Shown: positions 1-64,000 of the stretch, piece by piece
How positions within the stretch are numbered: the stretch's first letter is position 1
Layout of the letters: each line of letters opens with the position of its first letter
Source: an uncultured Pelagibacteraceae bacterium
GTDB taxonomy: Bacteria > Pseudomonadota > Alphaproteobacteria > Pelagibacterales > Pelagibacteraceae
Length of the DNA: 64,000 bases
Direction: 5' to 3'
Assembly: GCA_902631595.1 (NCBI GenBank)
Contig: CACOZH010000001.1
Location: 44,206 to 108,205, forward strand
Made by a program: the position numbers and the translations under genes
The notes under the pieces: model-generated
Database searches by the model: none
What the model saw: the letters and a program-made list of their open reading frames with translations, nothing else
Told to the model about the DNA's origin: nothing

Positions 1-608
1 ATTTTGAGTTTTGTTTTATAAAATTTGTTAATTTTAATAATATTTTCTTGTATAATGTTTTTGTTAATATTTTTACTTACATTTTTTAATGGAACATGCG
101 TCGTTATAGGAGATACTGATAAATTCTTATTAAATATTAACATCACAGGTTTTTTTGAAATTTTACGCCCTGATTCGTTATAGACGTATTCAGTTACTCC
201 AGGGTATTTATTCTTAAGAAAATGTTTTTTTGAGACTGGACCATTTATAATAATATCTGATAAATTATTTCTTAAATAACTAAAGCTCATTTTAAATGAA
301 TTTGAAATATAATTTTTGGATTTAAACGAAATTTTTTCAAAGGATCTACGAAAACTATAGTATATATCTTTTAAATAAATTTTATTTTTTAATTCTTTAA
401 ATTTAAAGTCATCTAAATTTAATATTTTAAAAAGAGGTTTTATTTTTAAAAATTTAATTTGTGAATTAACTAAATCCTTTGACCCGATAATTATAATTGG
501 ATAATTTAGTTTTTTTTTTACAATTTTATTTAAAACTTTAATTAATATTTCAATAAATACACTATTGGGTTCTCCAAGGACAATTAATATCGGTTTTTTA
601 TATTTCAC
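1..608 (-). CDS. pdxA: 4-hydroxythreonine-4-phosphate dehydrogenase, partial (runs off the window start)
   Basis: Own translation of the minus strand from a GTG at 608: VKYKKPILIVLGEPNS...ISPITTHVPLKNVSKNI; the PdxA-like TTHVPLK motif is present; located directly after surA. Confidence 0.8.
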   Translation of the reverse strand, partial: MKYKKPILIVLGEPNSVFIEILIKVLNKIVKKKLNYPIIIIGSKDLVNSQIKFLKIKPLFKILNLDDFKFKELKNKIYLKDIYYSFRRSFEKISFKSKNYISNSFKMSFSYLRNNLSDIIINGPVSKKHFLKNKYPGVTEYVYNESGRKISKKPVMLIFNKNLSVSPITTHVPLKNVSKNINKNIIQENIIKINKFYKTKLK

Positions 609-1524
609 TTATAAAAGTCCTTTTTTTAATCTTATTGAAATATATATATCCAAATTTATTTAACTCTTTATCTGTTTCAGTATTAATTAATTTTTGCAAT
701 TCTTCCTCTAAATTAATCTTTTTTTCGACAATTCTTTTTTCATTTAATTTTAATATTATAAATCCATTATTTGTTTTAATTGGCTTAGTAATAGTATCTA
801 TTTTTTTGATTTCATTATATATATCTCTAGAAATTTGACTTGATTTAATCCATCCTAATTTACCACCAAATTTTTTTGTTTCAGATATGCTATAAATACT
901 AGCAGCTGCTTCAAAACCAGAAGAATTAATTTCATCATAAATTTGCTTTGATAAGTCTTTTAAATTTCCATTAGCCTCAATTTTGAATACAATTTCACTC
1001 AAATTTAATTCTTCATAATTAGTTTTTTGTTCTTGAATTTGTTTTTTTAAAACATCCACATTAATTTTGACTTGGGACTTAAACTTTTCATAAATAAATT
1101 CTCTCCAAATATTATCAATGTGAAAATTTTTAAGTAAAAATTCATATTCTAGATTTGACTGCTCTAAGGAATTTCTTAAATCCTGATCATTCTTATATTT
1201 GCTATTTTTTATAAATCTTTTAACATATTTTTCTCCTGAATTACTTTTTTCAAAATCATATATTTTTTTAAGCTCAACTTCTTTAATTTTTCTATTTATG
1301 AGAGAATTTTTTGAAATTTTTGTAATCTGATCTTTTAATAAATTTTTTAAATTTGGATTTAAAAAAATTAAAAATTTTTCTTCATTATTCAAATCAATGT
1401 TTGTAATTATTTCCTCATTTATTTTGTAAATAATTTCTGTTTTATTTTCTGACAGTGATACATTAGAGATAAAACTAATTATAAGTACTAAAAATACTAA
1501 GTAAAAATTTCTAGTATTTTTCAT
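598..1524 (-). CDS. surA: SurA-like periplasmic peptidyl-prolyl isomerase/chaperone
   Basis: Signal peptide, rotamase-like C-terminal region (FGGKLGWIKSSQIS...ITKPIKTNNGFIILKLNEKR), synteny with lptD and pdxA. Confidence 0.85.
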   Translation of the reverse strand: MKNTRNFYLVFLVLIISFISNVSLSENKTEIIYKINEEIITNIDLNNEEKFLIFLNPNLKNLLKDQITKISKNSLINRKIKEVELKKIYDFEKSNSGEKYVKRFIKNSKYKNDQDLRNSLEQSNLEYEFLLKNFHIDNIWREFIYEKFKSQVKINVDVLKKQIQEQKTNYEELNLSEIVFKIEANGNLKDLSKQIYDEINSSGFEAAASIYSISETKKFGGKLGWIKSSQISRDIYNEIKKIDTITKPIKTNNGFIILKLNEKRIVEKKINLEEELQKLINTETDKELNKFGYIYFNKIKKRTFISEI

Positions 1525-4090
1525 TATTGACAGTTCCTACATCTCCAAAAGGGATAATTGATATCTTAAAGAAAATATTTTTGTCTGAATTTATAGCATT
1601 ATCACTATAAAATTGCTTATTGTAAATAATAGATGCCTCTAGACAATCATTTTTGTATTTATATATTAAATTATAGTAGTCAGTTAAATTTTTATCTAAA
1701 TTTTTATTAGTCTCAAAAGCTAATGAATTATTATTATTTATTATTACTTTTGATACATTATTTAAGTAACTTTCCTCTCCAATTGGCTGGCTTTTTTCCA
1801 TATATTCAAATGACGTTGAGAATATTGAGGAATTGTATTTGAGTGAAGCCAAGCTATAATTAGTATCACTCAAGTTTTCATCAATAGAAAAGTTATATCC
1901 AAAAGATAAGTTTTCAGTAATATTTATTCCAGAATAACCAATTATATCAGATGTTTTCTTATTTAAAGTGGTACTAACAGGTAGATCTTCATCTTCTTTT
2001 GTTTTTAAATTCACTCCAAGGCCTAAATTTATTCTATCTCTATTAAATTTATTTTGATTTTTATATTCTAACCCTAAAGTTACAGATTCCCTTGATTCTA
2101 TTGTTTTGTTGCTAACTCTATCCAAATTAAACAAATCCTGGAAACGAATTAATTCTTTTTCATTTTTTAAATTAAACCCTTTGTTAGGACTATATCTAAA
2201 AGAGATCAAGGGAGTTAAGAATTGCGAGCCATTATTTGTTTCTTTAAATAGTGGATATCTAATATTATACAAAAAAGAGGTAAAAAGTTTATAATCTTTA
2301 TCATCTTTATATTTATTTGATAAATCACCATAAGTATTTATATTTCTTAATAAAAATTTATAGCTTGTATCTGAATTTTTTAAAAAATTGTTGCTATTTG
2401 AACTAAATACTAAATCGTTAACTAAATCTACTTCATCAACATTGGTGTTAAATTTGTGATAATTTCCGCTAGATTTATAACCTATTGTATCAAATAAATT
2501 ATTGTTTAAGTAAGTTTCTTTTGTGTACTCAAAATCTGGAAAAATATACTCGTACTTATCACTATCTTTTTTTGATAGATCTTCAATTATGTCTATAGAA
2601 GATGAAAAAGAGGAGTCATCAGATATCGTTTCTATAGAAAACCTTGAATTTAAAGTGCTATAATTTTTTATTAAAGGTGATTTTATTTGATATTTTTTAA
2701 GGTAATTGTCATTTGATACTGTCTCTATTCTCATTTCATAAAACGAATTTTCAAAATCACCTTTTAGTAATGAAAATAAATGTGTATTAGTATTATCATT
2801 TTCATTAATGCTAAAGTCAGCCGTAAAATCTGAATTTTCAAATGCTTGTCTATACTCTGTTTGCAAAAATAAATTATTATTTGTGTATATTCGTGGTGAA
2901 ATCGTTATATCTTTATCATAATCAATCGCTTTAAAATACGGTATCTGTGTTGAAAATCCAAGATTACTACTATTTATAAATTGTGGAAATAAAAATCCGG
3001 ACTGTCTTTTTATTGTTGGGTCTGGATGAAAAAAATATGGAAAATATAAAACAGGAACATCATAAATTTCCAACCAAGCATTTTTATATTCTATTCTTTT
3101 TTTTTCTTTTACATGCTTTACTTCATCTGCAGATAATGACCAAGCTGGACATTTTCCATCTTCATTTTTACAGGTAGTAAAAATACTCTTATTCATAGAA
3201 GTTTCGGTTTTATTTGTAATAATATATCTGCCGAATAATCTGGGATCATTTTCTTCATTACCAAAAAGACCTTTGTTAAAAATTAAATTAAAGTCCGATC
3301 CTACTAATTCATTTAGTGCTAGATTTATATATCCATTTTTTAATTCTAATGTGTTATTATCTTTATCAATTAATTCTATATTGTTAGCCTTAAAAACTTT
3401 TTTATCTAAGTCGAAATTAAAATTTGATAATTTGAACTTATTTTCAAAATTATCTAGAATTATTGCTTTATTTTCTGAAAAAATTATATTTTTATTTTTA
3501 TCATAAAAAATATCATTCGCTTCTATTTGATATTTATCCTGAAAGTTTATTTTTGTTTTATTAAAACTTTGAAACACTTCCTCTAGCTGATTATAAATAA
3601 TTTTTTCTGAAAAAATTTTGTATTCATTTATAAGATCCTCTAAAATGACGCTATCAGTTAATTCTAAAATCTTTGTACCTCTGTCAATTATAGCATTTTC
3701 ACCACTTACCTTAAACTTAACATTTTTATTTTCCTCATCTAAAATATTTACAATAGTATTTCCATATGATGAAATTAAGTCATTATTTCTATCAAATATA
3801 ATTTTATTACTTTTAACTTGAGAGTTTTTTTCTGTATCAAAAAAAATAACGTTTCCACTAATTTCGACTATTTGATTCAGTCTGTTGTATTTTGCATTAT
3901 TGCCTTTAATGCTAATATTATCTCCATCAACAATACTGACTGCACCTTTGCCAACTATTAAATTTCCACTTTCTTTAATATCAACTACTTCTGCATCAAC
4001 TACCAAATCAGCAGCAAATAATTTGTTATAATTTAAACAAACTAATAGAAAAAATATTAAAAACTTAACTATATTAAAATTATTTTTCAT
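1511..4090 (-). CDS. lptD: LPS assembly outer membrane protein LptD
   Basis: 859 aa; signal peptide, OstA-like N-terminal domain, LptD core (PVLYFPYFFHPDPTIKRQSGFLFPQF). Confidence 0.92.
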   Translation of the reverse strand: MKNNFNIVKFLIFFLLVCLNYNKLFAADLVVDAEVVDIKESGNLIVGKGAVSIVDGDNISIKGNNAKYNRLNQIVEISGNVIFFDTEKNSQVKSNKIIFDRNNDLISSYGNTIVNILDEENKNVKFKVSGENAIIDRGTKILELTDSVILEDLINEYKIFSEKIIYNQLEEVFQSFNKTKINFQDKYQIEANDIFYDKNKNIIFSENKAIILDNFENKFKLSNFNFDLDKKVFKANNIELIDKDNNTLELKNGYINLALNELVGSDFNLIFNKGLFGNEENDPRLFGRYIITNKTETSMNKSIFTTCKNEDGKCPAWSLSADEVKHVKEKKRIEYKNAWLEIYDVPVLYFPYFFHPDPTIKRQSGFLFPQFINSSNLGFSTQIPYFKAIDYDKDITISPRIYTNNNLFLQTEYRQAFENSDFTADFSINENDNTNTHLFSLLKGDFENSFYEMRIETVSNDNYLKKYQIKSPLIKNYSTLNSRFSIETISDDSSFSSSIDIIEDLSKKDSDKYEYIFPDFEYTKETYLNNNLFDTIGYKSSGNYHKFNTNVDEVDLVNDLVFSSNSNNFLKNSDTSYKFLLRNINTYGDLSNKYKDDKDYKLFTSFLYNIRYPLFKETNNGSQFLTPLISFRYSPNKGFNLKNEKELIRFQDLFNLDRVSNKTIESRESVTLGLEYKNQNKFNRDRINLGLGVNLKTKEDEDLPVSTTLNKKTSDIIGYSGINITENLSFGYNFSIDENLSDTNYSLASLKYNSSIFSTSFEYMEKSQPIGEESYLNNVSKVIINNNNSLAFETNKNLDKNLTDYYNLIYKYKNDCLEASIIYNKQFYSDNAINSDKNIFFKISIIPFGDVGTVNNEKY

Positions 4091-5165
4091 TTATATTTAC
4101 AATACCAATCATACAACTTAAAAATAAAATAAAATTTGGCAACCAAATTGCTAATAATATAGGAATTTTATTGTTTGAACCCAATAAACCAAAGAAATAA
4201 TCGATGTAATATATCGATACAGATAATAAAATACCCAAAATAAGAATAAAAGATCTCGATTTTTTTAATTTAATTTGTAACATTAAAATCGAAGATAAAA
4301 GTGCAAAAATAACTAGGCTAATAGGTATTGAGAATATTTTGTGAAGGTATATGTCTATATCTGATACATTTAATCCCACACTTTCAAAATCCTTACGTTG
4401 CTTGAATAACTCATAAATATTTAATGACTCGAGATTTGAAAATAAAGAATTTATTTTTTTGTAATCAAAATTAGTTTCAAAATCTAAATTTTGAGAATTT
4501 TCTATTTTTCCTTGACTATTTATTAATAAAGCATCTCTAATTTTCCAAGTTTTATTTGTAATAATGGCCTCTTTTGCAATGATATTTGACTCATTTCTAA
4601 AATCTTGATCAAATAATGTAATCACCAAAGTTTTAAGAATATTTTTTTCAATCTTTTCAGAGTGAATTATCATTATTTTGTCACCTAACTTATCTTTTAT
4701 CCATAAACCGTTCTCATTAATAACTGCTAAATATTTGTTATCTTTTGTATACTTATTTTTGAATTCAAGATAATTATTTTTCATATTTGAAGATAAGAAA
4801 TGAAAAACTAAAACAAAAAATATCCCAATAAAAAAAACTAGCAAACAAATATAAGAAATAATTTTTAAATTATTTATTCCATTGTTTTTAAAAATTAATA
4901 TTTCCGAATTTGTTTGAAATTTTATAAAGAAAAACTGTGTAGCTATTAAAATTATAAAAGGAAAAATCTCAAATAGAATTGATGGCAGGTTAAGAAAAGT
5001 AAGTAGAATAGCATATCCGACTCCAATGTCTTCAATATCGCTAAAGAATCTTAATTCTTCTAAAATATTCATTATAAATATAAGAGCAGAAAAGATTAAT
5101 GTAACGTTTAATAGTCTTACAGTATAGACATGATACAGGTGTTTGACATAAATTTTATTAAACAT
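4080..5165 (-). CDS. lptG: LPS export ABC transporter permease LptG (YjgP/YjgQ family)
   Basis: Multi-TM YjgP/YjgQ-type protein adjacent to lptD and to a paralogous permease. Confidence 0.85.
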   Translation of the reverse strand: MFNKIYVKHLYHVYTVRLLNVTLIFSALIFIMNILEELRFFSDIEDIGVGYAILLTFLNLPSILFEIFPFIILIATQFFFIKFQTNSEILIFKNNGINNLKIISYICLLVFFIGIFFVLVFHFLSSNMKNNYLEFKNKYTKDNKYLAVINENGLWIKDKLGDKIMIIHSEKIEKNILKTLVITLFDQDFRNESNIIAKEAIITNKTWKIRDALLINSQGKIENSQNLDFETNFDYKKINSLFSNLESLNIYELFKQRKDFESVGLNVSDIDIYLHKIFSIPISLVIFALLSSILMLQIKLKKSRSFILILGILLSVSIYYIDYFFGLLGSNNKIPILLAIWLPNFILFLSCMIGIVNINEK

Positions 5166-5168
5166 AAT

Positions 5169-6308
5169 TTAAATACTTTTTCTACTTAAGTTAAAAATTG
5201 ATATATAAGTTAAAATAAATATTAATACTGGCAATGATACCAAAATTAAATTACTTAAAAATGAAGTACTTAAAAACTCAGAATTAAGTTCAGAAATTAT
5301 CACACACAATAGACCAAAAAAAAGAATTAAAAATTTATGTCTGGAATACTTATGGCTTTTTTCATTTAAAAAAATTAATAATGCTGTAATAGCTCCTAAG
5401 ACAACAATATAAAATGATTTAATTGATCTATCAAACATTTCTTTACCACTTTTTATATACGAGTTTTTGGTGCAATGAAAAATAGGCAAACTATAATTTT
5501 CCTTATCTCCGAACATAAAATTGTTTATACACGATATTAATATGTTTGAATTTAACTCTTGCAGTTTTGGGAAAGTAGTGGACTTACTTCTAAATTTAGA
5601 AATATTAAAAGTTGTGTTATTAAATTTAATTATTTTACCATCTGAATAATTATCATTATCGTCATTCTCAATGTCTAGTATTTGACCAAAATTTAAATTT
5701 AAATATTTTTTAGATCCATCTTCAATAATTTTACCCATTCTTGCAGAAATTATTTGAGTATTTTTATTCATTCCATCTTTTAAATAAATATTTTTCATAT
5801 TTCCATCTTCATCGATACTTTCGACAAATATCGTAAAATCTTTAAGAGTATCAATAAACTTTCTTTCAGTTATAAGTGATGAAAAGAAATCTATATTTGA
5901 AGTTCTAATAAAGTCTCTTGAATAATCCTGTAATTTTGGAACTAAAAAATAAGCGAGCAACATTTGAATTACCATAAAAATTAAAGACACTTTGATTATG
6001 AAATTAATTAGACGTATTTTGCTTATTCCATTTGTCCAAAATATTAATATCTCATTATTTGATTGATATTTATTAATTATATAAACCAAACTAACAAAGT
6101 AAGAAAAAATCATAATTTTTGAAAAAATTTTCGGAAAACTCAACAAAATAAATGAAAAATATACCTGAAATCCGTGACCATCTTTAGATATAAAATCTAA
6201 GTAATTCACGGATTGTACTATCCAGGTAATTAGAGAAAGACTTAAAGATACTATTAAAAAAAAGCCTGCCAGATCTAAAAAAAACTTTCTAAATATTATT
6301 TTTTCCAT
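5169..6308 (-). CDS. lptF: LPS export ABC transporter permease LptF (YjgP/YjgQ family)
   Basis: Multi-TM YjgP/YjgQ-type protein, first of the lptF-lptG pair. Confidence 0.85.
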   Translation of the reverse strand: MEKIIFRKFFLDLAGFFLIVSLSLSLITWIVQSVNYLDFISKDGHGFQVYFSFILLSFPKIFSKIMIFSYFVSLVYIINKYQSNNEILIFWTNGISKIRLINFIIKVSLIFMVIQMLLAYFLVPKLQDYSRDFIRTSNIDFFSSLITERKFIDTLKDFTIFVESIDEDGNMKNIYLKDGMNKNTQIISARMGKIIEDGSKKYLNLNFGQILDIENDDNDNYSDGKIIKFNNTTFNISKFRSKSTTFPKLQELNSNILISCINNFMFGDKENYSLPIFHCTKNSYIKSGKEMFDRSIKSFYIVVLGAITALLIFLNEKSHKYSRHKFLILFFGLLCVIISELNSEFLSTSFLSNLILVSLPVLIFILTYISIFNLSRKSI

Positions 6309-6365
6309 TGAAATTTTCTTTTTTGAAACATATATAAGTCACAACCTATACTATATTTATTACAA

Positions 6366-7808
6366 ATGACTTTAAAAATAAATTATTTAGATAAGAAAAA
6401 AGACACTAGTAAGAACATAGCCTATTTTGTGGGAAGAGCCAGTAAAATCACAGAATTTGACGGTGTAATAAACGATAAAATTTTCAATAATATTCTTAGA
6501 TTTAAAAAAGGAGAGAATTTAAAAGATGATAAAATTATTTCAATAAATCAGGACCTAGATCAAAAAATTGTTTTAATTTACGATGTAAAGGCAAATGATG
6601 AGATGGAATATGAAAAATTAGGAGCACAATTTTACGATTTTTTAAAAAAAAATGAAATTTATGATATAAATATTAATATACCAAAAAAAATAAAATCAAT
6701 ATTTATTTCGTCGTTTATACATGGGGCTGAATTAAAATCTTATGAATTTGATTTATATAAGTCAAAAAAAAATAAAAAAAATATTAATATTAATATTGAT
6801 AAATCGATTTTATCATCAAAATCAAAAAAATTAGATGCAATTCTAAAAGGTGTAAACTTTACAAGAGATTTAGTTTCAGAACCTGGGAATGTTTTACATC
6901 CAGATGAATATGCAAAACGATTATCTAAACTAAATAAAATTGGATTGAAAGTAACAATTTATGACGAAAAAAAATTGAGAAAAATGGGATGTAATTCATT
7001 ACTTGGTGTTGGCCAAGGAAGCATCAGAGGATCATACCTGGTAACTATTGAATGGAACGGAATAAAAAATAATTCTAAACCTTTAGCTTTTGTTGGTAAA
7101 GGAGTATGTTTCGATACAGGAGGTTATTCTCTTAAACCTGCAAAATTTATGGAGGATATGACTTACGATATGGCAGGATCTGCAGCTGTAGTAGGTTTGA
7201 TGAAAACTCTTGCGCTTAGAAAAGCAAAAATTAAAGCTGTAGGAGTCGTAGGACTTGTTGAAAATATGGTGAGTGGTAATGCTCAAAGACCCGGTGATAT
7301 TGTAAAATCATATAGCGGTAAGACTATAGAAGTATTAAATACAGATGCAGAGGGAAGATTAGTTTTAGCTGATGCTCTTACCTTTACTGAAGAAAAATTT
7401 AAACCAAATTTCATTGTTGACTTAGCGACTCTAACAGGTGCAATTATAATTTCACTAGGATCAGAGTATGCAGGACTTTTTTCAAATAATGATAAATTAT
7501 CAAAACAATTAATCGATGTAGGTAAAAAAGTTGATGAAAAACTTTGGAGAATGCCTCTTCATAAAAACTTTGATAAATTAATCAATTCAAAAAATGCAGA
7601 TATGCAAAATATAAACTATGTAGGTGGAGCTGGATCTACAACTGCAGCACAATTTTTACAAAGATTTATTTTAAAAAATACACCTTGGGCACATTTGGAT
7701 ATAGCAGGAATGGCATTTTCAAAATATGGCGGAGCTTTAAATTCAAGTGGAGCTACTGGGTATGGTGTTAGATTATTAAATAAGTTAATTGAGGATTACT
7801 ATGAGTAA
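6366..7808 (+). CDS. pepA: Leucyl aminopeptidase (M17)
   Basis: M17 motifs VGKGVCFDTGGYSLKP and NTDAEGRLVLADAL. Confidence 0.96.
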   Translation: MTLKINYLDKKKDTSKNIAYFVGRASKITEFDGVINDKIFNNILRFKKGENLKDDKIISINQDLDQKIVLIYDVKANDEMEYEKLGAQFYDFLKKNEIYDININIPKKIKSIFISSFIHGAELKSYEFDLYKSKKNKKNININIDKSILSSKSKKLDAILKGVNFTRDLVSEPGNVLHPDEYAKRLSKLNKIGLKVTIYDEKKLRKMGCNSLLGVGQGSIRGSYLVTIEWNGIKNNSKPLAFVGKGVCFDTGGYSLKPAKFMEDMTYDMAGSAAVVGLMKTLALRKAKIKAVGVVGLVENMVSGNAQRPGDIVKSYSGKTIEVLNTDAEGRLVLADALTFTEEKFKPNFIVDLATLTGAIIISLGSEYAGLFSNNDKLSKQLIDVGKKVDEKLWRMPLHKNFDKLINSKNADMQNINYVGGAGSTTAAQFLQRFILKNTPWAHLDIAGMAFSKYGGALNSSGATGYGVRLLNKLIEDYYE

Positions 7809-8211
7809 TATTGAACAAACCCTATCAATTATAAAACCAGACGCAGTAGAAAGAAATTTACAAGATGATATAAAAAAAATGTTTACAGATAATGGCTTTA
7901 GCATTAAAGATGAAAAAAAAATTCAAATTTCAAAAACTGAAGCAGAAGAATTCTATAAAGTTCACCAATCAAAACCATTTTATAATGATCTTTGCTCATA
8001 TCTATCGTCAGGTCCAATAGTTGTAATGAAACTTGAAAAAGATAATGCTATTATTGCAAATAGAAAGCTTATGGGCGCTACTGACCCGTTAAAAGCAGAC
8101 AATGGCACAATAAGAAAAAAGTATGGAATTTCAATAGATAAAAATTCGGTTCATGGTTCAGATAGCGTTGAAAACGCAAAAATCGAGATTGATTTTTTCT
8201 TTAATTCTTAG
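7801..8211 (+). CDS. ndk: Nucleoside diphosphate kinase
   Basis: MSNIEQTLSIIKPDAVERN...ATDPLKADNGTIRKKYG...NSVHGSDSVENA; the ATG at 7801 is preferred over the 7789 ORF start. Confidence 0.96.
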   Translation: MSNIEQTLSIIKPDAVERNLQDDIKKMFTDNGFSIKDEKKIQISKTEAEEFYKVHQSKPFYNDLCSYLSSGPIVVMKLEKDNAIIANRKLMGATDPLKADNGTIRKKYGISIDKNSVHGSDSVENAKIEIDFFFNS

Positions 8212-8785
8212 ATAAAACCTTTCTAATTGCGATTGGATAAAGTTTATTTTCGGCAATTAAAATCCTTTTCGAAAGACTTTGAGGAGTATCTGATTTAAGC
8301 ACCTTTACTTTTTTTTGCACAATTATTTTCCCAGAGTCTAACTTTTCACTTACATAATGGACAGTACATCCAGAGTATTTATCTTTATTTTTTATAGCTC
8401 TGTCATGTGTGTTTAACCCTTTATATTTTGGTAGTAAAGATGGATGAATATTAATGATATTATATTTAAACCTTTTAATAAAATTTTTACTTAATATTTT
8501 CATAAATCCAGCCAAACAGATTAGTTTAATATTATTTTTTTTTAGACATTTAATAATTTTTTTTTCTGCTTCATTTTTATTTTTATACCTAACTACTTGA
8601 GTTTTTATTTTATATTTTCGAGCAAAATCAATACCTAATGTATTAGATTTATTACTTATTACTAATTTTAAACTAATATTAGATTTTTTTATCTTTGAGT
8701 ACTCGTATATCGATTTAAGATTTGTACCTCGGCCGGAAATAAAAACTGCACAATTAATTTTATAATTACCAATTAATTTTACCAT
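8201..8785 (-). CDS. purN: Phosphoribosylglycinamide formyltransferase
   Basis: AVFISGRGTNLKS and NIHPSLLPKYKGLNTHDRAI...GCTVHYVSEKLDSGKI. Confidence 0.95.
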   Translation of the reverse strand: MVKLIGNYKINCAVFISGRGTNLKSIYEYSKIKKSNISLKLVISNKSNTLGIDFARKYKIKTQVVRYKNKNEAEKKIIKCLKKNNIKLICLAGFMKILSKNFIKRFKYNIINIHPSLLPKYKGLNTHDRAIKNKDKYSGCTVHYVSEKLDSGKIIVQKKVKVLKSDTPQSLSKRILIAENKLYPIAIRKVLSKN

Positions 8786-9787
8786 TTAACAAAACTTTAT
8801 GTTTTCCACTGATAATTTTTCCAATTTCATAAGGTGTATATTTCTTTTTAAAATATTTTTTAATTTTATTAAAATTATTTTTTTTGACTATAAGAATAAA
8901 TCCAACACCACAATTGAATGTTTTAAGCATTTCATTTTCAAGAACTTTATTTTTTTTTAGCCATGAAAATACTTTCTTAATTTTTATTTTACTCAAATCT
9001 ATATTTGCACATTTTCCACTAGGGATAATTCTTGAAAGATTATCTTTAATTCCTCCACCAGTAATATGGGCACATCCTTTTATTAAATTTAAATTTATAA
9101 GTTTAGTTACTTCATCGACGTAAATTTTTGTAGGCTCTAATAACCATTTTTTAATTTTTTATTTTTTTTAAAATTAATTTTATTTTTTTTTAATACGTAC
9201 CTCACTAGTGAAAATCCATTAGAATGTAATCCAGAGGATGGAATCGCAACTACCAAATCATCTTCAAGAATATTTTTTTTTTTTAATATATTTTTTTCTT
9301 CAACTAAGCCTACACTAAAACCTGCAATATCAAATTTCCCCTTTGAGTATGTTCCTGGCATTTCGGCTGTCTCGCCGCCAACTAATTCACAATTACTAAT
9401 TTTACATCCTTTTTGAATTCCCTTTAAAATATCTCTCAACTTTTTTTGGTTGATTTTGTTAATTGAGATATAGTCAAGAAAAATAAATGGCTTACCGCCC
9501 TGAACTAAAATATCATTCACATTCATCGCTACCAGATCAATACCTATAGTATCAAATCTATTTAATTCATTAGCGATCTCAATTTTTGTTCCCACTCCGT
9601 CTGTGCTTGCAACTAGATGAACTTTTTTTAAATTATTTGGAATTTTTGAGATAGATCCAAAATTTCCTATGTTATCCTGTTTCTTATTTTTGTTCTGTTT
9701 TGAAGTAAATTTAGATATAAATTTAACAAATTTTTCAGCAGATCTGATGTTAACTCCACTCTTTGCATATGTTAGGTTATTAGTCAT
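8766..9787 (-). CDS. purM: Phosphoribosylformylglycinamidine cyclo-ligase, interrupted by a -1 frame change near 9147-9152
   Basis: ORFs 9137-9826 (true start MTNNLTYAKSGVNI at 9787) and 8766-8996 are joined by the -1 frame KWLLEPTKIYVDEVTKLINLNLIKGCAHITGGGIKDNLSRIIPSGKCANIDLSKI, which is collinear PurM. Confidence 0.88.
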
Positions 9788-9794
9788 ATAAATT

Positions 9795-10868
9795 ATGAAA
9801 AAAATTCTTAAATTATTTCTATACAATTTTTTTATATTGTTTTTTATTTATTTATTTATTTTTTCCACAAATAATGCTCAAGCAAATATATATAAAATTG
9901 AAAATATAGAGATTTCATATGAATATAATACAAACTTTAACAAAGATGAAATAATAGACAAAGCTTTTAAAAGAGCTTTTCAAATATTGATAGGCAAAAT
10001 TACAATCTCAAAGGATCAAAAATTAGTCGAGAATCAAAATCTAAAGTTAATTAAGAGTTTTGTTGAAAGCTTCTCAATAGTTAATGAAAAATTTGAAAAT
10101 AATAAATATTATGGAATTTTTGAAATTAATTTTAATAAAAATAAAATTTTATCTCTTCTAAGAAATAATAATGTTTTTCATTCAAGATTGGTCGAAAAGG
10201 ATGTTTTATTTGTACCAATTTTCATTAATTTAGAAAAAAATAATTTATTGCTATTCGACGAAAATCCATTTTATAATTTGTGGAATTATGAGGAAGAAAA
10301 TCAATTTTTATTAAAATATATTCTCCACAATGAAGATCTTGATGATTATAAATTAATTCAGGATCGAATAGAGTTTATTGAAAATTACGATTTTAAAGAA
10401 ATAATATCAAAATATGAACTAAACGAAAATTATATCATTTTTATTGTTTTTGAAGATAATAATTCTTTAAAAACGTTCTCAAAATTCAACATAAATTCAG
10501 TCAAATCAAATTTTAAAGAAGAATTTAATTTTTTAAAAATTGATGATCATAAAAAAATTAAAAACTTAATAAAATTTATGAAAATAAAATATGATGATGA
10601 GTGGAAAAAAATTAATTTAATTAACTCTTCTATTAAACTAAATATTCAATTAAATGTTGACTCAAAAAATATTTCTTTAATAAAAAAAATTGAAAATATA
10701 TTGAATAAAATTGAATTGGTTGAAAATCATTATATTATTTATTTTAACAATGAGAAAACAATTTATTCGATATTAAGCAACAGTACACCAGATAAACTTT
10801 TAAAGGAATTTGAAAAATTTAATATAAATTTATCCACTAAAAATAATATATGGACTTTAAATGAATAA
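9795..10868 (+). CDS. DUF2066-like exported protein
   Basis: Signal peptide; context between purM and an hda-like gene; DUF2066-like architecture (family assignment by recognition only). Confidence 0.55.
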   Translation: MKKILKLFLYNFFILFFIYLFIFSTNNAQANIYKIENIEISYEYNTNFNKDEIIDKAFKRAFQILIGKITISKDQKLVENQNLKLIKSFVESFSIVNEKFENNKYYGIFEINFNKNKILSLLRNNNVFHSRLVEKDVLFVPIFINLEKNNLLLFDENPFYNLWNYEEENQFLLKYILHNEDLDDYKLIQDRIEFIENYDFKEIISKYELNENYIIFIVFEDNNSLKTFSKFNINSVKSNFKEEFNFLKIDDHKKIKNLIKFMKIKYDDEWKKINLINSSIKLNIQLNVDSKNISLIKKIENILNKIELVENHYIIYFNNEKTIYSILSNSTPDKLLKEFEKFNINLSTKNNIWTLNE

Positions 10869-11523
10869 ATTGAATCAAACATTATTAAAGTTTGAGTTAG
10901 ATCAAAATTTTACTTATGACGATTTTTTTGTTTCAAAATGTAATTATTTTGCTTTTAGTTTAATTGAGACGTGGCCCAAGTGGGAAAAAAATATTTTAAA
11001 TATACATGGTGAAAAGTTTTGTGGAAAAAGTCATTTGTCTGAAATTTTTAAAAAAAAGAATAAAGCCATTATAATTAAAAATGAGGAAATAAATAATGAA
11101 TTTTTCAATAAAATAAGATTTTATGAAAATATTATTTTAGATAATTTAAGCGATGTAACAGATGAAAAAACTTTATATTCAATATTTAATTTTGTTGAGC
11201 AATATAATAAATATTTAATTATTAATTCAATTGACCCTATTGATTTAATAAATTTCAAACTTCCAGATTTAAAATCAAGGTCAAAAAATTGCATGTATGC
11301 AAAAATAGACAAACCAGACGATGATATGATTTTTGCACTAGTTTTAAAACATTTTTCTGACAGACAAATAAAAATTGAGAAAAAAATAATTGATTATATA
11401 ACAAAAAGAATTGAAAGGTCTTATGGAAAAATATTGGATTTTATATATAAGGTTGATCAATTTAGTTTAATAAATAAAAAACCAATTGATTATAAGTCAA
11501 TAAAAATAATATTAGAGGAATAA
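10861..11523 (+). CDS. hda: DnaA-related replication-initiation regulator (Hda/HdaA-like)
   Basis: DnaA-like AAA+ fragment with P-loop HGEKFCGKSHL and lid/box VII-like region (ERSYGKILDFIYKVDQFSL). Confidence 0.75.
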   Translation: MNKLNQTLLKFELDQNFTYDDFFVSKCNYFAFSLIETWPKWEKNILNIHGEKFCGKSHLSEIFKKKNKAIIIKNEEINNEFFNKIRFYENIILDNLSDVTDEKTLYSIFNFVEQYNKYLIINSIDPIDLINFKLPDLKSRSKNCMYAKIDKPDDDMIFALVLKHFSDRQIKIEKKIIDYITKRIERSYGKILDFIYKVDQFSLINKKPIDYKSIKIILEE

Positions 11524-13317
11524 GTGAATAAATACAGATCACATAATTGTAATGAGTTAAATAAAAAACATGTTGATAGTTTAGTTTTGTTATCTGGATG
11601 GGTTCATAAAAAAAGAGATCATGGCAATCTGTTATTTATTGATTTAAGAGATAATTTTGGAATTACTCAATGCATTGTGGATAAAGAAAATAAAAATTTT
11701 TCAAAGTTAGAAAGAATACCACTCGAAACTGTTGTAAAGATTGACGGAAAAGTTCTTAAAAGATCATCAGATACAATTAATAATGATATTTCAACTGGTG
11801 AAATAGAAATTAAAGTTAATTCGTTTGAAATACTGGGAAATACCAAAGAGTTACCTTTGCCTGTTTTTTCAGATCAAGAATACTCAGAGGAAATAAGATT
11901 AAAATATAGATTTTTAGATTTAAGAAGAAAAAAAATACATAATAATATTATTTTAAGATCGAAAGTTATTTCCTTTATTAGAAAACAAATGGAAAAGCTT
12001 GGATTTTATGAATTTCAAACACCAATTTTAACATCTTCAAGTCCAGAAGGAGCTAGAGATTTTTTAGTTCCAAGCAGACTAAATCCAGGGCAATTTTATG
12101 CTTTACCTCAAGCTCCTCAACAATTTAAACAACTAATAATGGTTTCAGGTTTCGACAGATATTTTCAGATTGCACCATGTTTTAGAGATGAAGATGCTAG
12201 AGCAGATAGAAGTCCAGGAGAATTTTACCAGCTAGATATTGAAATGTCGTTTGTAGAGCAAGAAGACGTATTTGAAGTTGTAGAAAAATTGATGATTAGT
12301 GTCTTTAAAAATTTTTCCGAAAAAAAAATATTATTTGAACAATTTCCGAGAATTCCTTTCAAAGAATCAATGAGTAAATATGGAACTGATAAACCAGATC
12401 TAAGGAATCCTTTATTGATTTATGATATTTCTGAAATTTTTGAAAGAGATGACGTTAAATTTGAAATATTTAAAAAATTATTTAGATCGGGATCTTTAAT
12501 AAAAGCCATAGTTACAAAACAAACTAGCACTAAACCTAGAAGTTTTTTTGATAATATTGATAAATGGGCTAAAGAGCAGGGTTGGAATGGATTGGCTTAT
12601 TTTTCATTTGAAAAAGATACTAATGGTAAGCTCAATGGAAAAGGACCAATAGGTAAATTTTTTTCAGAAGACTCTCTAAAAGAAATTATAAAAATAACCG
12701 CAGCTGAAATTGGTGATAGTATTTTTATGTCTTGTAATAAAGAAGAAGAAATTTTCGAGATTATGTCACAATCTAGAAGTAAAATAGCTGAAGAATTAGA
12801 AATAATTGATAAAAATTCTTTTGCTTTTTGTTGGATAACTGATTTTCCAATATTTGAATTAGATAGAGAAACATCAAAAATAAACTTTAGTCATAACCCT
12901 TTTTCGATGCCTCAGGGAGACCCAAATAATTTAGATCTTTCAAAACCATTGGAGTTAAAAGCTTATCAATATGATATTGTTTGTAATGGCGTTGAGTTAT
13001 CTTCAGGTGCCATCAGAAATCATATACCTGAATTGATGTACAAACTATTTTCCTTAGCGGGATATGAAAAAAATGATGTAGATAATAAATTTAGTGGTAT
13101 GATAAATGCGTTAAGTTATGGAGCCCCGCCTCATGGAGGAATTGCGCCTGGCATAGATAGAATTGTTATGCTTTTAGCAAATGAAAAAAATATACGGGAA
13201 GTTACTATGTTCCCAATGAATCAAAACGCCCAAGATCTTATGATGAATGCTCCTTCAAATATAGACGATAAACTTCTAAATGAGCTGGGTCTTAAATTAT
13301 TAGATAAAAAAAAATAA
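11524..13317 (+). CDS. aspS: Aspartyl-tRNA synthetase
   Basis: GTG start; RSHNCNELN...LSGWVHKKRDHGNLLFIDLRD...CFRDEDARADRSPGEFYQLDIEMSF...GIAPGIDRIVMLL. Confidence 0.97.
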   Translation: MNKYRSHNCNELNKKHVDSLVLLSGWVHKKRDHGNLLFIDLRDNFGITQCIVDKENKNFSKLERIPLETVVKIDGKVLKRSSDTINNDISTGEIEIKVNSFEILGNTKELPLPVFSDQEYSEEIRLKYRFLDLRRKKIHNNIILRSKVISFIRKQMEKLGFYEFQTPILTSSSPEGARDFLVPSRLNPGQFYALPQAPQQFKQLIMVSGFDRYFQIAPCFRDEDARADRSPGEFYQLDIEMSFVEQEDVFEVVEKLMISVFKNFSEKKILFEQFPRIPFKESMSKYGTDKPDLRNPLLIYDISEIFERDDVKFEIFKKLFRSGSLIKAIVTKQTSTKPRSFFDNIDKWAKEQGWNGLAYFSFEKDTNGKLNGKGPIGKFFSEDSLKEIIKITAAEIGDSIFMSCNKEEEIFEIMSQSRSKIAEELEIIDKNSFAFCWITDFPIFELDRETSKINFSHNPFSMPQGDPNNLDLSKPLELKAYQYDIVCNGVELSSGAIRNHIPELMYKLFSLAGYEKNDVDNKFSGMINALSYGAPPHGGIAPGIDRIVMLLANEKNIREVTMFPMNQNAQDLMMNAPSNIDDKLLNELGLKLLDKKK

Positions 13318-13318
13318 A

Positions 13319-14143
13319 TTATTTTTTTTTACCTTTCAGATCAAGTTTAATATCAGAAAGATCTACCAATTTTTTTCTATAGTTATTTCTAACAAAACCT
13401 TTGCTTGTAATGTCTTTTACTAATTTTAGGAACTGATTTTGTTCATCATTATTTTGCTCGGTTTCATCCGTTGTTTCTTTTTGTGCAATTGAAGGTGTAT
13501 GTGCTAGATCTTCCCTGCTTAGGTAAGATATAGCTAGTTCTCTGAATATATAGTCTAGAATTGAAGAGGCACTTAAAATTCTGTCATTACCTTGAACTTT
13601 TCCTGATGGCTCAAATTTTGTTCCAATAAATGCACTAACAAATTCATCTAATGGAACTCCATATTGTAGACCTAAAGATACAGCTATTGCAAAGTTATTC
13701 ATTAATGCTTTTACTAATTCTCCCTCTTTTGATGTGTCTATAAATATTTCACCTATTTTCCCGTCTTCGTACTCACCCGTGTGAAGGTAAACTTTATGAT
13801 CACCAATTGTTGCTTTTTGGATATAGCCTTTTCTCCTATCTGGCATGCTAAATCTTTTTGTAATGTTTTCTTTAAATGATTTATTCAAAACAACGTTATT
13901 TGCTAAATTATTATTACTTGGTGTTGTCAATTTTTGCTGTGATTCGTTAAACTTAACATCAATGTTGCTTGAGCTTTTTTCAAGATTTTTTGTGTTTCTT
14001 TTATCGAATTTTACATCTATTACTTCAAATTCCCCGTCATCTCTGTTGTCAAGTTGGTCTAATTGATTATTACTTATGTCGTCTAAGAAATGCTTTACCT
14101 TAAACGAGCAGGTATAAAAAGTTTCTACGATATATTTTGCCAT
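13319..14143 (-). CDS. Stand-alone TSCPD-like protein resembling the C-terminus of class II (B12-dependent) ribonucleotide reductase
   Basis: [38 protein letters not shown]...[33 protein letters not shown]...[14 protein letters not shown]; no catalytic RNR domain adjacent. Confidence 0.7.
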
Positions 14144-14238
14144 AAATTAAAATTATTTTTGAGTTTAATAATTTAATGTATATACATAATTTGAATTTAG
14201 TCTAATTTTTTTTTTACAATTAGAAATTGAAAATAATT

Positions 14239-14601
14239 ATGTTGACATTTATAAAAGAAATTCTGACTTGGTGGAATCGACAAACACTTGGTACCAGATT
14301 ACAAACAATTTTTTTTGGAAAACTAGTTGGTACGGATGAGTTTGGAAATAAGTATTATGAAAATAAAAAAAGAAAAAAAAGATGGGTTATTTACAAAGGA
14401 GAAATTGAGGCTACCAAAATTCCAGTTGAATGGTATTCTTGGATGCACTCAATTAAAAACAAAATAGAAGAAACTCATGAATTAAAAAAATATGATTGGC
14501 AGCAAAACCATATATCTAATCAAACTGGCACAGATAAAGCTTACAATCCTCAAAAAAATAAGGATGCTACTAAAAAAAAATACAAGACTTGGAATAATTA
14601 G
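14239..14601 (+). CDS. NADH:ubiquinone oxidoreductase accessory subunit NDUFA12/B17.2 family
   Basis: WWNRQTLGTRLQTIFFGKLVGTDEFGNKYYENKK...RWVIYKGEIEATKIPVEWYSWMH; the track's 14227 start is an upstream TTG. Confidence 0.88.
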   Translation: MLTFIKEILTWWNRQTLGTRLQTIFFGKLVGTDEFGNKYYENKKRKKRWVIYKGEIEATKIPVEWYSWMHSIKNKIEETHELKKYDWQQNHISNQTGTDKAYNPQKNKDATKKKYKTWNN

Positions 14602-14974
14602 TTTTTTTATTTTTTCATTTCTTCTTATTTTTACACCTAATATTTTAGCACAAGAAAATGACAATGATTTAAAAAAAATATTAGTTGAAATTAATGTTTT
14701 AGACAAAGTGAGTTCAAAAAATACAATATTAAAACTCAATATTGGTGAAGAAAAAAAATTTCAAAATCTTTTAATTAAAGTATTAAAATGCGAAAATTCT
14801 AAATTTGATGATGATCCAGAAATAACAGCTTATATTCAAGTTAAAGATTTAAATATTTCAGATAACGAAAAAGTCTACATATTTAATGGCTGGACATTTT
14901 CATCAAGTCCTACTCTAAATCCTTTTGATCATCCTGTTTATGATTTGTGGTTAAGTTCTTGTAAAGTTATATAA
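14564..14974 (+). CDS. DUF2155-like exported protein
   Basis: Signal peptide MLLKKNTRLGIISFFIFSFLLIFTPNILAQ; C-terminal FNGWTFSSSPTLNPFDHPVYDLWLSSC typical of DUF2155. Confidence 0.75.
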   Translation: MLLKKNTRLGIISFFIFSFLLIFTPNILAQENDNDLKKILVEINVLDKVSSKNTILKLNIGEEKKFQNLLIKVLKCENSKFDDDPEITAYIQVKDLNISDNEKVYIFNGWTFSSSPTLNPFDHPVYDLWLSSCKVI

Positions 14975-16304
14975 TTTTTTCGTTATCTAGCCAAGTAACA
15001 TTAAAATCAGAATCTACAAACTTTTTATGATTGATCAACTTTTTATGAAGTTCAATTGTTGTTGTAATACCTTCAATAACAAATTCCTCCAAAGATCTAT
15101 TCATTCTTTGTATAGCTTCAGAGCGATTTCTACCATGACAAATAAGTTTACAAATCATACTGTCATAATATGGGGTAATTTTGTATCCTTGGTATATTGC
15201 ACCATCAACTCTTGTTCTAAAACCAGAGGGCTGATGACACATGCCTATAACTCCGGGAGAAGGTTGAAAATTTTTTGATGGATCTTCTGCATTAATTCTA
15301 CATTCTATTGCATGGCCTCTAGGCTGAATATCAATTTGTTTAAGTGCAGTTTCTCCACTAAATGATATCCAAATTTGTTCTTTAATAATATCAATCCCAG
15401 TAACGACTTCAGTAACAGGATGCTCCACTTGCACTCTGGTATTCATTTCGAGAAAGTAAAATTTCCCATCTTCATAAATAAATTCAACAGTTCCAGCGCC
15501 CTCATATCCAATTTTTTTTACCATATTTACAGTTCGGTCAAATAATTCTTTTCTAATGTCATCGTTTAAAACTGGACTTGGAGTTTCTTCAATAAGTTTT
15601 TGATGTCTTCTTTGTACAGAACAGTCTCTCTCATGTAAGTGTATAACTCTGTTTTTGCCTGCTAAAATTTGAACCTCTATATGTCTTGGGTTTTCAAAAA
15701 ATTTTTCAATATAAACTTCGTCATTTCCAAAATATTTTTTTGCTTCTGATTTCGCTGTTAAAAAAAGATTTTCAAATTCATTTTCACTTCTTACAATTTT
15801 CATTCCTTTTCCACCACCACCACCTGCAGCTTTTATTAAAACTGGAAATCCTGTTTTTTTCAAAATTTGTTTTGCTTCTTTAATCCCTTTGACACCACCT
15901 TCAGATCCTTCAATCACAGGTAGGCCATGCTCTTTAGCAATTTTTTTGGCTTGGATTTTATCACCCATCATTTGAATATGTTTTGAAGAAGGTCCGATAA
16001 ATTTAATATTATTTTCCTCAAGTATTTTGGCAAAATTATAATTCTCTGACAAAAATCCATAACCAGGATGAACTGCCTCAGAATTAGTCAACTCTATTGC
16101 AGATAAAATAGCTGGTATATTTAAATAGCTGTTTGCTGGTTGGTGTGAACCAACACAAATACTCTCATCTGCCAATTTAACATGCATACTGTCTCTATCC
16201 ACATCAGAATGAATAGCTACAGTAGAAATACCCCATTCTCTACAGGCTCGAATTATTCTCACTGCTATTTCTCCTCGATTAGCAATCAAAATTTTTTTAA
16301 ACAT
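14967..16304 (-). CDS. accC: Acetyl-CoA carboxylase biotin carboxylase subunit
   Basis: MFKKILIANRGEIAVRIIRACRE...VHPGYGFLSEN...EMNTRVQVEHPVTE. Confidence 0.97.
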   Translation of the reverse strand: MFKKILIANRGEIAVRIIRACREWGISTVAIHSDVDRDSMHVKLADESICVGSHQPANSYLNIPAILSAIELTNSEAVHPGYGFLSENYNFAKILEENNIKFIGPSSKHIQMMGDKIQAKKIAKEHGLPVIEGSEGGVKGIKEAKQILKKTGFPVLIKAAGGGGGKGMKIVRSENEFENLFLTAKSEAKKYFGNDEVYIEKFFENPRHIEVQILAGKNRVIHLHERDCSVQRRHQKLIEETPSPVLNDDIRKELFDRTVNMVKKIGYEGAGTVEFIYEDGKFYFLEMNTRVQVEHPVTEVVTGIDIIKEQIWISFSGETALKQIDIQPRGHAIECRINAEDPSKNFQPSPGVIGMCHQPSGFRTRVDGAIYQGYKITPYYDSMICKLICHGRNRSEAIQRMNRSLEEFVIEGITTTIELHKKLINHKKFVDSDFNVTWLDNEKII

Positions 16305-16727
16305 TTACTCAATTATAATAAGAGTTTGACCAAACTCTACAGGCTGTCCATCAGATACACAAATTTCTTTTACAATACCATCAAAGTTACTTGGAACATG
16401 GTTCATTGTTTTCATTGCCTCCACTATCATTATTGTGTCTCCTTTTTTAATTTTTTTTCCTATCTCAACAAAAGTTTTTGCACCTGGCTCAGGCGCTAAG
16501 TAAGCAGTTCCAATTATTGGTGACGTGATTTTATTTCCTGGAGTTTCTTTCTTGGAAACATTTTTATTAGGTTGATCTAAATTTATAGGATTGACTGATA
16601 AGACATCAGTATTTGATTTCTTAGATACTTTGATTTTTATATCTTTAAATGAATATTCAATTTCATTTAGATTAAATTCATCTAAACATTCTTTCAATTC
16701 TTTGATGATTTTTTTATTTATTTCCAT
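16305..16727 (-). CDS. accB: Acetyl-CoA carboxylase biotin carboxyl carrier protein
   Basis: VEAMKTMNHV biotinylation motif; adjacent to accC. Confidence 0.95.
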   Translation of the reverse strand: MEINKKIIKELKECLDEFNLNEIEYSFKDIKIKVSKKSNTDVLSVNPINLDQPNKNVSKKETPGNKITSPIIGTAYLAPEPGAKTFVEIGKKIKKGDTIMIVEAMKTMNHVPSNFDGIVKEICVSDGQPVEFGQTLIIIE

Positions 16728-17163
16728 TTTGCATTATTTCATAAATTGAATTTATGGCTAAAATATAGCCATATGTTCCAAGTCCACATATAATCCCGGT
16801 CACTACATCACTTATAAGTGATTTATGTCTGAATTCCTCTCTTTTGTAAATATTAGATATATGAAGTTCAATTGAGGGTTTCTTAAAAAGACTTAAAGCA
16901 TCTCTAATTGCTACAGATGTATGAGTAAATGCCGCTGCGTTTATGATCATTCCATCGTAAAGTTTAATAGAATCTTGTATCTTTGTTACTAGTTCTCCCT
17001 CTATATTTGATTGGTAAAAATCAACGTTAACTTTCTTTTTTGATGCTTCAGATTTACATTTATTTAATAATTCTTCGTAGCTTTCCTTGCCATATATTGA
17101 TTTATCTCTATCACCGAGTAAATTTATATTTGGACCATTAATTATTATGATATTATTTTGCAC
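16714..17163 (-). CDS. aroQ: Type II 3-dehydroquinate dehydratase
   Basis: IIINGPNINLLGDR...SNIEGELVTKIQ...INAAAFTHTSVAIRDAL. Confidence 0.95.
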   Translation of the reverse strand: MQNNIIIINGPNINLLGDRDKSIYGKESYEELLNKCKSEASKKKVNVDFYQSNIEGELVTKIQDSIKLYDGMIINAAAFTHTSVAIRDALSLFKKPSIELHISNIYKREEFRHKSLISDVVTGIICGLGTYGYILAINSIYEIMQNGNK

Positions 17164-17179
17164 AGATTATTTATAATAC

Positions 17180-17398
17180 ATGCTAAAAAAAAATAAAATA
17201 AAAATTAAGTTAAACGGTAAAGTAATAAGTGTCGATAAAGGTATAAATCTGGGAAATCTAATAAATAAATTAAAATTCCCTCTAAATAAGATAGCCATTG
17301 AAAAAAATAACTTGATTGTGGAAAAGAAAAAAATTAAGAAAATTTTCTTAAAATCTAATGATAAAATTGAAATTGTTCATTTTATAGGTGGAGGGTAA
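17180..17398 (+). CDS. thiS: Sulfur carrier protein ThiS
   Basis: 72 aa, ends VHFIGGG, precedes thiG. Confidence 0.88.
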
Positions 17399-18174
17399 TG
17401 AATAAAATTGATATTTTTAAAATTTCAAATAAAAAATTTAAATCAAGACTTATTATTGGGACAGGAAAATACAAAAATTTTAAAGAGTGTGCAAAAGCTG
17501 TCAAAGCCTCTGGAGCAGAAATTGTTACTGTAGCTGTAAGGAGAGTGAATATTGTCGACAAAAAAAAACCTTTGCTAATGGATTACTTGGATCCTAAAAA
17601 AATTACATACCTTCCAAATACTGCGGGATGCTTTACTTCTTCAGATGCATTAAGAACATTAAGATTGGCAAGAGAAATTGGTGGTTGGAAACTTGTTAAA
17701 CTCGAGATTTTAGGAGATAAAAAAACATTACTGCCTGATATGATTGAAACATTAAAGTCTACTGAGGTTTTAACTAAAGAAGGTTTTAAAGTTATGGTTT
17801 ATTGTAATGATGATCCCTTAATGGCAAAAAGGTTAGAAAACGTTGGGGCGGTCGCTATTATGCCTTTGGCCGCTCCAATTGGATCAGGATTAGGAATTCA
17901 AAATAAGTTGAATATTAAAATCATTAAACAAAATATCAAAATTCCATTACTTATAGATGCTGGTATTGGTCAGGCGTCAGATGCTACAGTTGCAATGGAA
18001 TTGGGTTGTGATGGTGTTTTAATTAATACAGCTATAGCACAATCAAAAAACCCAATTGAAATGGCGAAAGCTATGAAATTGGCAGTAGAAGCGGGGAGAA
18101 AATCATATCTTTCTGGCAGAATTAAAAAAAATTTTTTTGGAAGTGCTTCATCTCCAAAAGAGGGAATTATTTAG
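17398..18174 (+). CDS. thiG: Thiazole synthase
   Basis: [16 protein letters not shown]...[12 protein letters not shown]...[22 protein letters not shown]. Confidence 0.96.
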
Positions 18175-19957
18175 ATTTTTTTTTATAACGTTTAAAATAT
18201 TTTTTTTTAGTATTTTTTACAAATGGTTTCTTAAATTTTTTCTTTTTATCTTCAAACTTAATAATGTTTGTTTCATTTTTAATTATATTTTCAGATTGTA
18301 TAGTCTCGATAATTTTATTATTTTTTTTGAATTCTAATTTATAATCGTTTACACCAAAGGCTAAATCTTCTTTGAATGTGATTTTTATTTTATTTTTGTT
18401 TTGAAAATAAACTACATCTTCTTCACTATTTTTTGATAGAAAATCTATAATTTTTTTATTCAAATAAACCAAAATCTCTTTTGATTTATTTTCTAAACTT
18501 TTGATTTCTGCAAGTTTTAAAACTTTTAAAGCCTGAGACTCATTTGTTAAACTCATTATCCATTTAACATTACTTTCTCTTAATCTTTGCCTTGACATCT
18601 CGAGTAATCCAAAATGGGTTATTCTTCCAATTTGGATCCTTGCTCTATCAGCTCTACATTTTTCCTTAAGTTTTCTTTCAACATTTCTTCTATTTGAAAA
18701 ATTATGCATATCAATAAAATCAATTATTATTAATCCGGATAAATCCCTAATTTTAATTTGCCTAGCTATTTCCTCAGCGGCCTCAAGATTTGTATCAAAA
18801 GCTGTACTTTCAACATTTTTTTGTTTAATTGATTTTCCTGAGTTAACGTCAACTGAAACTAGTGCTTCAGTTGGATTAATTACAAGATATCCACCAGATT
18901 TTAATTTTACCTCAGTTTTATATATCTCATAAAGTTTAGCCTCAATATTATTTTTAAAAAATAGTGGAACTTTATCTCTATATTTTTTAACCTTTTTAAT
19001 TTGTTTAGGCATCAATTGCTTAATGTACAATTTGGCTTTTTGATAACCTTCGTTACCCTCTACAAAAATATTTTGCACATCATCATCAACCATATCCCTG
19101 ATACTTCGCTTAATTATATCACTTTCTTCAAAAATTAATGATGGAGCAATCGACTCCATTGCGCTACTTTTAATATCTTCCCATGCAGTAATTGAGTTTT
19201 TTAAATCATTCTCAATATCATTTTTAGTTTTATTAGACCCTGCTGTTCGAACAATCAAACCCATCTCTTTAGGTATTTCTATTAGATTTAATATCTGTCT
19301 TATTTTCTTTCTGTCTATCGGATTAAATATTTTTCTAGATATACCTCCTCCTTTAGGAGTATTTGGCATAAGAACTGTGTATTTTCCAGCTATAGAAATA
19401 AATGTAGTTAAAGCCGCTCCCTTTAACCCTCTTTCATCTTTTAGGACTTGGACTAATATAACCTGATTAGGTTTAATTACTTCTTGAATTTTATATCTTT
19501 TTTTTCTTATAGAAAGTTTACTAGAATTTATCTCTTGAGTTTTCTCATTTGTTTGGTTTTCCTCTTCATTATTTTCTAATTTTCTTTCTGGCTCAAGTAT
19601 TTTTTCCTCTAGATCCTTCTGTTCTAAATCTTTTTCCTGAATTTCACTTTGTTTTTGTAATTCTATTCTAGTTTCTTCCTCTTCTTTTTTAATTAATTCA
19701 ATGTCACTTTGTGGAATTTGATAGTAATCACTCTGTATATCATTAAATGATAGAAAGCCATGTCTCTCTCTTCCAAAATCAACAAATGCAGCTTGTAGTG
19801 AAGGTTCTATTCTACTAACTTTTCCTAAGTATATATTGTTTTTTATTAAATTGTTATTTTTTCCTTCGTATTCGTAATCTTCAATATCATACTCTGATTT
19901 AAGAACGACTCTTGTTCTAGTTGGATGCGAAGCATCGATAAATAAATTTTTTGGCAT
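18167..19957 (-). CDS. Ribonuclease E/G
   Basis: [52 protein letters not shown]1 domain with acidic insertion; basic C-terminal tail. Confidence 0.92.
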
Positions 19958-20044
19958 ATGTTTTTGTATATTTTATTCATTTAAATTTTGTTTATATTAT
20001 ATGTGCCATAACATTAACAAATTCGTTCGTTAAATAAAATAAAA

Positions 20045-22381
20045 ATGATCAAACAAATTAAAAAAATAGCGATTTTGAGTGTATTTCTCCTGATTATAGG
20101 TTTAGCAGGAATCATTAGCATTCTTTGGTATTATTCAAATGATTTGCCTGACTATAAATTTTTGAAGAATTATAAGCCTCCAATTTCAAGTAAACTTTAT
20201 TCAAATGATGGACAATTATTAAGTGAATTTTCCTCAGAAAAAAGAATATTTGTTCCATATAATTCTATACCTACATTGGTTGTAAATTCATTTTTATCAG
20301 CAGAGGATAAGAATTTTTTCAAACATCCAGGAGTTGATGCAAAAGGAGTTTTAAGAGCGGTAGTAAATAATATTTCCAATATACTTTCCTCAAGAAGGCT
20401 CGAAGGGGCTTCTACTATAACGCAGCAAGTAGCAAAAAATTTCCTTTTATCAAATGAAGTGTCAATTGATAGGAAGTTAAAAGAAGCGATTTTAGCTTTT
20501 AGAATCGAAAGAGTTTTAACAAAACAGAGAATTTTAGAATTATACCTTAACCAAATATATTTAGGTGAAGGAAGTTATGGAATAGCATCTGCCAGCCTTC
20601 AATATTTTGACAAACCAATAAGTGAATTAAATTACCCAGAGGCAGCATTGTTAGCGGCTCTTCCAAAAGCACCAAGCAGATATAATCCATACAAAAATGT
20701 TGAGCTTGCTAAGTTTAGAAGGAATTTAGTTTTAAAAAATTTGTATGATAATAATTATATCAATACTGAAGAATACAAAAAATTTTCTGAAAATGAAATT
20801 AAATTAAAAAAGAGAGAAACTGTATATTTAGAAAATTCAAATTATTATATAGAAGATATTAGAAAATTAATTGTTGAAAAATATGGATTTGAAAAAGTTT
20901 ATAAACAAGGATTTACTATTAACACCCCATTAAACTTAAAACTTCAAGAAAAAGCGACAGAGTCTTTGAGATCAGGATTGATTGAATTTGATAAAAAAAA
21001 AGGTTGGAGAGGACCTCTACTGAATAAAAAATATAATTCCAAATGGTTAAGTAATCTTGATGAGTATAAATTAGAGAAGTCAATTGGTTGGAAGCTATCA
21101 GTTATAAAAAAAATAAATCGCTTTTCTGTAGACATTGAAACATCAGAAGGAGAAAATGGAGTAATAGAATTTTCCTCTATAGATTGGACTAAAAAAAACT
21201 TTGAGGAATTATTTAAGGTTGGAGATATTATTTATGCTGAAAAAATAACAGAAAATAAATTTAATCTTAGACAACTTCCAAAAGTAAATGGAGCAATAAT
21301 TGTAATGGATCCATATACAGGAAGAATTTTAGCACTTAGTGGTGGATTTAGTTTTAAAAATAGTGAGTTTAACAGGGCCACACAAGCATTTAGACAGCCG
21401 GGCTCAGCATTCAAACCATTTGTTTATGCGCTAGCACTTGAAAACGGCTATACACCCGCATCTTTGATTTTAGATGCTCCCATTGTATTTGACCAAGGCG
21501 AAGATTTAAAGTTATGGAAACCAGAAAATTATGGAAAAAAATTTTATGGTCCCTCAACACTTAGGACTGGAGTTGAAAAATCGAGAAATTTAATGACAGT
21601 AAGAATTGCCCAAAACCTTGGTATAAAAAAAATTGCTAAATTTGCAAAAGATCTAAACATTTATGAAAATCCTGAAGAATTATTATCTTTATCTTTGGGT
21701 TCAAGTGAAACTTCATTATTAAAACTAACGAGTGCCTACTGTAGTTTTGTAAATGGTGGAAAATTAGTTAGTGCAAAATTTATAGACAGAATACAAGATA
21801 GTGAAGGTAACACTATTTTTAATTCAGAAAATAGAGAGTGCCAAGGCTGTGATCAAATTTCATATGTAAGCAATAACGTTCCAAAAATTAAAAATAATTT
21901 CAAACAAATTATGAGTAAGGAAACAGCATATCAAATGACATCTATATTGGAGGGAACTGTCAAAAGAGGCACTGCAAAAGGACTTAAAGATTTAAATTTA
22001 GATCTTGGAGGAAAAACTGGAACAACAAATAAAAATACTGACACATGGTTTATAGGATTTTCATCAAATTATGTTATTGGTGTTTATATAGGTTATGATG
22101 AACCATCTTCATTGGGTAAATACGAAACGGGGGCCAGAACAGCAATGCCGATATTTAAAAATTTCGTGAAAAATGCAGTTCAAAAAAATAACGCTAGACC
22201 ATTTAAAGTTCCAAAAGGAATCACAATGTTAGTGGTAAACTCAAAAACTGGCAAAAGAGCTTCTTATAATGATGACTCAATTATTATTGAGGCTTTTAAG
22301 CAAAAAGATTTAGTTAATAATAAAATTCAATATGGTAATATTGACTATATATCTAAAGATAATATTTATAAGTTTTACTAA
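20045..22381 (+). CDS. mrcA: Penicillin-binding protein 1A (bifunctional)
   Basis: GASTITQQVAKNFLLSNE (glycosyltransferase), RQPGSAFKPFVYALALENG and GKTGTTNKNTDTWFIGF (transpeptidase). Confidence 0.93.
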   Translation: MIKQIKKIAILSVFLLIIGLAGIISILWYYSNDLPDYKFLKNYKPPISSKLYSNDGQLLSEFSSEKRIFVPYNSIPTLVVNSFLSAEDKNFFKHPGVDAKGVLRAVVNNISNILSSRRLEGASTITQQVAKNFLLSNEVSIDRKLKEAILAFRIERVLTKQRILELYLNQIYLGEGSYGIASASLQYFDKPISELNYPEAALLAALPKAPSRYNPYKNVELAKFRRNLVLKNLYDNNYINTEEYKKFSENEIKLKKRETVYLENSNYYIEDIRKLIVEKYGFEKVYKQGFTINTPLNLKLQEKATESLRSGLIEFDKKKGWRGPLLNKKYNSKWLSNLDEYKLEKSIGWKLSVIKKINRFSVDIETSEGENGVIEFSSIDWTKKNFEELFKVGDIIYAEKITENKFNLRQLPKVNGAIIVMDPYTGRILALSGGFSFKNSEFNRATQAFRQPGSAFKPFVYALALENGYTPASLILDAPIVFDQGEDLKLWKPENYGKKFYGPSTLRTGVEKSRNLMTVRIAQNLGIKKIAKFAKDLNIYENPEELLSLSLGSSETSLLKLTSAYCSFVNGGKLVSAKFIDRIQDSEGNTIFNSENRECQGCDQISYVSNNVPKIKNNFKQIMSKETAYQMTSILEGTVKRGTAKGLKDLNLDLGGKTGTTNKNTDTWFIGFSSNYVIGVYIGYDEPSSLGKYETGARTAMPIFKNFVKNAVQKNNARPFKVPKGITMLVVNSKTGKRASYNDDSIIIEAFKQKDLVNNKIQYGNIDYISKDNIYKFY

Positions 22382-23479
22382 TGGAAAATGAATTTCAAAC
22401 ACAAAAATTAAATATTGAAAAAATAAATTTACGAGTAAAGGAGTTTCTTTGATAAAAAAGATCTCTTTAATAAAATTCAAATTCTAAATAAAAAAATCGA
22501 AAATCCAGATTTTTGGAAAAATAAGCAAGAAGCTGAGAAAACTCTAAAAGATAAAAAATCATTTGAGAATTTAACTGAAACTTATTTAGCTCATAAAAAT
22601 CAGCTTACTGAATTGGTTGATTTATTTCAGTTGGCGAATGAGGAAAATAATAACCAAATTATGAATGAAGTTATTTTAAAAATTAAGGAACTTAAAATTA
22701 AGGTAAAAAAAAATGAAATAAAATGTTTTTTATCAAATGAAAACGATAGATTAGATTGTTTTTTAGAGATACATGCTGGGGCAGGAGGCACAGAGAGTCA
22801 AGACTGGGCTGAAATGCTTAGAAGAATGTATATTAAATGGACATCTAGTAAAAATTTCAAGTTCGAATTAATTAGTGAACATAAGGGGGACGAAGCAGGA
22901 ATTAAATCTAGTACTGTAAAAATTAGTGGTGAGTATATTTATGGTTATTTGAAAAATGAGTCTGGTATACATAGGCTTGTTAGAATTTCTCCTTTTGACT
23001 CTGGTGCAAGAAGGCATACAAGCTTTGCAAGTGTGTGGGTATATCCCGTATTAGATGAAAATATTAAAGTAGAGATTTTCGATAAAGATTTAAGAATAGA
23101 TACTTATAGGTCAAGTGGGGCTGGCGGACAGCATGTAAATACAACAGATAGCGCTGTAAGAATAACGCATTTACCCACAAATATTGTTGTACAATGTCAA
23201 AATGAAAGATCTCAACATAAAAATAAAGAAACTTGCATGGTAATGCTTAAAGCAAGACTTTATGAATATGAATTAGACAAAAAAGAAAAACAAGATCAAA
23301 ACATAGAGAAATCCAAGTCAGAAATTGGCTGGGGACATCAAATTCGATCATATGTATTGCATCCTTATAGATTGGTAAAAGATAATCGAACTGGCCAGGA
23401 AAGTTCAGATCCTGATAAAATTTTAAATGGTGATATTGATAATTTTTTAGAAAGTAGTTTGTATAAATTACATGGTTAA
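22381..23479 (+). CDS. prfB: Peptide chain release factor 2, with programmed +1 frameshift
   Basis: ATG at 22381 reads MENEFQTQKLNIEKINLRVKEFL then TGA at 22450-22452; the +1 frame continues DKKDLFNKIQILNKKIENPDFW... into ORF 22613-23479 with the SGAGGQHVNTTDSAVRI motif. Confidence 0.96.
22441..22453 (+). promoter_or_regulatory. RF2 +1 programmed frameshift site (SD-like AAGGAG + TTT CTT TGA T)
   Basis: AAGGAG ends 3 nt before CTT-TGA, the same spacing as the classic AGGGGG-TAT-CTT-TGA-C site of E. coli prfB. Confidence 0.95.
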
Positions 23480-25667
23480 AAATATATTAAGAATTTTTTT
23501 TTTTATAATTATACTATCAGTATTGATAATTTCATATCTAAGTATTTTTGGTGTAAAAACCGATAAATTTAATGATTTAATTAAGTCACAAGTTGCGAAA
23601 CAAGATAAACGATTTAATGTCGAATTTGAAAATGTCTATATTAAATTAAATATTAAAGAAAAAAGTTTTATGTTGAATAGTAAAGACATAAACATCTCAA
23701 TATTAAATGAGTTTCAAAAAATATCAAATATTGATTTACTAATTGATTTACGTTCAATCTTTAGAAAAGAAAATAAAATAAAAAAAATTATTATAAATTC
23801 AAAAGAAAATAATATTTTAGATTTACTTAAGTTTGTAAGAAAATATAAACTTAATATACCAGTACTTTATTTAGAAAATAGCATTTCAAAGGGTAGAATA
23901 ATTTATAATTCAACTATAAATATTGATAATAGTGGACAATACAGTATCGATTTTTCAGGAAAAATAATCGACGCAAAATTAAATATCTTAGGCAAAGAGA
24001 GAATAAATTTTGTTAATTTTGATTTTAATTATAAAAATAAAAATCTAGAGGTAAATAATTTAAAATTTAAATATAAAAATATTAATTTCGATAGTGCTAG
24101 AATAAGCATCAACATCATTAATAGTTTAATAAAAATTAAAGGAGATTTAAAAAACAACATAAACTCGAATTTAGTTAAGTATCTATTAAATTATGATTTT
24201 AAGGAATTTTTAGATAAAAATATTTTTTTAAAATCACTGTCGGATTTTGAAATCACCTTTAATAAAAAATTTAAATTAATAAATTATTCTTTAAAAACGG
24301 AAATAATATTTGATAAACTTGATATAAGTCTAAAAAAAATAAACCTAAAAAATTATTTAAGAGAATTTAAGCAAAAAATTATTTTAAATGAGGGTAAAAT
24401 AAATTTTCAAACTAACAAAAAAAATATCAGTATAAATGTTAATTCTAAATATAAACTCAATGAGAACGCTAATCCAAAAAATTTTTTATTAAATTATACT
24501 AAAGAAAAATCCACAGAAAAATATGATTTTAATATTGATCTTACAGAATATGATATAAATTTAAATGATCTTAATTTTTTAAAAAAAAAAAACGATCAAT
24601 TACTTTTTAATTTAATTGTAAAAAAAAATAAAAAAAATATCTCTGTAAACGAATTAAAATTATTTAATAATAAAAATAGATTTATTATTAAAAATATGAA
24701 ATTGGAAAATAATTTTAAAATAAAAGATTTTAGCTCTGTCGAAGCAAAATATTACAATAAAGAAAATTTTTTAAACCACATTTCTATTACAAAAAAAAAG
24801 AATCTTATTAAATTATACTCAAATCAATTCGACCTAAGTTCTGATATTGAAAAGGCTTTGAAAAGTAAAAATAACAATAATTTTTTTGAAATTTTTAAAA
24901 ATCTAACTTCTATAATTGATATTGATGTTAAATTAGCAAGAATTGATAATGAACACTCTTTAAAAAATGTTAAAGGGAAAGTTTTAGTAAAAAATAATAA
25001 AATAAATAAATCGGATATTTCTGCCAAATTTGATGAAAAAAATAATTTTTTATATAATATTGATAAAAATAATGGGAAAAGAGTTTCAATAATATACTCA
25101 GACGTAGCAAAACCTTTTGTAAAGAAATTTAGTTTTATAAAAGGTTTTGAGGATGGAAAGTTAGATTACACGTCAACAGAAATAAATAAAGATTTAACAA
25201 AATCAGAGTTACGATTATATGATTTTAAACTTAAAAATATGCCAACTCTGACTAAACTTTTATCTCTTGCTTCTTTACAAGGTATTGCAGATCTTGCGAC
25301 TGGCGAAGGAATTAGATTTAATGAATTTGAAATGTTTTTTGAAAATTCAAAAAACTTGTTAACAATTAATGAAATTTACGCCTTGGGACCTGCGATTTCA
25401 GTTTTAATGGAAGGCTATATAGAGAAGCACAAGTTAGTGAGTTTAAGGGGTACGTTAGTTCCAGCAACAACAATTAATAAAACAATCGCAAAAATTCCTT
25501 TATTAGGAAGTATATTAGTTGGAGAAAAGTCAGGTGAGGGAGTTTTTGGTGTAAGTTTTAAAATTAAAGGCCCTCCCAACAATCTTGATACAAGAGTAAA
25601 TCCTATTAAAACATTAGCACCAAGATTTATATCAAGAACTTTAGATAAATTAAAAAAAACTAATTGA
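23472..25667 (+). CDS. AsmA/YhdP-like inner-membrane-anchored protein
   Basis: N-terminal TM; C-terminal ARGTLVPA-type region (SLRGTLVPATTINKTIAKIPLLGSILVGEKSGEGVFGVSFKIKGPPNNLDTRVNP) typical of AsmA-like C-terminal domains. Confidence 0.72.
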   Translation: MVKNILRIFFFIIILSVLIISYLSIFGVKTDKFNDLIKSQVAKQDKRFNVEFENVYIKLNIKEKSFMLNSKDINISILNEFQKISNIDLLIDLRSIFRKENKIKKIIINSKENNILDLLKFVRKYKLNIPVLYLENSISKGRIIYNSTINIDNSGQYSIDFSGKIIDAKLNILGKERINFVNFDFNYKNKNLEVNNLKFKYKNINFDSARISINIINSLIKIKGDLKNNINSNLVKYLLNYDFKEFLDKNIFLKSLSDFEITFNKKFKLINYSLKTEIIFDKLDISLKKINLKNYLREFKQKIILNEGKINFQTNKKNISINVNSKYKLNENANPKNFLLNYTKEKSTEKYDFNIDLTEYDINLNDLNFLKKKNDQLLFNLIVKKNKKNISVNELKLFNNKNRFIIKNMKLENNFKIKDFSSVEAKYYNKENFLNHISITKKKNLIKLYSNQFDLSSDIEKALKSKNNNNFFEIFKNLTSIIDIDVKLARIDNEHSLKNVKGKVLVKNNKINKSDISAKFDEKNNFLYNIDKNNGKRVSIIYSDVAKPFVKKFSFIKGFEDGKLDYTSTEINKDLTKSELRLYDFKLKNMPTLTKLLSLASLQGIADLATGEGIRFNEFEMFFENSKNLLTINEIYALGPAISVLMEGYIEKHKLVSLRGTLVPATTINKTIAKIPLLGSILVGEKSGEGVFGVSFKIKGPPNNLDTRVNPIKTLAPRFISRTLDKLKKTN

Positions 25668-26886
25668 ACTCTATTTTAAAATGTTTTTTCTTACCAATTG
25701 AAAGTTTAAAATGTTTTTTACCACTCAAATTAATTTTTGAAAAAGGCAAATCATTATCAACTTTTAAATTATTTATCTTAATACCCTTATTGTTAATTAA
25801 TCTTTTAATCTCACTTTTTGATTTTTCAATTTTAGTATATAAAATTAAATCTGATAAGTTTTTAGTTTCAATTTCGTTTTTTTTAATTTTTAAAATAGGC
25901 AATCCATCGTCAGAAGATTTATTTAAAAAAATTTTTTGTGCTTGATTGAAGCATTTTTGAGATTCTTCCTCTCCATGGAGCATTGCGGTAGCATGATTTG
26001 CAAGAATAATTTTTAAATCATTTATATTTTTATTTTTCTTTTTTTCTATTTCATCAACAGGCATATCTGTGAAGATTTTTAAAAATTTAACTGAGTCTTT
26101 ATCATCAACATTTCTCCAAAATTGCCAATAATCGTAAGAAGATAATAAATTTTTATCTAACCATATTGCCCCTGCCTCTGTTTTCCCCATTTTTGCACCC
26201 GATGCTAAAGTGATTAATGGAGTGGTAAGACCAAATACTTCATTAGATGAATGTCTTTTAATAAGATCAACACCATTAATTATATTCCCCCATTGATCTG
26301 ATCCACCGATTTGTAGATTACACTCATATTTTTTATTAAGTTCTAAAAAATCATATGCTTGCAAAATCATATAATTAAATTCCATATAACTTAGTGATTG
26401 TTCTCTTTCCAATCTTAGTTTTACACTGTCGAAACTTAACATTTTGTTAATTGTAAAATGTTTACCTATGTCTCTTAGAAATGAAATATAATTTAAATTT
26501 TTTAACCAATCATAATTATTAACAAATATTGGAGTAGTATCTTTATCATTTGTGTATAAATAAATTTTTAAAATTTTTTCTATATTTCTTATATTGTTTT
26601 CAATTGTTTCCTCATCTAACATTTTTCTTGTTTTATCTTTTCCTGATGGATCTCCGATTCTCGTAGTTCCTCCACCCAATAAAACAATTGGTTGGTGTCC
26701 GTGTTTTTGAAGTAGTCTTAAGCACATGATCTGAAGAAGACTTCCAACATGAAGGCTTTCTGCTGTACAATCAAAGCCTATGTATGCTTTGATTTTTTTA
26801 CCATCTAAGAGTTTGCTAAGGCCAGCGTTGTCAGTACACTGATAAAAATATCCCCTATCATGGAATTCTTGTAAAAATTTATTCAT
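25660..26886 (-). CDS. tyrS: Tyrosyl-tRNA synthetase
   Basis: IGFDCTAESLHVGSLLQI...LQIGGSDQWGNIINGVDL...GAKMGKTEAGAIW. Confidence 0.96.
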   Translation of the reverse strand: MNKFLQEFHDRGYFYQCTDNAGLSKLLDGKKIKAYIGFDCTAESLHVGSLLQIMCLRLLQKHGHQPIVLLGGGTTRIGDPSGKDKTRKMLDEETIENNIRNIEKILKIYLYTNDKDTTPIFVNNYDWLKNLNYISFLRDIGKHFTINKMLSFDSVKLRLEREQSLSYMEFNYMILQAYDFLELNKKYECNLQIGGSDQWGNIINGVDLIKRHSSNEVFGLTTPLITLASGAKMGKTEAGAIWLDKNLLSSYDYWQFWRNVDDKDSVKFLKIFTDMPVDEIEKKKNKNINDLKIILANHATAMLHGEEESQKCFNQAQKIFLNKSSDDGLPILKIKKNEIETKNLSDLILYTKIEKSKSEIKRLINNKGIKINNLKVDNDLPFSKINLSGKKHFKLSIGKKKHFKIEFN

Positions 26887-26932
26887 ATAGATAAACTAGC
26901 TTATACTTATTTATATTTAATCAACAATCAAT

Positions 26933-28030
26933 ATGGATAAAATAATTTATGCATTGGGTTTAATGAGTGGAACTTCAATTGATGGTATTGATGCTTCATT
27001 AATTAAATCTGATGGTGAAAAAAATATAGAGATAATTGATAATGCGTTTCTAAAATACGACTCAGAATTGAAAAGTAGTCTATTTGAATTTATAAATAAA
27101 ATTAACTCCCTAGAGGATATTAGTTTAAACATTGATGAGTACAATAGACTAGAGAGAATTATCACACTTAAACATTCCGAGGCAGCATCAAAGATAATTG
27201 ATAAGTATAGTCTAAAACCAAAATTAATAGGCTTCCACGGTCAAACAATAATCCATAAGCCAGAAAATAAATATTCTATTCAGATGGGTAATGGTAAACT
27301 TCTTTCACAATTACTTAAAACAGATGTTGTTTATCGTTTTAGGGATAGTGATATTGAGAATGGAGGTCAGGGAGCTCCACTTACGCCAATATACCACTAT
27401 ATTTTAAAAAATAAATTAAATTTAAAAAATAATGTACTTTTTCTTAATATTGGAGGAATTTCTAATTACAGCTTTATAAAAGAGAATTCTATTTTCGCTA
27501 AAGATGTTGGTCCAGGAAATTGTTTAATGGACGCGTATATTAAAAAAACAAAACAATTAGATTTTGATAAGGATGGAAATTTAGCTTCAATTGGAAAAAT
27601 AGATAATACATTAATCAACAATTTATTAGATCACGACAATTATAATTCAGTTGATAAACATTCTCTCGATATAAAAGATTTTGATATAAATTTCGTAAAA
27701 GGACTTTCAATTGAGGACGCTCTTGCTAATTTAAATTTTTTTACAGCAAAAATTGTTTGTGAAAATATAGTTAAAAATATTAAAGAAGATTTTATTGTTA
27801 TTCTATGTGGAGGAGGTAGAAAAAATAAAACTCTTACATCTAACATAAATAACCTATTAAATAAAAAAATTTATACAATTGATGAATTTGGGATTGATGG
27901 TGATTTTATTGAATCACAAGCCTTTGCATACCTAGCAATTAGATCTTTTTATGGAAAAAAAATTTCATTCCCTAATACTACTAAGGTCAGATTACCGTTG
28001 ACAGGAGGCATCCTTGCAAAAGCAGATTAA
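26933..28030 (+). CDS. anmK: Anhydro-N-acetylmuramic acid kinase
   Basis: ALGLMSGTSIDGIDASLI...IGFHGQTIIHKPE...LFLNIGGISNYS...DVGPGNCLMD. Confidence 0.94.
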   Translation: MDKIIYALGLMSGTSIDGIDASLIKSDGEKNIEIIDNAFLKYDSELKSSLFEFINKINSLEDISLNIDEYNRLERIITLKHSEAASKIIDKYSLKPKLIGFHGQTIIHKPENKYSIQMGNGKLLSQLLKTDVVYRFRDSDIENGGQGAPLTPIYHYILKNKLNLKNNVLFLNIGGISNYSFIKENSIFAKDVGPGNCLMDAYIKKTKQLDFDKDGNLASIGKIDNTLINNLLDHDNYNSVDKHSLDIKDFDINFVKGLSIEDALANLNFFTAKIVCENIVKNIKEDFIVILCGGGRKNKTLTSNINNLLNKKIYTIDEFGIDGDFIESQAFAYLAIRSFYGKKISFPNTTKVRLPLTGGILAKAD

Positions 28031-28683
28031 AATAAAGCTGACTCTTTTGAAATATATTTATTTAAAGATTTTTTTAAATTTTCCTCTGATTTTGAAAAAA
28101 AGTGATTAGCATCTATTACTTGATTAAATTGGACATTAATACCTTTTTGATTAGTTAATCTTTTCTTTAATTCATCAATTGAATCCGCTGATACTAATTC
28201 GTCTTTTTTGCCATGAATAACCATCCCTGAAGTTGGGCACGGGCTTAAGAAACTAAAATCATATACATTTGGTTGAGGTGAGATTATCACAAATCTGTTA
28301 ATTTCAGGCCGTCTCATTAATAGTTGCATAGCTATAAGTGATCCGAAAGAAAATCCAGCAATCCAACATTGAGAATTATCAAAATTTTCTCTCTCAATCC
28401 AATCTAGTGCAGCAGCAGAGTCTGCTAGTTCTCCTTGTCCATTGTCAAATTCTCCATCACTTTTTCCTACACCTCTAAAATTAACTCTGCAAACTGAAAA
28501 TTCATTTTCCATAAATGTATTAAACGTATCAACTACAATTTTATTATTCATTGTTCCTCCATATTGCGGGTGAGGATGTAAAATTAATGCAATTGGTGAA
28601 GTTTTTTTTTTACTTTTATAATATTTTGCCTCTAAACGGCCAACAGGTCCAGGTATGAATATTTCTAAAACTTTATTTTCCAT
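28027..28683 (-). CDS. Alpha/beta hydrolase (COG2945-like)
   Basis: LILHPHPQYGGTMNNKIV...NFRGVGKSDGEFDNGQGE...IAGFSFGSLIAMQ. Confidence 0.88.
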   Translation of the reverse strand: MENKVLEIFIPGPVGRLEAKYYKSKKKTSPIALILHPHPQYGGTMNNKIVVDTFNTFMENEFSVCRVNFRGVGKSDGEFDNGQGELADSAAALDWIERENFDNSQCWIAGFSFGSLIAMQLLMRRPEINRFVIISPQPNVYDFSFLSPCPTSGMVIHGKKDELVSADSIDELKKRLTNQKGINVQFNQVIDANHFFSKSEENLKKSLNKYISKESALF

Positions 28684-28766
28684 TGTAACTGATTATTAAT
28701 CTCAAAAAAAAATTACATTTTTCTACCAAAATAGAGCGACAAATTGCAAGAACTAAAATTTGTCAG

Positions 28767-28791
28767 AAACTTGACTATTTTAGTCGGGTAT
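28767..28791 (+). promoter_or_regulatory. IscR type-1-like operator upstream of iscR-suf
   Basis: AAACTTGACTATTTTAGTCGGGTAT matches the recalled E. coli type-1 consensus ATASYYGACTRDWWYAGTCRRSTAT at 24 of 25 positions. Confidence 0.85.
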
Positions 28792-28820
28792 ATATACAGG
28801 TATCAGATTTATAAAGAAAT

Positions 28821-29228
28821 ATGCGGTTAAATACAAAATCTAGATATGCGGTTATGGCTCTTGCCGATATGGCAGGTTTTAAGGATAGTAGACCAATAAG
28901 CCTAAGAGATATTTCAATTAGACAAAGCATTTCGTTGCAATATTTGGAACAAATTTTTTTAAAACTAAAAAAAAACAATATTGTTAAAAGCATAAGAGGA
29001 ACTAATGGTGGGTATGTGTTAGCAAAAAATGCTTGCCATATAAAACTCTCAGAAATTTTTATAGCATTAAATGAAAATGTCAAAACAATCGGATGTGATA
29101 AGCATTCAAAGAAAGGATGTAATGGCAGATCAACTAAATGTATTACTCATAACTTGTGGGATGAATTAGATTTGCATATTAACGCTTTTTTTGAAAATAA
29201 AAAATTAGAGGATTTGATAAAAAATTAA
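28821..29228 (+). CDS. iscR: Rrf2-family Fe-S regulator, IscR-like
   Basis: MRLNTKSRYAVMALADMAG...SLQYLEQIFLKLKKNNIVKSIRGTNGGYVLA; three Cys and a His in CDKHSKKGCNGRSTKCITH. Confidence 0.9.
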   Translation: MRLNTKSRYAVMALADMAGFKDSRPISLRDISIRQSISLQYLEQIFLKLKKNNIVKSIRGTNGGYVLAKNACHIKLSEIFIALNENVKTIGCDKHSKKGCNGRSTKCITHNLWDELDLHINAFFENKKLEDLIKN

Positions 29229-30665
29229 ATGAGAGAAAAAGAGATAGAAAAGTTAAAAGACTACAAGTATGGATTTTCTACTGATATAGAAAATTTTACA
29301 GCACCTAAAGGACTAAATATTGATGTAATTAAATTTATATCAAAAGTTAAAAAAGAACCTCAATGGCTTTTAGATTGGAGATTAAAAGCTTTTGAGAGAC
29401 TTAAAGTTCTTAAGGAGCCAAACTGGCAAAAGCCTAAATATCCTAAAATAGACTATCAAGATCTATATTACTATTCTGCTCCAAAGAGCTTTAAAGAAAA
29501 GCCACAATCTCTTGACGAATTAGATCCTAAATTATTAGAGACTTATAAAAAACTTGGAATACCACTTCAAGAGCAAAAAAGATTAAATGGTATTGCTGTA
29601 GATGCTGTTTTTGATTCGGTATCTGTTGCGACCACATTTAAAGATAAACTTACTGAAAAAGGTATTATATTTTGTTCAATATCTGAAGCAGTGCAAAAAC
29701 ATCCACAACTTGTAAAAAAATATCTTGGAACCGTTATACCATTAACTGATCATTTTTTTGCAACTTTAAATTCTGCAGTTTTTACTGATGGATCATTTGT
29801 TTACATTCCACCTGGAGTAAGATGTCCAATGGAACTTTCTACATACTTTAGAATTAATGCCTCAAATACAGGTCAATTTGAGAGAACTTTAATCATAGCG
29901 GACAAAGGTAGCTACGTAAGTTATCTAGAAGGATGCACAGCACCAATGAGAGATGAAAATCAATTACATGCTGCAAACGTAGAATTAATTGCACTAGACG
30001 ATGCTGAAATAAAATATTCAACGGTCCAAAATTGGTATCCAGGAGATAAAAATGGAAAAGGGGGTATATATAATTTTGTTACAAAAAGGGGATTGTGCAA
30101 GGGTAAAAATTCAAAAATATCGTGGACACAAGTAGAAACTGGATCAGCAATTACTTGGAAATATCCTAGTTGCATTCTTCAAGGAGATAATTCAGTTGGC
30201 GAATTTTACTCAATTGCAATTACAAACAATCATCAAAAGGCTGACACTGGAACAAAAATGATTCACATCGGGCAAAATACAAAGAGCAAGATTATTTCTA
30301 AAGGCATAAGCGCAGGACAATCTGACATGACATATCGAGGGCTTGTAGATGTTTTAAAAAATGCAAAAAATTCTAGTAACTATACACAATGCGACTCTTT
30401 GCTGATGGGAAACAAATGTGGTGCACATACTGTTCCCTACATTAAAAATAAAAACTCAGATTCTACAATCGCACACGAAGCAACAACTTCAAAAATTAGT
30501 GAGGAACAGTTACACTATTGCCAACAAAGAGGTCTAAATTCTGAAGAGGCGGTCGGTTTGATAGTAAATGGATTTTGTAAAGAAGTTTTACAACAATTGC
30601 CGATGGAATTTGCAGTAGAGGCACAAAAACTTGTTGGAATTAGTTTAGAGGGAAGCGTTGGTTAA
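29229..30665 (+). CDS. sufB: Fe-S cluster assembly protein SufB
   Basis: [17 protein letters not shown]...[39 protein letters not shown]. Confidence 0.97.
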
Positions 30666-31400
30666 ATGTTAAAAATAAGCAATCTTAAAGCCAATGTAGA
30701 AAATAAATCCATTTTAAATGGTTTTGAGCTCGAAATTAAAGAAGGTGAAGTTCACGCAATTATGGGTCCTAATGGATCAGGAAAAAGTACATTATCAAAT
30801 ATTCTTTCTGGAAAAAAAGGGTACGAAGTAACTGGAGAAATATTATTTGAAAATAAAGATCTTTTTGAATTAGAAACAGAAGAACGGGCACATAAAGGCA
30901 TATTTTTGGCTTTTCAGTACCCTTTAGAAATACCTGGTGTAAATACAAATATTTTTCTCAAAACTTCTTTGAATGCGATTAGAAAAGCACGTGGTGAAAA
31001 AGAATTAGATGCGATTGAATTTTTAAATTTAGTCAAACAAAAATCAAAAGAATTAAAATTCGATGAGGAAAAGTTAAATAGACAACTAAATGTTGGTTTT
31101 TCAGGTGGAGAAAAAAAGAAAAATGAAATTTTACAAATGTCAATTTTAAATCCAAAATTGTCAATTTTAGACGAAACAGACTCTGGTTTGGATATTGATG
31201 CATTAAGAGTAGTAGCCGATGGTGTGAATTCTCTAAGAAATAAAAATAATTCATTTTTAATAATTACTCATTATCAAAGATTATTAGAATATATAAAACC
31301 AGATTTCGTTCATGTACTCATGAATGGTAAAATTATAAAATCTGGAGGTCCTGAACTAGCATTAGAGTTAGAAAAAAAAGGTTATGAAAATTTTAATTAA
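30666..31400 (+). CDS. sufC: Fe-S cluster assembly ATPase SufC
   Basis: HAIMGPNGSGKSTLSN...GFSGGEKKKNEILQM...LDETDSGLDIDAL. Confidence 0.97.
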   Translation: MLKISNLKANVENKSILNGFELEIKEGEVHAIMGPNGSGKSTLSNILSGKKGYEVTGEILFENKDLFELETEERAHKGIFLAFQYPLEIPGVNTNIFLKTSLNAIRKARGEKELDAIEFLNLVKQKSKELKFDEEKLNRQLNVGFSGGEKKKNEILQMSILNPKLSILDETDSGLDIDALRVVADGVNSLRNKNNSFLIITHYQRLLEYIKPDFVHVLMNGKIIKSGGPELALELEKKGYENFN

Positions 31401-32642
31401 ATGAATAATAGAATAAAAACAGATTTCGAAAATACATTTAAAAATTTTTTATCTAAAAAAGAAATAAATCTAAAAGAAAACTTTTTAAATAAATTTATAA
31501 AAAATGGTTTTCCTAATAAAAAACTTGAGAATTGGAAATTTTCAGATTTAAATCAAATAATAAATAAAAATATCGGTGAATTAAGTTTTTTCAATGACCC
31601 TAACAAAAAACATGATTTTGATAAATCTATTATTATCGATCAGTTTGAGCATAACAAAATTGTATTCGTAAATGGAAACCTAAAATTAAAAGATTTTAAT
31701 TTTGAACAGAAAGAAAATATTGAAATTATTCAAACAAATGAAATTAATTTAGATATGTCGCAAAAAAATTCTCTTTTGGATTTAAATTGTGCGTTTGTGA
31801 ATAGTAATTACAAAATAGTTGTTAAAAAAAATTATTTGATGAAAAAACCTTTAATTATTTATCACATAACTAACGACCAGATAAAATCTACAAACATAAA
31901 TTTACAACTTAACTTCGAGATCGAAAAAAATAGTTCTATTAAAGTTTTAGATATTTTTAATGATAATTCAGAAAAAAACTTTATAAATATTTTTTATAAT
32001 TTTAATCTTAAGGAAGATTCCATTCTTAAAAATTATAAAATAGATTGCAAAAAAAATAGAAATATTAAATATTCGTATAATAATATTAACCAAGAGAAGA
32101 ACAGCATATCAGAAAATTTTATCCTATCTTGCAGCTCTAATTTTATGAAAAATGAAATTAATTGTAATTTAAAAGGAAAATATGCTTCAGCATTCGTAAA
32201 TGGAATTTTATATTTAGATGAAGAAAAACACCACGAAATACGAACAAAAATTAATCATTTGGTAGAGAATACTAAAAGTTATCAATTAATTAAATGTGTT
32301 TTAGACGAAAACGCTAAAGCTGTTTATCAAGGAAAAATATTTGTAAACTCTGAAGCACAAAAAACAGATGGTTATCAACTGAGTAAAGCGATTTTGCTGA
32401 ATAAAAGTTCTGAATTTAATGCAAAACCTGAGTTGGAAATTTATGCTGATGATGTGAAGTGTTCTCATGGATCTGCCTCAGGAAGTTTGAATGAAAATTC
32501 TATATTTTATTTAAGATCAAGAGGGCTTAACTATAAAGAGGCTAAAAAACTTTTGATAAACGGCTTTATTTTAGATGTAATCGATAAAATTACAGATGAT
32601 GAAATTAAAACATTTGTTAAAAAAACAATGAGCTTAAATTAA
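31401..32642 (+). CDS. sufD: Fe-S cluster assembly protein SufD
   Basis: C-terminal KPELEIYADDVKCSHGSASGSLNENSIFYLRSRGL; between sufC and sufS. Confidence 0.93.
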   Translation: MNNRIKTDFENTFKNFLSKKEINLKENFLNKFIKNGFPNKKLENWKFSDLNQIINKNIGELSFFNDPNKKHDFDKSIIIDQFEHNKIVFVNGNLKLKDFNFEQKENIEIIQTNEINLDMSQKNSLLDLNCAFVNSNYKIVVKKNYLMKKPLIIYHITNDQIKSTNINLQLNFEIEKNSSIKVLDIFNDNSEKNFINIFYNFNLKEDSILKNYKIDCKKNRNIKYSYNNINQEKNSISENFILSCSSNFMKNEINCNLKGKYASAFVNGILYLDEEKHHEIRTKINHLVENTKSYQLIKCVLDENAKAVYQGKIFVNSEAQKTDGYQLSKAILLNKSSEFNAKPELEIYADDVKCSHGSASGSLNENSIFYLRSRGLNYKEAKKLLINGFILDVIDKITDDEIKTFVKKTMSLN

Positions 32643-33859
32643 TGATGATTGAAAATATTAAAAAACAGTTTCCTATTTTTAGTAATAAGGTTCAAAATAA
32701 TGACCTTGTATATCTTGATAGCGCAAATTCATCTCAAAAACCACAAGTAGTAGTTGATAGAATCTATGATTTTTATACAAAAGAATTCTCTAATGTTGGA
32801 AGAAGCGTTCATTATTTAGCTGTAGCCGCAACGAACCTTTATGAGGAAACTAGAACTTTAATGCAAAAATATATAAATGCAAAAGACCCTAATGAGATTG
32901 TTTTTACAAAAGGTGCTACAGAAGCAATTAACCTAGTTGCAAATACATTCGGACAAAAATTTTTGAAAGAAGGCGATGAAATCTTACTTACAGAGCTTGA
33001 ACATCATTCAAATTATGTTCCTTGGCACTACTTAAGAAGATCAAAAGGTATACAAATAAAATTTGCAGAAATAAATTCAGATGGAGAAATATCTCTAGAA
33101 AGTATAGAGAGACAAATTAATCGAAATACCAAAATGATAGCAATCACCCATTTATCAAATGTCACGGGTGCAATTTTACCAATTAAAGAAATAACCCAAC
33201 TAGCGCACTCAAAAAATATACCAGTTCTTGTCGACGGTTGTCAGGGTGCACCACACTTAAAATTAGACATGCAGGATATTGGATGTGATTTTTATGCAAT
33301 ATCATGTCATAAAATGTACGGACCAACTGGTTTAGGAATTCTTTATGCAAAAAAGAAATGGCTTGAAGCGCTACCACCTTACCAAGGAGGAGGAGGAATG
33401 ATCAAGGAGGTGAATAAGGAAGGAATTACTTTTGGAGATCTACCAAACAAATATGAAGCAGGAACAATGGCTACAGCGCAGGTAATTGCATTTGGAGAGT
33501 CAATTAAGTTTTTAAATAAAATAGGAATTGAAAATATTGAAAATCATGAAAGTGAGTTAACAAAGTATGGAGAAGAAGTTTTAAGAAGAAATAATTCAGT
33601 TAAACTTGTGGGAAATCCAAAAAATAAAGGTTCAGTTTTATCTTTTACTTTAGATGGTATTCACCCACATGACATCGCAACAATTTTAGATGAAGACGGA
33701 GTTGCTATAAGAGCAGGTCATCATTGTTGTCAAATACTCCATGACAAGTTAGGACTGCCCGCAACAGCAAGAGCTTCTTTAGGAGTGTATAATACCAAAG
33801 AAGATATTGATAAATTAAATGAGTCAATAAATAAATGCAAAGATATTTTTAGTAAATAA
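32642..33859 (+). CDS. sufS: SufS-type cysteine desulfurase
   Basis: YLDSANSSQKP...FTKGATEAINLVA...ELEHHSNYVPW...SCHKMYGPTGLGILY...RAGHHCCQ. Confidence 0.96.
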   Translation: MMIENIKKQFPIFSNKVQNNDLVYLDSANSSQKPQVVVDRIYDFYTKEFSNVGRSVHYLAVAATNLYEETRTLMQKYINAKDPNEIVFTKGATEAINLVANTFGQKFLKEGDEILLTELEHHSNYVPWHYLRRSKGIQIKFAEINSDGEISLESIERQINRNTKMIAITHLSNVTGAILPIKEITQLAHSKNIPVLVDGCQGAPHLKLDMQDIGCDFYAISCHKMYGPTGLGILYAKKKWLEALPPYQGGGGMIKEVNKEGITFGDLPNKYEAGTMATAQVIAFGESIKFLNKIGIENIENHESELTKYGEEVLRRNNSVKLVGNPKNKGSVLSFTLDGIHPHDIATILDEDGVAIRAGHHCCQILHDKLGLPATARASLGVYNTKEDIDKLNESINKCKDIFSK

Positions 33860-34329
33860 TGAATTTAAAAGAATTATATCAAGAAATTATTTTAGACCAT
33901 GGAAAGAATCCTAGAAACTTAAAAAAATCAGAAAATTTCAACAAAGATGCCAAAGGTCATAATCCATTATGTGGAGATAAAGTTCATGTATTTTTAAAAA
34001 TCGACGAGGATAAAAAAATTTCCGATATATCCTTCGAGGGAAGTGGATGTGCGATCTCTATGGCTTCAGCATCAATTATGACAGATTTAATGAAAGAAAA
34101 AAATGAAAAAGAAGTGAAAGAGCTAATAAGTGATTTTTTAGATATGATAAAACATAACCCAGAACTAAAATCAAAAAATTTAGATGATAATGAAAAAACA
34201 AAACTTATGTCTCTATCGGGTGTGAAACAATACCCAATGAGAGTAAAATGTGCAACTTTAGCATGGCATACACTTACTTCAGCCATAAATAATTCACAAA
34301 ACGAAACTAACAGCGAAAAATTAGATTAA
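33859..34329 (+). CDS. sufU: SufU/NifU-like Fe-S scaffold or sulfur-transfer protein
   Basis: LYQEIILDHGKNPRN...GHNPLCGDKV...FEGSGCAISMASASIMTDL...CATLAWHTL. Confidence 0.9.
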   Translation: MNLKELYQEIILDHGKNPRNLKKSENFNKDAKGHNPLCGDKVHVFLKIDEDKKISDISFEGSGCAISMASASIMTDLMKEKNEKEVKELISDFLDMIKHNPELKSKNLDDNEKTKLMSLSGVKQYPMRVKCATLAWHTLTSAINNSQNETNSEKLD

Positions 34330-34628
34330 TGGACCTAAAACATAAAGTAATAGAGGAAATAAAAAAAATTTATGATCCTGAGATTCCAGTTAATATTTAT
34401 GAATTAGGTCTTATTTATGATATTACTGTCGACATAAATAATAAAGTATATGTAAAGATGACTCTTACAACGCCAAATTGCCCAGTTGCTGAAAGCTTAC
34501 CAAATGAGGTGAAGAACAGTATCAAGGAAATTAAAGAGGTGAAAGATGTAGAACTCGATCTTGTTTGGGATCCACCCTGGGATAAATCAATGATGTCCGA
34601 GGCTGCAAAACTAGAGCTAAATTTATGA
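34329..34628 (+). CDS. sufT: SufT/MIP18-family (DUF59) Fe-S assembly protein
   Basis: YDPEIPVNIYELGLIYDITVD...TLTTPNCPVAESLPNEV...LVWDPPWDKSMMSEAAKLELNL. Confidence 0.9.
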   Translation: MDLKHKVIEEIKKIYDPEIPVNIYELGLIYDITVDINNKVYVKMTLTTPNCPVAESLPNEVKNSIKEIKEVKDVELDLVWDPPWDKSMMSEAAKLELNL

Positions 34629-34960
34629 CAAATCAAATAATTAAATTAAGTGAAAATGCAGCTAATAGAATTAAAGAAATAATGTCTGAAGCTCAAAAAG
34701 ATTCTATTGGAGTAAGAATTGGAGTTAAAGCAGGTGGTTGTGCGGGAATGTCATATATTATGGAATATGCAAAATCTCATAATCCAAATGATGAGATCAT
34801 TGAGGACAAAGGAGTTAAAGTTTTTATAGATCCTGGAGCAGTAATGTACTTATTAGGCACTGAAATGGATTACAAAACTGAGGATTTTTCATCATCTTTT
34901 GTATTTAAAAATCCAAATGAAACTGAAAGGTGTGGCTGTGGAGAATCCTTCAAAATCTAG
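34625..34960 (+). CDS. sufA: A-type Fe-S carrier (SufA/IscA family)
   Basis: IGVKAGGCAGMSYIM...NPNETERCGCGESF. Confidence 0.92.
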   Translation: MTNQIIKLSENAANRIKEIMSEAQKDSIGVRIGVKAGGCAGMSYIMEYAKSHNPNDEIIEDKGVKVFIDPGAVMYLLGTEMDYKTEDFSSSFVFKNPNETERCGCGESFKI

Positions 34961-35019
34961 TATTAGTTTAGTGCATATCTGAATTGCATAATATGCATAT
35001 CTGTGTTATAAACTGATTC

Positions 35020-35208
35020 ATGAGAGATTTAAGACACTTACAATCAAACTCAGCTAAACTAGCTCAAGATCAAAAAGAAAAAACTTTATTTCGATCTCAG
35101 AGAAAAGCTGTAAATACAGGTGCAAATGGAACTTTAGAATACACCATAAAAGAAGGTGTAAATAAATCTAAGATCGCCGACACAGAATTGATAAAAAATA
35201 AAAAATAA
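35020..35208 (+). CDS. Small hypothetical protein (62 aa)
   Basis: Intact ORF in its own intergenic slot with a plausible upstream promoter; no family recognised. Confidence 0.45.
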   Translation: MRDLRHLQSNSAKLAQDQKEKTLFRSQRKAVNTGANGTLEYTIKEGVNKSKIADTELIKNKK

Positions 35209-35222
35209 TTTTTTATAATAGT

Positions 35223-36629
35223 TTAGCTGCTGTAATACATCTGAAATTCTATAGGATGAGGTGTGTGTTCTAAATTGTAAATTTCCTCAAACTTCAAAGC
35301 AATATATGCATCAATTTGGTCATCAGTAAAAACATTACCTTGTTTCAGGAAACCTCTATCAGTATCCAAACTTTCCATTGCCTCTCTTAAAGATCCACAT
35401 ACAGTTGGTATATTTTTTATCTCCTCCTCAGGCAAAGTATAAAGATCTTTGTCAAAAGATTCTCCAGGATTTATTTTATTTTTAATACCATCTAATCCCG
35501 CCATAAGCATAGATGCAAATGTTAAATAAGGATTACCTGCTGCATCGGGAAATCTAATTTCACATCTTGCACCTTTTTTACTTAACGTTATAGGAATTCT
35601 ACAAGATGCAGACCTGTTTCTCGCAGAATAAGCCAATAATACTGGAGCTTCAAATCCAGGAATTAATCTTTTATAACTATTAGTCGTTGCATTTGAAAAA
35701 GCGTTAATTGCCTTTGCATGTTTTAATATTCCACCAATATAATGAAGTGCGGTTTCAGACAGTCCAGAATACCTTTCACCAGAAAATAACGGGCTTTTTC
35801 CTTTCCATAATGACTGATGGACATGCATACCCGATCCATTATCTCCTTTAACAGGTTTTGGCATAAAAGTTGCAGTTTTACCAAAAGAATGAGCAACCAT
35901 TTGGACAACATACTTATATAATTGAATATTGTCTGCTTGATTTACTAACGTTCCAAAAACCATACCTAATTCATGTTGACTCGGCGCAACTTCATGATGA
36001 TGTTTTTCAGCTGTAATACCCACATCTCTTAAACCTTTTAAAAACTCGCCTCTCATATCTTGTGCACTATCAACAGGTGGAACTGGGAAATATCCTCCTT
36101 TTATTCCTGGTCTATGGCCCATGTTTCCGTTTTCATATTTTCTACCAGAGTTGTATGGTCCCTCGGTACTATCGATAACAAACCCAGTTTCGTTCATATC
36201 ATTTTTAATTCTTACATCATCAAATACAAAAAATTCTGGCTCTGGACCAAAATACGCTTTATCACCAATACCTGTCGTTTTTAAATAAGCTTCAGCCTTT
36301 TTAGCTATCCCTCTTGGATCTCTTTCATATGAATTCTTTTTTACAGCATCTAAAATATCACAAAATAAAATAAGAGTATTATGAGAAGTAAATGGGTCAA
36401 TAACTTTCCTGCTTAAATCGGGTTTAAGTATCATGTCAGACTCATTTATCGCTTTCCATCCAGCAATTGATGATCCATCAAAAAACACACCGTCATTTAA
36501 CATATCTTCATCAACAACAGTTGAGTCCATGGTTAAATGTTGAAGTTTACCTCTTGGATCGGTAAATCTTAGATCTACATAATCTACCTCTTTGTCTTTC
36601 ATTAATTTTAGAACATCACTTGCGCTCAT
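35223..36629 (-). CDS. glnA: Glutamine synthetase type I
   Basis: [17 protein letters not shown]...[11 protein letters not shown]...NRSASCRIP. Confidence 0.97.
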
Positions 36630-36737
36630 TTTTTCTCCTGTGTAAATTCACCACGTAAATATCAAATATTTGAATAATAAGAATAAGATTATTCTGATAA
36701 CAGCTATGCAATTTGCTCATAACTGTGATAATTAGAT

Positions 36738-37583
36738 ATGAAATTTAATAAGAATTTACTAAGTTTTTGGATAAAAAAGTTCCCTTTAAAAAACAAAAAA
36801 AGCCATAAATACTCTAGAGGTCAATTAATAGTTGTATGTGGAGAAAAAGATATGATTGGGGCCTCATTATTAAGCGCTGAAGCAGCACTAAGGACAGGAG
36901 TTGGATCAGTAAAAATTTTATGCTCTAAAAATAATTTAAAAATATTTACTTTGAAGTTTCCGTCTTTACTAAAGAAGGAAATAAATAGTTTGAGTGATTT
37001 TAAGAAATTTGTAAAAAAAAATAAAAAATCTGTTTATTTAATAGGACCAGGATCAGGTATTTCAAAAAATACAATGAAAAAAACTTTATTTCTTTTAAAG
37101 AATGTTAAATACGTAATCCTAGATGCTGATGCTATTACTTCCTTTAAAAATAAAACAAAAATTTTATATAAGTATTTAGATGAGCATAAAATTTTAACTC
37201 CACACATTAAAGAATTTAAATCAATATTTCCAGATTTAAAAAAAATAAATAATCGTAAACAGTTGATCTTATCAGCTATAAAAAAAACTAAAGCTACAAT
37301 TGTTTTAAAAGATAACAAAACTTTAATTGGTAACAACAAAAAAATTTTTATTAATGATAAATCCTCAACTGAGCTTGCTGTGATTGGAACAGGCGATGTT
37401 TTAGCAGGTTTAATTTCAAGCTTAGTTGGGGAAAATAAAATGAAACCAATAGAGGCCGCATTAGCAGGAGTTTGGATACATAGTAAAACAGCAATTAATT
37501 TAGGTAAAGGATTAATTGCAGAAGATTTAATTAAAAATTTAAAAAAAACTATAAATTATATTTATGGAAGACATCCTAAATAA
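36738..37583 (+). CDS. nnrD: ADP/ATP-dependent NAD(P)H-hydrate dehydratase
   Basis: KYSRGQLIVVCGEKDMIGASLLSAEAALRTGVGSV...STELAVIGTGDVLAGLISSLV; lacks the N-terminal epimerase half. Confidence 0.88.
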   Translation: MKFNKNLLSFWIKKFPLKNKKSHKYSRGQLIVVCGEKDMIGASLLSAEAALRTGVGSVKILCSKNNLKIFTLKFPSLLKKEINSLSDFKKFVKKNKKSVYLIGPGSGISKNTMKKTLFLLKNVKYVILDADAITSFKNKTKILYKYLDEHKILTPHIKEFKSIFPDLKKINNRKQLILSAIKKTKATIVLKDNKTLIGNNKKIFINDKSSTELAVIGTGDVLAGLISSLVGENKMKPIEAALAGVWIHSKTAINLGKGLIAEDLIKNLKKTINYIYGRHPK

Positions 37584-38046
37584 AGAATCAGTTAAAAGAG
37601 TTCAAAAAGCACTTGATGAGTTTAGCAATGACATCAAAGCGATTGTTTTGTCATCTTCAGCAAGAACAGCTCAACAGGCTGCTACAAGTTTAAATACAGA
37701 AGTTGGATCAATTGTAAAAAGCCTATTATTTAAAACTGAAGACGGGTTTGTTCTATGTCTAGTTTCAGGTGACAAAAGGTGTTCACTTAACAAATTAAAA
37801 AAAATAAAAAATCAAAAAGATATTTCTATGGCAGATCCCGAAACTGTTAAAAAAATTACTGGCTTTACTATTGGTGGGGTATCACCAGTTGGACATTTGC
37901 AGAAGATAGAAATTTTTATTGATAAAGATTTATCGAGATTTAGCGATATTTTTGCAGCCGCAGGACACCCAAATTGTATTTTTAAAATAAATTTTGACAA
38001 CTTGATTAAAATAACTAAAGGTGCCGTTAAAAATATTATAGAATGA
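37564..38046 (+). CDS. YbaK/aminoacyl-tRNA deacylase-like protein
   Basis: TSLNTEVGSIVKSLLFKTEDGFVLCLVSGDKRCSLNKL...TIGGVSPVGH. Confidence 0.87.
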   Translation: MEDILNKESVKRVQKALDEFSNDIKAIVLSSSARTAQQAATSLNTEVGSIVKSLLFKTEDGFVLCLVSGDKRCSLNKLKKIKNQKDISMADPETVKKITGFTIGGVSPVGHLQKIEIFIDKDLSRFSDIFAAAGHPNCIFKINFDNLIKITKGAVKNIIE

Positions 38047-38939
38047 CATCACCCAAAACTATAGACTATTTACTCCTAACAACGTTATCATTAATATGGG
38101 CTTCTGCTTTTTTTAATATTAAAATTGCAACTTATTCTTATGGACCGATTACAATAGCATTTCTAAGAATCTTATTTGGAGCAATACCAGTATTAATTTT
38201 GTGTTTTGCCAAAAAAATAAAGATTGAAGCATTTTCTAAAGATTGGAAATGGTATGCGGCTATTGGAATAATTAATCTAGTTATACCATTTTTTTTAATT
38301 GCATATGGTGTTCAAAAAGTACAAAGTAATTTAGCTGCTATTTTAATGTCATCAACTCCTATAAGTGCAACAATTTTAGCTCACTTCTTTGTAGATAAAG
38401 AAAAGATTAATATTTTAAAAATTATTGGAATCATCTTTGGTTTCCTTGGTATAGTATATTTATTTTCAGATAATTTATTAATTACAAATTCAAATTTTAT
38501 TTCAGCGCTTATGATTTTGTTGGGTTCTACTTTCTATGTTGTTGGAGGAATTTTGACTTTAAAAATAAGTCACAAAAAAAATGAAAATGTTACAGCTTCA
38601 ATTTTAGTTTGGGGTACACTTATTATATGTCCAATTTCACTAATATTTGAGCAACCATGGACCTTATCTCCAAGATTAGATTCCACTTTGTCTTTAATAT
38701 ATTTGGGTATTTTTCCAACTGGCATTGCATGGTTGCTTAGATTTGCAATTTTAAAAAAAAATGGTTTAGTATTTCAAAGTCAAGTTGCATATTTAATTCC
38801 AATTTTTGGTGTAATTTTGGGTTTTTTATTTTTAAACGAATTAATAACATCAAAAGTTATTATTGCTTTAATAGCTGTAATAATGGGAATTTATTTTGTA
38901 AAAAAATCGAGCACTAGTAAAAACTTTTGGGGAACCTAA
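38043..38939 (+). CDS. EamA/DMT-family transporter
   Basis: Multi-TM protein with DMT repeats (SLIWASAFFNIKIA...). Confidence 0.88.
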   Translation: MTSPKTIDYLLLTTLSLIWASAFFNIKIATYSYGPITIAFLRILFGAIPVLILCFAKKIKIEAFSKDWKWYAAIGIINLVIPFFLIAYGVQKVQSNLAAILMSSTPISATILAHFFVDKEKINILKIIGIIFGFLGIVYLFSDNLLITNSNFISALMILLGSTFYVVGGILTLKISHKKNENVTASILVWGTLIICPISLIFEQPWTLSPRLDSTLSLIYLGIFPTGIAWLLRFAILKKNGLVFQSQVAYLIPIFGVILGFLFLNELITSKVIIALIAVIMGIYFVKKSSTSKNFWGT

Positions 38940-39857
38940 TTATTTTAGGGATGATAAGGCTTTTATATGTAATGGATTTACATTACAACAACCTCCCAAA
39001 ATAGTTCCTCCACTTTCTTTAATTTTTTTCGCAAACTCATAAAACATTTCAGCGGTTATTTCACTACGAATACCCATTGTATCATTTGGATTTTTACCAA
39101 TTTCATTATACTTAGAAGTATTAAATTTATGTAAAGGAAGCGGTTCTTCGACATTCCATAAATTTGCTTTAAATCCATATGGAATATTTAATTTTGAAAT
39201 TTCAGTGATCGAATTTTCAATAATTTCTAATGATACACATGCACCGATTAAACCAATCCAATTGCTTGTCCTATATTTGTTTACTATTTCAGAAATTGTT
39301 TCTCCAGATGCAATTTTTCCATTTTTTTTAATATGTAAACCAACCAAAATAGGCATATTCATTTTTTCAGTAATTTCACACGCCGCCTCTATTTCTTTAG
39401 AACTGGAAATAACGTCTAGATAAAAAAAATCAACATAGGGTTTTATTATTTTAGCTTGATCATTAAAGTCATTTTTAATTACATTTATGTCTCTCTCATC
39501 AACAACATAAGTTCCATTTTGTGGTGGAAGACTTCCAGCAATTAAAACTTCTTTTTTAGATATATCTCTAGCTTTATTTGCAAGCTCACATGCAATTTTA
39601 TTCACATATTCAAATTTTTCTACGACTCTATTTTGCAATAATCTTATTCGTCTGCTACTAAAATTGTTAGTTACTATAACATCCGCTCCAGAATTTATGA
39701 ATGATAAGTGAACATCAACTAACAACTTATGATACTTATCATCGATTAAGGCACTAGTTGACCACAATGTACCCTTAGATATTAAACCTTTGGCTAAAAG
39801 TTCTTGGCCTATACCACCATCCAAAATTCTGATTGTTTCAAAGTATTTCAAATTCAT
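38940..39857 (-). CDS. Homocysteine S-methyltransferase family protein
   Basis: ILDGGIGQELLAKG...GADVIVTNNFSS...GGTILGGCCNVNPLHIKAL (Zn-binding GGCC). Confidence 0.9.
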   Translation of the reverse strand: MNLKYFETIRILDGGIGQELLAKGLISKGTLWSTSALIDDKYHKLLVDVHLSFINSGADVIVTNNFSSRRIRLLQNRVVEKFEYVNKIACELANKARDISKKEVLIAGSLPPQNGTYVVDERDINVIKNDFNDQAKIIKPYVDFFYLDVISSSKEIEAACEITEKMNMPILVGLHIKKNGKIASGETISEIVNKYRTSNWIGLIGACVSLEIIENSITEISKLNIPYGFKANLWNVEEPLPLHKFNTSKYNEIGKNPNDTMGIRSEITAEMFYEFAKKIKESGGTILGGCCNVNPLHIKALSSLK

Positions 39858-39858
39858 A

Positions 39859-40602
39859 TTAAATTATCTTTAAACCCATTCTTATAGCCACAAAAATTAC
39901 TAAACAAGATGTTATTAGGGCTAAAAATCTGGTAGGCAATACTTTTAAATTTAAAAAATTTCCAATTTGTCCACCAATGAATACAATTAATAGCAAATAC
40001 CAATATTCTAAAATATTAATTAAAACATTAGTTTTGGTCAATTGACCTGATATTCCAGATATTGAGTTAATCAATATGAATAAAGAGGATGTCGCAACAA
40101 TATGTTTAGGGATACCTGCTTTTAATAAAAATAATATTGGGCTTAGAAATATTCCCCCACCTATACCAACGATACCTGATACAAAACCAATGGATCCACC
40201 AATAACTAGAGAGAAAATATTATTTATCTTATTGAGTTTTAATTTATTATCATCATAAGAACCAAAATTAAATAATAGTAAAACTCCCGAAGTAAATAAC
40301 ACTATAAATAAAATAATTTCAAAAAAATTTTTTTCGATTTCCAGGGTTCCTCCAAAAAAAGCCATTGGAATAGATCCAATCAAATATGGAACCAATAATT
40401 TGAGATTTAAATGACCAGCTCTAATGTAATTAAAAGAATTTCCTGAAACAACAATGATATTACATCCTAAAGCAATTACAGGCAAAATGAAATATGGTAT
40501 ATCCCAAATGAGTAATAGCGCTAGATAGGTAGAGCCTCCACCAAATCCAACGCTAGAATATAATATTGATGTTATAAAAAATAAAATTGGTAATATAATC
40601 AT
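39859..40602 (-). CDS. TauE/SafE-family sulfite/sulfonate exporter-like permease
   Basis: SSVGFGGGSTYLALLL...GFVSGIVGIGGGIFLSPILFL. Confidence 0.88.
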   Translation of the reverse strand: MIILPILFFITSILYSSVGFGGGSTYLALLLIWDIPYFILPVIALGCNIIVVSGNSFNYIRAGHLNLKLLVPYLIGSIPMAFFGGTLEIEKNFFEIILFIVLFTSGVLLLFNFGSYDDNKLKLNKINNIFSLVIGGSIGFVSGIVGIGGGIFLSPILFLLKAGIPKHIVATSSLFILINSISGISGQLTKTNVLINILEYWYLLLIVFIGGQIGNFLNLKVLPTRFLALITSCLVIFVAIRMGLKII

Positions 40603-40611
40603 TAGAAAATT

Positions 40612-41112
40612 ATGTCTATAAATATTGCACTTTTAACTGTTACTGATACTAGAACATTAGAAAATGATAGATCAGGAAATATTTTAGCTGATAAGATTAA
40701 AATAGCAAAACATAATCTTATTGATAGAAAAATTTGTAAGGACGAAAAAGAAGATATTAAAATTATACTTAAAGAATGGACAAAAAAAGAGAATTTAGAC
40801 GTAATTATCACTACAGGTGGAACAGGTTTAACAGGAAGAGATATTACGCCTGAAGCATTAAATGAAATTGCAGATAAACACATACCAGGTTTTGGTGAAA
40901 TATTTAGATATTATAGTTTAGAAACTGTTGGTACATCATCCATTCAATCAAGAGCCTGTGCAGTTCTTTCAAACGGAAAATATATATTTGCGTTACCTGG
41001 TTCTTCAGGTGGAGTTACAGATGCCTGGGATAAAATTTTAGTACATCAATTAGATGTCAATCATAAACCATGTAATTTTGTAGAACTTTTTCCAAGATTA
41101 AAGGAAAAATAA
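40612..41112 (+). CDS. moaB: Molybdenum cofactor biosynthesis protein MoaB
   Basis: LTVTDTRTLENDRSGNILADKI...IITTGGTGLTGRDITPEAL...ALPGSSGGVTDAWDKIL. Confidence 0.93.
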   Translation: MSINIALLTVTDTRTLENDRSGNILADKIKIAKHNLIDRKICKDEKEDIKIILKEWTKKENLDVIITTGGTGLTGRDITPEALNEIADKHIPGFGEIFRYYSLETVGTSSIQSRACAVLSNGKYIFALPGSSGGVTDAWDKILVHQLDVNHKPCNFVELFPRLKEK

Positions 41113-41961
41113 TTATTTTCGTGTCGCAATATAAACACCTGCTGATGCAATTGCAAAACCTAAGATATCCATACTATTTAATGTCTCATTAAGGAATAAC
41201 CATGCAAAAATAGCTGAGGTTGCAGGTATTAAAAAAAATATAGAAACTGTTTTGCTAGCTGAATTATGTTTGATTAAATACATCAAAATTGTAAAGGCAC
41301 CAAACGAAACTAATAAAATTTGATGAGACATTGCAAATATAAAAGTTAGGCTAAAATTTATATGGGGATCTACAAAAAATATAATTATAATTATATGAAA
41401 TAAAAAACCGCCTAAAGCCTGGTAAAAATTATTTACTGATAATGGAATATTATTACTTAATTTTTTTTGCCATAGAGTAGAAATTGTGATTGCAAATAGA
41501 GCAACAAAGGATGCAAATACTCCAATAGTTGGAATATCTTTACCAACATCAAATCCAAGAACTAAAGTTGCTCCCATAAATCCTAAAATTACACCTGACC
41601 ATTGATTCCAACCAATTTTCTCATTTAATAAAGGGCCAGCCAATGCATTTGTAAGAATAGGCTGTAATGTTACTATAAGCGCAGCTATACCAGTTGGCAT
41701 TCCTTTTGAAACAGAAAAGAATACGCCACCCAAATAAAAGCCATGAAATAAAACACCAGTTAACATGGATTCAACTAAGTTCTTTTTGGAAACAAAAATC
41801 TTATGTTTATAAAAATAGGAAAAAAAAAGAAAACCTAAAGCAACCAAAGCAAATCTGAAAGATAGAGCAGTAAATGGTTCACTGTAGTCAATTATAGGTT
41901 TAGTTGTAATAAAAGCTGATGACCAAAGTAGAATAAAAATTAAAGGAAAGAGCTTTATCAT
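41113..41961 (-). CDS. EamA/DMT-family transporter
   Basis: LLWSSAFITTKPIIDYSEPFTALSFRF; 10-TM-like DMT protein. Confidence 0.88.
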   Translation of the reverse strand: MIKLFPLIFILLWSSAFITTKPIIDYSEPFTALSFRFALVALGFLFFSYFYKHKIFVSKKNLVESMLTGVLFHGFYLGGVFFSVSKGMPTGIAALIVTLQPILTNALAGPLLNEKIGWNQWSGVILGFMGATLVLGFDVGKDIPTIGVFASFVALFAITISTLWQKKLSNNIPLSVNNFYQALGGFLFHIIIIIFFVDPHINFSLTFIFAMSHQILLVSFGAFTILMYLIKHNSASKTVSIFFLIPATSAIFAWLFLNETLNSMDILGFAIASAGVYIATRK

Positions 41962-41973
41962 TAAGAAGAAAAA

Positions 41974-42219
41974 TTATTTTTGATATTTTTCTTTCCATTC
42001 AGAATAAGCCATTCCATATACATGCTTACGTGCATCAGGATCGCTAATTTCTATTCCTTTTTTTTCAGCTTCTTCTCGATACCATTTAGAAAGACAATTT
42101 CTACAAAATCCTGCTAAATTCATTAGATCAAGATTTTGAACATCTTTTCTCTCCCGTAGATGATTTAGCAATCTTTCAAAAGCTGCAGATTGTAATTCTT
42201 TTTTTATTTTTTCGTCCAT
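41974..42219 (-). CDS. DUF1244 family protein
   Basis: FERLLNHLRERKDVQNLDLMNLAGFCRNCLSKWYREEAEKKGI...ARKHVYGMAYSEWKEKYQ. Confidence 0.88.
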   Translation of the reverse strand: MDEKIKKELQSAAFERLLNHLRERKDVQNLDLMNLAGFCRNCLSKWYREEAEKKGIEISDPDARKHVYGMAYSEWKEKYQK

Positions 42220-42287
42220 AATTTTGATATAAGTTTATCTCATGAAATTTTTAGCATCATATCAAATTAATTTAAATAAACAATCAG

Positions 42288-42617
42288 ATGAGAAATTCAT
42301 TTGATGAAAAAATTTTAGATGAAGCGTACGATTGGATTAAAACCGATCAAAAAGTTGTTCTTGCAACTGTAATTCAAACGTGGGGATCTTCACCAAGACA
42401 GATCGGTAGTCGAATGATTATTAATCAAAATGGAGATTTTTCGGGCTCAGTGTCAGGTGGTTGTGTTGAAACTTCAGTGGTAAGGGAAAGTATAAATCTA
42501 TTAAAAGAAAATAAACAGTGTAAAAAAATTGAATTTAAAGTTTCTAATGAAAGTGCTTGGGAAATAGGACTTGCTTGTGGTGGTGAAATAACTATTTTTT
42601 TAGAGCAGATTAATTAA
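42288..42617 (+). CDS. XdhC/CoxI-family protein, N-terminal domain ORF
   Basis: VVLATVIQTWGSSPRQIGSRMIINQNGDFSGSVSGGCVETSVV...IGLACGGEITIFLE. Confidence 0.9.
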   Translation: MRNSFDEKILDEAYDWIKTDQKVVLATVIQTWGSSPRQIGSRMIINQNGDFSGSVSGGCVETSVVRESINLLKENKQCKKIEFKVSNESAWEIGLACGGEITIFLEQIN

Positions 42618-43300
42618 TGAGGAAAAATATTTTAGAGCAAATAATAAAAAATAAATCTTTAAAATTAGAGTTTGCGATAGTTACAAATCTTAAAAGTGGA
42701 GAAAGTCAGATATTTGAGTTGAATAAAAAGTTAACTGGCAGTTTCGAAAAATTTCAAAAAGAAATTGAGGAATTCTTTAAATCAAAAAAAAATGGAATGA
42801 TAAAAAATTCTGAAATTTTTGTTGAGACATATATTAGACCAATAAAAGTTATAATCATAGGAGCCGTACATATAGCCCAATATCTGGTTAATTATGTGAA
42901 AAGTTTAAATTTCGAAATTTTAATTATTGATCCAAGGGGATATTTTGCAACTACGAAACGGTTTCCTAATTTAAAAATAATAAATAAGTGGCCCGAAGAA
43001 GCCTTTAAAGAAATAAATACAAATGAAAATACTGCTTTAATAGCATTAACCCATGATCCAAAAATAGATGATCCAGCATTGCAACATGCTTTAAATAAAA
43101 ATTTTTATTACATAGGCGCTCTTGGAAGTAAAAAAACTCACGAAAATAGATGCCAAAGATTAAAAGAATCAGGATTTACGGATAAACAAATTAATTCAAT
43201 ACATGGACCTATTGGAATTAAATTAGGAGGAAAATCTGCTCCAGAAATTGCTTTATCAATAATTGCTCAATTAGTTTCTGAAACATATAATAAGAAATGA
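42617..43300 (+). CDS. XdhC Rossmann-domain ORF
   Basis: VIIIGAVHIAQYL...LIIDPRGYFATTKRFPN...YYIGALGSKKTHENRCQRL...IHGPIGIKLGGKSAPEIALSIIAQLV. Confidence 0.9.
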   Translation: MRKNILEQIIKNKSLKLEFAIVTNLKSGESQIFELNKKLTGSFEKFQKEIEEFFKSKKNGMIKNSEIFVETYIRPIKVIIIGAVHIAQYLVNYVKSLNFEILIIDPRGYFATTKRFPNLKIINKWPEEAFKEINTNENTALIALTHDPKIDDPALQHALNKNFYYIGALGSKKTHENRCQRLKESGFTDKQINSIHGPIGIKLGGKSAPEIALSIIAQLVSETYNKK

Positions 43301-44232
43301 AAAAAATATTTTTAATTATTATTTTTTTATTTGTTACAAATAATCTATTCGCTAATACCGTAGAATATAAAGGTTTAGAAAAATTATCTAAAAATAATAC
43401 TTTTATGAATGATAAAGGCAAACCCTATTCAGTTGAGGAAATATCTGACAAAAAAAACTCATTAGTAATAATTTATAATCATGGAAGTATTCAGGATAAT
43501 AAGCAAGACCCTTGTAAAGCTAAACCTAAATTTGGATATATTTGGGATGCAGCTGTAGTACCGGCTATCTTAAAATTACATAATAAAAAAATTAATGGAT
43601 TAGAGGTTAAGATTTATCGAGTATGCTCAGGAGTAAAAGGTATGTCAGTTAAGAAACAAAAAAAATACAGGCAAGAGTTAAAATCTAAAGGAAAAATTAA
43701 TTTAGTAGATGAATTTAAAAATATTAAAAGACAAAATATAATTTTAAATGAAGTAGAAAATTTGAAAAATCTTGGATTTGATAAAATAATATTATCAGGA
43801 TGGTCAGCTGGTGGATGGTCATCTCTAATTTTACAATCAAAATATCCAGATAAAATTTTAGGAACAATTGCGTTTAATCCAGCATTTGCAGGACCAAAAA
43901 ATGAATGGCAAAAAAAATTCCCTGAGTGGGGTGCTTTTAGAGAAGATCAAGTAAATAAATTTAACAAAACAGAGACAATAAATGCAATTGTTTTTGCACA
44001 TAAAGATGACGTATTTGAAGATCCTAAAACCTTATCTTTTTTTGCAAACTTTAAGAGAATGAGTCTAATTGATTATAGTGAATTAAAACCGACTAAGTGT
44101 ACTTGGGCTGATGGGAATGAAAAAATGCCATCAAACAAAGGACATAACATTCCGCAATCAAAATGTTTTACAAAATATTTAGAAGAAAAAAATTATCTGA
44201 TCTCATTTCTTGAAAACACAATTGATGATTAA
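43297..44232 (+). CDS. Exported alpha/beta hydrolase-like protein
   Basis: Signal peptide; nucleophile-elbow-like ILSGWSAGGWSSLIL; late HKDD and GHNIPQS. Confidence 0.65.
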   Translation: MKKIFLIIIFLFVTNNLFANTVEYKGLEKLSKNNTFMNDKGKPYSVEEISDKKNSLVIIYNHGSIQDNKQDPCKAKPKFGYIWDAAVVPAILKLHNKKINGLEVKIYRVCSGVKGMSVKKQKKYRQELKSKGKINLVDEFKNIKRQNIILNEVENLKNLGFDKIILSGWSAGGWSSLILQSKYPDKILGTIAFNPAFAGPKNEWQKKFPEWGAFREDQVNKFNKTETINAIVFAHKDDVFEDPKTLSFFANFKRMSLIDYSELKPTKCTWADGNEKMPSNKGHNIPQSKCFTKYLEEKNYLISFLENTIDD

Positions 44233-44332
44233 AGGAATTTTATTGGTAGCTGGCTAATCTAAAAGGTTAAAAAATAGCACAAATTTCATAAAGGTATAAT
44301 CTGAAAAAGTTTTTAAAGATTTTGATAAAGTT

Positions 44333-44914
44333 TCAGACTTTAGAGCTTAATTTTTTAAAATTTACTCTAAATAGTAAAAGAATAATTAAAATAATTAGGA
44401 ATATTAACGGTTTAAAAAATATAGTTTTTGATAACCATATAAAATGTAAAACTCCAAAAATTCCTATTACATAAATTAATCTATGAATTTTTTTCCAATT
44501 TTGTTTTAAAATTTTTACCATTTTATCTGATGAGGTAATCGCCAGAGGTATTAAAAGTAACCATGCTGCAAAACCTATAAATACAAATTTTTTCTTTAAA
44601 ACATCATTAATAATTGGCTGAAAATCAAATCTATAATCAAGACCCACATAACTTAATAAATGTATTGATGCATAAAAAAATACAAATAATCCCAACATTC
44701 TTCTATATTTAATCCAAATTGTAGCATTAGTAATTTTTTTTAGTGGCGACATGGAAAGAGTTAAAAATATAAAAATTAAAGTCCATTCACCAAAATGATT
44801 TATTATTTTATCGACTGGCTCAGCACCTAACTTATTATAAAAAATTTGATAAATAATTGAATATAGTGGCCACAGGCATAATAAAAATACAAAAATTTTT
44901 GAATATCTAAGCAA
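44333..44914 (-). CDS. msrQ: Heme-binding membrane subunit MsrQ (YedZ)
   Basis: Multi-TM ferric-reductase-like protein adjacent to msrP; conserved TM histidines (FYASIHLLSYV, HFIWL). Confidence 0.88.
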   Translation of the reverse strand: MLRYSKIFVFLLCLWPLYSIIYQIFYNKLGAEPVDKIINHFGEWTLIFIFLTLSMSPLKKITNATIWIKYRRMLGLFVFFYASIHLLSYVGLDYRFDFQPIINDVLKKKFVFIGFAAWLLLIPLAITSSDKMVKILKQNWKKIHRLIYVIGIFGVLHFIWLSKTIFFKPLIFLIILIILLLFRVNFKKLSSKV

Positions 44915-44916
44915 GG

Positions 44917-45813
44917 TTAATAATATTTTCTTAGATCCATATCTTTATAAAGATGAGCAACATCTTTTTCATAACCGTTAAACATCAAAGTTGGAACTCT
45001 TGGCGAAAGCACACCCTCACCAATTACTCTCTCGGTTGCTTGTGACCATCTAGGGTGATCAACATTTGGATTTACGTTAGAATAAAAGCCATACTCTCTA
45101 GGTGAAGCTTTCATCCAAGATGATATAGGCATTTTTTCTACAAAAGAAATTCTCACAATAGCTTTCGCACTTTTAAATCCGTATTTCCATGGAACCATTA
45201 ATCTGATTGGAGAACCATTTTGATTTGGAAGTGCTTTTCCATATAACCCTGTTACTAAAATAGTTAAAGGGTGCATTGCTTCATCTATTCTTAATCCCTC
45301 TTTATATGGCCAATTAAGAATTGGATACCTTTGACCTCTCATCTGTTCTGGGTCTAAAATAGATTCAAATTTTATATATTTTGCTTTACTGTTTGGGGTG
45401 ACTTTATTTAGAAGTTTATTAAGTGGAAAGCCAAGCCACGGTATAACCATTGACCAACCCTCTACACATCTTAATCTATAAACTCTTTCTTCAGATGGAA
45501 AAAGTTTGTAAATATCTTCCATAGATAGTGTAATTTTTTTATCTACCTCTCCATCTATAGTGATACTCCAAGGATCGCTGATAAAGTCTTTTGAATATTT
45601 GGAAGGATCTGATTTTCCTGTACCAAATTCATAATAGTTATTATAAGTAGTTATATAATCATAATCAGTTAAATTTGTTGATGCTAAAGATTTACCAAAT
45701 ATTCCTGAAGAAAAATAAAGCGAACTAGAAGCTATCCCTAATTGTTTAATAAATTTTCTTCTGTTTTTAAAAACTTTTTCAGGTGTAATTAGTGAGCTTG
45801 ATACTTTCATCAA
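44917..45813 (-). CDS. msrP: Periplasmic molybdopterin methionine-sulfoxide reductase catalytic subunit MsrP (YedY)
   Basis: Twin-arginine start NRRKFIKQLG; YRLRCVEGWSMVIPWLGFPL with the Moco-ligating Cys; PSPREYGFYSNVNP-like region. Confidence 0.93.
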   Translation of the reverse strand: MMKVSSSLITPEKVFKNRRKFIKQLGIASSSLYFSSGIFGKSLASTNLTDYDYITTYNNYYEFGTGKSDPSKYSKDFISDPWSITIDGEVDKKITLSMEDIYKLFPSEERVYRLRCVEGWSMVIPWLGFPLNKLLNKVTPNSKAKYIKFESILDPEQMRGQRYPILNWPYKEGLRIDEAMHPLTILVTGLYGKALPNQNGSPIRLMVPWKYGFKSAKAIVRISFVEKMPISSWMKASPREYGFYSNVNPNVDHPRWSQATERVIGEGVLSPRVPTLMFNGYEKDVAHLYKDMDLRKYY

Positions 45814-46256
45814 TTAACCTCTATGGATGTTCCTTTTAACCATTCACTTTCTTTATTAAAGTAGTGTTCTTTTTTCCAAATTGGAGATCTTTTTTTAATT
45901 TCCTCAATTATATATCTTGATAAAACATATGCCTGATCTCTGTGTTTGCATCCAACGCCAATTAAAATACTTTTTTCCTTTAATGCCACGTAACCTTTTA
46001 TATGTTCAATAAAAACAGCTTTATTTTTTATGTTTAATTTTTTATCAGCTTCATTGTAAATTTCTTCAAAACTTTTTATAACTAAACTATCTTTAGAATC
46101 ATAAGTTATACCAATTACTTTTTTTTCTTCATTAAAATCTCTTACGGTTCCAACAAACAAAATAGTTGCTCCAAATTTTGAAGACTTTAAAAATTCCTCG
46201 GCGTGCTCAATTTCAATTTTTTGATCTTTTGAATTAATAATTTTAGCATGTAACAT
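45810..46256 (-). CDS. moaE: Molybdopterin synthase catalytic subunit
   Basis: GATILFVGTVRDFN...HIKGYVALKEKSILIGVGCKHRDQAY...PIWKKEHY. Confidence 0.93.
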   Translation of the reverse strand: MLHAKIINSKDQKIEIEHAEEFLKSSKFGATILFVGTVRDFNEEKKVIGITYDSKDSLVIKSFEEIYNEADKKLNIKNKAVFIEHIKGYVALKEKSILIGVGCKHRDQAYVLSRYIIEEIKKRSPIWKKEHYFNKESEWLKGTSIEVN

Positions 46257-46525
46257 TAGCCACCTCCAACAGGGGGTATTATGCCAAATGTTTGTTTTTT
46301 TTCTATTTTAAAATTGTCTGAGACAATATTATCATTTTCTGAGCAAAATACTGAAGACATTATAATTTTTTTAAAGTTTTGATTTCCTTTAAATTTTTTA
46401 TTATTCATCTTTAAAAGTTCTTTTCTTAAATCCTTAATTGAACCTGGCTTCAATAGATTTACCTCAATTGTATCTTTATTGCTAAATTCTCGTGCTGCTC
46501 CAAACAACTCAATTGTTATTTTCAT
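46256..46525 (-). CDS. moaD: Molybdopterin synthase sulfur carrier subunit
   Basis: MoaD-like beta-grasp protein ending IPPVGGG, next to moaE. Confidence 0.9.
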   Translation of the reverse strand: MKITIELFGAAREFSNKDTIEVNLLKPGSIKDLRKELLKMNNKKFKGNQNFKKIIMSSVFCSENDNIVSDNFKIEKKQTFGIIPPVGGG

Positions 46526-46528
46526 TAA

Positions 46529-47074
46529 TTAAACAATATTCTCTAAAAATTCTGGTAAACCATTTGGATTTTTCCAAATACCACTTTTTCCACCCTCTTT
46601 TATTAATAACTTAATACTATCAATTGTTAAATTAGGATTCACAATTTTACTTAAATCGTAAATTGTGATCAAAGCCGCATTTACTCCCATTATTGCTTCC
46701 ATCTCAACGCCGGTTTTTGCAAATGCTGAAACAATACAAAATACTTCTAGAGAGCAATCCTCTTTGTTTAATATTATTTTTGTGGCTATATGATCGATTG
46801 GCAGTGGATGGCATAACGGAACAAGGTCACTGGTTTTTTTAACTCCTAAAACTGCTGAAACTTCTGCAAGAGCAATAGGATCACCTTTGGGCATTTTTTT
46901 TTCTTTAATTAAATTAAAAACCTTCTTACCAATGTATATTTTTCCAGAAGCTAAAGCTCGCCTAAATGTTTCTTTTTTTGTGGATACATCCACCATATTA
47001 AAAGAATTTTTCTGAAACATGTCTTTTGCCCAATCTTTAAGGTCTTCACGACTAATTAATTTCAATTTACTCAA
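46529..47074 (-). CDS. moaC: Cyclic pyranopterin monophosphate synthase
   Basis: VDVSTKKETFRRALASGKI...DLVPLCHPLPID...TGVEMEAIMGVNAALITIYDLSK. Confidence 0.95.
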   Translation of the reverse strand: MSKLKLISREDLKDWAKDMFQKNSFNMVDVSTKKETFRRALASGKIYIGKKVFNLIKEKKMPKGDPIALAEVSAVLGVKKTSDLVPLCHPLPIDHIATKIILNKEDCSLEVFCIVSAFAKTGVEMEAIMGVNAALITIYDLSKIVNPNLTIDSIKLLIKEGGKSGIWKNPNGLPEFLENIV

Positions 47075-48067
47075 TTATCCCCCTGTACTTGACAAATTAT
47101 TTGTCAATCCTGTTTTACCCAATTCTAAATAATGAGACTCTTTTTTAAAATTTAATTGTTTTAAAATTAAATCTTTAAGTTCCTCCAATTGTTCATCTTT
47201 TTGTAAAAGATGTCTTATACTTATTCCTGTATTACCAAAAAGACAAAGTCTTAAATCACCCCTGGCTGTAATTCTTAATCTATTACATGATTTACAAAAA
47301 TCTTTAGAATATGGAGCTATAATTCCAAACTTACCTTTAAATTCAGGATTAATATAATTTAAAGAAGGACCAGCATCTCTTCCAAGTGTTTGAAAAATCC
47401 AATTATTTTTATTTAAATACTGTTTAAATATATTTGAAGAAATATGATACTTTTTAAAATAATCCAAATTATCTCCAGTACGCATTAATTCAATATATCT
47501 AAAATCTATACTATTTTTTTTTATAAAGTTAGACCAATCCTTAAAATCATTTTCAGACGAATTTATACCTTTTAATAAGACTGCATTTATTTTTATATTA
47601 TTAAAATTCAATTTTTGTAGTTTTATAATTCCATTAAGAATTTCCTCTAATCTATCATGACTTGTTATTGACTTAAATATTTCCCTATTTAGACTGTCAA
47701 TACTAATATTTATTCCATCTAATCCAGATTCCACAATTTTATTCGCCTTTTGATCTAAGTGATAACCATTAGTAGTTATTACAACTTTTTTTATACCACT
47801 TTCATTTTTCAAAACTTTTACAATTTCAAAAAAATCCTTTCTAACTGTTGGCTCTCCACCGGTAAGTCTAATTTTACAAACTCCAAGTTCTGATAAACCT
47901 TTAGCTAATCTTTTAATTTCATCTAGGTGAAGAAATTTTCTGTTATCGCTTTTGTTAGGCATATATCCATTGGGCAAACAATACCCACACTTAAAATTAC
48001 AAACATCTGTAATAGAAAGTCTTATATATGGAAAGGTTCTTCCAAAACTATCTCTAAGCATATTCAA
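47075..48067 (-). CDS. moaA: GTP 3',8-cyclase (radical SAM)
   Basis: LRLSITDVCNFKCGYC-type radical SAM motif, KIRLTGGEPTVRKD, C-terminal FCKSCNRLRITARGDLRLCLF and STGG end. Confidence 0.96.
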   Translation of the reverse strand: MNMLRDSFGRTFPYIRLSITDVCNFKCGYCLPNGYMPNKSDNRKFLHLDEIKRLAKGLSELGVCKIRLTGGEPTVRKDFFEIVKVLKNESGIKKVVITTNGYHLDQKANKIVESGLDGINISIDSLNREIFKSITSHDRLEEILNGIIKLQKLNFNNIKINAVLLKGINSSENDFKDWSNFIKKNSIDFRYIELMRTGDNLDYFKKYHISSNIFKQYLNKNNWIFQTLGRDAGPSLNYINPEFKGKFGIIAPYSKDFCKSCNRLRITARGDLRLCLFGNTGISIRHLLQKDEQLEELKDLILKQLNFKKESHYLELGKTGLTNNLSSTGG

Positions 48068-48077
48068 TATTAGAATA

Positions 48078-49115
48078 TCACAATTTATAATCTATCCAAT
48101 TAGTCAAAATGGAAGTATTTAACAATATATTATCTATACATAATGCAGGATTTTCTGGTTTTTTTTTGTTTTGCATTATTTGATTTGAAATTTCTTTTAT
48201 TTGATATGAGTAAATATTATCTAATATATCTAGTTCAATAACTTTTTTTTCATTATTATTTTCCAAATTTATTTTATATGTTTTATTAGGTTTCCATGTA
48301 TTTTCTAAAATTATTTTTCCATGTGTTCCAAATATTGTTGTTTTTTGATTGGAATTATTTTCAAATGAGCAAGAAACATCACTGAAGAAATCATTTCCAA
48401 ACTCAATTCTACATGAAGCAGATATTTCTACATTACTCTCACATATATTTTTTTTAACATTCGTTAACTTAAGTTTATCTAATGATATTTGTTTTTTTAA
48501 ACTCGCAACTAAGGTACTAAATGATACTGGATAGCAGCCAAGATCAAGTATAGATCCTCCACCGAGAGCCTGGTTATATTTTCTGTCCTGAAAATCAGGC
48601 TTTCTGAAGGAAAATCCAAAAATTTTAAAAGATTTGTATGTTTTAATGCTAAAATCAGAACTCATATTTAGCAATTCACCTATAGAACCTCTCTTTATTT
48701 CATCTGTAACAGCTTTTATATGTGGACAAAATTTAAACATAAAAGCTTCAGAAAAATAAACATTATTTTCATTTATTTTTTTTTTAATATCTAATACCTG
48801 ATTAACATTCATGAGCGCTGGCTTTTCAACTAAAATATTTTTATTTGCGTTAATACACTCAACAATCCACTCGTGATGTAAATTATTAGGTAAAGCAATA
48901 TAAATCACATCAATTTCTGGACAATTTATTAAATCCTTGTAGTTGTTAAAACAGTATTCATCTTCTATTGCATATTTACTTTTGAAATGAGAAATTTTTT
49001 CTTCACTCTTACTTCCAATGGCTTTAAGTTTACAATTTTGCAAAGATTGAAAAGCATCTGCTACGGTAGAAGCAATATTACCAAGTCCTATAATTCCCCA
49101 ATTTACATTCTTCAT
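48078..49115 (-). CDS. Gfo/Idh/MocA-family oxidoreductase
   Basis: NWGIIGLGNIASTVADAF...NILVEKPALMNV...GGGSILDLGCYPVS. Confidence 0.9.
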   Translation of the reverse strand: MKNVNWGIIGLGNIASTVADAFQSLQNCKLKAIGSKSEEKISHFKSKYAIEDEYCFNNYKDLINCPEIDVIYIALPNNLHHEWIVECINANKNILVEKPALMNVNQVLDIKKKINENNVYFSEAFMFKFCPHIKAVTDEIKRGSIGELLNMSSDFSIKTYKSFKIFGFSFRKPDFQDRKYNQALGGGSILDLGCYPVSFSTLVASLKKQISLDKLKLTNVKKNICESNVEISASCRIEFGNDFFSDVSCSFENNSNQKTTIFGTHGKIILENTWKPNKTYKINLENNNEKKVIELDILDNIYSYQIKEISNQIMQNKKKPENPALCIDNILLNTSILTNWIDYKL

Positions 49116-49118
49116 ATG

Positions 49119-50219
49119 TTAATTTAAGTATTTTTTAATTACATTATAGTATTTATTAAGATTTGTATTTTCATTGAATCTAAAAAGATATTTGTAACCC
49201 TCTATAGCAGTATTATTGAGATATTTTTTATTCTTAACAGAAAATATTATTTTATTTTCCAAATCTTTTTGATTTTTAACCCTAATAAATTGTCCTAATT
49301 TACCATTTTGTAATATTTCTTTAGGACCTGTCGGACAATCTGTTGAAATTATTGGTAATTTTAAAGTTTGTGCTTCCAATAATACATTGGGCAAACCTTC
49401 AAAGTTTGATGATAAAATAAAAACATTAGACATTTTCATAAGAGGGTAGGGATTGTTTAAAAAATTTATAATCTTAGCACTTTTATTTAATTTGTTATCC
49501 TTTACATAGTTTGTAAGTAAATTTTTGTTGGGACCTCTGCCAGCTATCACTAACTTTAATTTAAATTTTTCTTTTAAATTTTTAAACGCTTTTAATATTA
49601 ATATTTGGTTTTTTTGATCAGTAAATCGACCAATATTAATAATTTTAAAATATTTTTTATTTTTAAAAAAAGGAAATTTAAATTTTTTTTTACTCAATTT
49701 TATAATTTGTTTATGATTTAATGGGTTATAAATAAGCGTTGTTTTTATACCAAATTTATAAAACATATTTCTTTTAAATTCTTTGCTATTTACAATTATT
49801 TGGTCAGCAAGCTTTAAAATTATTTTATAAAAAAATTTTTTAATCGTATTGTTTGACCATCCTTCTGGTGCAGTATTAGATCTTGTAATAATTTTGCTGC
49901 CAAAAAATTTAACTACTAAAATGGCATACCAATTTGCCTGGAATGACAATACAAGACATTTTTTCTCAGTTAATAAAGTTTTAATTAATAAATAAATTGA
50001 AATAATATATTTTGTATATATGCCACTATATTTCCATTTTGAGGATTTAGGTGAAATTAAATTTATATTCTTACTTAATTTATTTTTATATTCTTTATTA
50101 ATTGTTATTACTGAGATTTTTTCAATTCTTTTAGCCAGATAATTTGAAATAATAAAAAAGTTTTTTTCTACACCGCCACCTCTTATATGTGGAATAAATA
50201 TAATTAGTTTTTTTTTCAT
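49119..50219 (-). CDS. Group 1 glycosyltransferase (GT4-like)
   Basis: IPHIRGGGVEKNFF...IINIGRFTDQKNQILILKAF...SSNFEGLPNVLLEAQTLKLPIISTDCPTGPKEIL. Confidence 0.92.
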   Translation of the reverse strand: MKKKLIIFIPHIRGGGVEKNFFIISNYLAKRIEKISVITINKEYKNKLSKNINLISPKSSKWKYSGIYTKYIISIYLLIKTLLTEKKCLVLSFQANWYAILVVKFFGSKIITRSNTAPEGWSNNTIKKFFYKIILKLADQIIVNSKEFKRNMFYKFGIKTTLIYNPLNHKQIIKLSKKKFKFPFFKNKKYFKIINIGRFTDQKNQILILKAFKNLKEKFKLKLVIAGRGPNKNLLTNYVKDNKLNKSAKIINFLNNPYPLMKMSNVFILSSNFEGLPNVLLEAQTLKLPIISTDCPTGPKEILQNGKLGQFIRVKNQKDLENKIIFSVKNKKYLNNTAIEGYKYLFRFNENTNLNKYYNVIKKYLN

Positions 50220-50277
50220 TTATTTAAAATTTAATATAATCTAGATACTAATTTTGTTATAAAGAAGATAAATTATA

Positions 50278-51105
50278 ATGCAAAAAAAACCATTAGTTTC
50301 AATATTAATCGCGAGTTTCAATAAAGAAAAATTAGTAAAGCGATGCATAAATTCTTGTATTAAACAAACTTATAAAAAAATAGAAATTATTTTTGTCGAC
50401 AATGATTCATCGGATAATTCCTATAAAATTGCTAAGCAATTTAAAAATATTAAAGTTTACAAAAAAAAAAGAGTAAAATATTCAAACTTTAAATTTAATA
50501 GTTTTAATCAAACAGATACTTATCTTTATGCATTTAAAAAATCAAAAGGTAATATTATATGCTTTTTAGACTCTGATGATTTTTTTAAGAAGAATAAAGT
50601 CTATGAAATTGTAAATTACTTTTTAAAAAATCCAAAAAATAATATTATATTTGATAAGCCAATTATATTTTTTGATAAGAAAAAAAAATATAATAGCAAA
50701 GAATTTAATAAAAATATCAATAGAAATTTTTTATGGCCAAAATTTCCACCGCAAAGTTGCATTAGTATAAAAAGATTTTTCTTAAATAAAATTATTAATG
50801 AAATAAGTAAAAAAAAATTTGAATTATTGGCTTTAGACTTTAAAATAGCTACAGTCTCAAAATATATATATAATGAATTTAATATTATAGAAAAGTTTTT
50901 GACTTATTACTTCCAAGACCTTAAGGGTGAAAGCTATTCCAATTATAAAAAATTTAACTTTAATTGGTGGATCAGGCGTTTGTCAGCCCATAAATATTTA
51001 AAATATATTTCAACTAAATATAAAAAAAATCATGTAAATGGATTAGATTATTATTTCACCAGAATAATAGTTTTATTGTTGAGTACTTTTAAAAAAAATA
51101 TTTAA
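50278..51105 (+). CDS. Family 2 glycosyltransferase
   Basis: PLVSILIASFNKEKLVKRCINSCIKQTYKKIEIIFVDNDSSDNS...CFLDSDDFF. Confidence 0.9.
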   Translation: MQKKPLVSILIASFNKEKLVKRCINSCIKQTYKKIEIIFVDNDSSDNSYKIAKQFKNIKVYKKKRVKYSNFKFNSFNQTDTYLYAFKKSKGNIICFLDSDDFFKKNKVYEIVNYFLKNPKNNIIFDKPIIFFDKKKKYNSKEFNKNINRNFLWPKFPPQSCISIKRFFLNKIINEISKKKFELLALDFKIATVSKYIYNEFNIIEKFLTYYFQDLKGESYSNYKKFNFNWWIRRLSAHKYLKYISTKYKKNHVNGLDYYFTRIIVLLLSTFKKNI

Positions 51106-51114
51106 TAATCTTTA

Positions 51115-51141
51115 GTTTAGCCTTTTTATAAAAGGCTAAAC
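51115..51141. terminator. Bidirectional hairpin between convergent genes
   Basis: GTTTAGCCTTTT-TAT-AAAAGGCTAAAC: perfect 12-bp stem with 3-nt loop between the GT2 gene and the GYD gene. Confidence 0.8.
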
Positions 51142-51148
51142 ATAATAT

Positions 51149-51472
51149 TTATTTTCCAACAGGCCTATAGGATGCAGCAGCTTTAGCAGCTTTTTCTGCA
51201 GCTTTGTTAAAGTCAACAGCTTCCATAATATTCATATCTTCAATTGTGCCTGTTGATTGCATTAACATTTTCATACCTGCCATAGTTTCAAAATCAGATC
51301 CTTCGATAATAGCAATGAAATCATAAGCTCCTCTCAGAGTCATCATTTCTAAAAGTTTGCCACCAGCTGCTTCAGTTATTTTTTTTGCAGCTTCTCTTCT
51401 ATTATCTGAGGGATTCTTTACGAAACCAGCAAGACCTTGATTAGAATATTTGCCTAATACAACAAATTTCAT
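51149..51472 (-). CDS. GYD domain-containing protein
   Basis: KYSNQGLAGFVKNPSDNRREAAKKITEAAGGKLLEMMTLRGAYDFIAIIEGSDFETMAGMKMLMQSTGTI. Confidence 0.88.
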   Translation of the reverse strand: MKFVVLGKYSNQGLAGFVKNPSDNRREAAKKITEAAGGKLLEMMTLRGAYDFIAIIEGSDFETMAGMKMLMQSTGTIEDMNIMEAVDFNKAAEKAAKAAASYRPVGK

Positions 51473-51563
51473 ATTTCCTCCTTTTTTTTATAAATAAATT
51501 ATAACAAACAAAATTTTGTAAGATATGATTTATAAGTAAATCTGATGTGAAAGTTTTGTTAAA

Positions 51564-52358
51564 CTAAGTTCTTGCTACTCTATCCATCTCTTTTAATTCA
51601 ACTTCAAGTTTATCTAATTCTTCTCCTCCAGCCATCATGCTTAAAAGTTTTTCCCTTGAAATATCCTTTTTTTGAAATGTACCCATACTTCTTCCTCTAT
51701 TCAAAACTGTAAAACTATTTCCAACAGGATATGCATGGTGTACGTTATGTGTAATCAATATAACAGCTAATCCTTCCGCTGCAGCTTTTACAATATATTT
51801 TAAAACCATAGAAGCTTGATGAACTCCCAAAGCAGAAGTTGGTTCATCTAAAACTAAAACTTTAGCACCAAAATAAATTGCCCTAGATATAGCCAAACAT
51901 TGTCTTTCACCTCCAGACATTGTTCCAACTGCTTGAGATGGATCTCTTACATCAATCCCAATTTGTCCCATTCTTTCTGCTGCAATTTTATTTGCTTTTT
52001 CTACATCAAAAGTTTTTAAAAATGGAATTCCTTTTTGTGGTTCTCTTCCCATGAAAAAATTTCTTGTTACACTCATTAATGAAACCAAAGCTAGATCCTG
52101 GTAAACTGTTCCTATTCCTATATCTAAAGCATCTCTTGGAGAGTCAAAAATAATCTTTTTATCCTCAAAAATAATTTCTCCTTCATCAGGTTTATGTACA
52201 CCAGCAAGTGTTTTAATTAAGGTTGATTTTCCAGCACCATTATCACCAAGAAGGCACATTATTTCACCTTTTCTTAACCTCATAGTTACATTTTTGAGCG
52301 CAATTACTTTCCCAAAAAATTTACTAATATTATTAAATTGCACTAAATAATCCGACAC
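51564..52358 (-). CDS. Sugar-type ABC transporter ATP-binding protein
   Basis: [27 protein letters not shown]...[17 protein letters not shown]...[13 protein letters not shown]. Confidence 0.94.
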
Positions 52359-53485
52359 TATTTGTTCTCCGTTACTTTTCTTCTGATATAATTATTAAAT
52401 ACAACTGCAATTAACATCATTGCTCCAAGAAATACTTTAAACCAATCTGTATCAACGTCTGTGTAGAATATTCCCATTGAGACTGTTCCAAAAATAATTG
52501 CCCCTAAAGCAGCTCCAATTGCAGATCCATATCCACCAGTTAGCAAACAACCACCTACAACAGCAGCAGCAATTGCTTCTAACTCTTTCAAAGTTCCTCG
52601 CATAGTATCTGCAGAACCAGCATCCAAAACTTGAATACACGCAAATATTGTTGAGGCTACTGCAGTACCAATAAATAAACTAATTTTCACTCTACCAACA
52701 GGTACACCTACATTTGTTGCGCCTACCTTGTCACCACCTGATGCAAATATCCAGTTTCCATATCTTGTTTTCATTAATATCCATGTTGCAAATAAAGTCA
52801 GGGCAATAAACCATATAACTGAAGGTGGAATTCCTGTTGCAAGTGGTGTTCCGTCAGTTCTTAATGCAATTAATTTCATTTTACCCAACCAATTAAATAG
52901 CCATTGAAATGTATCAGTAGCAAATATCCATGCTATCGGATCATCTTCAATTAAAACTCTTAATCCTGGAACTTGTGTTCTTCCAGTTATTAATCGAGTA
53001 ATTGCTAACGTTGCTCCTCTTAAAATAAATAGCATCGCTAGTGTAACAATAAATGAAGGCAACCCAGTTCTTACAACCATTATTCCATTAAAGTATCCAA
53101 TTAAAACTGCCATAGCGAAAGCAAAAGTAATACTCATCCATAAAGGCCATCCCCAATAAATAGCAGGTATCGCTATACAGATCCCTGCAAAACCAATCAT
53201 TGATCCGATTGACAAATCAAACTCACCACCGATCATGAGCATTGCAGCAGCAATTGCAATTATTCCTAAATTTGCTGAAACATCTAAAAAGTTTAAAGCC
53301 CCATATGCACTAAACATTCCTGTATCACCTGCGACAATACCAAAAAATATAAAAACTAAAATTGATCCTCCTAAAGCTCCAAGTTCAGGTCTGTTTAATA
53401 GCACTCTTAATGGTGAAATTTTTTTTAATCTTTCATCTTGTCCAGTTTGTTTTTTGGATTGAATACTTTGAGATTTTACAGACAT
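52358..53485 (-). CDS. Sugar-type (RbsC/XylH-like) ABC transporter permease
   Basis: [17 protein letters not shown]...[44 protein letters not shown]. Confidence 0.93.
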
Positions 53486-53518
53486 AGATGATTTATAATT
53501 TATTATTAAATAAAAAAA

Positions 53519-53545
53519 AGGCCTGACTAAAATTTAGTCAGGCCT
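53519..53545 (-). terminator. Intrinsic terminator/attenuator between substrate-binding-protein gene and permease gene
   Basis: AGGCCTGACTAAA-A-TTTAGTCAGGCCT, perfect 13-bp arms; on the minus strand followed immediately by a T-rich tract (T8). Confidence 0.88.
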
Positions 53546-53559
53546 AATTTCATTATATT

Positions 53560-54483
53560 TTATCTATAACCTTGAGCTGCCCACTTTATTACAGCGCTAG
53601 CATTTTTAGGAGTTACAAATCCAGGTCCAGTCATTACTACACCAGCTGGCATTGTTCCCCATCTCATATACTGAGCAAAAATTGCAATTGGTAGGTAACC
53701 TTGTAGGTATTGTTGTTGGTCGATTAAAAACTCTACTTTTCCTGCAGCAGCAGCTTTTAACATATTAGGTGACATATCAAATGTACCTAATTTTACATTA
53801 CCAACTTTTCCAGCAGCTTCTAAAGCTTTTAATGCTGCTTCGCCAGATAAACCAGCGCCTAAAGTTAGGATAGTGTCATATCCGCCACCTAATTTAGCAG
53901 CAACAGCTTTTTGAATTTCTGTTGGGTCATTAGAAGTACCTAAAATATCAACACTTCCACCAAAGCCTTTTTTGAAACCTGCACATCTTCTGTCTAGTGC
54001 AACGTTTCCAACTTCGTGGTTAACGCATAATGCTTTTTTACCACCAGCAGCTTTCATTTTTTGTCCACCACCTACACCAGCTTCAAACTCAGTTTGCCCA
54101 ACATGAGCACTTATTCCTAATGAAGCGTAGTCATCAGAACCAGAGTTCATAGAAATTACTGGAATTCCAGCAGCTATAGCAGCTTTTACAGATTTACCTA
54201 AAGCAGCAGCATCTGGAAGAGTAATCACAATACCTTTTGGTTTTTGTGATACAGCATTGTCAATTAATTTCGCCATTTCAACCATGTCAAATGTTCCTGG
54301 CGCAGTGTACTTACAAGATACTCCCATATCTTTACAAGCAGCATCAACACCATTTTTTGCAACTGACCAGAAAGGGTCATTTGCTTGACCGTGTGAAACA
54401 ACTATTACATCCGTAGCTAAAGCAGACACAGACATCATAGCCCATGAAGCGATTGCTAGGAAAAAGTTTCTTATTATTTTCAT
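53560..54483 (-). CDS. Sugar-type periplasmic substrate-binding protein
   Basis: Signal peptide; VIVVSHGQANDPFWSVAKNGVDAACKDMG...KGIVITLPDAAALGKSVKAAIAAGIPVISMNSGSD. Confidence 0.94.
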   Translation of the reverse strand: MKIIRNFFLAIASWAMMSVSALATDVIVVSHGQANDPFWSVAKNGVDAACKDMGVSCKYTAPGTFDMVEMAKLIDNAVSQKPKGIVITLPDAAALGKSVKAAIAAGIPVISMNSGSDDYASLGISAHVGQTEFEAGVGGGQKMKAAGGKKALCVNHEVGNVALDRRCAGFKKGFGGSVDILGTSNDPTEIQKAVAAKLGGGYDTILTLGAGLSGEAALKALEAAGKVGNVKLGTFDMSPNMLKAAAAGKVEFLIDQQQYLQGYLPIAIFAQYMRWGTMPAGVVMTGPGFVTPKNASAVIKWAAQGYR

Positions 54484-54590
54484 TATGTTTCCCTCTTTAA
54501 ATTTAAAGTTAACTTTTAAAATTGAAACTAAATCAAAATATCTATTAAAAGTAAAGGAGACAGGTTGTATTCTAGCAAAGGTTGATTCAA

Positions 54591-55592
54591 TTAAAAATTA
54601 AGTATCTCAATCTTTTTTGATGTTATAGATTTTTTTGCTGCGTTAGCCATAATTAAAGCTCTTCTTCCTTCCTCAAATAATGCAAGTGGTTTGATATTTT
54701 TTTTTATAAATTTTGCAAAACCATAAAGTTGATTTTTGTAAGCATCTTTATAACGTTCAACAAAGAAATTCATTAAAGGAGATTTGCTCGAAGTTGTATT
54801 ATTTGAATAAAAACTTATCTCGTCATTTCTTTTATTTTCAGAAATAATCATTCCTTTTGAACCAAACAACTCAACTCTTTGATCATACCCAAAACTACAA
54901 TGTCTAGAATTTGTAATTATACATTGAACACCTTTTTTTGATTTTATTAAACAGGAAGCTAGTTCAAAATCTTTTATTTTATTAAATCTATTATCTGAAA
55001 TATTACTACCAGTGGCTATAAGTTTTTCAGGTTCATCACTTCCCAGATAGAATCTTGCCAAATCAAAATCGTGGATCATCATATCTTTAAATATTCCTCC
55101 AGACTCTTTTAGATATTTAATTGAGGGTGGGGCAGGATCTCGACTAGTTATTATAACTTTTTCAAGTTTTCCAATTTTTCCCATTAGAAGTTTCTTTTTT
55201 AAATTGTTGTGACCTGGGTCGTATCTCCTATTAAAGCCTAGTTGAATTTTTGGATTAAATCTTCTAATTTTCTTTTTACAATTGTTGATTTTATTTATGT
55301 CTAAATCCAGTGGCTTTTCACAAAAAATTGCTTTTTTATATTTAGCTGCTTCAAGTATAAGTTTTATATGTGTTGAAGTTGTAGAAGCAATGAATATAGC
55401 ATGAATATTTTTATCCTTAAATACAACTGAGGGATTATAAATTGGAATTGATCTTAATTCCTTTGAAATTTTTTGAGTCAGTTTTTTATTTATATCGTAT
55501 ACATATTTTAAGTTAAAATCTCGATTTCTCATTAGATTTTTGCCGTGCATCACACCAATTCTACCAAGACCTAATAAAGCAATGTTAATCAT
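54591..55592 (-). CDS. Gfo/Idh/MocA oxidoreductase, candidate inositol 2-dehydrogenase
   Basis: INIALLGLGRIGVMHGKNL...AIFCEKPLDLD...GGIFKDMMIHDFDLARFYLG; next to iolE. Confidence 0.82.
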   Translation of the reverse strand: MINIALLGLGRIGVMHGKNLMRNRDFNLKYVYDINKKLTQKISKELRSIPIYNPSVVFKDKNIHAIFIASTTSTHIKLILEAAKYKKAIFCEKPLDLDINKINNCKKKIRRFNPKIQLGFNRRYDPGHNNLKKKLLMGKIGKLEKVIITSRDPAPPSIKYLKESGGIFKDMMIHDFDLARFYLGSDEPEKLIATGSNISDNRFNKIKDFELASCLIKSKKGVQCIITNSRHCSFGYDQRVELFGSKGMIISENKRNDEISFYSNNTTSSKSPLMNFFVERYKDAYKNQLYGFAKFIKKNIKPLALFEEGRRALIMANAAKKSITSKKIEILNF

Positions 55593-55645
55593 TTTTTTAT
55601 TTGAAATTAAAATTCTTTTTAATATCTTAACTAAAATTAATTATT

Positions 55646-56548
55646 ATGTCAGTAAAATTAGGAGTAGCTCCTATAGCCTGGAGTAACGATGATATGCCTG
55701 AGTTAGGAGGCGAAACTACTTTGGAGCAATGTTTAGAGGAAGCTAGTCATGCAGGTTATATTGGTATTGAGTCGGGTGGAAAATTTCCAAAAGATTCTCT
55801 AGAATTAATACCCAAACTAGAGAAATACAATTTAAGTTTATGCTCTGGTTGGTATGGAGCAAATCTTAGAAAAAATTCAGTAAACGAAGAAAAACAATAT
55901 TTACAACAACAATTAAAACTTTTTCAAGATTGTAAATCTCCTTGTATTGTTTTTGCTGAAGTTTCTGGTTCCATTCAAGGTGATCCTAATAGAAAACTTT
56001 CTACAAGACCTCAGATGAATAAAGAAGAATGGAAAAATTTTTGTGAAAAAATTTCTGAAATTGGAAGGTATTTAGAGGACCAAGGTATGCCGCTAGCCTA
56101 TCATCATCATATGGGAACAGTAATTGAAACTCAAGAGGATACTGAAAGATTAATGGAAGATACACATGATAGTGTAAAGTTAACTTTAGATACAGGTCAT
56201 ATGCTATTTGCTAAAGGAGATTCAAAAAAAATATTCGAAAATTATAATAGCAGAATTAAACATGTTCATTGTAAAGATATAAGAAAAAATGTCCTTGAGA
56301 AATCTATAAAAGAGGATTTAAGTTTTAGAGAGGCTTTTCTAGAAGGAGCTTTTACAGTTCCTGGTGACGGGTGTATAGATTATAAACCGCTGTTTGATAT
56401 TTTAAAAAAAAATAATTATTCTGGATGGTTAGTAGTTGAAGCTGAACAAGATCCTCAGAAAGCAAATCCATTAGAATACGCAATAAAGGGTTATAAATAT
56501 TTAACTGAAACTTTGAAAAAATCTAATATTGAAATTGATACTAACTAA
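55646..56548 (+). CDS. iolE: Myo-inosose-2 dehydratase (IolE-like)
   Basis: KLGVAPIAWSNDDMPELGGETTLEQCLEEASHAGYIGIE...YHHHMGTVIETQEDTERLM...LDTGHMLFAKGD. Confidence 0.9.
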   Translation: MSVKLGVAPIAWSNDDMPELGGETTLEQCLEEASHAGYIGIESGGKFPKDSLELIPKLEKYNLSLCSGWYGANLRKNSVNEEKQYLQQQLKLFQDCKSPCIVFAEVSGSIQGDPNRKLSTRPQMNKEEWKNFCEKISEIGRYLEDQGMPLAYHHHMGTVIETQEDTERLMEDTHDSVKLTLDTGHMLFAKGDSKKIFENYNSRIKHVHCKDIRKNVLEKSIKEDLSFREAFLEGAFTVPGDGCIDYKPLFDILKKNNYSGWLVVEAEQDPQKANPLEYAIKGYKYLTETLKKSNIEIDTN

Positions 56549-57049
56549 TTATCTATATATTGATGTTAACTCGTTATTTCCAGCTGCAACACATGGGGAT
56601 TTAAAACAAGTTCCAACTATCCATTCCGAACCTGGTTCTGCTTGAAAATTTGAAGACATTAAAAATATAACACCCATCTCAACTGTTTGACCCGCTTTAC
56701 CTTCAGCTTTTATTCTTGGATCTGGATCAGTTTTAACTTTCGTATCATCAGAAAATGGATTTTTTATTTGAAGATTATTGTTTATATAGTTCACTACCTT
56801 ATCTGCTATCCACTCTCCATTACAAGGATCACCCCAGACAGTTTTTAAATTCTCATCTGCATTGCCACATTTATTTACTTCATTATTTATGAAATCTACT
56901 ACTTTATTATGATTTTCTTTAACAAGATTTGCTTTGGCTTCAACTTCTGGCCTTGTGCTTGCAGTCCAAATTAACATACCGATAACATACGTTAATGATA
57001 GTATTACCAATGTTTCCAATAGACCAAAATTTTTTAAATTAATTCTCAT
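56549..57049 (-). CDS. Hypothetical protein with single N-terminal transmembrane helix
   Basis: Intact 166 aa ORF; GLLETLVILSLTYVIGMLIW hydrophobic helix, four Cys in the remainder; overlaps the next gene by one base. Confidence 0.7.
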   Translation of the reverse strand: MRINLKNFGLLETLVILSLTYVIGMLIWTASTRPEVEAKANLVKENHNKVVDFINNEVNKCGNADENLKTVWGDPCNGEWIADKVVNYINNNLQIKNPFSDDTKVKTDPDPRIKAEGKAGQTVEMGVIFLMSSNFQAEPGSEWIVGTCFKSPCVAAGNNELTSIYR

Positions 57050-58014
57050 TAAAGTTTTACAATTTTTGATTTGTCTAATTTTTTTTCAAAAAAATCAATA
57101 ATATTTTGAATAGTTTCTTTGCCCATTCTGATCATACATTCCTCTGTAAAAGCAGCCGTATGAGGACTCAAAAAGACTTTTTGATTTTTTAGTAAAGGGT
57201 TACTTTGATCTGGTGGTTCCTTTTCAAATACATCTAAACCAGCTCCAAATATTAAATTTTCATTTAAAGCTCTATCTAAGTCAAATTCGTTTATCACACC
57301 TCCTCTAGCAGCATTTATTATAATACAGTTTTTTTTCATATTTTTAAGTAAATCGTAATTTATTAAATTTTTTGTCTTATCATTTAATGGAACATGTAAT
57401 GAAATAGCATCTATTTTTTCTATTGAATCTTCTAAATTTTCGACTTTTTTTCCTCCAAAACTCTCAATAACTTCTTTAGATACAAATGGATCATAAACAA
57501 AAACATTCATTTCAAATCCATGGCATCTTTTAATTAGACATTGTCCTATTCTTCCAAAACCTGCAATTAAAATATTTTTCTTCCATAATTCAATAGTTTT
57601 AGGAAGTTTATTACGATCTAAAAAATTTCCAGATTTTACAGCGTCATCATACATACTTTTTCGTTTTGAAATATTTAAAAGCATAAATAACACATGTTCA
57701 GCAACAGCTACAGCGTTGGCAGTTGCTGTTATTGTTAAAGTAATATTTTTTTTCTTAGAGGATTTTAAATCAATATTATCATAACCCACACCATGCCTTG
57801 AAATAATTTTTAAATTTTCCGTTTTGTTTATAAAATCTTCTGATAGTTTAGCTGTCCTTATCGAAATAGCATCACATTGTGCTATTTTTGATTGTAGCTC
57901 TTTTGAATTTGTATCTTCGAAAATCTCAAATTCATAATTTGATTTTTTCTTTAATAAATCAATTCCAGCTTGGTGAATTGGTTGAATAACTAAAACTTTG
58001 ATTTTCTTTGTCAC
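57049..58014 (-). CDS. D-2-hydroxyacid dehydrogenase (SerA/PGDH-like)
   Basis: SRHGVGYDNIDL...NILIAGFGRIGQCLIKR...INAARGGVINEFDLDRALNEN. Confidence 0.9.
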   Translation of the reverse strand: MTKKIKVLVIQPIHQAGIDLLKKKSNYEFEIFEDTNSKELQSKIAQCDAISIRTAKLSEDFINKTENLKIISRHGVGYDNIDLKSSKKKNITLTITATANAVAVAEHVLFMLLNISKRKSMYDDAVKSGNFLDRNKLPKTIELWKKNILIAGFGRIGQCLIKRCHGFEMNVFVYDPFVSKEVIESFGGKKVENLEDSIEKIDAISLHVPLNDKTKNLINYDLLKNMKKNCIIINAARGGVINEFDLDRALNENLIFGAGLDVFEKEPPDQSNPLLKNQKVFLSPHTAAFTEECMIRMGKETIQNIIDFFEKKLDKSKIVKL

Positions 58015-58017
58015 TTT

Positions 58018-58809
58018 TTAATAAGTTTTAGATTCCTCTTTATTTGAGGAGCCTTTAATTTTCTCAACTATATTTTTTGCACCAGCTCCTATTGATCTTT
58101 GATCAGAACCAACTGTTACAAAGTTAAAACCTTTTTCAATCATTTTGTTTGCATATTCTGGAGTTCCATTGTGAATTCCAGCAAAAATATTATTTTTCTT
58201 TGCATGCTCTAATATTCTTAAGATTTCTGAATATGCTTTAGAATTTTCAGGTTTATCAAATCCTGGTTGTTCTCCGATTGATAAACTTAAGTCTGCAGGA
58301 CCTATATAAATTCCATCAAGTCCTTTAACTGACATAATCTCATCTAATTTCTCAAGCGACTCTTTTGTTTCTATCATCGCAAGTTTTAACATTTCATTAT
58401 CAGCATGTTTTGCGTAATCAGATCCACCATAAATCAAACCTCTTACTGGCCCGAAGCTTCTATAACCATTTGGTGGATACATGCATGCTTGAACAAAATT
58501 TTCTGCATCTTTTTTATTGCTAACCATAGGACAAATAACTCCATAACTTCCGGCATCTAAAATTTTCATTATTTGACCTGGCTCGTTCCAATTCACCCTT
58601 GCTAACGGAGTGACATCAGTTGATGAAATAGTCTGTAGCATTGGTAAAGCATTTGAATAGTCAACTAAACCATGTTGCATATCTATAGTTAAAGAGTCCC
58701 ATCCTTGATGAGCCATAGCTTCTGTGGAAACTGTACTTGGTATTTGAAGCCAACCGTTTACTACAGGCTTACCTTCTTTCATCATTTTTTTTATTTTATT
58801 AATTCTCAT
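58018..58809 (-). CDS. HpcH/HpaI aldolase family protein
   Basis: GWLQIPSTVSTEAMAHQGWDSLTIDMQHGLVDY...GVICPMVSNKKDAENFV...GLDGIYIGPADLSLSIG. Confidence 0.9.
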   Translation of the reverse strand: MRINKIKKMMKEGKPVVNGWLQIPSTVSTEAMAHQGWDSLTIDMQHGLVDYSNALPMLQTISSTDVTPLARVNWNEPGQIMKILDAGSYGVICPMVSNKKDAENFVQACMYPPNGYRSFGPVRGLIYGGSDYAKHADNEMLKLAMIETKESLEKLDEIMSVKGLDGIYIGPADLSLSIGEQPGFDKPENSKAYSEILRILEHAKKNNIFAGIHNGTPEYANKMIEKGFNFVTVGSDQRSIGAGAKNIVEKIKGSSNKEESKTY

Positions 58810-58810
58810 T

Positions 58811-60253
58811 TTATGACTTAAGACCTAAGTGTGTGTATTTGATATTAAGATAATCTTTAATTGCCATTGATCCACCTTCACGACCATAACCTGTTTGTTT
58901 AATGCCTCCAAAAGGAGCCTCAGCAACTGCAACCGCAGCTGTATTTACAGCAACTGTTCCACTTTCCATTAATTCAGAAGCTCTATTAGCTTGTTCCATA
59001 GAATTTGTATAAATATAACTACAAAGACCAAGATCGTTATCATTTGCTCTTTCAATAATTTCATCAAAAGTCTTAAAAGAAAGCATTGGTACCAATGGTC
59101 CAAATGGTTCTTGTTTCATAATTGTGAAATTATCTTTAACATCATCAAAAATTGTTGGTTCATAAAAATAACCTTTATTAAAACCCGAAGGTCTTTTACC
59201 ACCAAGTAAAACCTTAGCTCCTTCTTTTTTTGTGATTTCAACAAGTTCCTCAATTTCTCCTAACCTTTTAGAAGTAGTTAATGGTCCTAACTGTACATCT
59301 TTATCTAGACCATTCCCAATTTTTAATTTTTTTGTTCTTTCAATAAACGCTTTGATAAATTCATCTTTTTTCTTTTCTTGAATATAAAATCTATTGGGAG
59401 AAATACAAACTTGTCCATTATTTCTAAATTTTGCAGTGATAGCCATATCAGCAACTTTATTGATATCCACATCATCAAAAACTATAAATGGTGAATGACC
59501 ACTTAGTTCCATTGTAACTCTTTGAACTTTATCTGCTGCTTTTTTTAAAATTAATTTTCCAACTCTAGTTGATCCAGTGATTGAAACCTTTTTTACAATA
59601 TCAGACTCTAATAATTCATTTGATATTTCAGCAGGATCTCCAGACAAAAGATTTACAACACCGGGTGGTACACCTGCTTCTTTACAAATATCCACTAATT
59701 CCATAACAGTACCAGGTGTAATTACATCAGGTTTACAAATAACTGAGCAGCCAGCGGCTAAAGCTGTAGAAATTTTCCTTGCAGCTAAGACTAATGGAAA
59801 ATTCCATGGTACTAATGCAGCAACTACTCCTACTGGTTGGTAATAAATATGTACTCTAGTGTCGGGAAATCTACTTTCAACAGTTTGTCCATAAATTCTT
59901 TTTGTTTCTTCTGCGTTCCATTCAAATATATCCGCAGCTCCACCTGTCTCACCAATTCCTTCTGCCAATGGCTTTCCCACTTCAAGAGTTAACCACTTTG
60001 CTAAAACATCTTGTTTTTGCCTCATCAAATCTGCAATTTTTCTGATAATATATGATCTTTTCCAAGGAACAGTGTTTCTCCAAACTTCTAATCCTTTCTT
60101 TGCAGATTTTAATGCTTTCTGAACATCCACTGAAGATGCTTTCGAGGCTTTTCCTATTACTTCTTCAGTAGCAGGATTTATTACATCATAAGTTTCTTTT
60201 TTCTCTGCTTGTTGCCATTTACCATCAATGAATTGTCCAAATTTACTATACAT
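58811..60253 (-). CDS. NAD(P)-dependent aldehyde dehydrogenase
   Basis: QFIDGKWQQAEKKETYDVINPATEEVIGKA...VTMELSGHSPFIVF...NNGQVCISPNRFYIQ; start MYSKFGQ at 60253 rather than 60364. Confidence 0.93.
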   Translation of the reverse strand: MYSKFGQFIDGKWQQAEKKETYDVINPATEEVIGKASKASSVDVQKALKSAKKGLEVWRNTVPWKRSYIIRKIADLMRQKQDVLAKWLTLEVGKPLAEGIGETGGAADIFEWNAEETKRIYGQTVESRFPDTRVHIYYQPVGVVAALVPWNFPLVLAARKISTALAAGCSVICKPDVITPGTVMELVDICKEAGVPPGVVNLLSGDPAEISNELLESDIVKKVSITGSTRVGKLILKKAADKVQRVTMELSGHSPFIVFDDVDINKVADMAITAKFRNNGQVCISPNRFYIQEKKKDEFIKAFIERTKKLKIGNGLDKDVQLGPLTTSKRLGEIEELVEITKKEGAKVLLGGKRPSGFNKGYFYEPTIFDDVKDNFTIMKQEPFGPLVPMLSFKTFDEIIERANDNDLGLCSYIYTNSMEQANRASELMESGTVAVNTAAVAVAEAPFGGIKQTGYGREGGSMAIKDYLNIKYTHLGLKS

Positions 60254-60307
60254 AATTTTTATTTTATGGTTTATTAAGTGAAATATTAAGGGAATATATC
60301 TACAAAT

Positions 60308-62152
60308 ATGAAAAAAATAAAGCTTACTTGTGCTCATGCAATTGTAAAACATATAATTGCACAAAAAATTCTAGTGGATGGTAAAAAAGAACCATTATTT
60401 GCTGGTGCTTTTGGAATTTTCGGTCATGGAAATGTAGCTTGTTTAGGTCAAGCATTGGAGGAAAACAAAGAAAGCCTTCCAACATATAGAGGTCATCACG
60501 AACAAAACATGGCCTTAACAGGCATAGCATACGCTAGAGCAAAAAGAAGAAAACAGATTTTTGTAGCAACAAGTTCGGTTGGACCCGGTTCAACAAATAT
60601 GGTTACAGCTGCTGCAGTTGCAATGAGCAACAGGTTACCAATTCTATTCTTACCAGGTGATACATATGCAAATAGAATTCCTGATCCTGTTCTTCAACAA
60701 GTCGAACACTTTAATAATCCAAGTATAACTCAGAATGATGCTTTTAAGCCTGTAACAAGATATTTTGACAGAATAACAAGGCCAGAACAAATTTTACAAA
60801 CATTACCACAAGCAATTCAAGTAATGTTGGATCCGGCAGATTGCGGTCCAGCATGCATCTCTTTAAGTCAAGATATTCAAGGTGAAATTTTTGATTATCC
60901 AGAAGAGTTTTTTAAAGAAAGGATTCATAACATAAGAAGACCTCGTCCTGATGATTTTCAAATCAAAGAAGCAGCAGAAACAATAAAAAAATCTAAAAAT
61001 CCAATCATAATTTCTGGTGGAGGAGTTTTTTACTCTGATGCAATGGAAGATTTATCAAATTTTGCAATAAAACATAATATACCTGTAACTCAAACTGTAA
61101 TGGGATACTCTACAATGAAAAGAGACCACTCGCATTTTTTAGGCCCAATAGGTGGATTAGGAGGAAAGGCAGCAAATAATTTTGCTAAAAAAACTGATCT
61201 TGCTATTGCAGTAGGAACTAAACTAGGAGATTTTACAACAGGCTCTTGGGCAAATTTTGAAAATCCAAATTTTTCTTTAGTATCATTGAATGTTTCAAGA
61301 TTTGATGCAAATAAACATATGGCACAATCTGTGATAGGAGATGCTAAAGTAACTTTAAATGAATTATCCCAAGCATTAGGAAATTGGAAAGCACCAGAGG
61401 AATGGTATAAAAAATCAAGAGAGGAGTTAAAATCTTGGAACGAATATGTTGATAAAGAGAGTGGACCAACAAATCAGAAGTTGCCAAGTTACGCTCATGC
61501 CGTTGGAGCAGTTTATAGAAATTCAGACCCATCAGATATAGCTGTAACTGCTGCCGGGGGCTTGGTTGGTGAGGTGGTTCAAATTTGGAGACCGAGAGAA
61601 CTAAATACCCATGAAACTGAATGGGGCTTCAGTTGCATGAGTTATGAAATTTCTGGAGCTCTTGGTATTAAAATGGCAAATCCAGATAAGGAAGTAATCG
61701 CGTTTGTGGGAGATGGATCTTATTTATTATATAACTCAGACATATATTCATCTGTAATTACAAACAACAAATTAATAATTATAGTATGTGATAATGGAGG
61801 TCATGCAGTAATAAATAGACTTCAACTTTTTAAAGGAGGAAAAGAGTTTAATTGTCTATTTGAGAGTTCAAACATTTCAAACCAAGTTAATGTAAATTTT
61901 GCAAAACATGCAGAAAGCATGGGTGCAAAATCAGAAGAAGTAAATACAATAAGTGAATTAGAAGATGCATTTAAAAGAGCAAAAAAATCTAAAACTACTT
62001 ATGTAATTTCAATTAAAACACATTCATATCAATGGTTAGAAGGCTCAGCTTATTGGGAAAGTCCTACACTTGAAATACCCACAACTAAAGAAAATGAGGA
62101 AGCTTTAAAACTTCATAAAGAAGGTAAATCTAAACAAAGACAAGGTGTTTAA
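60308..62152 (+). CDS. iolD: 3D-(3,5/4)-trihydroxycyclohexane-1,2-dione hydrolase
   Basis: GIFGHGNVACLGQALEEN...YRGHHEQNMALTGIAYARAKRRKQIFVATSSVGPGSTNMVTAAAVA...QVEHFNNPSITQNDAFKPVTRYFDRI. Confidence 0.94.
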   Translation: MKKIKLTCAHAIVKHIIAQKILVDGKKEPLFAGAFGIFGHGNVACLGQALEENKESLPTYRGHHEQNMALTGIAYARAKRRKQIFVATSSVGPGSTNMVTAAAVAMSNRLPILFLPGDTYANRIPDPVLQQVEHFNNPSITQNDAFKPVTRYFDRITRPEQILQTLPQAIQVMLDPADCGPACISLSQDIQGEIFDYPEEFFKERIHNIRRPRPDDFQIKEAAETIKKSKNPIIISGGGVFYSDAMEDLSNFAIKHNIPVTQTVMGYSTMKRDHSHFLGPIGGLGGKAANNFAKKTDLAIAVGTKLGDFTTGSWANFENPNFSLVSLNVSRFDANKHMAQSVIGDAKVTLNELSQALGNWKAPEEWYKKSREELKSWNEYVDKESGPTNQKLPSYAHAVGAVYRNSDPSDIAVTAAGGLVGEVVQIWRPRELNTHETEWGFSCMSYEISGALGIKMANPDKEVIAFVGDGSYLLYNSDIYSSVITNNKLIIIVCDNGGHAVINRLQLFKGGKEFNCLFESSNISNQVNVNFAKHAESMGAKSEEVNTISELEDAFKRAKKSKTTYVISIKTHSYQWLEGSAYWESPTLEIPTTKENEEALKLHKEGKSKQRQGV

Positions 62153-62159
62153 ATAATTA

Positions 62160-63317
62160 ATGAATAAAGTCTTCAAAGTAGGCCTTATCGGTTGTGGACA
62201 TATTGCAGAAACATACTTTAGAGCTCATAAATATTTTAATAATTTTAAAATAATAAAATGTGCAGACATAAATAATCATGCATCAAATAAATGCGCAAAA
62301 ACATATGGTATTAAGGCTTTATCAGTAAATGATTTATTAAAGGACAACGAGGTTGAAATTATTTTAAATTTAACAATTCCAAAAGCACATTACATAATAG
62401 CAAAAAAATCTCTTTTAAATAATAAGCATGTATATTCTGAAAAGCCTATGGCTATTAATACTAAAGATGGATTAGAATTATTCAAATTAGCTAAAAGAAA
62501 AAAACTTTATATAGGTAACGCGCCAGATACATTTTTAGGTGGAGGGAATCAAAAAGCAAAAGAGTTAGTTGAAAGAAAAATTATTGGTAAAATAAATTTA
62601 GGTAATGCTATTTTCGCATTTCCAGGCGTTCAATCTTATCATCCAAACCCAGAACCTTGGTTTTCAAAAAAAGAAGGAGGTCCAGTAATCGATATGGGAC
62701 CGTACTATTTAACTGCACTGGTTAATTTACTTGGTCCAGCCAAGGAAGTTAGTGGTAGTCTTATGAGAGGTATAAAAAAAAGAATAATAGGTATTGGGCC
62801 AAGAAAAGGAAAAAAATTTAATGTAGAATGTCCAACTACATATTTATCAACGATAGTATTTAAAAGTAATACTATCATTAGACTAACATTATCTTTTGAT
62901 GTGATTGCACATAATCGTAATCATATAGAATTATATGGAAATAAGGGAAGCCTGATAGTTCCTGATCCAAATATGTTCGGAGGATCTGCATTTACTTGCA
63001 AAAGTATTGGGGATAAATGGAAAGAGCACAAAACAAATAAAATGCCACTTGGCAAAATAAATATAAGAACGCAAAGCGCAAGAGCAAATGAATCCCCTAC
63101 AAATGCAAATTATAGGGGAGTAGGATTAGCAGAAATGGCATACTGTATTGAAAATAAAAAATTAAATAGATGTAATGGAGAATTATCTTATCATGTATTG
63201 GATATTATACAGTCGATAATGAAAGCTGCAAAAACAAATAAAAAACAGAAAATTAAATCAACATGCAGTAAACCAAAATATTTTTCACAAAAGGAAATAA
63301 ACAAAATATTAAGATAA
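62160..63317 (+). CDS. Gfo/Idh/MocA-family oxidoreductase
   Basis: FKVGLIGCGHIAETYFRAHKYF...KHVYSEKPMAIN...KEGGPVIDMGPYYLTALVNLLGP. Confidence 0.9.
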   Translation: MNKVFKVGLIGCGHIAETYFRAHKYFNNFKIIKCADINNHASNKCAKTYGIKALSVNDLLKDNEVEIILNLTIPKAHYIIAKKSLLNNKHVYSEKPMAINTKDGLELFKLAKRKKLYIGNAPDTFLGGGNQKAKELVERKIIGKINLGNAIFAFPGVQSYHPNPEPWFSKKEGGPVIDMGPYYLTALVNLLGPAKEVSGSLMRGIKKRIIGIGPRKGKKFNVECPTTYLSTIVFKSNTIIRLTLSFDVIAHNRNHIELYGNKGSLIVPDPNMFGGSAFTCKSIGDKWKEHKTNKMPLGKINIRTQSARANESPTNANYRGVGLAEMAYCIENKKLNRCNGELSYHVLDIIQSIMKAAKTNKKQKIKSTCSKPKYFSQKEINKILR

Positions 63318-63320
63318 ATT

Positions 63321-64000
63321 ATGCAAATTGGTATTGATGTAGGTGCAACAAAGATTGAATCGATTTTGCTACACGATAATGGAGAAGAAACCGGAAGATC
63401 TAGAATTGACTGTCCAACTGACTACAGTTCAGTAATAAAAAGTATAAAAGAAATTATTGAAAAAATTGAAAAAAATACTGGAAAGGAATTACCCGTCGGT
63501 GTTTGTCATCCAGGTATTCATTCTATTCATACAGGTTTAATAAAGAATTCTCCAAATTGTGACTGGATAAATAATAAACCGTTCCAAAAAGATTTAAGAG
63601 TAGCTACTGGAAGAGAAATTTTTTGTGAAAATGATGCCAATTGTTTTACTTTATCTGAGGCAATGGACGGCTCAGGAAAACATTATAAAATTGTATTTGG
63701 AATAATATTAGGATCTGGTGTTGGTGGAGGCTTAGTAATTGATAAAAAAATTGTTACAGGCTCTCATGGTATAACAGGGGAGTGGGGACATAATCAAATT
63801 CCTTTAATTGGAAAAGAGTCAAAAATTAAAAAAACTAATTTAAGAGAAGGAGAAATTGAAAGTGCAATATCAGGATTAAGTCTATCAAAAAAATTTAAGA
63901 AAGAATTTAAAAAAGATTATAAGGCTAGTAAGATTTTTGAATTATATAGAAAACATGATTTGGACGCTGAAAAAATAGTTGAGGAATTTAAAGATAATCT
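63321..64000 (+). CDS. ROK-family sugar kinase, partial (runs off the window end), zinc motif degenerate
   Basis: Own translation: MQIGIDVGATKIESILLHDNGEE...CENDANCFTLSEA...GIILGSGVGGGLVIDKKIVTGSHGITGEWGHNQIP...KIKKTNLREGEIESAISGLSL. Confidence 0.88.
   Translation, partial: MQIGIDVGATKIESILLHDNGEETGRSRIDCPTDYSSVIKSIKEIIEKIEKNTGKELPVGVCHPGIHSIHTGLIKNSPNCDWINNKPFQKDLRVATGREIFCENDANCFTLSEAMDGSGKHYKIVFGIILGSGVGGGLVIDKKIVTGSHGITGEWGHNQIPLIGKESKIKKTNLREGEIESAISGLSLSKKFKKEFKKDYKASKIFELYRKHDLDAEKIVEEFKDN

What the first reader, a model, noticed from the sequence alone, without database searches (positions are those of the whole stretch)
63321..64000. ROK kinase in the iol cluster has lost the CxCGxxGC zinc motif
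ROK hallmarks are present: DVGATKIE, ENDAN, GSGVGGG and ITGEWGHN (catalytic and ExGH-type motifs). The following zinc site, which in E. coli NagK reads RRCGCGQHGCIENYLSG, is KKTNLREGEIESAISG here. The flanking residues (basic pair, IE, SG) stay collinear while the zinc cysteines are gone. That suggests a zinc-independent variant, possibly with altered substrate, within an inositol gene neighbourhood. It may also fit pressure on metal use in ocean bacteria.
Basis: partly seen in the sequence, partly recalled or inferred. Interest (0 to 1): 0.6.

Follow-up and report, generated by a model that had tools for sequence, protein, structure and literature searches.

The report
Zinc-less sugar kinase of ocean SAR11
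A sugar-phosphorylating enzyme of the ocean bacterium SAR11 has lost the zinc site that most of its relatives carry; the loss happened once, long ago, in an ancestor of a large SAR11 clade, the gene is still under strong selection, and in SAR11 it is tied to inositol and sugar uptake genes, but the same kind of loss is already known in other kinases of this family.

Summary
The ROK gene at window 63321 is cut by the contig end, but complete orthologs (299-300 aa) lack the same cysteines. Of 263 ROK sequences aligned with E. coli Mak, 207 (all SAR11) lack all three zinc cysteines; 55, including the ROKs of 23 SAR11 genomes and every other alphaproteobacterial and E. coli ROK examined, keep all three. 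With the loop masked, a maximum-likelihood tree needs one loss (bootstrap 100). A nested subclade (57 sequences) also changed the ExGH sugar/zinc histidine to leucine. Catalytic Asp and both substrate glutamates are kept; dN/dS is 0.04-0.13, so it is a working gene. Zinc-independent ROKs are already known (NanK of Fusobacterium and Staphylococcus), so this is a new variant, not a new kind. Altered substrate and metal scarcity are not supported: zinc-keeping and zinc-less versions share the same association with inositol genes. New context: the ROK is an old part of the SAR11 inositol locus (IolG, IolE, IolD, rhizopine/inositol-type transporter), which lacks IolB and IolC in every genome tested. 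A role as the missing kinase is possible but unproven.

The parts
63321..64000 (+). ROK-family sugar kinase, cut by the contig end (226 of about 299 residues)
63633..63635 (+). Codon of catalytic Asp105 (ENDAN)
   Evidence: numbering; Asp in all 262 scorable sequences
63780..63791 (+). ExGH motif (EWGH, Glu154-His157), kept here; His is Leu in another SAR11 subclade
63792..63857 (+). Loop that replaces the zinc motif (NQIPLIGKESKIKKTNLREGEI), no cysteine
63858..63860 (+). Codon of Glu180, equivalent of the substrate-binding Glu/Asp after CxCGxxGC
62160..63317 (+). Gfo/Idh/MocA oxidoreductase, 3 bases upstream of the ROK start
60308..62152 (+). IolD (TIGR04377, 802 bits, cut-off 715)
55646..56548 (+). 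IolE (TIGR04379, 413 bits, cut-off 290)
54591..55592 (-). IolG (TIGR04380, 358 bits, cut-off 355)
53560..54483 (-). CUT2 sugar-binding protein, nearest NCBIfam model rhizopine (inosamine) SBP, 319 bits (cut-off 420)
52358..53485 (-). CUT2 ABC permease
51564..52358 (-). CUT2 ABC ATPase
58018..58809 (-). HpaI-family aldolase in the same locus
58811..60253 (-). Aldehyde dehydrogenase (SSADH-like) in the same locus
57049..58014 (-). D-2-hydroxyacid dehydrogenase in the same locus

Best explanation
It is a functional, zinc-independent ROK sugar kinase that descends from zinc-containing Mak-type (fructokinase-like) enzymes of Alphaproteobacteria. One ancestor of a large SAR11 clade replaced the structural zinc loop with a metal-free loop of similar length. 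ATP binding (DxGxT), the catalytic Asp, the Glu and (here) His of ExGH, and the Glu after the loop stay, so it should phosphorylate a hydroxyl of a hexose-like substrate by the ordinary Mg-ATP ROK mechanism, with the loop held by protein contacts instead of zinc. It serves sugar and inositol catabolism, next to ABC sugar importers. Shown: motif loss, single origin, selection, gene context. Inferred: kinase activity, absence of bound zinc, substrate class.
For: ROK profile, sequence and fold matches. 207 SAR11 sequences without the cysteines against 55 with all three. One change on the loop-masked careful tree, in 100% of 200 bootstrap trees. DxG, catalytic Asp and ExGH Glu invariant in the zinc-less set, Glu after the loop in 200 of 207. 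dN/dS 0.04-0.13. Replacement loop mostly 22-24 residues against 24 in most zinc-keeping sequences. ROK 2-3 bases behind an SDR or Gfo/Idh gene in nearly all of 80 loci, and followed by sugar-ABC binding-protein genes in 62 of them. Known zinc-free NanK enzymes are active (PMC10017367).
Against: No biochemical data. Mak scores of the zinc-less proteins (237-273 bits) are far below the Mak cut-off of 443. The AlphaFold model is poor exactly at residues 132-182, the loop region, so nothing is known about how the loop is held. 57 relatives lack the substrate-binding His, which could mean a changed or weakened activity there.
Confidence: 0.8

Rival explanations
1. The ROK is the missing kinase of an inositol pathway without IolB and IolC: it phosphorylates 5-dehydro-2-deoxygluconate (or another product of IolD) in place of the PfkB-type IolC.
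For: ROK and IolD co-occur in 397 SAR11 genomes (149 both, 23 and 10 single, 215 neither). In deep SAR11 genera the ROK follows the IolG/CUT2-transporter genes directly and sits beside IolD and its Gfo/Idh partner. No IolB in 27 genomes, no IolC above cut-off in 27, no KduI/IolB fold family in 19, while MmsA/IolA is present.
Against: Two complete genomes (G026, G078) have the ROK without IolD, and in 56 of 80 loci the next gene is a glucose-type CUT1 binding protein. IolB is missing too, so the substrate of IolC may never form. PfkB kinases below the IolC cut-off are in all 26 genomes tested. Co-occurrence is not corrected for descent.
Confidence: 0.2
2. Plain fructokinase/glucokinase of broad use that happens to sit in a variable sugar-catabolism island; the inositol linkage reflects island co-inheritance only.
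For: Best profile is Mak fructokinase; glucose-type transporter next door in most loci of the window's genus; present in complete genomes without IolD.
Against: Deep genera keep it with the inositol/rhizopine-type transporter and iol genes, not with glucose transporters.
Confidence: 0.5
3. Zinc scarcity in the open ocean selected the loss.
For: SAR11 has strongly reduced its metal uptake repertoire (PMC4771312).
Against: One loss only; 23 SAR11 genomes keep CxCGxxGC; half of surveyed SAR11 genomes keep znuA (PMC4771312). The same loss occurs in host-associated Fusobacterium and Staphylococcus NanK (PMC10017367).
Confidence: 0.1
4. Decaying gene or sequencing artefact.
For: The contig ends inside the gene in this genome.
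Against: Full-length orthologs in many genomes and dN/dS of about 0.04-0.13.
Confidence: 0.01

Closest known systems
E. coli Mak fructokinase (ROK; NCBIfam NF007108)
   Same: Highest-scoring characterised profile; alphaproteobacterial homologs that group with Mak share all catalytic motifs
   Different: Mak keeps the zinc motif (CYCGKQGC); zinc-less SAR11 proteins score 237-273 bits against a cut-off of 443
Zinc-independent NanK of Fusobacterium nucleatum and Staphylococcus aureus
   Same: ROK kinases without the cysteine zinc site that remain structurally and catalytically intact (PMC5458393, PMC10017367)
   Different: Different subfamily (N-acetylmannosamine kinase; zinc-less SAR11 proteins score 81-102 against a NanK cut-off of 283), so the SAR11 loss is a separate event by inference; the SAR11 loci hold inositol or hexose genes
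Listeria Lmo2764 (PDB 4htl)
   Same: No cysteines in the loop and ExGH His replaced (Tyr; PMC5458393), like the SAR11 subclade with Leu
   Different: Distant sequence (18% in the fold comparison); function not established in the sources read
NagK (PDB 2ap1, 4db3, 7p7i)
   Same: Nearest solved structures by sequence and fold; substrate residues N104, D105, E154, H157 correspond
   Different: Has the structural zinc; His157 binds both zinc and sugar (PMC10031466)

Membership tests
ROK family (PF00480) | Pfam ROK profile above cut-off | tested here: met
   150 bits, cut-off 22.9
ROK family (PF00480) | DxGxT phosphate-binding motif | tested here: met
   DVGAT in window; D and G invariant in 207 zinc-less sequences
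ROK family (PF00480) | Catalytic Asp in ND motif | tested here: met
   invariant
ROK family (PF00480) | ExGH motif | tested here: met
   EWGH in window; EWSL in 57 relatives
ROK family (PF00480) | CxCGxxGCx(E/D) zinc motif (a signature, but absent in some accepted members) | tested here: not met
   none of the 207 zinc-less SAR11 sequences has it; accepted ROKs without it exist (PMC5458393)
Mak fructokinase (NF007108) | equivalog score of at least 443 bits | tested here: not met
   267 (nearest subclade), 273 and 237 bits
Mak fructokinase (NF007108) | phosphorylates fructose | not testable with these tools
   needs an enzyme assay
NagK (NF009835) | equivalog score of at least 380 bits | tested here: not met
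   207 bits
NanK (NF003461), seriously considered because zinc-free members exist | subfamily score of at least 283 bits | tested here: not met
   82 bits
IolC (TIGR04382) | PfkB-type IolC domain | tested here: not met
   the protein matches ROK, not IolC; no IolC above cut-off in 27 SAR11 genomes

The most novel reading that the evidence does not exclude
SAR11 degrades inositol by an iolB- and iolC-less pathway in which a ROK kinase, recruited from the fructokinase lineage, does the phosphorylation step of IolC.
Probability: 0.18. Interest if true: 0.6.

Novelty: new variant of a known kind. Interest (0 to 1): 0.4.

Why it matters
It gives a clean natural series for the role of the ROK structural zinc: zinc-keeping relatives, zinc-less enzymes that keep the shared His, and zinc-less enzymes that lost the His, in order on one tree, in one of the most abundant bacterial groups of the ocean. 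[quoted passage not shown]

Tried and rejected
Completing the gene in its own genome: impossible, the contig ends there. Plasmid collection search: only distant ROKs. Frameshift or pseudogene: rejected. AlphaFold on 35 close orthologs: mean pLDDT 71, below 50 over residues 132-182, so no structural claim on the loop; the fold search only confirmed the ROK fold. The first tree held long E. coli branches; rebuilt without the longest of them, same result. The dN/dS script stopped at an ambiguous base after 11 of 13 pairs. Literature: no held paper found on this SAR11 kinase or on SAR11 inositol catabolism; the two primary papers on zinc-free NanK (PMC7062169, PMC7726757) are not held, so I rely on a review for them.

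Full report
Observation. The ORF at 63321-63998 is a ROK kinase fragment of 226 aa, cut because the contig itself ends at the window end. It is the only ROK found in this 70% complete genome. The named motifs are present and the CxCGxxGC zinc motif is replaced by a cysteine-free stretch. Complete orthologs of 299-300 aa from Pelagibacteraceae show the same, so the window comes from SAR11 (Pelagibacterales).

How widespread. In 397 genomes of the same family 172 carry a related ROK. I read the gene from 150 of these genomes, 80 named contigs, 28 other alphaproteobacterial genomes and four E. coli references (the SAR11 genome and contig sets overlap). Aligned to E. coli Mak, 207 SAR11 sequences lack all three zinc cysteines; of these 150 keep the ExGH histidine and 57 have leucine there with serine before it (GEWSLN). 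All three cysteines are kept in 55 sequences: the ROKs of 23 SAR11 genomes, the E. coli Mak, NagK, NanK and AlsK, and all 28 other alphaproteobacterial ROKs examined. One short sequence could not be scored.

Single loss. With the trait columns masked, IQ-TREE places all zinc-less sequences on one side of one branch (bootstrap 100, SH-aLRT 100; 200 of 200 bootstrap trees). The histidine loss is one further change nested inside. The nearest zinc-keeping neighbours are the L130-type SAR11 ROKs and then other Alphaproteobacteria, so loss rather than gain is the natural direction (inference from the outgroup).

It is a working gene. In the zinc-less set DxG, the catalytic Asp and the ExGH Glu are invariant; the Glu after the loop is kept in 200 of 207. 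Nei-Gojobori dN/dS is 0.04-0.13 in 11 pairs. The loop keeps a similar length, mostly 22-24 residues, with one lineage shortened to 12. The roles of these residues (NagK: N104, D105, E154, H157 and D187 bind the sugar, H157 also the zinc) are from PMC10031466. In the window protein the His remains although its zinc partners are gone, which fits its sugar-binding role.

Context. In this window IolD, a Gfo/Idh oxidoreductase and the ROK follow each other with gaps of 7 and 3 bases, and IolG, IolE, an HpaI aldolase, an aldehyde dehydrogenase and a CUT2 ABC transporter are close by. The CUT2 binding protein is nearest to the rhizopine (inosamine) binding-protein model, 319 bits, below its cut-off of 420, and to PDB 4ru1 (from memory, that structure holds myo-inositol). 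In deep SAR11 genera the ROK lies directly behind the transporter ATPase of IolG-RbsB-RbsC-RbsA, and in most of them next to Gfo/Idh-IolD, so the link to the inositol locus is old. In the window's genus most loci instead read SDR, ROK, glucose-type CUT1 transporter (56 of 80).

Co-occurrence. IolD and ROK are both present in 149 of 397 genomes, both absent in 215, single in 23 and 10 (Fisher p about 3e-70, not corrected for shared descent or incompleteness). Zinc-keeping ROK genomes have IolD as often (19 of 23) as zinc-less ones (111 of 127), which speaks against a change of role caused by zinc loss. No genome tested has IolB (0 of 27; KduI/IolB family 0 of 19) or an IolC above cut-off (0 of 27), though the MmsA/IolA family is above cut-off in 17 of 19. 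The middle of the SAR11 inositol pathway is therefore unknown, and the ROK is the one kinase gene seen tied to the locus. It cannot be called the IolC replacement: two complete genomes have it without IolD, and the isomerase is missing too.

Comparison. Zinc-free ROK kinases are known: F. nucleatum NanK by structure (PMC5458393) and S. aureus NanK, with kinetics that did not track zinc (PMC10017367). The SAR11 enzyme belongs to a different branch, nearest Mak, by profile score below the equivalog cut-off, so this looks like an independent loss. Metal scarcity is not needed to explain it: SAR11 relatives keep the motif, and half of surveyed SAR11 genomes keep a znuA importer (PMC4771312).

Verdict. 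Observation confirmed, interpretation partly right; a new, phylogenetically clean variant of a known enzyme family, with an open question about its role in an unusual inositol locus.

Noticed in passing
SAR11 genera g2 and g4, e.g. L120:6158-7063, L114:6166-7065: 57 SAR11 ROKs have GEWSLN instead of GEWGHN: the ExGH His that binds both zinc and sugar is Leu, one further change nested in the zinc-less clade.
   Followed up: yes
window 54591-63317 and 27 SAR11 genomes: Inositol locus with IolG, IolE, IolD (and MmsA elsewhere) but no IolB and no IolC above cut-off in any genome tested.
   Followed up: partly
window 56549-57049 (-): 166-aa protein with an N-terminal hydrophobic stretch (pilin-like to the eye), no Pfam match, kept between IolE and the 2-hydroxyacid dehydrogenase in several SAR11 genera.
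   Followed up: no
L126 (G300), L124 (G304), L127 (G123): Genomes of the window's genus whose ROK groups with sequences of other SAR11 genera, which suggests transfer between SAR11 lineages.
   Followed up: no
G331:C15:1243-1920 and 13471-14148: Two equally scoring ROK copies in opposite orientation near the two ends of one 15-kb contig; may be an assembly fold-back.
   Followed up: no
window 58811-60364 (-): The aldehyde dehydrogenase ORF called from TTG overlaps the IolD start; the true start is probably the ATG at 60253.
   Followed up: no
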